The notes under the pieces: model-generated
Databases searched by the model: none
What the model was told of the DNA's origin: nothing
Seen by the model: only the letters and a program-made list of their open reading frames with translations
Program-made: the position numbers and the translations under genes
Source of the DNA: Chitinophagaceae bacterium
GTDB lineage: Bacteria > Bacteroidota > Bacteroidia > Chitinophagales > Chitinophagaceae
Assembly (NCBI GenBank): GCA_027486835.1
Contig: JAIXOJ010000015.1
Span: 1-36,991, forward strand
Reading direction: 5' to 3'
Length of the DNA stretch: 36,991 nt
Part shown: in pieces, positions 1 to 36,991 of the stretch
Numbering within the stretch: position 1 is the stretch's first letter
Layout: the number at the start of each line of letters is the position of its first letter

Positions 1-729
1 GGTACGCTGGACGACAAGAATGGTACGCTGGACGGCAAGCTGTGTATGCTTGCTTAGGGGCAGGGTACAGATGCGGCCACTTTAAATGCTTTCGGCTACT
101 TCTTGTGTGTGCGCTTCCTTATTTTTCGTTTATCTAATACCTATTATAGTCCTACCGCCATGGAAGAAGGAGCTAGCAATTAGATGACCAATCTTTACCA
201 AATGAGCCGAAGGGTACTTGGCATCTACCTTAAACGATAATATTCACGCATCAGGTTCAGAATAAGTGTTTAATTAACAATTATTCTAGGGTTCAGTACA
301 ACTAGCTATACTAATGAACAGAAAATCTGTATTTTAAAGATAGTACGCACCAATTGCTCCAATGCAGTATATAGTAAGCAATATATGAAGTTAGCGCAAA
401 GAAATTTTCCCATAAACAAAGAACTGCGGTTGTTAAAAAAGCAGGTTAGCTAGACCATTCTTTTTAACAAATGCGAATGTAGCTATCGTAAAACAAATAG
501 GATACCCCAAATTTTTGGGTATTATTACGATAAAATCAATAGGTGTATTAAAAAACGACCTATCATTGCAGCGAAGAAGGAAGTTCACCCTAATATTTAA
601 GATAAAAAAGTTTGAAAAATGGCCAATTTGTTAAGATTTAGTGGATAATAAAAAGAGTATGGGAGGTAAGTGCTATTTCTTAAGGTGCTAGTAGCCTATT
701 GAAATAGGTGGGTGGGTATAGCTTCTTAA
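1..729. other. Non-coding stretch, no gene recognised
   Basis: No reading frame with a plausible start and protein-like composition is seen on either strand. The first 40 bases hold two near-identical 19-base direct repeats starting at 1 and 22 (GGTACGCTGGACG followed by A or G, then CAAG), which may be the end of a repeat running in from outside the window. A short imperfect inverted repeat lies near 501-522. There is no sign of tRNA or rRNA. Confidence 0.5.
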
Positions 730-1022
730 GCCCCCGTCCCCTAAAGGGGTGTTGCGATGGAAGACCATTAGCGCCCCCATCCCCTGAAGGGGTGTTGCGA
801 TGGAAGTCCCTCAGAGCCCCCATCCCCTGAAGGGGTGAAGCGAATGAAGACCCTTAGCGCCCACATCCCCTAAAGGGGTGTTGCGACGGAAGCCAGACAC
901 ATAGAGACCCCGTCCCCTGAAGGGGTGTTGCGATGGAAGACCCTTAGAGCCTCCATCCCCTGAAGGGTGTTGCGAATGAAGTCCCTCAGAGCCTCCGTCA
1001 CCAACGGGTGTTGCGGTGGAAG
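730..1022. repeat. 43-bp tandem repeat array, about seven units
   Basis: Units begin near 730, 773, 816, 859, 906, 949 and 991, giving a period of 42-47 bp and mostly 43. Each starts with a variant of GCCCCCATCCCC, continues through a small palindrome (CCCCTGAAGGGG or CCCCTAAAGGGG) and ends with GGTGTTGCGATGGAAG. The last two units are the most diverged. The array ends about 110 bp before the response-regulator gene. A single near-identical core occurs inside a coding sequence at 4486-4507, so this is a dispersed family and not only a local array. Repeats are contiguous with no unique spacers, so it is not a CRISPR. Confidence 0.9.
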
Positions 1023-1133
1023 GGGGGATAGCCTTTGGCTACTGATGGGTTTAGAGCGGAAGCAGAATATTAAACAGTTGTTTGCCCGACACAAGCGGGT
1101 TATTTTGGAGATTACAAAAAATACGTAGGAACT

Positions 1134-1790
1134 ATGCAAAATCCTATTCTAGTGGCATTTATTGATGACAATGCAGAAAATGTTGAGTATATGGTGGAAA
1201 AATGGAGGTTTGACCCCATTATTCAACTAGTTGGCTACCATAGCGGTGAGGAATTTATTAACCAATATGAATATGCCGAAGTGCCCGATTGTGTATTTGT
1301 GGAACTGAGGATGCCAGTGAAGTCGGGATATGATGTCGTGGCTTGGCTCCAAAAACATCATCCAAATACGAGGACGATTGGTATGTCTTCGTTAGCTGAT
1401 TATGAAAATATGCTGGTGTTGGCCTACTATGGTGCCAAAGGATTTATGTTGAAAGCAGCCCCGCTACCGCTGGAAGGTTTCCAGAAATTTGTGGCAGCAA
1501 TTATGGCGGGTAAATTGCTTTTCCGTAATGAAGAGACCACAAAAAAAATTGTAGCCGAACTGGCTTCGGGTCATGTACCTGGTTATGCCAAACTTACAAC
1601 TGCCGACAAGCTATTACTGGCTAACCTTGAACCCAATTTGACGGTGGATGAACTAGCGAGTAAAGTGGGTAATAAAAAACACACTTATAATAGTAAGCTC
1701 CAGAAGATTCGTGAAGTACTAGGGATCCCTAACATGATCGGTTTGTACCAGTATGCGGTGAGGTTTGGTTTTAAAGATTTATATAAATAA
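1134..1790 (+). CDS. Response regulator, receiver plus degenerate LuxR-type HTH, Glu at phospho-site
   Basis: The 218-residue protein has a receiver domain (about residues 5-125) and a C-terminal LuxR-like helix-turn-helix region (about 150-215). The acidic pair D11-D12, the switch Ser at 85 and the conserved Lys at 107 are present. The phospho-acceptor Asp, expected after the hydrophobic strand in PDxxxxDxxMP, is replaced: the sequence reads PDCVFVELRMP, with Glu at position 57. A Glu there can mimic the phosphorylated state or abolish phosphorylation, so the protein may be locked in one state. No cognate kinase gene is adjacent; the PAS kinase at 30112 has its own convergent regulator. The ATG at 1134 is used; no clear ribosome-binding site is visible, as is usual in Bacteroidota. 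The family call is firm and the regulatory consequence is inference. Confidence 0.85.
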   Translation: MQNPILVAFIDDNAENVEYMVEKWRFDPIIQLVGYHSGEEFINQYEYAEVPDCVFVELRMPVKSGYDVVAWLQKHHPNTRTIGMSSLADYENMLVLAYYGAKGFMLKAAPLPLEGFQKFVAAIMAGKLLFRNEETTKKIVAELASGHVPGYAKLTTADKLLLANLEPNLTVDELASKVGNKKHTYNSKLQKIREVLGIPNMIGLYQYAVRFGFKDLYK

Positions 1791-1906
1791 AGGGTTTGCT
1801 TCACGGATTAATAATTAGAGACACTAAGCGTTTAAAAAAATAAAGACAAGCGGTCACTCATTGTTTTTGCAACAAATCCAATTGTTTACGGGAATCAACC
1901 TATGAT

Positions 1907-2079
1907 TTGTGCGATCCTAACAAACACCGCTGGGCAAGTGGTCAAACAAATGCCCATTACCCAGCAAGTGGGGTGAAAACGCCACCATTGTGCCTATTTG
2001 CACGTTAGCCAAAGACAGTTAAACCCTGCAAGTGAAAGCAGAAAGCAAAAGCTGGCAAGGGAGGTTTGTGAAGGAGTAA
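1907..2079 (+). pseudogene. Decayed T9SS sorting-domain fragment, third copy of the 2297 gene's C-terminus
   Basis: This stretch aligns almost base for base with the last 150-170 bases of the gene ending at 5011, up to a matching stop codon at 2077-2079. It is broken in two ways. An extra base near 1974 (GTGGGGTGAAAACG against GTGGGAGAAAACG) shifts the frame, and a Tyr TAC codon has become TAA near 2020. Nothing resembling the upstream repeat domain remains. The downstream terminator is also a copy of the one after 5011, so a whole gene end was once duplicated here. It is best read as the relic of a third tandem paralogue. Confidence 0.85.
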
Positions 2080-2110
2080 GTTGATATAACCAAATAGGTT
2101 TTTCTAATTG

Positions 2111-2150
2111 AAAGGTTGTCCTTCTTTTGAAAGATGGGCAACCTTTTTTT
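2111..2150 (+). terminator. Rho-independent terminator, copy of the one at 5043
   Basis: AAAGGTTG pairs with CAACCTTT around a 20-base loop and is followed by a T-run. Loop and flanks match the terminator after the intact gene, showing that it was duplicated with the sorting-domain relic. Confidence 0.75.
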
Positions 2151-2296
2151 GTAGGGTGTATTTGAACCGAGTTTAGTATGCGATTTTGATTGATTCATTG
2201 CGTAACGAGTTTTCATTGCTCCAAATACCTATTTCCCCAAAAAAATCCCTAACATCGCAATTCAAACAACTAGATATACCAATTAATATGTTACTT

Positions 2297-5011
2297 ATGA
2301 AAAAGAAAATACCCCAAATTGTAGTGGGCTTTATAGCCTTATGTTTGATTGTGAACAACCCAGCAAAAGCCCAATGGACGCCTTTAGGGAATTATCCCAT
2401 TTATAATGGTAACTTTTCGAACACAATCGAATGCTTGACAAAAGATAACAGCGGAAACCTATATGCAGCAGGTTCACTCACCAACAGCAGCGGCAAATAT
2501 TACGTAGCGAAATGGAACGGAAGTGCGTGGAGCGAGTTAGGCGGCACTAACACATCCACATTTAATAATATCATAAAGAGCTTGTCAACCGATGCCAACG
2601 GAAATCTATACGCGGCAGGGTTATTTACCAACGGCAGCGGCAAATATTATGTAGCGAAATGGAACGGGAACGCATGGAGTGAGGTAGGCGGCAGCAATAC
2701 TTCCACTTTTAACGATGGAATAATCAGCTTGGCCACCGATATCAGCGGAAACCTATATGCAGCAGGGTGGTTCAGAAACAGCAACGGCAGTAATTATGTA
2801 GCAAAATGGGACGGAAACACCTGGTCTCATGTTGGCGGTACTAACAATTCCACGTCTAACGGTAATATTTTGTGCTTGTCCACCGATGCCGACGGAAATC
2901 TATTCGCAGCAGGGGCTTTCATAAACGGAAGCGGCAAATATTTTGTAGCAAAATGGAACGGGATCTTGTGGTCTGAGGTAGGTGGCACAAACACTTCCAC
3001 TTTTAACTGGAATATAACCAGCCTGTACACCGATGCCAGTGGAAACCTATTTGCAGCAGGTATTTTCACCAACGGAAACTTCAAGAATTACGTAGCGAAA
3101 TGGAATGGTAGTGTGTGGTCTGAGCTAGGCGGCACAAATACTTCCACCTTTAACTGGCCTGTCTTCAGCTTAACCACCGATTCCAGTGGAAATCTCTATG
3201 CAGCGGGGTATTTCACCAACGGAAGCGGTAAGCAGTATATTGCGAAATGGAATGGTAGTGTGTGGTCTGAGTTAGGCGGCACCAATACTTCCTCATTTAA
3301 CAATAGTATATACAGCCTGTACACCGATGCCAACGGAAACCTGTATGCAGCTGGGCAGTTCACCAATGGCAGCAGCAGTAAATTTGTAGCGAAATGGAAT
3401 GGAAGCACTTGGAGCGAGGTAGGGGGGATCAACACTTCCACTTTTAACAATTATATATATAGCTTGACCAGCGATGCCAGCGGAAACTTCTACGCTATAG
3501 GGAATTTCACCAACGGTAGCGGGAAGTCTTATGTAGCGAAATGGGACGGAAACACCTGGTCAGAGTTAGGCGGCACCAACACTTCCACATTTAACAATGA
3601 AATATTGAGCTTATGTAGCGATGCTAGTGGTAATTTATACGCAGCAGGAAGTTTCACCAACGGCAACGGAAATAGCTTTGTAGCGAAATGGGACGGGAAC
3701 ACGTGGTCAGAAATAGGTGGCACCAATACTTCCTCATTTAACAGTCGGATACAGTGCTTGTCCACCGATGCCAACGGAAACCTCTATGCAGCAGTGGCTT
3801 ATATTAACAGCATAGGGAAATGGTTTGTCGCGAAATGGAACGGGAATATGTGGTCTGAGGTGGGCAACACCAATACCTCCTCTTTTAATGACTTAATATA
3901 CAGTATATCAACCGACCTCACCGGAAATTTATACGCGGCAGGGTTCTTCACCAACGGCACTGGCAAGTGTTATTTAGCGAAATGGAACGGGAGTGTATGG
4001 TCCGAGGTAGGGGGTGCCAACACCTCTACTTTTACCAATGGTATAATTAGCTTGACCACCGATGCCAGCGGAAACTTCTACGCAGCAGGGGTTTTCCGAA
4101 ACGGCAGCGGCAAGTATTATGTAGCGAAATGGGATGGGAGTGGGTGGTCAGAGGTAGGCGGCATCAATACTTCTACTTTTAATGGTGTCATTGGTAGCTT
4201 GTCCACAGACGCAAGTGGCAATCTATTTGCAGCAGGAACTTTCACCAACGGCATCGGGAAGCAATATGTAGCGAAATGGAACGGAAGCACTTGGTCTGAA
4301 GTAGGTGGCGCCAACACTGCAACTTTCAACAATAATATATACAGCTTGTCCACCGATTCCAACGGAACCCTATACGCTGCAGGTGATTTCACCCTCCCAA
4401 ACGTTGCTTATACTACCCGATTTGTGGCCAAATTCAGCAATACCACCACACCTGTAACCCTTGCTTCCTTCACTGCTAAAGCCATGCCCCCATCCCCTGA
4501 AAGGGTGCAAGTAGTGGTTAATTGGCAAACAGCCACCGAAGTAAACTCCAGCCATTTTATTGTAGAACAAAGCAGCGATGGCAAAACATTCTCTGCAAAA
4601 GGCACTGTAAAAGCAGTAGGTTTTGGAGCAAATAAGTATGCGTTTGAAGTTCCTTTCGGAGAGGGGTTAGGGGTGAGGTTATTCCGTTTAAAAATGGTGG
4701 ATAACAACGGCACTTTCACCTATAGTAAAGTGGTTTCTGTACAACTAACCACTAACCACTTACCACTAATCACTATCACTCCTAATCCTGCAAAAGATTT
4801 CTTAACAGTAAAACTAAATGCCCCAAAAGCAGCAAAAGCGGTTGTACAAATAGTAAACACCGCCGGGCAAGTAGTCAAACAAATATCCATAGCCTTGCAA
4901 GTGGGAGAAAACGCCACCAAAGTGCCTATCAACACCTTAGCCAATGGCAGTTACACCCTGCATGTGAAAACAGAAAGCAATAACTGGCAAGGGCGGTTTG
5001 TGAAAGAGTAA
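2297..5011 (+). CDS. Secreted 14-unit repeat protein with T9SS C-terminal sorting domain
   Basis: The 904-residue product starts with a signal peptide (MKKKIPQIVVGF, cleavage near AKA-Q). Thirteen complete 49-residue units and a partial fourteenth follow, each reading roughly GNLYAAGxFTNGSGK-YVAKWNG-WSEVGG-NTSTFN-SLxTD. A linker and a type-A sorting domain of about 80 residues follow (TPNPAKDFLTVKL onward), which directs secretion through the type IX system to the surface. The pattern of four short strands per unit suggests beta-propeller blades, and 14 units would fit two seven-bladed propellers (inference). The frame is open from 2186, but I chose 2297: it begins a typical signal peptide, and the paralogue at 11417 has the same start with an in-frame stop just upstream in homologous leader sequence. 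Ligand and function are unknown. Confidence 0.85.
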   Translation: MKKKIPQIVVGFIALCLIVNNPAKAQWTPLGNYPIYNGNFSNTIECLTKDNSGNLYAAGSLTNSSGKYYVAKWNGSAWSELGGTNTSTFNNIIKSLSTDANGNLYAAGLFTNGSGKYYVAKWNGNAWSEVGGSNTSTFNDGIISLATDISGNLYAAGWFRNSNGSNYVAKWDGNTWSHVGGTNNSTSNGNILCLSTDADGNLFAAGAFINGSGKYFVAKWNGILWSEVGGTNTSTFNWNITSLYTDASGNLFAAGIFTNGNFKNYVAKWNGSVWSELGGTNTSTFNWPVFSLTTDSSGNLYAAGYFTNGSGKQYIAKWNGSVWSELGGTNTSSFNNSIYSLYTDANGNLYAAGQFTNGSSSKFVAKWNGSTWSEVGGINTSTFNNYIYSLTSDASGNFYAIGNFTNGSGKSYVAKWDGNTWSELGGTNTSTFNNEILSLCSDASGNLYAAGSFTNGNGNSFVAKWDGNTWSEIGGTNTSSFNSRIQCLSTDANGNLYAAVAYINSIGKWFVAKWNGNMWSEVGNTNTSSFNDLIYSISTDLTGNLYAAGFFTNGTGKCYLAKWNGSVWSEVGGANTSTFTNGIISLTTDASGNFYAAGVFRNGSGKYYVAKWDGSGWSEVGGINTSTFNGVIGSLSTDASGNLFAAGTFTNGIGKQYVAKWNGSTWSEVGGANTATFNNNIYSLSTDSNGTLYAAGDFTLPNVAYTTRFVAKFSNTTTPVTLASFTAKAMPPSPERVQVVVNWQTATEVNSSHFIVEQSSDGKTFSAKGTVKAVGFGANKYAFEVPFGEGLGVRLFRLKMVDNNGTFTYSKVVSVQLTTNHLPLITITPNPAKDFLTVKLNAPKAAKAVVQIVNTAGQVVKQISIALQVGENATKVPINTLANGSYTLHVKTESNNWQGRFVKE
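2453..4363 (+). repeat. 147-bp coding tandem repeat, 13 full units
   Basis: Counting residues from the first GNLYAAG (Gly codon at 2453) to the fourteenth (Gly codon at 4364) gives exactly 13 x 49 codons with no insertion or deletion. Units share long identical runs at DNA level, such as those encoding AKWNG and WSEVGG, which suggests recent expansion or ongoing homogenisation between units. Confidence 0.9.
4486..4507 (+). repeat. Single core copy of the 43-bp repeat family inside a coding sequence
   Basis: These 22 bases match the array unit at 773 at 21 positions, including the CCCATCCCCTGAA core. They are read in frame as Met-Pro-Pro-Ser-Pro-Glu-Arg-Val in the linker between the repeat domain and the sorting domain. 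The insertion kept the frame open. Confidence 0.75.
4651..4680 (+). repeat. Second dispersed repeat inside the same coding sequence
   Basis: The GC-rich stretch with GGAGAGGGGTTAGGGGTGAG is a familiar dispersed Bacteroidota repeat; its reverse strand gives the recurring peptide LTPNPSPKG. Here it is translated as PFGEGLGVRL in the linker-like region before the sorting domain. The family identification is from memory and was not searched. Confidence 0.55.
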
Positions 5012-5042
5012 GCGTATAAAGCCAAATAGGTTTTTCCGATAG

Positions 5043-5086
5043 AAAGGGTTGTTCCGCTTTTGTAAGATGGGCAACCCTTTTTTTTA
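5043..5086 (+). terminator. Rho-independent terminator of the repeat-protein gene
   Basis: AAAGGGTTG pairs with CAACCCTTT and is followed by a long T-run. It lies about 30 bases past the stop codon. Confidence 0.85.
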
Positions 5087-5092
5087 TTTTTT

Positions 5093-5363
5093 GTGGGGTG
5101 TATTCAGTGTTTTCATTTTATCAAAGATTGAGATGCTTAGATAACATTTTGTTTTATAGAAGGGCTTTGTTTTTGGGTTTTGCTTTCATTAGCATTTAGC
5201 AATAAAAAATTGAACCTAAAATGCCACATTAAGTGAAAGCCATAACCACACCGCAGCCAACCCTACAATAACAGCTTCCAACAGCCTCCCTTCCTGAAAT
5301 AAAATTTATAAAAGCGAAGGGGAATGAAAGGATGCTCGTCTATTACCCTATAACTAAAAAAAA
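5093..5363. other. Intergenic, no gene seen
   Basis: This AT-rich spacer between the terminator and the YHYH gene presumably holds the promoter of the metal-related cluster. I could not place a convincing TAnnTTTG element or any operator. Confidence 0.4.
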
Positions 5364-6335
5364 ATGATGAAGTACAAGATTGTAGTAATCGCAGCAGTGG
5401 TTTGCATGTTTTATTGCTGTAACAAAAGCAGTGATTCAACAACAACCACAACGAACAGTAACCAAACAGTAATTAAGGTTGACAAATCGAAGTTCCTTTC
5501 AGCAGGACTATCCGATTCTATTACCATTGTTTCCCGAACGCTATCTAATGGTACCACCGCAGATTGCTTCAAGATTGTTTCTAAACTTACCCCTTCCGAC
5601 CATAACATGGGGCCTTGGTGTCCTACCAATATTAGTGATGATGCTAGCAAGGGCGGCATTTGGTTGGAGGGTGGTAAAGTATATGATGTGGATGGTGCAT
5701 TTGTAAAAAACTTGGCTACCTTTTATAACGATACCACTTGGAATATGTATAATGCAACTACAGGGGTTATTACCAAAACCCAAACCAAGGCAGATTGCCA
5801 AGCAGCCGCTAACCCAAATGTGGGCGTAGCGTATAAAAACTATTGTGTGGAGTGCTTGCCCTCTTATGTATCTACTTTAACCCAAACTATTTACATCCCA
5901 GTTACGCCTGTAAAATTAAGTTCGCCCGTTAGTTTTGGTAATGGCCCTATGTCTAGTGGGCCGACAATCAGAGGCATTGCATTTAATGGCGTAATGTTTG
6001 ATCCCCCCGCCCCTACTAATGCCATATTAGGTGCCTATACCTTAGCTCCATTTGATGATGCGGGCGGCCATATCAACTTAGGTGCAGGCTATCATTACCA
6101 TGCAGCCACGGGAATGTCCACAAAAATTACCCAAACAGATGGTCATGCCGCTATGATTGGTTATGCCTTAGATGGTTTTGGTATGTATGAAAGATTGAGT
6201 GCAGCAGGAACAGAATACACCGACTTGGATGCTAGCAGAGGGCATTATGATTCCACAAGGGGGTATCATTATCATGTGGACAAACCAGGTTCTAATAATT
6301 TTATTAATAGTCTGGCTGGGGCTTACGCCAACTAA
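5364..6335 (+). CDS. YHYH-domain protein, probable lipoprotein
   Basis: The 323-residue protein has a hydrophobic N-terminus ending in Cys-Cys-Asn-Lys (C18/C19) and then a Ser/Thr/Asn-rich linker, the usual look of a Bacteroidota lipoprotein, although the lipobox (MFYCC) is not classical. The C-terminal half carries two YHYH motifs (residues 243-246 and 301-304) with GHAAMIGYALDGFGMYE between them. This is the signature of the YHYH protein family, whose histidines suggest metal binding. Several Cys (positions 68, 86, 145, 161, 164) may form disulfides. Tandem ATG codons at 5364 and 5367 are equally possible starts. It is the first gene of a same-strand run leading to a HupE-like protein and a TonB-dependent receptor, so a role in periplasmic or surface metal handling is a reasonable inference. 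The exact function is unknown. Confidence 0.8.
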   Translation: MMKYKIVVIAAVVCMFYCCNKSSDSTTTTTNSNQTVIKVDKSKFLSAGLSDSITIVSRTLSNGTTADCFKIVSKLTPSDHNMGPWCPTNISDDASKGGIWLEGGKVYDVDGAFVKNLATFYNDTTWNMYNATTGVITKTQTKADCQAAANPNVGVAYKNYCVECLPSYVSTLTQTIYIPVTPVKLSSPVSFGNGPMSSGPTIRGIAFNGVMFDPPAPTNAILGAYTLAPFDDAGGHINLGAGYHYHAATGMSTKITQTDGHAAMIGYALDGFGMYERLSAAGTEYTDLDASRGHYDSTRGYHYHVDKPGSNNFINSLAGAYAN

Positions 6336-6367
6336 GGTAAGAATGGGATAACATCGTTTATTAACTT

Positions 6368-6390
6368 CCCGAAAGTTCAAAACTTTCGGG
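6368..6390 (+). terminator. Strong hairpin between the YHYH gene and the next gene
   Basis: CCCGAAAGTT and AACTTTCGGG form a perfect 10-bp stem with a 3-base loop. Only a short GGTTT follows, so it may be a weak terminator, an attenuator or an mRNA-stabilising hairpin. Confidence 0.5.
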
Positions 6391-6430
6391 AGGTTTAACT
6401 GCATTTATAATTAAAACTAAAAACGGCAGC

Positions 6431-7072
6431 TTGAAAATTCTCTCTCTTATACTATTGTTGTTATGCGCCAATCTTGTTCATGCCCATGAGCCTGAATTAT
6501 CTAGCTGCATGATTTATGAGCAAAATGGCAAAACGATATTACTGATCAGGAGTTCGGTTACCGCATTTGAAGGCGAAATAGACCTTCGCCACAATAAAAA
6601 CGCCTACAATACCCCTGAAGCTTTTAAACAATTGGTGGTAAATGATTTTTATAAAAATTGTTTTGTAATTATTAATGGTGATACTATCAAACTCATCAAC
6701 CCATTTATCAATTTGGGACATGAAACCTCGTTGTTTGCAGAATTGGCGAATGTTCCAAAAGAAATAAACCAATTGTATGTAAGAAACACCCTTTTCAAAG
6801 ATTTCCGCAATGGCAAGTGTGAATTCGTTCTTACCCTAAAAGATTTGCCTCATTTGCAATATATTTTGAGCAATGAGAATCAACTGGAGGTAAATCTCAA
6901 ACTCGAAAATGATCAATGGGTGGTTAAACCAATTGATACTGCTTTTTATATATCTTCAAAATTTAAGTTTTGGAGCTTATTTATATCCAGTGCAATCCTT
7001 ATAGGATTGTGCATACTGCTCATTAAAAAGCGGTCATCATCCAAGGCCAACCCATTAAACGGTAAGCATTAA
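6431..7072 (+). CDS. Exported protein with C-terminal membrane anchor, function unknown
   Basis: The 213-residue product reads as a signal peptide (MKILSLILLLLCANLVHA, cleavage near AHA-HEPE), a soluble domain of about 150 residues, one transmembrane helix (about 182-199, FWSLFISSAILIGLCILLI) and a short Lys/Arg/Ser-rich tail. This predicts a large extracytoplasmic domain tethered to the inner membrane. The start is TTG at 6431, chosen because it begins exactly at the signal peptide and no in-frame ATG fits. It ends 29 bases before the HupE-like gene, and such single-pass proteins often sit beside HupE/UreJ genes, so the two probably work together. I do not recognise the domain. Confidence 0.65.
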   Translation: MKILSLILLLLCANLVHAHEPELSSCMIYEQNGKTILLIRSSVTAFEGEIDLRHNKNAYNTPEAFKQLVVNDFYKNCFVIINGDTIKLINPFINLGHETSLFAELANVPKEINQLYVRNTLFKDFRNGKCEFVLTLKDLPHLQYILSNENQLEVNLKLENDQWVVKPIDTAFYISSKFKFWSLFISSAILIGLCILLIKKRSSSKANPLNGKH

Positions 7073-7101
7073 TTCCTAAGGTCACTATCAATATCCGCAT
7101 T

Positions 7102-7758
7102 ATGAAATACAAATGGTTGGCAGGTATTTTTCTCTTACTGTTTTTTCAAAATAGCGTGTTTGCCCATACAGTAAACTATGCTTTGGAACAAGCCCCACCT
7201 GGCAATGTGAGCTGGTTTTATGTAAAACTCGGTTTCACGCATATTATCCCCGAAGGATTTGATCATATTTTGTTTGTGATTGGGCTTTGTTTACTCAGCA
7301 ATAAAATAAAAATAATCTTATGGCAAGCAACTGCCTTTACGGTGGCACATTCCATCACTTTAGCACTCAGCATGAAGGGTTTGATTATTGCCCCAAGCGC
7401 TGTGGTAGAACCCATTATTGCCCTCTCCATTTTGTTTGTAGCCATCGAGAACATCTTATTATCTGAATTAAAACCCTGGCGAATCTTGTTGGTTTTTCTC
7501 TTTGGATTGATACACGGAATGGGCTTTGCAAGTGCGCTAAACGAGATTGGGCTACCTAGAAACCAATTCTTTCTTTCCATATTGTCTTTTAATTTGGGTG
7601 TAGAGTTGGGGCAGATTACTGTTATTTCATCCGTATTCTTGCTAATCGTGTATCCTTTAGGCAAACAACTATATTATAGAAAATGGGTGGTTTATCCCCT
7701 TTCCATTGTTATTGGATTGATAGCATTGTATTGGACATTGCAGAGGGTATTTTTTTAA
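7102..7758 (+). CDS. HupE/UreJ_2 family membrane protein
   Basis: The 218-residue polytopic membrane protein has a signal-like first helix ending in FAHT and about six further hydrophobic segments. Family hallmarks are the His/Asp motif FTHIIPEGFDHILF (H47, D54, H55), VAHSITLALS (H83) and LIHGMGFA (H138). HupE/UreJ proteins are linked to nickel or cobalt uptake in hydrogenase and urease systems, but in Bacteroidota many members lie far from such enzymes and their substrate is unproven. No hydrogenase or urease gene is in the window. Its place between an anchored exported protein and a TonB-dependent receptor suggests a transition-metal import route across both membranes (inference). Confidence 0.85.
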   Translation: MKYKWLAGIFLLLFFQNSVFAHTVNYALEQAPPGNVSWFYVKLGFTHIIPEGFDHILFVIGLCLLSNKIKIILWQATAFTVAHSITLALSMKGLIIAPSAVVEPIIALSILFVAIENILLSELKPWRILLVFLFGLIHGMGFASALNEIGLPRNQFFLSILSFNLGVELGQITVISSVFLLIVYPLGKQLYYRKWVVYPLSIVIGLIALYWTLQRVFF

Positions 7759-7827
7759 TAATCATCCATTCGTAACATTTTTTCTTTCTTTTTTTTCTGT
7801 TCTACAAAATAAAGTATTGATTCAAAT

Positions 7828-8208
7828 TTGAAATCTGTTTCTGCATATTATCTCCTCTTGCTTTACGTGACAGTCATGTTAAGTCCATTCGTGCCAATAG
7901 CAAACGACTGGATCCAACATGAATTTAACGACGTAGCGCATATAGCATCCGTTCATGCTGTTTATGGAAACAATCACTTAGAAAAAGAAGTAACCAATGA
8001 TTCCAATAAAAATAAAAATCAGTCTCTAGTAAAATCTCAATCACAGATTTCTGTTCATATTCCAACTATCGAAGCATTTCTTTGTACGCCTCCTGCCTTT
8101 ATTGTTAGCAAATCCCACTTTGGTATTTACAAAGAAAAGTGGTCGTTTTCACTTGTAAACAACCTAGCTCCACCTCCCAAGTTATCGTTATCAATCATTC
8201 TCGCCTAA
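7828..8208 (+). CDS. Small exported protein upstream of the TonB receptor, unknown function
   Basis: The 126-residue product starts with a hydrophobic segment (about residues 5-24) and continues with a His- and Asn-rich middle (for example HEFNDVAHIASVHAVYGNNH) and a tail with a PPP motif. The start is TTG at 7828; no ATG gives a better N-terminus. Small exported or membrane proteins like this often precede metal-related TonB receptors in Bacteroidota, and the cluster of four His in 20 residues may bind a metal. I do not recognise a named family. Confidence 0.55.
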   Translation: MKSVSAYYLLLLYVTVMLSPFVPIANDWIQHEFNDVAHIASVHAVYGNNHLEKEVTNDSNKNKNQSLVKSQSQISVHIPTIEAFLCTPPAFIVSKSHFGIYKEKWSFSLVNNLAPPPKLSLSIILA

Positions 8209-8224
8209 TTGAATATGGCAACTT

Positions 8225-8250
8225 TTAGCGTAAGTACCTTCTTGCGCTAA
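8225..8250 (+). promoter_or_regulatory. Inverted repeat in the leader of the TonB-receptor gene
   Basis: TTAGCG and CGCTAA face each other across 14 bases in the 102-base gap before the receptor gene. It could be an operator half-site pair or an RNA hairpin. No T-run follows, so it is not an ordinary terminator. Confidence 0.35.
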
Positions 8251-8310
8251 GGCAGGTATTGTATTATACAATGCCTATGTGAACATTTATTGATAACTAA
8301 TACTTGAATC

Positions 8311-10572
8311 ATGAAAATATATTTTTTCCTATTCCTCTCTATAGTAGGTGCAATTACTTCTTTTGCGCAGCAAAATATTGCGGGCAACATCACAGATGCC
8401 ACCACTAATCAGCCGATAGAAGGCTGTACCATCACACTACTTCCCAGCAATAAAATAGCGATTACTGATGCAAGGGGTCATTTTAATTTTAGGGATACTT
8501 ACACTAGTACCGATCAACTTTCCATTAGTAGCATTGGATATGCCCAACAGAACATTTCCATATCCGACTTTCAAAAAAACAAGACTATTGCCATCATGCC
8601 CAAGCGAGTAGCCCTAGAAGATGTAACAGTGGTGAACAATGCGGGCAATCAATTTAAACCCATTTGCAAAACAGATATTGCCATGCGGGGCATTACCAAT
8701 TCTCAGGAAGTATTGCGCATTGTTCCAGGTATTGTCATTGGGCAGCACCAAGGCGGCGGAAAAGCAGAGCAGATTTTTCTTCGTGGGTTTGATGCAGACC
8801 ATGGCACCGATTTTAGGTTAGATGTAGATGGGATGCCTATTAATATGGTATCGCACGCACATGGGCAAGGCTTTGGGGATAGCCATTTTATTATTCCAGA
8901 AACCATAGAAAATGTTGATTATGGTAAGGGGCCATACAATGCTTCAAAAGGAGATTTTTGCACAGCGGGTTTTGTAGATTTCCATACAAAGAATGCCCTA
9001 ACTCAGAATCTGGTAAAGGCGGAACTGGGCATGTTTAATACCTATCGAGCATTGGCCATGTTCAACTTACTCAACCAGAAAGCAAAGGAAAAGCAACAAA
9101 GCTGGTATGTGGCAAGCGAGTACCGATATTCAGATGCCTATTTCGATAACCCACAACATTTTAAACGTTTTAATTTATTTACAAAATACAATGGTCAACT
9201 TTCTGCCAACACCTACCTCACCGCTTCTGCCACTACTTTTTGGAGCAAATGGGATGCTTCTGGGCAAGTGCCGGATAGGGCAGTGGACAAAGGCATCATT
9301 GGGTTTTACGGGGCTATCGACCCTTTTGAAGGTGGCATCACTTACCGCACCAATGCTAATGTGCAATTAACCACCACGCTACCAAATGGGGGCTTGCTCA
9401 AAAATCAAATGTATTATTCCAATGCTCATTTTGACCTGCATACCAACTTTACTTTCTTTTTGGTTGATACCATTAATGGAGACAAAATAAGGCAGCAGGA
9501 AGCGAGGAATTTGTTGGGATACAATGGATGCTATACTCATTCAGGTTATTTTGGCAATACCAAATTGATGACAGAAATAGGGGTAAATGTGCGTGCTGAC
9601 CACACTCATAATAGTAGTTTGTCGCACACTTCTGACCGATATATTACGCTCAACCAAATGAAACTAGGCGATATCAGTGAGCTAAGTATTGCCCCATACC
9701 TAAGCGAAACGGTGAGCATAAACAACCACCTTAGTCTAAATCTGGGACTTCGATTCGATCAGTTTTACCACCAGTACAAAAACAAACTGGCCGATGATAC
9801 GACACTGCCGGGCATTGGTACCTATAAGGCAAATGCCAATACCCTCAGCCCCAAAGTGAATATCTATTACCATGTAAACAACAGCCTTCAATTTTACCTA
9901 ACCTCGGGCAGGGGATTTCACTCTAACGATACGCGGGCGGTTGTAGTAACCAATGGCTCTCAAATATTGCCGCCCGCTTATGGGGCAGATTTGGGGACTG
10001 TATTTAAACCCACTAAAAACATCATACTGAATGCAGCCCTCTGGTATATTTATTTGGGGCAAGAGTTTGTGTATGGTGGTGATGGGGGCGATGTAACTTT
10101 TAATGGTAAAACCCGACGTGTAGGCTTTGATTTTTCTGGGAGATACCAACCAATACCCTCTTTGTATATAGATGTAGATGTGAATTACGCACATGGCCGT
10201 GCCATAAACGAAACAAAAGGCGCAGATTATATTCCCCTTGCGCCTGTATGGACAAGTGCTGGAGGCATCACTTATAGTCCTAAAAAAGGGTTCAATGGCA
10301 GTTTGCGATATCGGTATGTGGGCAACAGACCGGGCAATGAAGATTATAGCCTCACAGCCACTGGTTATTTTATTACCGATGCAGTAATCAACTATTCCAT
10401 GAAAAAAATTGAGTTGGGCTTGGTCATCAACAATGTATTGAACACCAAATGGAAAGAAACACAGTTTGATACCGAAACCCGCTTGAAAGGGGAAACACAG
10501 CCTGTAAATGAAATCTGTTTTACACCGGGAACGCCTTTTTGCATGAAAGTAAGTATTGCCTATCGGTTTTAG
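8311..10572 (+). CDS. TonB-dependent outer-membrane receptor, probable metal or metal-complex importer
   Basis: The 753-residue protein has a signal peptide (cleavage near SFAQ-Q), a carboxypeptidase-regulatory-like domain (about 22-100, IAGNITDATTNQPIEGC), a TonB plug (about 115-230, with LRGFDADHG and VDGMPINM) and a 22-strand-type barrel ending in the outer-membrane signal KVSIAYRF with terminal Phe. The plug contains His-rich stretches (QHQGGG, SHAHGQGFGDSHF), which fits binding of a transition metal. At about 750 residues it is shorter than SusC-type glycan receptors, and no SusD partner is adjacent, so a carbohydrate role is unlikely. The upstream HupE-like and YHYH proteins and the downstream Cys-rich mini-protein support a metal-uptake locus. 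The actual substrate is not visible. Confidence 0.88.
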   Translation: MKIYFFLFLSIVGAITSFAQQNIAGNITDATTNQPIEGCTITLLPSNKIAITDARGHFNFRDTYTSTDQLSISSIGYAQQNISISDFQKNKTIAIMPKRVALEDVTVVNNAGNQFKPICKTDIAMRGITNSQEVLRIVPGIVIGQHQGGGKAEQIFLRGFDADHGTDFRLDVDGMPINMVSHAHGQGFGDSHFIIPETIENVDYGKGPYNASKGDFCTAGFVDFHTKNALTQNLVKAELGMFNTYRALAMFNLLNQKAKEKQQSWYVASEYRYSDAYFDNPQHFKRFNLFTKYNGQLSANTYLTASATTFWSKWDASGQVPDRAVDKGIIGFYGAIDPFEGGITYRTNANVQLTTTLPNGGLLKNQMYYSNAHFDLHTNFTFFLVDTINGDKIRQQEARNLLGYNGCYTHSGYFGNTKLMTEIGVNVRADHTHNSSLSHTSDRYITLNQMKLGDISELSIAPYLSETVSINNHLSLNLGLRFDQFYHQYKNKLADDTTLPGIGTYKANANTLSPKVNIYYHVNNSLQFYLTSGRGFHSNDTRAVVVTNGSQILPPAYGADLGTVFKPTKNIILNAALWYIYLGQEFVYGGDGGDVTFNGKTRRVGFDFSGRYQPIPSLYIDVDVNYAHGRAINETKGADYIPLAPVWTSAGGITYSPKKGFNGSLRYRYVGNRPGNEDYSLTATGYFITDAVINYSMKKIELGLVINNVLNTKWKETQFDTETRLKGETQPVNEICFTPGTPFCMKVSIAYRF

Positions 10573-10576
10573 AAGG

Positions 10577-10747
10577 ATGGTTTCCAGTAGGAAAGGGTGT
10601 CTTTTCCCCTTGCCCACTAAGGCAGGCATTAAAGACACCACCTTCTGCTATGGCAAAATCATCGGCTTTTGCAATAAAGGCTGCAAGGAAGATTTTGTAA
10701 TAAATCCTAAGGAGTATGTAATAAAGGAAAAAGGAAAAGGAAATTAA
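10577..10747 (+). CDS. Tiny YHS/TRASH-like cysteine protein, possibly a truncated gene
   Basis: The 56-residue frame begins at an ATG just 4 bases after the receptor stop. Residues from FCYGKIIGFCNKGC to NPKEY match the YHS/TRASH metal-binding pattern (Tyr-x-Gly-Lys, FC-x2-GC, then an acidic/Phe stretch and NPxxY). The two C-terminal Cys of FCNKGC are kept. The usual N-terminal CPV or DPVCGM half is missing; instead there is one Cys in RKGCLFPLP, so it may be a decayed or truncated form. Tight spacing suggests co-expression with the receptor. A frame starting at TTG 10556 would overlap the receptor end and is less likely. It is too short to be certain it is expressed. Confidence 0.55.
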   Translation: MVSSRKGCLFPLPTKAGIKDTTFCYGKIIGFCNKGCKEDFVINPKEYVIKEKGKGN

Positions 10748-10792
10748 ACTTGCCATCCATTGATTTCTAGTTGTAGAAAGCTTCATTTTTCA

Positions 10793-10931
10793 GCCGTCAA
10801 ATGACGGGAAGCTTTCTGCCCGGCAAATTGGCTGCCGTCAAATGACAGGAAGCTTTCTGCCCGGCAAATTGGCTGCCGTCAAATGACGGGAAGCTTTCTG
10901 CCCGGCAAACGGCTTGCCGTCAAATGACGGC
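10793..10931. repeat. 41-bp tandem repeat with paired palindromes, three units and a partial
   Basis: The repeat core GCCGTCAAATGACGG recurs at 10793, 10834, 10875 and 10916, an exact 41-bp period. Each unit contains the palindrome CCGTCA-AA-TGACGG, then GGAAGCTTTC, then TGCCCGGCAAA. The second unit has one change (GACAGG). Just upstream (about 10774) GAAAGCTTC appears again. It lies in a 3' intergenic region and looks like a REP-type element. Confidence 0.9.
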
Positions 10932-10934
10932 TGA

Positions 10935-11273
10935 TTTGAAGCGCCTAAAAAGGGGCGAATTGTTTCTAGTTTTAAAGGGAAATGGCTAAAATGCTTTGTT
11001 TTTGCAATTAGATTAAAAGGAGAAGCAGGCAAAAAGTATTTTGATTCTAAATTAGCAAGAGAGAAATTGAGCAACAGCTACGAAAATTTTGTTGGCTATG
11101 TATTTTATAACGTGAAGTTGAGAGTCGCTGGAGAGTTTACCGCCGTTATAGAAGAATTGAATGCAACTAGAAAATATTATGCTAACCTTTTAGCCATCCG
11201 CAAAGGCAAGAAGCACGCCTACAAGGATAAAGGGGACGAAGTAAATGACCCAACTAAAAACCTTGGTTCTTAA
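10935..11273 (+). pseudogene. C-terminal remnant of an unrecognised protein, no ATG start
   Basis: The frame is open from the TGA at 10932-10934 to the TAA at 11271-11273 and reads as protein-like sequence, especially RLKGEAGKKYFDSKLAREKL and FTAVIEELNATRKYYANLL, a charged helical pattern. There is no in-frame ATG; the only possible start is a late TTG at 11067, which would give 68 residues. The 41-bp repeat array runs right up to the open region, so the 5' part may have been replaced by repeat DNA. I do not recognise the family. It could be a small real gene starting at 11067, but a relic seems likelier. Confidence 0.4.
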
Positions 11274-11416
11274 AATCATTGATTTATAAAATTGATAAAA
11301 GGCTGTTACTGTGGAGCGCAGCATTTTTTGTTGGCATAATGGCTAAATTTATAATTCCAAATAAATCCCTAACGTCGCAATTCAACTCAATGGGAGCAAC
11401 AGTAAATTAGTGAACC

Positions 11417-13663
11417 ATGAAAAAGAAAATTACACATGTTTTTGTAGGGTTAGTGGCACTTTGTATTGTTATAGCGACCGCTGCAAAAGCTCAGTGGAGT
11501 GTTGTTGGTGATTATCCTAAAGCAGGAGGTGTTTTTACGGACAGAATCGAACATATAACAACAGACAAAAAAGGTAATTTATATGTGGCTGGAAAGTTTA
11601 AGAACGGAAACGGAAAGTGTTATGTAGCGAAATGGGACGACAACAAATGGAGCGAAGTTGGTGGCACAAATAGTTCTAGTTTCTTCAGATACATTAAAAG
11701 TCTCACTACAGACTCGGTTGGCAACCTGTATGTAGCAGGATGGCTCAGAGCTAGCTGGGCTAGCAGTTATAAAGAATATGTTGCAAAATGGAACGGAAGC
11801 GAATGGAGCGAAGTAGGTGGTGTTAACACTTCTAATTTTGATTTTGTAATAGAGCATCTTTTTACCGATGCGAAAGGCAATCTCTATGCGGCTGGCCCTT
11901 TCCGTAAACGCAATGGAAAAGAGTATATAGCAAAATGGAATGGAAGCCAATGGAGCGAAATTTATTGTGAGGATTTATTAATATTCTGTCATCAAATTTT
12001 AAGTATTGTATCAGATTCTGACGGTAGCTTGTATGGGTCGTTTATGTTCGGAAAAGACTGGGAAAAGTCCTATGTTGCTAAGTGGAATGGAGATAAATGG
12101 ACAAAGGTTGGAAATGAAAAAGATTCAATTTTCAATGGTAATGTTTTAGACCTCATAACAGATACAAAAGGTAACCTATATGCTACAGGAGATTTCAGAA
12201 ATAGAAAAGGAAATAATTATGTGGCTAAATGGAATGGTAGAAAGTGGAGCGAAGTTGGAGGCCAGGACGATTTTATAACCAATAATCGGATTTGTAGAAT
12301 CGCCACGGATGCTAGAGGTAACTTTTATGCGGCAGTTTGGGATTACAGCACTCATAAGTCTTACATAGGAAAATGGGATGGTAATACTTGGAGCCTAATA
12401 GGTGGGCCTAACGATTCTTCGTTTAATGACTATATCGATTGCCTCATTACCGATGAGAGCGGCAACCTTTATGCTGCTGGAAATTTCAAGAACAACAAAG
12501 GGAATTACTATGTAGCTAAATGGGACGGGAAAGTATGGAGCGAAGTTGGTCTTTCAAACACAAATAAACTAAATGTTTGTATCAATACCTTAACCACAGA
12601 TGGTAACGGCAATTTGTTTGTAGGTGGGAATTTCCGGAATACCCACGATATAGCGCTAGCTAAATGGGATGGAAAAATGTGGAATGAGGTAGGAGGTACA
12701 AACGCTATTAAAGTAACTGGTCAAATTTATACCCTTCACAAGGATAAAAGCGACAACCTGTATGCAGGCGGATATTTTGTGAAAGACGTTCAAAAATCTG
12801 ATATAACAAAACGGAAAGACACCTTGTGGAGTGAAGTTAGTGGTGGTAATATAGCGAAGTTTTATAACGGAGTTAGTTGCTTTACTTCTGACAAAGCTGG
12901 GAACGTATATGCAGCAGGCTATTTAAAAGTTGGTAAAGGAGAATACTATGTTGCTAAATGGGATGGTAGCACATGGAGTGAACTGGGCGGAAGAAAAGTT
13001 TCTACATTCAATGAAAGTATAGATTGTATTGCCTGCGATGCAAGCGGCAACCTATATGTTGCTGGAGCTTTGAAGGATGTTAAAGAGAATGATTACGATA
13101 GAGATAAGTATTATGTATCAAAATGGAATGGCAATAATTGGAGCGCAGTTGGCGGTATAAACGGTTATATCTTCAATCATAAAATAAAAAGCCTAGTCAC
13201 CGATTCAGTTGGCAATTTATATGTGGCAGGTCTTTTCAGAAACGAAAACGATAGATATTATGTAGCGAAATGGGACGGCAGCAATTGGAGCGAGTTACAT
13301 GGGGCTAACACTTCTAGATTATCTGGGTTGATTAGTTGCCTTACCATTGATTTATCAGGAAATCTTTATGCTATAGGAGAATTCAAAAACGACAGTGGAA
13401 AGCATTATGTAGCCAAATGGGACGGCAAGACTTGGAGCGAGGTAGGCGGAGCGAACACTTCCACATTCAATGATGAAATTACCAGCATTACCACAGATGC
13501 GGCGGGCAATTTGTATGCGGCGGGTCGTTTCAGTCTGCCAACTGTAGGATACTATACTAACTATGTAGCCAAATACACAATCCCCAAAACTCAATCGGTG
13601 CCCAAGAAAAAGAAGTTAACTAAAGAATACCCACTAAGAAAAAGGCAACTTAAAATAAAATGA
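11417..13663 (+). CDS. Secreted 14-unit repeat protein, paralogue lacking a sorting domain
   Basis: The 748-residue paralogue of the 2297 gene has a closely matching signal peptide (MKKKITHVFVG, cleavage near AKA-Q) and again 13 units plus a partial fourteenth with the same GNLYxAG / YVAKWNG / WSEVGG frame. Its units are far more diverged from each other, and several have changed length (units 2 and 11 longer, 6 and 8 shorter). The protein ends in a very basic tail (KKKKLTKEYPLRKRQLKIK) where its relative has the type IX sorting domain. It may therefore be released to the periplasm rather than displayed, or be a decaying copy. The leader is shared with the other gene (CCCTAAC-TCGCAATTCAA about 60 bases upstream in both), and its in-frame stop supports both start choices. 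Confidence 0.8.
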   Translation: MKKKITHVFVGLVALCIVIATAAKAQWSVVGDYPKAGGVFTDRIEHITTDKKGNLYVAGKFKNGNGKCYVAKWDDNKWSEVGGTNSSSFFRYIKSLTTDSVGNLYVAGWLRASWASSYKEYVAKWNGSEWSEVGGVNTSNFDFVIEHLFTDAKGNLYAAGPFRKRNGKEYIAKWNGSQWSEIYCEDLLIFCHQILSIVSDSDGSLYGSFMFGKDWEKSYVAKWNGDKWTKVGNEKDSIFNGNVLDLITDTKGNLYATGDFRNRKGNNYVAKWNGRKWSEVGGQDDFITNNRICRIATDARGNFYAAVWDYSTHKSYIGKWDGNTWSLIGGPNDSSFNDYIDCLITDESGNLYAAGNFKNNKGNYYVAKWDGKVWSEVGLSNTNKLNVCINTLTTDGNGNLFVGGNFRNTHDIALAKWDGKMWNEVGGTNAIKVTGQIYTLHKDKSDNLYAGGYFVKDVQKSDITKRKDTLWSEVSGGNIAKFYNGVSCFTSDKAGNVYAAGYLKVGKGEYYVAKWDGSTWSELGGRKVSTFNESIDCIACDASGNLYVAGALKDVKENDYDRDKYYVSKWNGNNWSAVGGINGYIFNHKIKSLVTDSVGNLYVAGLFRNENDRYYVAKWDGSNWSELHGANTSRLSGLISCLTIDLSGNLYAIGEFKNDSGKHYVAKWDGKTWSEVGGANTSTFNDEITSITTDAAGNLYAAGRFSLPTVGYYTNYVAKYTIPKTQSVPKKKKLTKEYPLRKRQLKIK

Positions 13664-13830
13664 ACTAGTAATTAGCAGCAACTTTTCCCTTGTTCTTCCT
13701 TGTATCAGAGCTTAGAATTCACGCGCTAATTTGACCATATTATAACCCGGCAAAAAAATCTTTCCAAAATCCCGACCGTTTTTTTATGCCAAACAGTCTA
13801 TCCACTATAACTCATTAAAAAGGATAGATA

Positions 13831-14634
13831 ATGGATCGTTTGAACAACAAAGTGGCCGTGGTTTTTGCGGCATCGGGTGCAATTGCAGGTTCAGTTGCCC
13901 AAGCGTTTGCCCTTGCAGGTGCAAAAGTGTATGTAACAGGAAAAGACCCAGCGGTAGTGGGCAAGCTGGCGGATGAAATCATCCAAAATGGCGGCTGGGC
14001 AACTGCGCTCCGTGCAGATGCGCTGAGCGAAGCCGACATTGATGCGGTTTTTGAACAAGTAGTGGCAGAACAGGGCAAGGTGGACATTGTGTTCAATGGC
14101 ATCGGCATTAGACCTAGCCAAAGCCAATACGGCACACCCGCCACTGTTATTAGTTATGAAAATTTCCTAAAACCGATTACCACCATCGTGGGGTCGCAAT
14201 TTCTCACTTCAAGGGCTGCGGCCAAGTATATGGTTGCCACAAAATCTGCTGGCACTATTCTCACGCTTACTTCCAGTCTTTCCCGCTCTAAAATCCCTTT
14301 TATGGCAGGCGTAACGGCGGCAAGCACGGGCATTGAAGGGCTAACCAGAAGCCTAGCCGCGGAATTTGGCATGGTGGGCATCAAAGTAATCTGCATCAAC
14401 CCAACAGGGATGGGCGAAACCAGAACCATTCAAGAAACCGCTGCTGCCAATGCTGCTACCATTGGCATTCCCGTGGAGGCTTTCGCCCAAGAATTGGGGA
14501 AAGGGTATTTGTTAGGAAAAACGCCTTCGCTCAATGATGTAGCCAAGGTGGCCACATTTTTAGTGTCCGATGCGGGTGCTGCGTTGAACAGCCATGTAAT
14601 AGACGTTGACTTTGGCTATAAATCTGTCATTTAA
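13831..14634 (+). CDS. SDR-fold protein without the catalytic Tyr and Lys
   Basis: The 267-residue protein has the short-chain dehydrogenase/reductase fold: an N-terminal Rossmann segment (VAVVFAASGAIAGSVAQAFA, about 8-27), the NNAG-like FNGIG (88-92), TSS (147-149) and the helix GLTRSLAAEFG (170-180). The cofactor loop is unusual, with AASGAIAG where TGxxxGIG is expected. In the active site, alignment to the usual YxASKAGxEGLTRSLA gives VTAASTGIEGLTRSLA, so Tyr is Val161 and Lys is Ser165; the active-site Ser near 148 remains. It is therefore probably not a classical oxidoreductase and may bind a ligand or cofactor, or use other chemistry. It leads a same-strand run that includes a YCII-related protein, a reductase and a sigma factor. 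Confidence 0.8.
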   Translation: MDRLNNKVAVVFAASGAIAGSVAQAFALAGAKVYVTGKDPAVVGKLADEIIQNGGWATALRADALSEADIDAVFEQVVAEQGKVDIVFNGIGIRPSQSQYGTPATVISYENFLKPITTIVGSQFLTSRAAAKYMVATKSAGTILTLTSSLSRSKIPFMAGVTAASTGIEGLTRSLAAEFGMVGIKVICINPTGMGETRTIQETAAANAATIGIPVEAFAQELGKGYLLGKTPSLNDVAKVATFLVSDAGAALNSHVIDVDFGYKSVI

Positions 14635-14662
14635 TTTTTATCACTATAAACCCATTAAAAAA

Positions 14663-15007
14663 ATGGAACAATTTCTTTTGGTTTTTCATCATTTCCCTTT
14701 GTCCGAAGCGGCCAAGCCGTCGGCAGAAGTGGTAGCAGTCGTAAACCAGCAATGGCAAAACTATATTGGCGGCATCGCCGGTCAGGGCTTGTTTGTTAGT
14801 ACCCAACGTTTAGATCAGGCAGGTAGCCACGTACTGCCAGATGGCTCGTTGGTGCCTGTGGTAAACGAAGGCAAAAACTTGATCGTAGGTACGCTTACGG
14901 TAAAAGCTAGCAGCCTAGAACAGGCAATCGAATTGGCGAAGGGCTGCCCTATTTTGTCAATCGGTGGCAGTGTGGAAATAAGGCCAGTATTACCGTTCGA
15001 CATTTAA
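14663..15007 (+). CDS. YCII-related domain protein
   Basis: The 114-residue protein has the small alpha-beta barrel pattern of YCII/DGPF proteins: MEQFLLVFHH at the start, a central DGSLVPVVNEGKNLIVGTLTV, and VKASSLEQAIELAKGCPIL leading to a final VEIRPV strand. The frame opens at 14606, but ATG 14663 starts exactly at the family's first strand and the upstream residues are low-complexity, so it is preferred. It lies 28 bases after the SDR gene. YCII/DGPF genes are well known neighbours of certain ECF sigma-factor genes (the ECF42 group), and such a gene lies 1.6 kb downstream. The biochemical role of the family is largely unknown. Confidence 0.85.
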   Translation: MEQFLLVFHHFPLSEAAKPSAEVVAVVNQQWQNYIGGIAGQGLFVSTQRLDQAGSHVLPDGSLVPVVNEGKNLIVGTLTVKASSLEQAIELAKGCPILSIGGSVEIRPVLPFDI

Positions 15008-15128
15008 ATCAAACGGTGTGTAAATGCTATTCGCTTTTAAAAATCGCTCGAATCTTTAAGGGGGCTGAAACCCCAAAATGGCTTGCGATGGAATAGAAAA
15101 ACATTTATGCATCCAAATAAGTCAACAC

Positions 15129-15155
15129 AGGGCGTTGCAATAAATGCAACGCCCT
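15129..15155 (+). terminator. Perfect 11-bp hairpin between the YCII and DoxX-like genes
   Basis: AGGGCGTTGCA pairs with TGCAACGCCCT around a 5-base loop. Only ATTTAAC follows, so termination may be partial; it may separate SDR-YCII from the downstream genes. A second small hairpin (GGGG-CTGAAA-CCCC) lies near 15061-15074. Confidence 0.55.
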
Positions 15156-15183
15156 ATTTAACCCCCAATTAAACGAATTAAAA

Positions 15184-15600
15184 ATGGATAAAGTATTAAA
15201 TATCGGGAAGTATCTATTCCCCTTGTCTTTCTTGTTGTATGTGGGCTTGCATTTGGGCAAACCCGATGTGGGTGCCGCATTTGTGCCAGACTATCTACCC
15301 TTTCCCTACTTCTGGAATTATTTTACGTTGGTGTGTATCCTGTGTTTTATCATCAGTGCCGTAACAGGAAAATTCGACAAACTAGCCTATGTGTCAATGG
15401 CATTGTACGTTATTTTAATGGCATTATTAGTACACTTGCCAAGAGCGATGGGGTATGAATTGGGAACAGAAAATATGACCACCGACCTTGCTAGGGAAAA
15501 AGAGCTGGAAATGGTCAATTTTTTCCGAAACATTATGGTAACAGGTGCTTTGCTAGCATTCGCAAAATTTGTGGCCACCGATAAACGCATCATAGGATAA
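15184..15600 (+). CDS. DoxX-like four-helix membrane protein
   Basis: The 138-residue membrane protein has hydrophobic segments at about 8-24, 46-62, 67-86 and 113-128. The segment FVPDYLPFPYFWNYFT resembles the conserved loop and helix of DoxX-family proteins. These are small inner-membrane proteins tied to redox or thiosulfate metabolism in a few cases; here the function is unknown. Only one base separates its stop codon from the following reductase gene, so the two are almost certainly co-transcribed and probably translationally coupled. Confidence 0.7.
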   Translation: MDKVLNIGKYLFPLSFLLYVGLHLGKPDVGAAFVPDYLPFPYFWNYFTLVCILCFIISAVTGKFDKLAYVSMALYVILMALLVHLPRAMGYELGTENMTTDLAREKELEMVNFFRNIMVTGALLAFAKFVATDKRIIG

Positions 15601-15601
15601 C

Positions 15602-16639
15602 ATGAACAATAAAAAAGCAATCATAAAAGAATTTGGGAAGCCTTCGGTTATTCAAATAGTAGCGGAAGCAGTTCCGGAGCCAAAGGAGCATGAGGCGCGA
15701 ATCAGGATAGAAGCCTCCACCGTTTCTGCAACTGATATTTTTATTCGTAAAGGAATATACCCCTTGCTCAAACAGCAACCACCATTTACGCTGGGCTACG
15801 ATTTTGTGGGCATCGTTGATAAAGTGGGTCAAGGGGTAACCAATGTATCCGTTGGAGATAGGGTTTCGAGTATTGTGATGGTTGGCGGTAATGCCAGTTT
15901 TATTTGCACGGACGCAAACGAACTGACTAAAATACCAACAGATGTTGCAGCTGCCGACGCCGCTTGCTTTGCCTTATCTGGCATTACCGCCTATCAAATG
16001 TTTGCACATTTTGCGGGCGCGAAAGCGGGGCAACGCATTTTGATACATGGAGGCAGCGGTGCGGTGGGAGATACGCTGTTGCAGTTGGGAAGATTGCACC
16101 ATTGCGAAATGGTGGCAACCGCCTCTGCCAGCAAACATGCCCTTATAAAAAGTTATGGTGCCAAGGCAATAGACTACCACGCTGTTGACTATTTTGATAG
16201 CCTTGCAAAAAGTGCCGAAGACGGATTTGATGCCATCTTTGATTTTACCAATCAAGCTAGCTTTCACAACGACATAAAGCTCCTGAAAAAGGGTGGAACA
16301 TTGGTAACCTACGCAGTCTATACGTCTTCACTTGCAATAGAAAAGAAAACATTTTCCAACTTTATGGCTTTCGGGATGGATTTTGGGAAAATGATGATCA
16401 AATTGCTGTTCTGGAATAAGTTCAGTGGAAAAAAAGCGGTGTTCTATGGGAGTAGCGATAGTAAAAAAGCAGACCCAGCAAGGCATCAAGCAGATATGGA
16501 TCAACTATTTGAATGGCTAAAAAAAGGTGCCATCAAACCCACCATCTTTAAAATAATGGGATTAGATGAGGTAAAAGAGGCGCATCAAATGCTACAGGAC
16601 GGGAAAGTGCAAGGCCAAATTATTATTGCAAACAATTAA
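15602..16639 (+). CDS. Zinc-free medium-chain reductase, quinone-oxidoreductase-like
   Basis: The 345-residue MDR-superfamily protein has a GroES-like N-terminal domain (about 5-125) with YDFVGIVDKVGQGVTNVSVGD, and a Rossmann domain with ILIHGGSGAVGDTLLQLGRL (about 147-166), the AxxGxVG-type NADP-binding turn of quinone oxidoreductases. The Cys-rich structural-zinc loop of classical alcohol dehydrogenases is absent. The C-terminus KVQGQIIIANN is the usual final strand. It probably reduces an enone, quinone or aldehyde with NADPH; the substrate cannot be read from sequence. It is coupled to the DoxX-like gene upstream and its stop is 8 bases before the sigma-factor ATG. Confidence 0.85.
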   Translation: MNNKKAIIKEFGKPSVIQIVAEAVPEPKEHEARIRIEASTVSATDIFIRKGIYPLLKQQPPFTLGYDFVGIVDKVGQGVTNVSVGDRVSSIVMVGGNASFICTDANELTKIPTDVAAADAACFALSGITAYQMFAHFAGAKAGQRILIHGGSGAVGDTLLQLGRLHHCEMVATASASKHALIKSYGAKAIDYHAVDYFDSLAKSAEDGFDAIFDFTNQASFHNDIKLLKKGGTLVTYAVYTSSLAIEKKTFSNFMAFGMDFGKMMIKLLFWNKFSGKKAVFYGSSDSKKADPARHQADMDQLFEWLKKGAIKPTIFKIMGLDEVKEAHQMLQDGKVQGQIIIANN

Positions 16640-16647
16640 TATTGCGA

Positions 16648-17484
16648 ATGGAAATTACTACGGATCAAACCTTAAAATTAGCCATCAATGGCGATATCAA
16701 TGCCTTTCAAACGCTGTTTGCCACTTTCCAGCAGCCGTTAAAATCTTACCTCTACAGGCTAACAACCGACCGCAGCGATGCCGAGGATTTAACGCACGAT
16801 ACTTTTGTAAAAGCTTTTGACAAGGTTTCAACCTATAAAGGCACGGCTTCTTTAAAAACATGGGTGTTTACCATTGCTACCCACCTGGCTTACGACCATT
16901 TGAAAAAACAAAAGCGTTGGTTGCCCGACGCCCAAGACCAATCCAAAGCATTGGCCGGTAGCGATATACGCATCCGCCAAGCCTTTAGTGCCCTTAACAA
17001 CGCTGGCGGCGAAAACACCTATGAAATGAAAGAGCATATTGATTTTTGCTTTACCTGTATTTCCAAAACCCTACCTATAGAAAACCAAGTAGCGTTGATA
17101 CTAAAAGATATTTACGATTTTTCGGTCAATGAAATTTCCCTGATACTAGAAAAAACCGAAGGAGTGGTAAAGCATTTACTGATTGACGCCAGAAAAACAA
17201 TGACGACCATTTTTGACCACCGATGCGCCTTGATCAATAAAAACGGCGTATGCAATCAATGTTCAGAGTTGAACGGGGCATTTAACCCAAAACAAAACAA
17301 ACAAGAGGCTTTGATGAAACTAGAATTGGTAAAAGCCTCCAAAAAGTTTGACAGAGAACAATTGTATGAATTGCGGGCCACGTTGGTAAAAGCCATCGAC
17401 CCCACCCGTGGAAAAGGCGCAGACTTGCAAGATCTGATTATGAAATGCACCAGAGTGGCCATTGGGGAATTGGAACAGATGTAA
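16648..17484 (+). CDS. ECF-like sigma-70 factor with Cys-containing C-terminal extension
   Basis: The 278-residue protein has sigma region 2 (about 20-90; DAEDLTHDTFVKAFDKV and LKTWVFTIATHLAYDHLKK) and region 4 (about 138-190; LPIENQVALILKDIYDFSVNEI). It then extends about 90 residues beyond a normal ECF factor. The extension opens with a Cys cluster (C193, C202, C205, spacing C-x8-C-x2-C, with H191 adjacent) that could bind zinc or sense redox state, then a helical tail. No anti-sigma gene is adjacent, so the extension may itself regulate the factor, as in the ECF41 and ECF42 groups. ATG 16648 is chosen over the TTG at 16642. It probably controls its own operon (inference). Confidence 0.85.
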   Translation: MEITTDQTLKLAINGDINAFQTLFATFQQPLKSYLYRLTTDRSDAEDLTHDTFVKAFDKVSTYKGTASLKTWVFTIATHLAYDHLKKQKRWLPDAQDQSKALAGSDIRIRQAFSALNNAGGENTYEMKEHIDFCFTCISKTLPIENQVALILKDIYDFSVNEISLILEKTEGVVKHLLIDARKTMTTIFDHRCALINKNGVCNQCSELNGAFNPKQNKQEALMKLELVKASKKFDREQLYELRATLVKAIDPTRGKGADLQDLIMKCTRVAIGELEQM

Positions 17485-17552
17485 TTATAGAGAATCTCGA
17501 TTAAAAAAATTCAGCTACTATATTTGCTAGGAAGACGTAATCACCCTTATTT

Positions 17553-18371
17553 ATGCTCTGTAACTTAGACAATGAAATAATTTTTAAAAAAGCTTTTACC
17601 AATAAAACGGTGTTCAAAGCTTTTGTGCGAGATGTTTTAGGCATTGAGGTGGAAGTAGATACTATAGAAACCGAAAAGCGGTTTGCACCCAGGGTGGGTT
17701 ATGTAGATTTTCAACTGGACATTTTTGCCGAAACCACCGACAAAAGGGTTTGCATCGAAATACAACGGGTGGAATATGACCACCATTTCGACCGATTCCT
17801 GCATTATTTCCTGATGTTAATTGCGGAGCAACAAAAGAGCAGCAAAGAATATACACTGGAAAGGACAGTGTATGTGATTGTTGTACTAACAGCGCCCTAC
17901 AAAATCAGCGAGAAAAACGGGAAACCTATTTTGGATGAAGTATTGCTGTTGAAACTAAACCCACAAACATTGCTTGGGGAGGTAAGAGAATTATACGGAC
18001 ATCAGTTTGTTTGCTTAAACCCCAACCATCCCAATACGGAAACACCCAAACCAATAAGAGATTGGCTCGATCTTATTTATCAATCCATACACAGCCCAGA
18101 AAGACCCGTTTTGAATTTGCAAAATGAAGGCATTAAAAAGGCAGTGGAAATTATCAGTTTTGAAAACCTCACGCCAGAAGAAAGAGCACAATCGAAAAAT
18201 CAAGAAGCGGCAAAAATTACTTTGGCCAAAAATGATCATTATTCGAAACGAGAAGAAAAATTTGAAGTTGCAAAAATTGCAATCCAAAAAGGTTTTGACA
18301 ATGTCATTATTTCTGAACTAACCAGATTAACAATTGAGGAAATTGGACAACTCCGTAAAGATTTTGAATAA
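17553..18371 (+). CDS. Rpn family / PD-(D/E)XK nuclease, copy 1
   Basis: The 272-residue protein is of the recombination-promoting nuclease (PD-(D/E)XK transposase-like) family. The putative active site is D56 in VDFQLDIFAE and E69-x-Q71 in CIEIQRV, where Gln replaces the usual Lys, as is common in this family. The nuclease module (1 to about 213) is followed by a 59-residue charged tail ending in FDNVIISELTRLTIEEIGQL, the usual C-terminal helical motif. The module is nearly identical to copy 2 immediately downstream; only residues 9 and one in the YTxERT segment differ up to 213. The tail is unrelated to that of copy 2 except for the final pattern. Rpn proteins are linked to horizontally spread DNA cleavage and phage defence. 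Shared DNA begins about seven bases before the ATG. Confidence 0.85.
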   Translation: MLCNLDNEIIFKKAFTNKTVFKAFVRDVLGIEVEVDTIETEKRFAPRVGYVDFQLDIFAETTDKRVCIEIQRVEYDHHFDRFLHYFLMLIAEQQKSSKEYTLERTVYVIVVLTAPYKISEKNGKPILDEVLLLKLNPQTLLGEVRELYGHQFVCLNPNHPNTETPKPIRDWLDLIYQSIHSPERPVLNLQNEGIKKAVEIISFENLTPEERAQSKNQEAAKITLAKNDHYSKREEKFEVAKIAIQKGFDNVIISELTRLTIEEIGQLRKDFE

Positions 18372-18461
18372 CCATGTTCTTGATTCCACCTTTCTGAGTA
18401 GCGTTAATACATTTAAGCATTTACAAATCTTCACTATTCTTTATTAATTTACCACTTATTT

Positions 18462-19283
18462 ATGCTCTGTAACTTAGACAATGAAGTAATTTTTAAAAAA
18501 GCATTTACCAATAAAACGGTGTTCAAAGCTTTTGTGCGTGATGTTTTAGGCATTGAGGTGGAAGTAGATACCATCGAAACCGAAAAGCGGTTTGCACCCA
18601 GAGTGGGTTATGTGGATTTTCAATTGGATATTTTTGCCGAAACCACCGACAAAAGGGTTTGCATCGAAATACAGCGTGTGGAGTATGACCACCATTTCGA
18701 CCGATTCCTGCACTATTTCCTGATGTTAATTGCGGAGCAACAAAAGAGTAGTAAAGAATATACGCCAGAAAGAACGGTGTATGTGATTGTTGTACTAACA
18801 GCCCCCTACAAAATCAGCGAGAAAAATGGGAAACCCATTTTGGATGAAGTATTGCTGTTGAAACTAAACCCGCAAACATTGCTTGGGGAGGTAAGGGAAT
18901 TATACGGACATCAGTTTGTATGCTTAAACCCCAACCATCCCAATACGGAAACCCCCAAACCAATAAGAGATTGGCTCGATCTTATTTATCAATCTATACA
19001 CAGCCCAGAAAGACCCGTTTTGAATTTGCAAAATGAAGGCATCAAGAAGGCAGTAGAAATTATCAGTTTTGAAAACCTCACCCCAGAGGAGCGTGCGCAA
19101 ACGAAGTTTAATGAGATGCGAAGAATTGTCCTTGCCAAAGAAAGGCTAGCCGGTAGTGACGAAAGGAATATTCAGAATGCATTAAGTGGTATTTCTAAAG
19201 GGTATAGCAACCAAATTATTGCCGACATAACAGGATTATCATTTGAACAAATTGATCAATTACGTAAGGAACAGAAGGAATAG
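18462..19283 (+). CDS. Rpn family / PD-(D/E)XK nuclease, copy 2
   Basis: The 273-residue tandem paralogue of the preceding gene, 90 bases downstream, keeps the same D56 / E69-x-Q71 site. From about residue 214 the sequence switches abruptly to a different 60-residue tail (TKFNEMRRIVLAKERLAG onward, ending YSNQIIADITGLSFEQIDQL). Within the shared module I count roughly 35 silent base changes against two replacements, so the proteins have been held constant by selection or by conversion between selected copies. An in-frame ATG at 19116 (codon 219), just past the switch, could start a 55-residue tail-only product like the short Rpn forms described in enterobacteria; this is speculative. Confidence 0.85.
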   Translation: MLCNLDNEVIFKKAFTNKTVFKAFVRDVLGIEVEVDTIETEKRFAPRVGYVDFQLDIFAETTDKRVCIEIQRVEYDHHFDRFLHYFLMLIAEQQKSSKEYTPERTVYVIVVLTAPYKISEKNGKPILDEVLLLKLNPQTLLGEVRELYGHQFVCLNPNHPNTETPKPIRDWLDLIYQSIHSPERPVLNLQNEGIKKAVEIISFENLTPEERAQTKFNEMRRIVLAKERLAGSDERNIQNALSGISKGYSNQIIADITGLSFEQIDQLRKEQKE

Positions 19284-19306
19284 CTCAATTTTCCATTAAA
19301 TCAAGC

Positions 19307-19338
19307 AAAAAAAATCCCCGCCGTTTAAGGTGGGGATA
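19307..19338 (-). terminator. Terminator for the minus-strand aminotransferase transcript
   Basis: Read on the minus strand, ATCCCCACC and GGCGGGGAT form a stem followed by a run of T (the A-run at 19307-19314). On the plus strand there is no T-run after the stem. Confidence 0.65.
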
Positions 19339-19449
19339 TAAGCGATTGAAATAAACTCAGAAAGCAAATCGGCATGAAGGAACTATAAAAAAGGTGCGCC
19401 AATTTTATAGCGGATGCCTTATGATTCTTTAGCTGTTATAATGTAAACT

Positions 19450-20643
19450 TTATAAAGCTGCATACACTTTTAAAGCTTCTTGCAAACAATCCATAGCAGC
19501 AGAAATATCTTGAACGTTCAATACATAAGCAAAACGAACTTGATTTTTTCCCAGGCCAGAAGTGGCATAAAATCCTGAGCCCGGTGCCAACATTACTGTA
19601 GCATTTTTATAACTGAAAGAAGAAAGCAGCCACTGACAGAACTTGTCCGCATCATCAATTGGCAATTGGGCAATAGCATAAAAAGCACCACTTGGTTTGG
19701 GGCAATAAACGCCGTCCATTTCATTGAGGCGGCGAACGATTAAATCTCTTCTCGCTTTGTACTCCGCTTTTGTTTGATCAAAATAATCAGCCGGTAAATC
19801 CAACGCCGCTTCCCCTGCCATTTGAGCAAACCCTGGTGGGCAAAGTCTAGCTTGTGCAAATTTCATTACTGCTTCAATCAGAGCCTTGTTGCGTGTTACC
19901 AAAGCTCCTATCCTACCCCCACATGCACTGTATCTTTTACTAATAGTGTCCACCATAATCACATGCGCATCCACTCCCAATAAATTAAGAGAAGACATCG
20001 GCATTTCACCTTCATAGTTGAATTCCCGATAGGCTTCATCGCAAAACAAATAGAGTTGGTGTTTTTTTACTAATTCCCCTAATTGCTCCATTTCCTCTTT
20101 GCTATACACATAACCAGTTGGGTTATTGGGATTGCAAATGACAATCGCTTTGGTTCGAGGGGTGAGCTTTTTTTCTAACTCACTTACTGGGGGTAGTGCA
20201 AATCCATTTTCGATAGTTGAGGTTACGGTAACTACGTTTACTCCAGCTTCCGCTGCAAAGCCATGATAGTTGGCATAAAATGGTTCTGGAATTAATACTT
20301 CATCACCATAATCTAAGCAAGCCATGAAGCCAAAAAGTATTGCCTCGCTGCCGCCAGTGGTAATGACTATTTGTTGGTAATCTACAGCAATACCCACACT
20401 TTGATAGTACTTAACCAGCTTCTTTCGATAGGATTCGTTTCCAGCACTATGCCCATACTCTAAAATTTTAAAATCGCTTTTACGTACCGCATCAAGCATG
20501 ATTTGTGGAGTTTCAATATCGGGTTGGCCAATGTTGAGGTGATACACTTTCAAACCTCTTTGCACCGCAGCCTCTGCAAATGGTACTAATTTTCTTATGG
20601 GCGATGAGGGCATTTCTTGCCCTCGTTTACTAATTTCTAACAT
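19450..20643 (-). CDS. PLP-dependent class I/II aminotransferase
   Basis: The 397-residue fold-type I aminotransferase resembles aspartate/aromatic aminotransferases. It has LNIGQPDI (36-43), TTGGSEA (95-101), NPNNPTG (171-177), DEAYREF (202-208) and the PLP lysine K236 in TISKRYSACGGRIG. In most relatives that motif is SLSKxFxxxGxRxG, so Arg-Tyr-Ser after the Lys is a modest variant. The C-terminal substrate-binding Arg is present in NQVRFAYV. The substrate amino acid cannot be deduced. ATG 20643 is chosen; the TTG codon just before it is also in frame. It is a single gene with its own terminator. Confidence 0.9.
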   Translation of the reverse strand: MLEISKRGQEMPSSPIRKLVPFAEAAVQRGLKVYHLNIGQPDIETPQIMLDAVRKSDFKILEYGHSAGNESYRKKLVKYYQSVGIAVDYQQIVITTGGSEAILFGFMACLDYGDEVLIPEPFYANYHGFAAEAGVNVVTVTSTIENGFALPPVSELEKKLTPRTKAIVICNPNNPTGYVYSKEEMEQLGELVKKHQLYLFCDEAYREFNYEGEMPMSSLNLLGVDAHVIMVDTISKRYSACGGRIGALVTRNKALIEAVMKFAQARLCPPGFAQMAGEAALDLPADYFDQTKAEYKARRDLIVRRLNEMDGVYCPKPSGAFYAIAQLPIDDADKFCQWLLSSFSYKNATVMLAPGSGFYATSGLGKNQVRFAYVLNVQDISAAMDCLQEALKVYAAL

Positions 20644-20904
20644 CAAATATGGGTGTAGTTTTTATTAACCCTTTCCTGGATAATCAGGAAAAGAGGTTTT
20701 TCCTTGTGTTGTGGTACAAGGTTGAAGTTCAGTGGTAGAGGGCTACTCTAACAATCGGTTGTTTGGATGAAAAATGAAATTACCAATGCGCTATTACTGC
20801 AAAGCCTTACAAATCTGTGTAAATACGCAGGTTAGTAATTACGGATTGCCATTAATGTATTTAATTTCAATGACGCTTCAAGCTGCTATTTGCTGAGACA
20901 AAAT

Positions 20905-21333
20905 CTAGCGTAATCTATCTGCACTTTTTACCAGTTGCTCATCTTTCCAGATTGCTCGCAAAGCCAATAATAGAAAAACAGGAATGACAAATACGAATGC
21001 TGCAGTTAGATCTAATTTACCCTCGCCTGGAATAAAGTGTTTTGATTCGGCAAAGTATAGCACAATATTTATAATGGAAACAGCAGCAATTGCACCAGTA
21101 ACCATCATCTGCCTTTTACGGTCTTTGTATAAAAAAATAACCACTATTGCCGCTACTGCCTCTGCAATAGTTAATAGTAATAAAGTGAAGTTACTAGCAG
21201 CATTGAGCGCTACAAAAGTTTTGGTAACAGCCGCTCCTATATTTTGATTTCCACTAAAAAAAGAAAAGCGAATCGTTAGAAAAGCAAAAACGGCGGCAAT
21301 CAGTAACCAAATAGATTGAATTCTTTGAATCAT
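20905..21333 (-). CDS. DUF4293 family membrane protein
   Basis: The 142-residue protein starts MIQRIQSIWLLIAAVFAF, the characteristic N-terminus of the Bacteroidota-specific DUF4293 family. It has four hydrophobic segments: about 7-22, 43-65, 72-90 and 105-125. The frame extends 11 codons upstream, but the family start and the position of the first helix support ATG 21333. It is an inner-membrane protein of unknown role. Confidence 0.85.
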   Translation of the reverse strand: MIQRIQSIWLLIAAVFAFLTIRFSFFSGNQNIGAAVTKTFVALNAASNFTLLLLTIAEAVAAIVVIFLYKDRKRQMMVTGAIAAVSIINIVLYFAESKHFIPGEGKLDLTAAFVFVIPVFLLLALRAIWKDEQLVKSADRLR

Positions 21334-21475
21334 ACAGTTGTTAAAATACGCATGGTACGCAGCCATTTGTGCAAACCATGCGTGATGAAAACGTTACTTT
21401 ATACATTTATAATGAAGACGAGCAACAATAAAAACAAGTGTCCGCAACTTTGAAAAAAGGCAAAGACAAAGTGAT

Positions 21476-22756
21476 TTATCCCAATTCTGGGTACAGCGGA
21501 AACTGCTCCATAAATGCATTTACTTCTTTTTTTACTGCGCTAATATTGGCAGTATCATCGGCATTAGTTAGCACACGGTCTATCATATCTACCACAAACT
21601 GAGTGTGCGCCTCAGTAAATCCACGCGTGGTAATAGCTGCTACCCCAAAGCGAATTCCACTGGTTACAAATGCACTTTTATCGTCGAAGGGAACCATATT
21701 TTTATTAGCAGTGATATCCGCAGCAACCAATACTTGTTCGGCTTTTTTACCACTGATGTTTTTATTGCGCAAGTCAATAAGCATCAAGTGATTATCCGTA
21801 CCCCCACTAATGATGTGATAATCTTTTTCAACAAAGGCTTTGGCCATGGCTTGTGCATTTTTCTGTACTTGCAATTGGTACGTAAGAAATTCATCAGTCA
21901 GAATTTCCCCAAAAGCAATGGCTTTTGCAGCAATAACGTGTTGTAGAGGACCTCCTTGAATGCCTGGAAAAACGGCTAAGTCTAGCAAGCTACTCATCAT
22001 GCGGGTATTTCCTTTTGGATCTTTTTGGCCAAAAGGATTTTCAAAATCTTTGCCCATCATAATTACGCCACCTCTTGGACCACGTAACGTTTTATGCGTA
22101 GTAGAGCTTACAAAATGACAATGTTCAAATGGACTGTTGAGTAATCCCTTGGCTATTAGCCCTGCGGGGTGTGCAATATCTGCCCAAACAAAAGCACCCA
22201 CTTCGTCCGCTACAGCTCTGATGCGCTGGTAATCCCAATCGCGGCTGTAGGCACTGGCACCACAAATAATTAATTTCGGACGGAGCTTTCTTGCTTGGCT
22301 TTCAAGCATGTCGTAATCAACCAATCCTGTTTCTTTTACCACACCATAAAAATGTGCTTGATACAGTTTTCCACTATAGTTCACGGCACTTCCGTGGGTT
22401 AGGTGGCCGCCCATACTCAAATCTAATCCTAGGGTAATATCGCCTGGTTGTAATACAGCCAACGCAATGGCAGCGTTAGCTTGTGCACCACTATGCGGCT
22501 GTACATTGGCATATTCTAGGTTAAAAATTTGCTTGAGTCGATCAATGGCCAATTGTTCTGTTTGATCTACAATTTCGCAACCAGCATAATACCTACGCCC
22601 AGGATAGCCCTCAGCATATTTGTTGGTCATTACACTGCCCATTGCTCTCATCACCTGAAGTGAGGTGAAATTTTCACTGGCTATTAGCTCTATGCCATGT
22701 CTTTGGCGTTCTAGTTCCTGATTAATCAGGCCAAAAACCAACTCATCTGTCTGCAT
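21476..22756 (-). CDS. glyA: Serine hydroxymethyltransferase
   Basis: The 426-residue PLP enzyme interconverts serine plus tetrahydrofolate and glycine plus methylenetetrahydrofolate in the cytoplasm, feeding one-carbon metabolism. Diagnostic stretches are [10 protein letters not shown] (23-32), [16 protein letters not shown] (45-60), [11 protein letters not shown] (84-94), [10 protein letters not shown] (191-200) and the PLP-lysine motif [13 protein letters not shown] with Lys222. Length is typical of the family. The open frame begins 25 codons earlier with non-conserved, hydrophobic residues; ATG 22756 (MQTDELVF) matches the usual family start. It appears monocistronic. Confidence 0.96.
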
Positions 22757-23117
22757 CTGCAAGATTTTTATTGAAATTAAATTTTCGCTGAAAAAAATAA
22801 GGCGGCAAAAATAGCTGTTGAACCTTCGCAAGCAACATTATTTAATAACAATGCCTTGATTTCCTTGAATCAAGCGTTGATGTTCCACAAGTACGTGAGG
22901 AATTAATTACGGTCTATTGAGCAAAATGCCTGTAATCTTTTTCAAAAGGGAATGCCTGTATCAACATACGGAAGTTAACATCTAACCCTTCGTACACTAT
23001 TAATAAGGTATCAAACGAAATTCCGTTTATTGAAAACTTGCTGCTATAAAAATGTAAACATTCATTCTGTAACAATAATTGCTTTACTTGCACCAACTAT
23101 AAATTAAAAAAATAAGA
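22757..23117. other. Divergent intergenic region, no gene called
   Basis: This spacer lies between glyA (minus) and the first lipoprotein gene (plus) and must hold promoters for both. A 60-codon minus-strand frame (22914-23096, TTG start) has acceptable composition but no recognisable features or start signals. TTCCTTGAATCAAG near 22861-22874 is a weak dyad. Confidence 0.4.
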
Positions 23118-24104
23118 ATGAAAAAAACTATAGCAATTGTGGGCTTTTCTGCCACTATGATGATTTTTATGTTGTTGGGCTGTAAAAAAGATGATGGTGG
23201 CAGTAACTCCACCCCCGTTTCAGATTCAACCATTCAGGTTTCAGTATTTCAAAACGCAACGGATCAAATCCTTATTCAAAACGATGAAGAATTTATTGAA
23301 CAAGATATTAGTACGGCCTTGGCCAAATCGCTCTACAATTTCGATGGAACTAAAGACTCCGCTTTCGATGGAACGACTCTTGCAGTTGCCTACATCAACA
23401 AATTTGACTACTTCTCTTCTGGAGTTAAAAAATTCAATTTAGCCTATCGGTCTGGAATTGAAATCAACGGCATTTCTAAAAAAGGAATCATTACCGTTGA
23501 ACTAATTAAAGGCACTAAATGGAATGAAAAAGATGCGGTAATTAAAGAAACCTTAGACAGTGTAAGTATCGCTTACAATAACAAAACAAGAACGTACTTA
23601 GGCACTCGCTTTATTACGAACATTAATGGTACATCTAAGTTGGACATTTCCGCCTCAAAACCTTTTGCTTATGCCGTGAGGGTTTATGGTTCAGTAGTTC
23701 ATGAAGACAAAAAAGTAACCAATTATTGGATTGCTCGAAGAAATTCCCTTACAAATAATAGCCCCATTGCTGCTATCCCTACAACTTTTGCAACCGACGG
23801 CGACACTACTGTCAGTTCATCAGTTTGCAGTATGGGCGGTACTTCCCGTAACGGCAATACTTTCTTAGTAAAAGCACCACAAACTTATGTAGCTGCTCAA
23901 GCTTGCAACTACGCAAAACCTTATTTAGGCACTAGAACCTACACCAATACTGCTGATAATAGCAGCTTTACTATATTATATGGTGTAAATGCTGCGGGTA
24001 CACAGTTGGGTAATCCCGCTACAGCTTGTGATTCATTGTATGGCTACAAACTTTCTTGGACAAAAGGAAATGGTCAACTTACATCTGCATTAGTGGCTTA
24101 TTAA
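23118..24104 (+). CDS. Lipoprotein, unknown function, paralogue of the next gene
   Basis: The 328-residue lipoprotein has a classical lipobox (FMLLGCKKDDGG, Cys22) followed by a flexible linker. The mature domain aligns throughout with the product of the following gene. Shared blocks are GKKGIITVELIKGTKW-like, VIKETLDSVSIAYNNKTRTY, VxGSVVHEDKKVTNYWIAR, DGDTTVSSSVCSMGGTSRNG, and a final KLSWTKGN...ALVAY. Paired Cys (SSVCSMGG, QACNY, TACDS) may form disulfides. The pattern suggests an all-beta extracytoplasmic domain. The lysine after the lipid-Cys and the acidic residues beyond suit surface or outer-membrane lipoproteins of this phylum. I do not recognise a named domain. Confidence 0.75.
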   Translation: MKKTIAIVGFSATMMIFMLLGCKKDDGGSNSTPVSDSTIQVSVFQNATDQILIQNDEEFIEQDISTALAKSLYNFDGTKDSAFDGTTLAVAYINKFDYFSSGVKKFNLAYRSGIEINGISKKGIITVELIKGTKWNEKDAVIKETLDSVSIAYNNKTRTYLGTRFITNINGTSKLDISASKPFAYAVRVYGSVVHEDKKVTNYWIARRNSLTNNSPIAAIPTTFATDGDTTVSSSVCSMGGTSRNGNTFLVKAPQTYVAAQACNYAKPYLGTRTYTNTADNSSFTILYGVNAAGTQLGNPATACDSLYGYKLSWTKGNGQLTSALVAY

Positions 24105-24135
24105 TAAACGGTCTCCAACTTAAAATTACATAACT

Positions 24136-24176
24136 AATCCCCGATTAGGCTGCTCTTGCGCCAATCGGGGATTTTT
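24136..24176 (+). terminator. Terminator between the two lipoprotein genes
   Basis: AATCCCCGATT pairs with AATCGGGGATT and is followed by TTTTTG, so the two paralogues are probably transcribed separately. Confidence 0.85.
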
Positions 24177-24290
24177 GTTGGAATAGTTTTCTTGAACACT
24201 ATTTTTTAACAACCATTTTCTTTGATTTTGTGAAACGCTGATTAAACCAGCTTGACAGATTTAGTCTTTACAACTGAACTAAAAATAATA

Positions 24291-25226
24291 ATGATGAAAA
24301 AGACAGTATTAATGCTTTGCTCCCTTTTGGTTATGGTAGTGTTTAGTTTGTCTAGTTGCAAAAAGAAAGACAATACCGACAATACAACTACAGATGAAAC
24401 AGCACTACAATCCACCGTTACCACCAATTCTGCCGATCAATCGAGCGTTCAAAATGATGATGATGTATTTTCTGGCGACGTAGCTAGAGCCACCGATTTT
24501 CAAAATGCTTTTACGCCAATTGTTGGGGTTGATAGCATTGTAAACGACGTGAGTACGGTGGATAGGTCGCTTCTTTCCGCATCTGCCAGACGTTTTTTTA
24601 TTCGTTACAACAACAAACCCTTCAGAGGTATTACCCGCAGTGGAAAAATAACGGTTGAACTGATCAATGGAACGCGTTGGGGTGATATCGGTGCGGTAAT
24701 TAAACAAACTTTCGACACCGTAAAAGTGACTTACAGCAACGGTAAAACCAGAACTTACAATGGAATACGTTTGGTAACCAATGTAACGGGCGGATATTGG
24801 TACAGCGGAAATCCAGATTCTGTAGCACACCGTGTTAGATTTAATGGCTCGGTTACGTACGATAATGGTAGCACCAAAAATTTCTGGATTGCCCGCTTAA
24901 ATAGCTATGTAAAATCAGCCAAAAAATTTTATAGCGATGGAGACACCACCATTTCTGGTAATAAATATACCCAAGGTGGTACTTCACGTTTTGGAAATGC
25001 TTTTACTGTGCAGGCTGCTCAAGTGTACATTGCTGATTCTACCTGTGGTTTCGATAAACCATACTTTGGTAAACGCATTTACACTTCTGATAACCGCGAC
25101 GTGACAATCACTTTCGGGGTGGATGCTAGTGGTAATCAAGTGCCGTTGGGCAACTGTGCTTACGGATATAAAATTGAATGGGTTCGGTTCAATAAACAAA
25201 AAGCTACCGCCATTATAGCTTACTAA
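24291..25226 (+). CDS. Lipoprotein, unknown function, second tandem paralogue
   Basis: The 311-residue lipoprotein has the lipobox FSLSSCKKKD (Cys23) and an Asn/Thr/Asp-rich linker. Its mature domain is homologous to that of the upstream gene, with clear blocks RSGKITVELINGTRWGDIG, VTYSNGKTRTYNGIRLVTNV, NFWIARLN, FYSDGDTTISG and YGYKIEWVRFN. The pair is a tandem duplication old enough that N-terminal linkers and Cys positions have diverged. The frame opens at 24252, but the signal peptide begins at the tandem ATGs 24291 and 24294. Function is unknown; surface exposure is likely but not proven. Confidence 0.75.
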   Translation: MMKKTVLMLCSLLVMVVFSLSSCKKKDNTDNTTTDETALQSTVTTNSADQSSVQNDDDVFSGDVARATDFQNAFTPIVGVDSIVNDVSTVDRSLLSASARRFFIRYNNKPFRGITRSGKITVELINGTRWGDIGAVIKQTFDTVKVTYSNGKTRTYNGIRLVTNVTGGYWYSGNPDSVAHRVRFNGSVTYDNGSTKNFWIARLNSYVKSAKKFYSDGDTTISGNKYTQGGTSRFGNAFTVQAAQVYIADSTCGFDKPYFGKRIYTSDNRDVTITFGVDASGNQVPLGNCAYGYKIEWVRFNKQKATAIIAY

Positions 25227-25257
25227 GCTTTTGAAAAATCACCTCTTGCCCGCTTAG

Positions 25258-25298
25258 AAAAAACCGAGTAGCCATTATCCGCTACTCGGTTTTTTTTG
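25258..25298. terminator. Bidirectional terminator between lipoprotein gene and mnmD
   Basis: CCGAGTAG and CTACTCGG form a stem flanked by AAAAAA on the left and TTTTTTTT on the right, so it can end transcription of both convergent genes. Confidence 0.9.
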
Positions 25299-25305
25299 CT
25301 CATAC

Positions 25306-25971
25306 TCATTGTTTTATTGCCCTTACCATTTCCCATTTACCCAATGGGCCAGGAATTTTGTTGACGGTAAATCCTGCCGCTTTCATTGCTCGACGCACAC
25401 TCCCTTTACTAGCGTAGGTAGTAAGTACGCCGCCAATAAGCAATGAATGGTAGAGTTTTCCAAACACAGGAGTTTCCCACAATGTAGGTTGTGCCTTGGC
25501 ATCGAATGCGTCAAAATAAATAAGGTGTAACGGGAGTTGGGAAGTAAAATCCAATAAATCTACCTGCCATTTGTGCAGGGTAAAAAATTCATTGATGCGT
25601 ACTGGTACATTCCAAGGTGCTTGATGGAGACTCCTGCATATACCATCCGTTTCTAGCAGCGCATCATACGCCAATGCCTCCACTTCTGGTTGTGTTAATG
25701 GTGCAATTTCAATGGCTTGATAATATATTTTCTGCTTTCTACGAACTGCTTCCAGCAAAGTAAGTAATGCATTTAATCCAGTACCGAAGCCCATTTCCAG
25801 CAAGGATAATTCTGAAACATTTTGTTGTGAAAGAAAAAAATCAAGCCCAGCTTCCAAATAAATATGTTTGCTCTCAGCTAACGCGCCAAACTTGCTGTGG
25901 TAAGTTACCCCCAAGGAAGGAATACCAATAGTATTGCTGCCGTCTAAAGTTTGCTGGATAATTCGTTCCAT
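25306..25971 (-). CDS. mnmD: MnmD-type tRNA methyltransferase
   Basis: The 221-residue SAM-dependent methyltransferase is of the MnmD (MnmC N-terminal-like) family, which completes the 5-methylaminomethyl group on U34 of certain tRNAs. It has the SAM-binding LLEMGFGTGLNAL (57-69), the acidic QAIEIAPL (85-92), and the signature IYFDAFDAKAQPTLW (151-165). The closing GPLGKWEMVRA is also typical. It stands alone without the FAD oxidase half of MnmC, as is usual in Bacteroidota. It starts at ATG 25971 and converges on the second lipoprotein gene. Confidence 0.93.
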   Translation of the reverse strand: MERIIQQTLDGSNTIGIPSLGVTYHSKFGALAESKHIYLEAGLDFFLSQQNVSELSLLEMGFGTGLNALLTLLEAVRRKQKIYYQAIEIAPLTQPEVEALAYDALLETDGICRSLHQAPWNVPVRINEFFTLHKWQVDLLDFTSQLPLHLIYFDAFDAKAQPTLWETPVFGKLYHSLLIGGVLTTYASKGSVRRAMKAAGFTVNKIPGPLGKWEMVRAIKQ

Positions 25972-25974
25972 TCA

Positions 25975-26062
25975 ATAAGTAAGTTGTAAGTATTAGGTTC
26001 TAAGTAGTAGGTGGTAAGTATTAAGTGGTAAGTATTAAGTGGTAAGTATTAGGTAGTAGGTT
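25975..26062. repeat. Short degenerate repeat, GGTAAGTATTAAGT-type
   Basis: Variants of the 14-base unit GGTAAGTATTAAGT recur six or seven times just upstream of mnmD, some with TAGGTAGTAGG. A similar but complementary motif (ACTAACCACTAACCACTTACC) is translated at about 4743-4770 in the sorted repeat protein, so the family is dispersed. Confidence 0.8.
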
Positions 26063-26164
26063 GAAAACAATATTGAAACTAATTTTTAAACGCTGAATTT
26101 ATGGTGTCACCATTGCTAGCACTCAAAATAGCAGTGTAAAGAAACCAAAAAATAACGTGAAATC

Positions 26165-26466
26165 GTGGCAGGTTTTAGCTTGAAGCAAAAATTGCCACCG
26201 CATTGTGGCAGGTTTTGCTGTGGCAAAAATAATTGCCACAGCCATTGTTGCCACAGTACTGTGGCAGGATTTGTTTTTTTGGAAAAAATTGCCACCGTTT
26301 TTTCCAAAAAAAAGTTTGTCACATGTTTTGCTGTCACAAAAAAAAATGTGACAAGGAAGTATGTGACAACAACTGTCACATACTTTGCTGTCACAAATAA
26401 AAATGTGACAAGAAAATGTGTGACAAAACCTGTCACCTATTTCTTCAACAGAAAAAAATTGTGACA
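26165..26466. repeat. Ordered array of inverted GTGGCA and GTGACA hexamers (nested hairpins)
   Basis: Eight GTGGCA/TGCCAC sites (26165, 26193, 26205, 26220, 26234, 26249, 26261, 26290) are followed by ten GTGACA/TGTCAC sites (26317, 26332, 26348, 26363, 26374, 26389, 26405, 26420, 26431, 26461). Orientations in the first half read + - + + - - + -, with spacings 28, 12, 15, 14, 15, 12, 29, almost a mirror image about 26234. The second half runs - - + + - - + + - + with spacings 15, 16, 15, 11, 15, 16, 15, 11, 30, that is, two complete four-site palindromes and a third smaller one. Flanks are A/T-rich and also complementary. It would fold as a chain of hairpins. No coding role is visible. Confidence 0.9.
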
Positions 26467-26586
26467 GTCATTCGTTTGAAAAAATGTTGGTTGCACTTTA
26501 GTAGGTACTAAGTATTAAAAAAGTGAGAAGAAATTGTCCCTTTTTATAATCCCTCCTTATTCCTAAAAATTAATTCGGATTATTCA

Positions 26587-26986
26587 ACGCTTCGTGCCAT
26601 TGGAGCGAATGCGACTAATATTTCTCCTGATGGCACTCGACAGGTTTAAATTGCTATTCGTGTATTCGTGGCAATCAACGCAGAATGATTTAGTGCCATT
26701 GTAGCGAATGCGACTAATATTTCTCCTTCTAGCTTTCGACATATCTAAATCGCTATTCGTGTATTCGTGGCAATCAACTCAGAAAGGTTTCGTGCCATTG
26801 GAGCGAACGCGACTAATATTTCTCCTTATGGCTCTCGACAGGTTTAAAATGCTATTCGTGCATTCGTGGCAATCAACTCAAAATGGTTTCGTGCCATTGG
26901 AGCGAATGCGACTAATATTTCTCCTTATAGCATTCGACAGATATAATTCGCTATTCGTGTATTCGTGGCAACCAACTCAAAATGGT
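26587..26986. repeat. 99-bp tandem repeat, four units
   Basis: The core GTGCCATTGGAGCGAATGCG starts at 26594, 26693 (one change), 26792 and 26891, an exact 99-bp period. Each unit continues with ACTAATATTTCTCC and ends near TATTCGTGTATTCGTGGCAA. The array ends at the stop codon of the RlmK-like gene (26987). Because 99 is divisible by 3 one frame stays open for 103 codons, but the resulting peptide merely repeats and looks artefactual. A diverged single copy lies at 29816-29900. Confidence 0.9.
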
Positions 26987-27913
26987 TTATTTCTCCATCA
27001 AATAACACCACCGTTTTAATTTTCCTTCAAAATCAAAAGGGGTGGTTTGGCGGGTAATATCTTTAATAGAGGTAGCGTTGATGGCGGGGGCATCCATTAC
27101 AAAACGAGTGAAATTGGTACTAAAATAAATTTTTCCCCCAGCGGTGGTAGCGGCCAAACAATCGTTGAGCAGTTCCACATGGTCGCGCTGGATGTCTAGA
27201 ATATCTTTCATCCTTTTGCTATTACTAAATGTGGGGGGATCGATAATGATGAGGTCGAAACAATTGGGCGGGATGCTTTTTAAATATTGTTTTACATCGG
27301 CATGGATAAAATGGAATTGGCCATTATTTTGAATTTGATTCTGTGCAAAATTTTGTTCAGCCCAGGCTAAATAGGTTTTAGATAAATCTACGGTGGTAAC
27401 ACTGCGTGCTTCCCCAGCCGCCGCATAAACGGAAAATGAACCTGTATAAGCAAAGAGATTCAGCACTTTTTTTCCTGCTGATTGGGTACGCACCATTTGC
27501 CGAGTGATGCGATGGTCGAGAAACAAACCAGTGTCTAAATAGTCTGACATGTTCACCAAAAACTGCAACCCTTGTTCTTTCACGGCAAAAAAATTGGCTT
27601 GCGTGTCGGTTTTTTCGTACTGGTCTAGTCGATTTGCTTTGCGCTTGCGCTGTTTAATAAAAATATTTTCATTGTTCACTGGTAATATGGAGCAAATAAC
27701 GGCGATGGATTCCTCCAACCACGCCTCATGCGCTTCATCCGTCATACCATGACGTCGGAGGTATTCTGCTAGATAAACGTATTGATCGTACAGTTCTATA
27801 CAAAAAGGAAATTCTGGCAAATCATGATCGTACACTCGGTAACAAGTAATGCCCTGCCTCTGCGCTTGTTTGCTTTTGTGTTTGTACACCTTTTGCAACC
27901 GGTTAAAAAACAT
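26987..27913 (-). CDS. rlmK: RlmK-like 23S rRNA methyltransferase, stand-alone
   Basis: The 308-residue SAM-dependent methyltransferase matches the C-terminal half of E. coli RlmL (RlmKL), which makes m7G2069 in 23S rRNA. It shows MFFNRLQKVYK near the start, ITCYRVYDHDLPEFPFCIELY, the SAM motif VLNLFAYTGSFSVYAAAG, TTVDLSKTYLAWAEQNF, and the catalytic-loop stretch IIIDPPTFSNSKRM followed by DIQRDHVELL. The N-terminal RlmL (m2G) half is absent, so here RlmK is a separate protein. ATG 27913 is chosen because the family homology begins there; an in-frame TTG at 27928 would add five residues. The repeat array abuts its 3' end, so no ordinary terminator follows. Confidence 0.85.
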   Translation of the reverse strand: MFFNRLQKVYKHKSKQAQRQGITCYRVYDHDLPEFPFCIELYDQYVYLAEYLRRHGMTDEAHEAWLEESIAVICSILPVNNENIFIKQRKRKANRLDQYEKTDTQANFFAVKEQGLQFLVNMSDYLDTGLFLDHRITRQMVRTQSAGKKVLNLFAYTGSFSVYAAAGEARSVTTVDLSKTYLAWAEQNFAQNQIQNNGQFHFIHADVKQYLKSIPPNCFDLIIIDPPTFSNSKRMKDILDIQRDHVELLNDCLAATTAGGKIYFSTNFTRFVMDAPAINATSIKDITRQTTPFDFEGKLKRWCYLMEK

Positions 27914-28056
27914 TTGGTGCTTATCCAATTTAAACGTTGTTTGACAGATTAGTGATGAAAAATCTTGAAGGCTTGGTAAAAACAGAACATTAAGCCATCT
28001 ATGAATAATTATACAAACCGCTAAGAAACCATACTCTTTTGGGGAAACTTATTTTA

Positions 28057-28102
28057 CAAAAAAAGCCCCCACTTCTGCCGAACCGCGACAAAAGTGAGGG
28101 CT
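28057..28102 (-). terminator. Terminator of the SurA-like gene
   Basis: On the minus strand AGCCCTCACTT pairs with AAGTGGGGGCT (one wobble) and is followed by a run of T, 12 bases past the stop codon. Confidence 0.85.
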
Positions 28103-28113
28103 ACAATTCCAAA

Positions 28114-29490
28114 TTAATTATCCGCTTTTACAGAATATTTAAACCAATCTGCCAAAGCACTACAACCTTTAAACTCATTATCGATGGCTATATAATAGTT
28201 GGGCAAATGATCTTTAAACCAATTTTCTAAAGCCTGCTGCTTCTTTTCTTCCAAAGCCCTAGCGGCTACCCTGTTGTAATCTTCTTTTAAGTTTTCGCGG
28301 TGTGGTTGTGTCCTGTTTTTTAAATAAACTACACGCACCATTTTGCGGCCTCTTTCATCGGTATAAACCAATGGTTTTGATAAATCGCCTGGCTTTAAAT
28401 CCTTCAATGCCACCACTAAATCTTTATCCAATTGGTCAATACTCAAAAATGAAGAACCATCTCTAGCTGTAATGGCACCACCATTAAACTTACTGTTTTC
28501 ATCTTCGCTGTATTTATCAACGGCCTCACCAAAACCAATTTTTTTGGTCAACAAAAGATTTCTAACGCTGTCTAATTTAGTTACTGACAATTTTATTTCA
28601 TCCTCCGTTACAGGAGGAATCCGCAAAATATGTCTAACAATTGCATCATCACCCGCCCGGCTCACGAGTTGGAGAATATGAAACCCGAATTTACTTTTAA
28701 ACACATTGGAAATCTGCCCTTCCTTCAATCGAAAAGCGGTGGCTGTAAATGTTTGGTCAAATTCTTTGTTGGTCCTATTGATGTTGTATTGCCCACCATT
28801 GTCTTTACTTCCTGGATCTTCAGAATTTAGTTTGGCCAATTGTTCAAACTTTTTTGTGCCAGATTCAGCCTGACGCTTGTATTCGTACAATTGTTTGATG
28901 CAATATTCCTCTATTTCTTTACTAGCTTTTGGCTGCGCCAATAACTGACTTATTTCAATTTCGCTTTCGTAAAATGGCAAACTATCTTTAGGTATCTTGT
29001 TATAATAAGCTTTGGTTTCTGTGGGAGAAATTTTAATCGGTTCTAAAATTTTGCCACGCATCTGTTCAGACAATTTGCGTTCTTTAAACACTTGTCTAAA
29101 ATCTTCTTTTATCTGGTAAATGGTTCGGCCAGCAACTTCTTCCAACACTTCCTTAGAACCATAAGCATTGATAAATCCACGAATTTGATTTTCCAATCCA
29201 GCCTCAATCTCGTCCTCACTCACCACAAGTGAATCTTTTTCAGCTTGCAATACCAATGCTTTCTGAATCAATTGCCCTTCTAAAAAAGCACATTCGGCAT
29301 GTGGCGGCAATTGACCTTCTTGCCCCTGCCGTTTGTAATCGGCAATGGCATTGGTAACATCAGATTTAAGCACAATTTTATCGCCAACCTGACCAATTAT
29401 TTTATCTGCAATAATTTTTTTAGGCTGTGCCATACTTTGCACCAACGAGGCCAAAGCGATACTAGTGAGTAAAAGAAAATGTTTAATCAT
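28114..29490 (-). CDS. Periplasmic SurA-like peptidyl-prolyl isomerase/chaperone
   Basis: The 458-residue protein has a signal peptide (cleavage near SMAQ-P), a SurA N-terminal helical domain (about 25-165, with VGDKIVLKSDVTNAIADY) and two parvulin-type PPIase domains. The first (about 178-282) contains FEQLAKLNSEDPGSKDNGG and FHILQL. The second (about 287-390) contains RHIL and YSEDENSKFNGG. A charged C-terminal helix follows. SurA-family chaperones escort outer-membrane beta-barrel proteins through the periplasm, so it could serve receptors such as the one at 8311. Its symbol is left blank because Bacteroidota carry several paralogues of this type. Confidence 0.88.
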   Translation of the reverse strand: MIKHFLLLTSIALASLVQSMAQPKKIIADKIIGQVGDKIVLKSDVTNAIADYKRQGQEGQLPPHAECAFLEGQLIQKALVLQAEKDSLVVSEDEIEAGLENQIRGFINAYGSKEVLEEVAGRTIYQIKEDFRQVFKERKLSEQMRGKILEPIKISPTETKAYYNKIPKDSLPFYESEIEISQLLAQPKASKEIEEYCIKQLYEYKRQAESGTKKFEQLAKLNSEDPGSKDNGGQYNINRTNKEFDQTFTATAFRLKEGQISNVFKSKFGFHILQLVSRAGDDAIVRHILRIPPVTEDEIKLSVTKLDSVRNLLLTKKIGFGEAVDKYSEDENSKFNGGAITARDGSSFLSIDQLDKDLVVALKDLKPGDLSKPLVYTDERGRKMVRVVYLKNRTQPHRENLKEDYNRVAARALEEKKQQALENWFKDHLPNYYIAIDNEFKGCSALADWFKYSVKADN

Positions 29491-30111
29491 CTGTTTTTAA
29501 AATTTCGATAATGGATGTGTAAATTCAATCCACCCAAAGAACTGCAACGAAAGTAAGGCATTGATAAGGTGGTTAAAGAGCGGTTAACAGGTTTTAACAA
29601 AGCCATCATAGCAAAAAAATAACGTTACCTCCCCGCCAAACGAATAATACATAAATAATTGACCCAGAACTTATCGATTTGAACTATTGAAGTGGCAAAA
29701 AAATTTTGCCTCCGCTGAAAGAATTTTTAGGTAATGCAGATTAAATAGTGGAGGCATGCAGCTAGTTTATTTTGAAATTCTTCTGAATCCAATTACTGAT
29801 TAAGGTGCATACAACGATTCGTGTAATTGGAGCGAATGCGACCATGAAACGACTAGAAGAATCATATTTATCGTTTGTTAGTATTCGTGCATTTGTTGCC
29901 TTATCCTACAATAGCTGATTTACTAAAAAAATAAGCCGAGAAGAGTGTTTGTAAGAATTTTTATGCTGTAGAAAGGTCAATCAGCAATTGGAAATATATA
30001 ATAACAAGCAAAAATTAGTCAATCATTCGCTCAAAATCGTCAAAAAACCTACTTGAACGAATTTAGGGGGATGTAAGTAATATTTTAGGCGAGGAATAAA
30101 GTCTGGATACT
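29491..30111. other. Intergenic, holds promoters and one diverged repeat copy
   Basis: No protein-coding frame of note is seen. It separates divergently transcribed genes (SurA-like minus, kinase plus), so two promoters must be present, but I cannot place them firmly. One diverged member of the 99-bp family lies within (29816-29900). Confidence 0.5.
29816..29900. repeat. Diverged single copy of the 99-bp repeat family
   Basis: It shares ATTGGAGCGAATGCGAC and a TATTCGTGCATTTGTTGCC end with the 26587-26986 array, but the middle differs and it is about 14 bases shorter. Confidence 0.7.
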
Positions 30112-32028
30112 ATGCTTTCAAATAAAATGTTTACCCTTTTACTAGATAAAATTTCAGATGCATTTTTGGTAGAAAATATTGACAGGAAAGTAGTACTCGT
30201 AAACCAAAAATTCTGCGATTTATTTTCCATACCCCTTAGCCCAGAGAAATTGGTAGGTTTCGATTGTGCAACAGCAGCAATAATGGCTGCCCCGATGTTT
30301 AAAGATCCAGAAGCATTTACCGACCGAATCCAGGAAATTCTAGCAGAAAAGAAAACGGTGAAAGAAGACAGTTTAGAACTTGCCGATGGAACTTTTTTTG
30401 TGCGTGATTATATCCCTGTCGAAGAAAATAATAATCAAACAGGCCATATTTGGATTTACAAAAACAGGACGCTAGAAATAGAATTGTCCAAAAAATTTAC
30501 TTACCAAGAAGAATTTTATAAAAACATACTCAACAACATACCCGCAGATATTGCCCTATTTACGCCAGAACACCGCTACTTATTTGTAAATCAAAACGGA
30601 ATTGCGAATGAAGAAATCCGTAATTGGATTATAGGAAAAGATGATTTTGATTATGTAAAAATGAGAAACATTCCGAGTGGTGCTGCCGAGTTCCGCAGAG
30701 CCCATTTTAACGAAGCACTTTCTAGTGGCGAAACGATAGAATTTGAAGATGTGAGTGTAAATAAAAAAGGATTTAAGGTGCATAATCTGCGCAAGTTTTA
30801 TCCCCATAAAGACGATTCTGGACAAATTGACTTTGTTATTGGTTATGGAGTGAATATAGACAACATCAAGCAGAAACAAACCATGTTGGAACGGAGTGAG
30901 TACAACTTTAAAAACTTATTGGTTCATCTTAATGAAGTAGTGTTAACGCTTGACGCTGCCTATCGCATAACGTTTGTAAATCCTGTGTGGGAATACGTAA
31001 TGGGTTATCATACCAGCGCAACTATGGGCATTTCTTTAAAACAATTTATAGGTGTTGATACCTTCCATGAGATTGTCGAAATGATTGACACCCATAAAAA
31101 AAGTAAACAAAAAGTAAGTGACCCCAAAATTTTTACCATTAATAATAAGTTTGGGCATGAAAAACACCTCAAATTCAATATATCAATAACGGAGTCGCCC
31201 ATTACCGAAGAAATTCAGATAATGGTATTTATCTATGACGTTACAGAACAAACCAACGCCACACTTCAGCTGCAAAAAATGATGGCGCAAGAAAAAGAGA
31301 TGAACGAGATTAAAAAATCGTTAATCAACATGGTGTCCCATGAGCTTAGAACTCCCCTGGCCATTATTCAATCTACCATTGAACTAATGGAAATAATGGG
31401 AAAAAGTAAAACAATCAATATAAAAGATGCCGTTTCTGAATTCACCAATATAAAGGGAGAAATCAAGCGGATGACAGAAATAATGGATGCCCTTATGTTG
31501 CTAAGCAAATCCGACAATGAAAAAGCGAAATTTAAACCCACGCTAATTAGCCCCCACCAATTTGCTAAGAATGCGATTGACAATAAATTCATTCCATGGC
31601 ATGACGGTAGAAATCTACAAATTGCATTTAAAGGAAAAAGTCACAAAGTTTGGATAGATGTTTTTGCCTGCTCAAGAATTTTAAACAACATTATTGACAA
31701 TGCTTTTAAATACTCCACAGTAGGCCAAGGTGTTTTTTTATCTGTTCGCTGTAGCAACACTCAATGGAGTATCCTAGTAGTAGATTACGGTATTGGAATA
31801 CAAGAAAGGGACAAAAGCAATTTGTTTTCTTCATTTAAGCGCGGGGGTAATGTGTTTAATATTCCAGGCACGGGAATGGGGCTTGTAATTGTTAGATATT
31901 TTCTCCAGGGTCTTCAAGGAACCATCCATATTAAAAGCACCCAACAAAAAGGGACGATTGTTTACGTAACATTTCCCCATCTTCCTGCACATGAAATTGC
32001 AGGAGAAGTGCCCATGATGTTTAATTAG
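30112..32028 (+). CDS. PAS-domain sensor histidine kinase
   Basis: The 638-residue protein has no obvious transmembrane helix, so it is probably cytoplasmic. Three PAS-like domains occupy about 1-120, 130-255 and 262-385. A HisKA domain with H410 in MVSHELRTPL and a HATPase domain follow, with N-box NNIIDNAF (524-532), G1 VDYGIGI (557-563) and G2 GTGMGL (586-591). No heme- or flavin-binding signature can be assigned by eye, so the signal is unknown. A receiver-AraC regulator gene converges on it with only 17 bases between stops, a likely though unusual partner arrangement. Confidence 0.92.
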   Translation: MLSNKMFTLLLDKISDAFLVENIDRKVVLVNQKFCDLFSIPLSPEKLVGFDCATAAIMAAPMFKDPEAFTDRIQEILAEKKTVKEDSLELADGTFFVRDYIPVEENNNQTGHIWIYKNRTLEIELSKKFTYQEEFYKNILNNIPADIALFTPEHRYLFVNQNGIANEEIRNWIIGKDDFDYVKMRNIPSGAAEFRRAHFNEALSSGETIEFEDVSVNKKGFKVHNLRKFYPHKDDSGQIDFVIGYGVNIDNIKQKQTMLERSEYNFKNLLVHLNEVVLTLDAAYRITFVNPVWEYVMGYHTSATMGISLKQFIGVDTFHEIVEMIDTHKKSKQKVSDPKIFTINNKFGHEKHLKFNISITESPITEEIQIMVFIYDVTEQTNATLQLQKMMAQEKEMNEIKKSLINMVSHELRTPLAIIQSTIELMEIMGKSKTINIKDAVSEFTNIKGEIKRMTEIMDALMLLSKSDNEKAKFKPTLISPHQFAKNAIDNKFIPWHDGRNLQIAFKGKSHKVWIDVFACSRILNNIIDNAFKYSTVGQGVFLSVRCSNTQWSILVVDYGIGIQERDKSNLFSSFKRGGNVFNIPGTGMGLVIVRYFLQGLQGTIHIKSTQQKGTIVYVTFPHLPAHEIAGEVPMMFN

Positions 32029-32045
32029 TGATAATCTACTTCGTA

Positions 32046-32801
32046 TTAAATCGATTCAGAAGGATAATTTCCGTAGAATTTTTTATAGCACTTTGAGAAA
32101 TAGGATACCGATTTAAACCCCAAGGAGAAACCCACTTCTTTCACCGTTAATCCTTTTCCGCTTTGCAGCAGAATATGTGCTTTTTCAAGCTTACGCTTCA
32201 TAATGTAATTGTTAGGCGTTAACCCAAATTTTTCTTTGATAAACCTTGTTAAGGTACTTTGACTAACATTCAAATTCTTAGCAACCTCTGTAATAGTCAT
32301 ATCGCTATCGGTGGCAATAACGTTATCTAATAATTTTTCAAGATTTGCGGTAAGTGCCGTTGAATGTGAATCTTCAATTTCAAAATGAATGTGTTCATCT
32401 ATTAGCGCATTTTGCCTATTTTTTAAACTTAGCTCTATTAGATTGCCTATACGCAACTGTAATTGTTGCAAACTAAATGGTTTAACCAAATAATCATTGG
32501 CGCCAAGTTTTAATCCTTCAATAATCATATCGTCAGCTGCTAAGGCAGAAATAAGAATCACTGGAATATGCGCTAGTTTTTCAATAGTTTTTAAAGTTCT
32601 TAAAAAAGAAAAACCATCCATTTCGCCTGGCAGCATAATATCTAACAATACAATGTCTGGCTGAAATTCTTTACATACCTCAATTGCATTGGTAGCTTCG
32701 CTCAATCCATTTACAGTGTAGGAATCAGCTAGGAGTTTAGTGAGTATGTTTAAGAAAACGTTTGAGTCTTCTATGATTAAAACCTTTTGAAACAATCGCA
32801 T
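32046..32801 (-). CDS. Response regulator, receiver plus AraC-type DNA-binding domain
   Basis: The 251-residue protein has an N-terminal receiver (about 6-125) with acidic pair E11-D12, phospho-acceptor D54 in PDIVLLDIMLPG, switch Ser in VILISAL and the conserved Lys in DYLVKPF. A C-terminal AraC/XylS helix-turn-helix pair follows (about 150-250), with ITEVAKNLNVSQSTLTRFIK and VKEVGFSLGFKSVSYFSKCYKKFYG. All phosphorylation residues are intact, unlike the regulator at 1134. It converges on the PAS kinase gene, which is its likely partner. Targets are unknown. Confidence 0.92.
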   Translation of the reverse strand: MRLFQKVLIIEDSNVFLNILTKLLADSYTVNGLSEATNAIEVCKEFQPDIVLLDIMLPGEMDGFSFLRTLKTIEKLAHIPVILISALAADDMIIEGLKLGANDYLVKPFSLQQLQLRIGNLIELSLKNRQNALIDEHIHFEIEDSHSTALTANLEKLLDNVIATDSDMTITEVAKNLNVSQSTLTRFIKEKFGLTPNNYIMKRKLEKAHILLQSGKGLTVKEVGFSLGFKSVSYFSKCYKKFYGNYPSESI

Positions 32802-33021
32802 AATTGAGAGAGAATTAATGGCAGCCTAGGGGGAAAAAATCCATGATAGCAAGTCCAAAAATAGAAAAATCTTACTACGATTCATTCAATTAATAAAAAA
32901 AGGGAAGAATAGCTAGATTAAAACACCTTAATCATCAATTTTACTACCTCCCTTAAAATTCAATCTAGTATTTATGTCCTAAAAAATGCAAATTCGCTTT
33001 CGTACACAAGACCTGAAAATT

Positions 33022-33059
33022 AAAAAGGACTCTGTAGAAATTTCTACAGAGTCCTTTTT
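33022..33059. terminator. Strong bidirectional terminator after secA
   Basis: A perfect 19-bp inverted repeat (AAAAAGGACTCTGTAGAAA and its complement) with no extra loop bases lies 12 bases beyond the secA stop; A and T runs at both ends make it work on either strand. Confidence 0.92.
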
Positions 33060-33071
33060 AATTTTTATTTG

Positions 33072-36000
33072 CTAGGCGTCTTTTCCGTGACAATTCTTAT
33101 ACTTTTTTCCACTTCCACAATGGCAAGGATCGTTCCTTCCAATTCTAGGACCCGCAATGATAGGTTTTTGTTTAACCACAGCCGATTCAGTAAGATCTTC
33201 CTCCGTTGATGAAATTTCAGTTCCAGAGGCATCAATATCATTCTTGTGTGAAATTAATTGGCTCAAATCTGTTTTTTCAACCTTCGCTTCTTTCAAGGGT
33301 GAATTATCTTCTATGGGGATATTAACATGACTTAGAAAAGAAACAATATTTTTATTGATCTCCGTATCCATGTTTTTAAAAAGATTAAAGGCTTCTACTT
33401 TGTAAATTACCAATGGATCTTTCTGTTCGTATGAAGCTGTCTGAACACTTTGTTTCAAATCGTCCATAGCTCTAAGATGCTCTTTCCACTCATCGTCAAT
33501 AAAACTGAGTACAATAGTTTTTTCCAAACTTTTCAAAAGTTCTTCACCATTCGACTCAATTGTTTTATCAAGATTAACTACAACTTGAATACCTCCTTTT
33601 CCATCGGTAAATGGTACAATTACATTCTCAATATGTGCTCCCTGTTCTTCTCTAATTTTCTGAAATACGGGTACAGCATTTAAGCAAATTTCTTTTTTAT
33701 TATTTTCGTAGGTGTTAATGCTACGGCTATACAGTTGATCTATAATTTGCTGTTCAGATAATTGAGCAAAGCTATCCTCACTTAAATTGGAATCAATCCC
33801 GAGATATTTAATTGTGGAAAAATTAAACCCAACGAAATCGCTTGATTTTTTTGAACTCTTAACAACCCATTCAGTTACAGAATAAAATGCGTTATCCAAG
33901 TCTAGCGCTAATCGCTCTCCAAATAAAGCGTGACTTCTTTTTGTATAAATTACAGTACGCTGCTTGTTCATCACATCATCGTACTCAAGTAAACGCTTTC
34001 TGATTCCAAAATTATTTTCTTCTACTTTCTTCTGTGCACGTTCAATACTTTTTGTAACCATGCTGTGCTGAATAACTTCACCCTCTTTGTATCCAGCCAT
34101 GTCCATTACCTTAGCAATCCGCTCACTTCCAAACATGCGCATCAAATCATCCTCAAGACTTACAAAAAACTCTGAAGATCCAGGATCACCTTGTCTACCA
34201 GCACGCCCACGAAGCTGTCTATCAACCCTTCTACTTTCGTGTCTTTCGGTACCAATAATTGCTAAACCGCCAGCTTGCTTTACACCCTCTCCTAGTTTAA
34301 TATCGGTTCCTCTTCCAGCCATATTGGTTGCAATGGTTACAGCACCTGCTAATCCTGCTTCAGCAATAACTTGTGCCTCCTTTGCGTGCTGTTTTGCATT
34401 TAAAACATTATGCGCAATTTGCTTTTGCCGTAAAATTCTACTTAACAACTCACTTACTTCTACTGAAGTTGTACCCACCAAAACTGGCCTTCCTTGATCT
34501 CTTAGTTCAACAATTTTTTGAATTACCGCACCATATTTTTCGCGTTTTGTCTTGTACACCGAATCATGGTGATCCTTACGAATAACAGGAATATTAGTAG
34601 GAATAGCTACCACATCTAGCTTGTAAATATCCCAGAACTCACCAGCCTCCGTTTCAGCAGTTCCAGTCATACCACAAAGTTTGTGGTACATACGGAAGTA
34701 ATTTTGAAGCGTAATTGTAGCATAAGTTTGGGTAGTAGCTTCAATTTGAACGTTTTCTTTTGCTTCAATTGCTTGATGCAAACCATCACTATATCTTCTG
34801 CCATCTAAAATACGTCCAGTTTGTTCATCAACAATTTTTACTGCACCATCCAAAACAACATACTCTTTGTCTTTTTCAAAGAGCATGTAAGCTTTGAGTA
34901 ACTGTTGAACTGTATGAATTCTATCTGCTTTAACTGAATAGTCATTAATTATTTGCTCTTTAACACGCAATTTTTCTTCCTGTGAGAAATTACTTTTTTC
35001 TACTTGTGCCAAACTAACGCTAATATCAGGTAATACAAAGAAATTGGGATCTTCGCCTGATTTTGTAATTAAGTGTAGTCCTTTATCTGTCAATTCAACA
35101 GAGTTACTCTTTTCTTCAATGTAGAAGTATAATTCTGCATCAGCAATCGGCATTTCTTTAGATTGATCTGCCATGTAATAGTTTTCAGCCTTTTGCAGCT
35201 TTACTCTTATTCCTGGTTCACTTAGAAAGTTAATAATAGAACTATTTTTGGGTAAACCTCTGTAAGCTCTAAATAGCGCCAGACCTCCATCTTTTGGATC
35301 ATCGTTTCCATCACCAATTTTCTTCTTGGCTTCATTAAGAAAAACATTTACTGCTCGTTTCTGGGCTTCAATGATTTTTTCTATTCGGGGCTTTAATTCA
35401 AAAAATTGATCAATATTATCTTGTTTACCAATTGGCCCACTGATAATAAGCGGCGTTCTTGCATCATCAATCAAAACACTATCTACTTCATCTACCATTG
35501 CAAAATGATGCTTTCTCTGCACCATTTCATCTGGACTATGAACCATATTATCTCTCAGATAATCAAAACCAAACTCATTGTTTGTACCATAAGTGATATC
35601 AGCCAAGTAAGCCGAACGCCTTTCAAATGTATTAGGCTGGTGTTTATCTATACAATCAACCGTTAAACCAAGCCATTCAAAGATTGGGGCATTCCATTCA
35701 CTATCTCTCTTAGCTAAATAATCATTTACAGTAACAATATGTACACCCCTTCCAGCTAGCGCATTTAAATATGCAGGTAGGGTACTCACTAAGGTTTTAC
35801 CTTCCCCAGTTCCCATTTCTGAAATTTTACCTTTATGCAAAACAGTACCACCAATTAGCTGAACATCATAGTGAACCATTTTCCATTGTATCAAATTCCC
35901 ACCTGCAACCCAAGAATTTTTATAATAAGACTTATTACCTTTTATTGAAACGTAATCTTTTGTTTCACTTAGTTTTTTGTCAAGTTCGGATACTTCTGAC

Positions 36001-36389
36001 TCAATGGTTTCATTATTTGTGAACCTTCTTGCTGTTTCTTTAACAACAGCAAATGCTTCTGGTAAAATTTCCAGAAGTACCGTTTCTAACAATTGATTTC
36101 TTTCTTTATCTAGTTTATCAATCTCTTGATAAACAGCATCCTTTTGAAAAAAATCAGTAACGTTTATTTGGTTTAATTCATCCGATTTAGACTGTATTGT
36201 TTGGTCAATCTTACTTAATTTTTCAGAAATAATTTGCCTGAAATAAACAGTTTTATTTCTTAACTCATCATTAGACAAACTCTGCAACTGTATGAAATGG
36301 CTATTAATTTTTTCAACAATTGGCTTTAACTCGGAAACGTCTTTTTCACTTTTACTCCCGCCCAATAACTTGCTTAAAAATTTCAACAT
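33072..36389 (-). CDS. secA: Preprotein translocase ATPase SecA
   Basis: The 1105-residue SecA is the motor that drives unfolded proteins through SecYEG. It has Walker A MGTGEGKTLVS (192-202), IVTVNDYLAKRDSEW (218-232), the DEVD box (MVDEVDSVLIDDARTPLIISGP region, 298-319), helicase motifs TNMAGRGTDIKLGEGV and RQLRGRAGRQGDPG, and a C-terminal zinc-binding tail CHCGSGKKYKNCHG (about 1090-1103). It is about 200 residues longer than E. coli SecA because of lineage-typical insertions, one between the first helices and Walker A (about 120-180). It supplies the Sec route used by all signal-peptide proteins in this window. Confidence 0.98.
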   Translation of the reverse strand: MLKFLSKLLGGSKSEKDVSELKPIVEKINSHFIQLQSLSNDELRNKTVYFRQIISEKLSKIDQTIQSKSDELNQINVTDFFQKDAVYQEIDKLDKERNQLLETVLLEILPEAFAVVKETARRFTNNETIESEVSELDKKLSETKDYVSIKGNKSYYKNSWVAGGNLIQWKMVHYDVQLIGGTVLHKGKISEMGTGEGKTLVSTLPAYLNALAGRGVHIVTVNDYLAKRDSEWNAPIFEWLGLTVDCIDKHQPNTFERRSAYLADITYGTNNEFGFDYLRDNMVHSPDEMVQRKHHFAMVDEVDSVLIDDARTPLIISGPIGKQDNIDQFFELKPRIEKIIEAQKRAVNVFLNEAKKKIGDGNDDPKDGGLALFRAYRGLPKNSSIINFLSEPGIRVKLQKAENYYMADQSKEMPIADAELYFYIEEKSNSVELTDKGLHLITKSGEDPNFFVLPDISVSLAQVEKSNFSQEEKLRVKEQIINDYSVKADRIHTVQQLLKAYMLFEKDKEYVVLDGAVKIVDEQTGRILDGRRYSDGLHQAIEAKENVQIEATTQTYATITLQNYFRMYHKLCGMTGTAETEAGEFWDIYKLDVVAIPTNIPVIRKDHHDSVYKTKREKYGAVIQKIVELRDQGRPVLVGTTSVEVSELLSRILRQKQIAHNVLNAKQHAKEAQVIAEAGLAGAVTIATNMAGRGTDIKLGEGVKQAGGLAIIGTERHESRRVDRQLRGRAGRQGDPGSSEFFVSLEDDLMRMFGSERIAKVMDMAGYKEGEVIQHSMVTKSIERAQKKVEENNFGIRKRLLEYDDVMNKQRTVIYTKRSHALFGERLALDLDNAFYSVTEWVVKSSKKSSDFVGFNFSTIKYLGIDSNLSEDSFAQLSEQQIIDQLYSRSINTYENNKKEICLNAVPVFQKIREEQGAHIENVIVPFTDGKGGIQVVVNLDKTIESNGEELLKSLEKTIVLSFIDDEWKEHLRAMDDLKQSVQTASYEQKDPLVIYKVEAFNLFKNMDTEINKNIVSFLSHVNIPIEDNSPLKEAKVEKTDLSQLISHKNDIDASGTEISSTEEDLTESAVVKQKPIIAGPRIGRNDPCHCGSGKKYKNCHGKDA

Positions 36390-36430
36390 AATAAAGAATC
36401 AAAAAAAAGAAATGATTTATGAAAACGAAT

Positions 36431-36438
36431 CAAAAATA
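36431..36438 (-). promoter_or_regulatory. Candidate -7 promoter element for secA
   Basis: On the minus strand TATTTTTG fits the Bacteroidota TAnnTTTG consensus, 42 bases before the secA ATG. No good TTG -33 element is seen at the right distance, so this is tentative. Confidence 0.3.
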
Positions 36439-36511
36439 GCGTTTAAGTTTTTATAAAATTGGAAAAACTAAAGCATTGGAAAAAAAGAATAAAATAGGCA
36501 GGAATAAACAT

Positions 36512-36544
36512 AAAAAAAGCCTTGTTAGATTTACTAACAAGGCT
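36512..36544 (-). terminator. Terminator of the rRNA operon
   Basis: On the minus strand GCCTTGTTAG and CTAACAAGGC form a perfect stem followed by TTTTTTT, directly after the 5S gene. Confidence 0.9.
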
Positions 36545-36551
36545 AAATAAA

Positions 36552-36661
<110 letters not shown>

Positions 36662-36787
36662 AGGAGGTTATAAGATGTGGTGAGGACGATAATTCGACTG
36701 CACTACATCTTAAAATAATGTACATATTGAGAAAGCAACCATCATAATCAGGTTATCATCTTTACGTTTCCGTAAAAAAATAAAAAA

Positions 36788-36991
36788 TAAAGCTTACGGG
36801 CAATTAGTACTACTCGGCTTTGTTGTTACCAACTTTACACCTGTAGCCTATCAACGTCATAGTCTCTGACAGCCCTTAAAAGTAAACTCATCTTGTGGAA
36901 GGTTTCACGCTTAGATGCTTTCAGCGTTTATCCTGGCCGTACATAGCTACTCTGCATTACACCTGGCGGCATAACAGATACACCAGCGGTA
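36788..36991 (-). rRNA. rrl: 23S ribosomal RNA, 3' end (partial)
   Basis: The minus strand contains conserved 23S 3' sequence such as GCTGAAAGCATCTAAGCGTGA and CGTACGGCCAGGATAAACG-like stretches close to the sarcin-distal end, with the gene continuing past the window edge. The 3' end near 36788 is approximate. It lies about 125 bases upstream of 5S in the same operon. Confidence 0.93.

Follow-up and report, generated by a model that had tools for sequence, protein, structure and literature searches.

Two adjacent genes of a Chitinophagaceae bacterium encode proteins that are almost identical for 213 residues and then differ over the remainder, and the question raised by this locus is whether the two portions of each gene have descended together. 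The window, that is, the whole stretch of 36,991 nucleotides that was analysed, belongs to contig 126 of a draft genome that comprises 6.4 Mb in 219 contigs, and the twin genes lie in it as forward-strand open reading frames in tandem, head-to-tail, separated by 90 bases. The answer that we favour, with a probability of roughly 0.6 for the reading as a whole, is that these are self-inhibiting nucleases of the Rpn type, that recombination has given their nuclease modules, which are under purifying selection, a younger ancestor than their tails, and that the two would form an insulated pair. The features on which the argument draws are these:

17553..18371, + strand: copy 1, rpn-type gene (272 aa; PF12784 47.9 bits; AlphaFold pLDDT 87.1)
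18462..19283, + strand: copy 2, rpn-type gene (273 aa; PF12784 47.7 bits; AlphaFold pLDDT 86.5)
17553..18170, + strand: homogeneous nuclease module of copy 1, codons 1-206 (28 silent changes in 201 residue-conserved codons)
18462..19079, + strand: homogeneous nuclease module of copy 2, codons 1-206 (same silent-site comparison)
18171..18191, + strand: codons 207-213 of copy 1, residues kept, DNA already diverged (silent change in 5 of 7 codons)
19080..19100, + strand: codons 207-213 of copy 2, residues kept, DNA already diverged (silent change in 5 of 7 codons)
18192..18368, + strand: tail of copy 1, 59 residues, the remainder of a long helix and two short helices
19101..19280, + strand: tail of copy 2, 60 residues, predicted fold as in copy 1
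18213..18350, + strand: residues 221-266 of copy 1, structural match to RpnA-S (PDB 7TH0)
19122..19259, + strand: residues 221-266 of copy 2, structural match to RpnA-S (PDB 7TH0)
19116..19118, + strand: in-frame ATG of copy 2, codon 219, candidate internal start (use as a start inferred)
18222..18224, + strand: in-frame TTG of copy 1, codon 224, weak candidate start (absent as a conserved codon in copy 2)
18144-18146, + strand: in-frame GTG of copy 1, codon 198, weak candidate start (absent as a conserved codon in copy 2)
17546..17552 (copy 1) and 18455-18461 (copy 2), + strand: seven-base identity 5' of both ATGs
18372..18461: intergenic spacer, no more similar to the DNA upstream of copy 1 or downstream of copy 2 than shuffles are
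17519..17526, + strand: TAnnTTTG, weak candidate -7 box upstream of copy 1

Judged by sequence and modelled structure, both twins are Rpn-type PD-(D/E)XK (PDDEXK_2) endonucleases with an RpnS-like C-terminal domain, their activity being predicted. Both lie above the PF12784 (PDDEXK_2) gathering cut-off of 27.4 bits, yet their scores of about 48 bits are low beside the values of up to 239 reached by other members in the same genome, and the twins are thus a divergent branch of PF12784; since the NCBI Rpn model TIGR01784 gives them 29.5 and 28.7 bits, below its curated cut-off of 52.1, we file them as Rpn-type PDDEXK_2 rather than under TIGR01784. In the structure alignments (65 rows), D6 and Q71 are invariant and D56, E69 and R81 at least 90% conserved; by our own pairing D6, Q71, D56, E69 and R81 fit RpnA D11, Q84, D63, E82 and R94, residues whose mutation abolished or altered activity according to Kingston et al. 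(PMC5350276). Foldseek returned no match to copy 1 at E ≤0.001 (the top rows, Can2 and SfsA, stand at E ~0.02–0.03), a single-sequence PDB search gave no result, and PADLOC had no match to the twin pair.

The nuclease module is held constant by strong purifying selection. Between the copies 35 of codons 1-213 differ, 33 silently and two with replacement (I9V and L102P), and the underlying 37 base differences include 35 silent ones, which bears out the initial annotation's count of two replacements and about 35 silent changes. Four estimation methods place dN at ~0.003–0.007 and dS at ~0.21–0.31 over this stretch, for a dN/dS of ~0.015–0.03; the ratio being so far from neutral, the near-neutral value that the annotation had set against its claim of a conserved nuclease is not what is found.

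On the tails that same annotation erred: it gave their lengths correctly but took them to be unrelated apart from a weak closing pattern, naming a full-length profile alignment as the outcome that would speak against it. Profiles built from disjoint sets of tails align with 99.6% probability over 55 columns (these are small profiles, of 4 and 5 rows picked by tail similarity), and BLASTP aligns tail 1 with tail 2 without gaps at 22 of 57 identical residues (39%; E 1e-10, a single comparison), which together rule out non-homology: the tails are colinear homologues. A search of the twins' own genome with a tail 2 query of 62 aa, two of its residues coming from the nuclease end, likewise recovers tail 1 at 41% (E 2.2e-6). 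AlphaFold predicts the same helices in both copies (208-245, 250-257 and 261-271/272), and the best structural match of each tail is E. coli RpnA-S, over all 46 RpnA-S residues and in the same register in both. Within this shared fold the sequences have moved far apart. Replacements number 2 in 213 before the switch and 36 in 59 after it (permutation p as low as 2000 shuffles allow), the tail of copy 2 reads TKFNEMRR where the family motif is AKNKEAAK, and across 50 sequences tail entropy is 1.75 bits as against 0.49 for residues 1-206.

The evidence for two histories within each gene comes from silent sites. Among residue-conserved codons of the twins, silent change affects 28 of 201 through codon 206 and 15 of 29 thereafter; the best break falls at 206/207 (permutation p 5e-4; support interval 192-208), just before the first tail helix. 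Residues 207-213 are conserved as protein though most of their codons differ, and the idea of a duplicated nuclease module with a switch at its end needs amending: the module boundary does lie at the nuclease/tail junction, while the DNA switches at 206/207 and not at codon 214. The silent difference between the tails (10/22) is about the level seen when the nuclease of copy 1 is compared with the genome's other close copies (98/189, 92/181 and 92/173). At the other end, DNA identity begins, as had been estimated, some seven bases before the ATG, exactly seven in both copies, and beyond these the flanks are no more similar than shuffles (the score is reached in 243/500 upstream with the seven bases, 106/500 without them, and 301/500 downstream). 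One off-diagonal comparison, the upstream flank of copy 1 against the downstream flank of copy 2, has a score reached in 14/500 shuffles, into which we read nothing. Seven shared bases with dissimilar flanks beyond them confine the homogeneous tract closely to the nuclease coding region, and together with the silent jump at 206/207 they suggest that the nuclease modules of the twins probably share a younger ancestor than their tails do.

Trees give this reading less help. They were built from 48 of 78 aligned sequences (nuclease more than 70% identical, tail of at least 48 residues), the 78 being those kept of 115 hits (score >190, at least 240 aa). The nuclease tree joins copies 1 and 2 with an SH-aLRT of 100, and the free tail trees group copy 2 with a gene of another locus, L045 (support 90 for DNA, 92 for protein); the AU test nevertheless leaves sister tails unrejected (p 0.40 for protein, 0.775 for DNA), and the DNA tail tree that holds the copies together scores 16.4 log units above the result of the free search. 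The trees therefore do not prove that tails were swapped in the window, a tail of about 60 residues being too short to settle the branching order, and with sister tails unrejected the case for a separate history there has to be made from the break at silent sites and the dissimilar flanks.

A comparable break recurs elsewhere. A second twin in the same genome, on contig C169, has silent change in 24/200 codons before residue 214 and 16/38 after (p 7e-4); this pair (L254, G000:C169:51000-53800) belongs to another rpn subfamily, with its break near the tail start. Across seven adjacent pairs, a non-random sample of those met along the way, replacement differences are concentrated in the last 8-59 residues in six (permutation p at the floor): the window, C169, G312 C174, G397 C49, G301 C24 and G301 C45; G301 C10 has none of them. 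Left out of the seven were the G301 C8 array, L094, the C39 pair of the twins' own genome (its second gene truncated where the contig ends) and other tandem loci, among them L058, L065 and L079. The silent excess in the tail reaches significance in the window, with p 0.003, and in C169, with p 0.00045, and is non-significant for C24 (0.38), G312 (0.12), G397 (0.068) and a Parabeggiatoa pair, L094 (0.15); in G301 C10 the silent difference runs the opposite way (p 0.047). Two of five regions compared for silent sites, G412 and G302, held no comparable pair.

Dispersed paralogues, compared in 20 regions that come from 6 genomes among the 35 with matches, extend the observation beyond tandems. Paralogues of the genome G486 have no nuclease replacements in 217 residues, with silent change at 17/214 codons in the nuclease against 16/47 in the tail (p 1.4e-5); these dispersed genes (L256, L257 and L258) carry one nuclease type and two tail types, one of which resembles tails of genes in the twins' genome. 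In all eight dispersed pairs with a nuclease silent difference below 25% the fraction is higher in the tail, with Fisher p <0.05 in four and 0.077–0.23 in the rest, pairs within a genome being non-independent; pairs with older nucleases have no significant tail excess. Chance matches within diverged tails can inflate the silent counts of the tails. The reverse, a lower silent difference in the tail, is seen for two adjacent unlike genes at L262, because these two share a tail.

The most serious competitor among histories is plain duplication, in which the whole gene was duplicated once without recombination, the nuclease remained under purifying selection and the tail changed quickly, selection on it being relaxed or diversifying. 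The high family entropy of the tails, their colinear homology, the unrejected sister tails, which DNA even favours, and the several other twins that combine tail replacements with no significant silent jump are all as it would predict. Against it count the jump of silent sites, too, at the boundary in the window, in C169 and in G486, and a spacer and upstream DNA that bear no trace of common origin though silent change has reached just 33 of the 208 nuclease codons with conserved residues, and we consider it unlikely.

That modules are exchanged between genes is seen in relatives of the twins. The Cytophagales genome G301 (JAAFIH) has a five-copy and a two-copy tandem of the same branch as the twins; as laid out at L155 1128-5330 (-) and 16216-17916 (+), these arrays have identical or nearly identical nucleases, a sharply bounded variable tail core and two helix-1 linkers. 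The candidate pairs listed are 25 of 957, with nuclease dS from 0 to <0.75, saturated values omitted and some rows repeating one gene where loci overlap. The nucleases of L059|1988 and L059|1166 show 99.7% DNA identity, but their tail cores differ. L059|1988 and L060|1121 combine tails of 99.4% DNA identity with a nuclease dS of 0.17, and L059|1166 and L059|344 combine identical tails with a nuclease dS of 0.15; within the array, different tails sit on nucleases with a dS of 0.016. One tail core, NAIIAHLSNEIITQIT, is found with both helix-1 linkers, and no donor for the G301 cores was found among the loci compared. Two adjacent G301 genes (L157 601-1437 and 1463-2395 (-); also L055) are 95.6% identical over their last 113 bases, their nucleases having no significant blastn match. 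In G666 the similarity of two adjacent frames of L262 (from ~1586 and ~2818 (+)) is likewise confined to the last 123 bases, at 86.2% identity and E 1.4e-38; a third gene in that stretch aligns with the one that has its own nuclease type through the nuclease (71%) but not through the tail. The body of one G486 gene shares 96% of its DNA sequence with both of its paralogues, whereas its tail agrees at 39/45 residues with an incomplete gene of the twins' genome, against 32/45 and 29/45 with the paralogues. Tails shared by nucleases without DNA similarity are rare at the thresholds used: one pair among 124 distinct tail-bearing ORFs, plus one G666 pair from later loci. The earlier suggestion of tail shuffling is supported by the relatives in G301 and G666; for the window, sister tails remain compatible with the trees. 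Small tail-bearing frames were also met. A tail match in C8, considered as a stand-alone antitoxin, was set aside, its frame probably being cut by the contig end since the locus has only 1740 bases, and L156 1068-1352 (-) holds a 94-residue open frame with nuclease end and tail only, either a remnant or a separate small tail gene.

What such tails would do is best approached through E. coli. Full-length Rpn proteins are toxic, RpnA cuts DNA, and a short C-terminal form binds and silences the full-length protein; RpnA-S dimerises, RpnA-S and RpnB-S each silence their own partner only, and one plasmid Rpn protects against some phages (PMC10327210). Given that fold and catalytic residues match, the simplest reading is that each twin would be a nuclease that inhibits itself, with the tail setting its partner. 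The main functional rival holds that the tail is a DNA-reading helix-turn-helix, different tails directing the same nuclease to different targets. The predicted fold is indeed HTH-like, with TrpR, resolvase and DeoR rows among its structural matches, and Kingston et al. (PMC5350276) offer a role for the variable tail in DNA preference, as a suggestion only. In the G301 array, though, helix 3, at the position of a recognition helix, hardly varies, the variation falling in helix 2 and at the end of helix 1, which argues weakly against it, and RpnA-S is a dimer and an inhibitor (PMC10327210); we think a DNA-reading role improbable.

Localised hypermutation of the tail, raising silent and replacement change together with no exchange between genes, would suit the sharp bounds on both sides of the changed G301 core and the failure to find a donor for it among the loci compared. 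Identical tail DNA on nucleases with a dS of 0.15 and tails shared by unlike nucleases call for copying between genes, which makes this account very improbable. Misjoining of two repeats in assembly can be all but dismissed, even for a draft genome with many metagenome-assembled relatives, given that the 35 differing nuclease codons are spread along the module, that the twins lie inside a 37 kb contig with other genes on either side, and that the pattern recurs in other genomes.

The simplest route to the twins would be recombination, a gene conversion whose tract began at about the ATG, spanned the nuclease coding region and ended where the long tail helix begins, so that older, different tails were left in place; replacement of the tail in one copy would have a similar outcome. 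The different tails would most likely confer on each copy a dimerisation and an antitoxin specificity of its own, and the twins would probably be two self-inhibiting toxins of the RpnL/RpnS kind, kept apart by their tails. As a pair they would amount to two nucleases, each insulated and self-neutralising, in place of a single redundant one, perhaps in phage defence. A broader proposal, which we advance tentatively and at somewhat less than even odds, is that Rpn tails are exchangeable specificity cassettes: tandem and dispersed constant nucleases would swap tails, or parts of them (the helix-1 linker independently of the helix-2 core), inside one genome and perhaps across genomes, yielding combinatorial self-inhibiting nucleases with private specificities, and the nucleases' own cutting may promote the exchange.

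The twins' genome has 30 PF12784 matches, 29 of them above the cut-off. A third tandem rpn pair of this genome (L161 4015-4899 and 5059-5793) is incomplete, its second gene running off the contig, with a further rpn gene nearby on the opposite strand. At a further locus, L158 1460-2140 (-), a gene for a repetitive coiled-coil-like protein with units like ANIKSELLTEIAKTNKEI lies near another rpn copy. Close relatives of the twins are patchy, in 2/294 genomes of the family at E 1e-20, one being their own, and in 4/13 of the genus at E 1e-3, one again their own and the other three weak. PF12784 matches occur in 23/198 genomes of the order at E 1e-10, matches in 35/345 of the phylum at E 1e-30, and none in 14 control genomes; 35 of 79 related loci are titled Cytophagales. 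Plasmid and phage collections gave no tblastn result, and viral contigs one partial match.

Around the pair, Pfam identifies a sigma factor, dehydrogenases, SHMT, an aminotransferase and SecA. A sigma-70-like gene (16642-17484) lies directly 5' of the twins, and between the two the TAnnTTTG at 17519..17526 resembles the Bacteroidota -7 box; none was found in the 90-base spacer. Elsewhere in the window are long repeat (propeller-like) proteins, apparently paralogous (2186-5011, which has a Por secretion sorting domain, and 11417-13663), and tandem lipoprotein-like genes, also apparent paralogues, with no Pfam match (23118-24104 and 24252-25226). An Rfam scan of 16000-21000 and a tRNA scan gave no result. 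PADLOC, run on ten neighbouring ORFs, had no match for nine and weak SspA/DndA matches (E ~1e-4) for the tenth, the aminotransferase; the defence-gene neighbourhood that is a tendency, not a rule, for RpnL/RpnS is not seen here.

The Rpn-type PDDEXK_2 family and its hypervariable tail domain are already known, and the twins are a divergent member of it. They share a catalytic pattern and a variable C-terminal tail with the YhgA-like RpnA-D of E. coli K-12 (PMC5350276). The closest parallel is the RpnL/RpnS gene-within-gene toxin-antitoxin of E. coli (Zhong et al., 2023; PMC10327210), with its conserved PD-(D/E)XK nuclease, a C-terminal domain of three helices that is highly variable, lengths that vary by four residues across the family, and tandem duplicates. 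The twins have the catalytic residues and the RpnS fold, and in their family the long helix varies by four residues (columns 229-232 are filled in 25/50 sequences, and G301 and G486 vary likewise), the two twins themselves having no such difference. Unlike RpnL/RpnS, the family has no conserved internal start. ATG219 of copy 2 is near the place expected for one, preceding the counterpart of RpnA residue 244 by two residues; the candidates in copy 1 are limited to GTG198 and TTG224, and across 78 ORFs no column is conserved (the best is TTG, in 30), with no such codon in 11. Together with the TIGR01784 scores below the cut-off, this speaks against simple RpnS membership. Also unlike RpnL/RpnS, where the highly variable C-terminal domain is explained mainly by a changing number of four-residue repeats (PMC10327210), the window tails differ in sequence. 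The main text of that paper reports neither separate nuclease and tail histories nor tails moving between nucleases, and our literature search, beyond whose reach most subscription journals lay, found no paper on exchange or separate ancestry of Rpn nuclease and tail.

Silent-site breaks at the domain boundary, together with tails common to different nucleases, point to a second route of variation, the exchange of a specificity domain or part of one, and bring two questions within reach of a test. One is whether the matching of antitoxin to nuclease depends on nothing but the tail, the other whether bacteria maintain arrays in which a single toxin type is combined with many private antitoxins. 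In type I restriction systems, specificity domains are shuffled so that a constant enzymatic part is combined with an exchangeable specificity part. The proteins differ, and the likeness of the twins to those systems is one of principle only.
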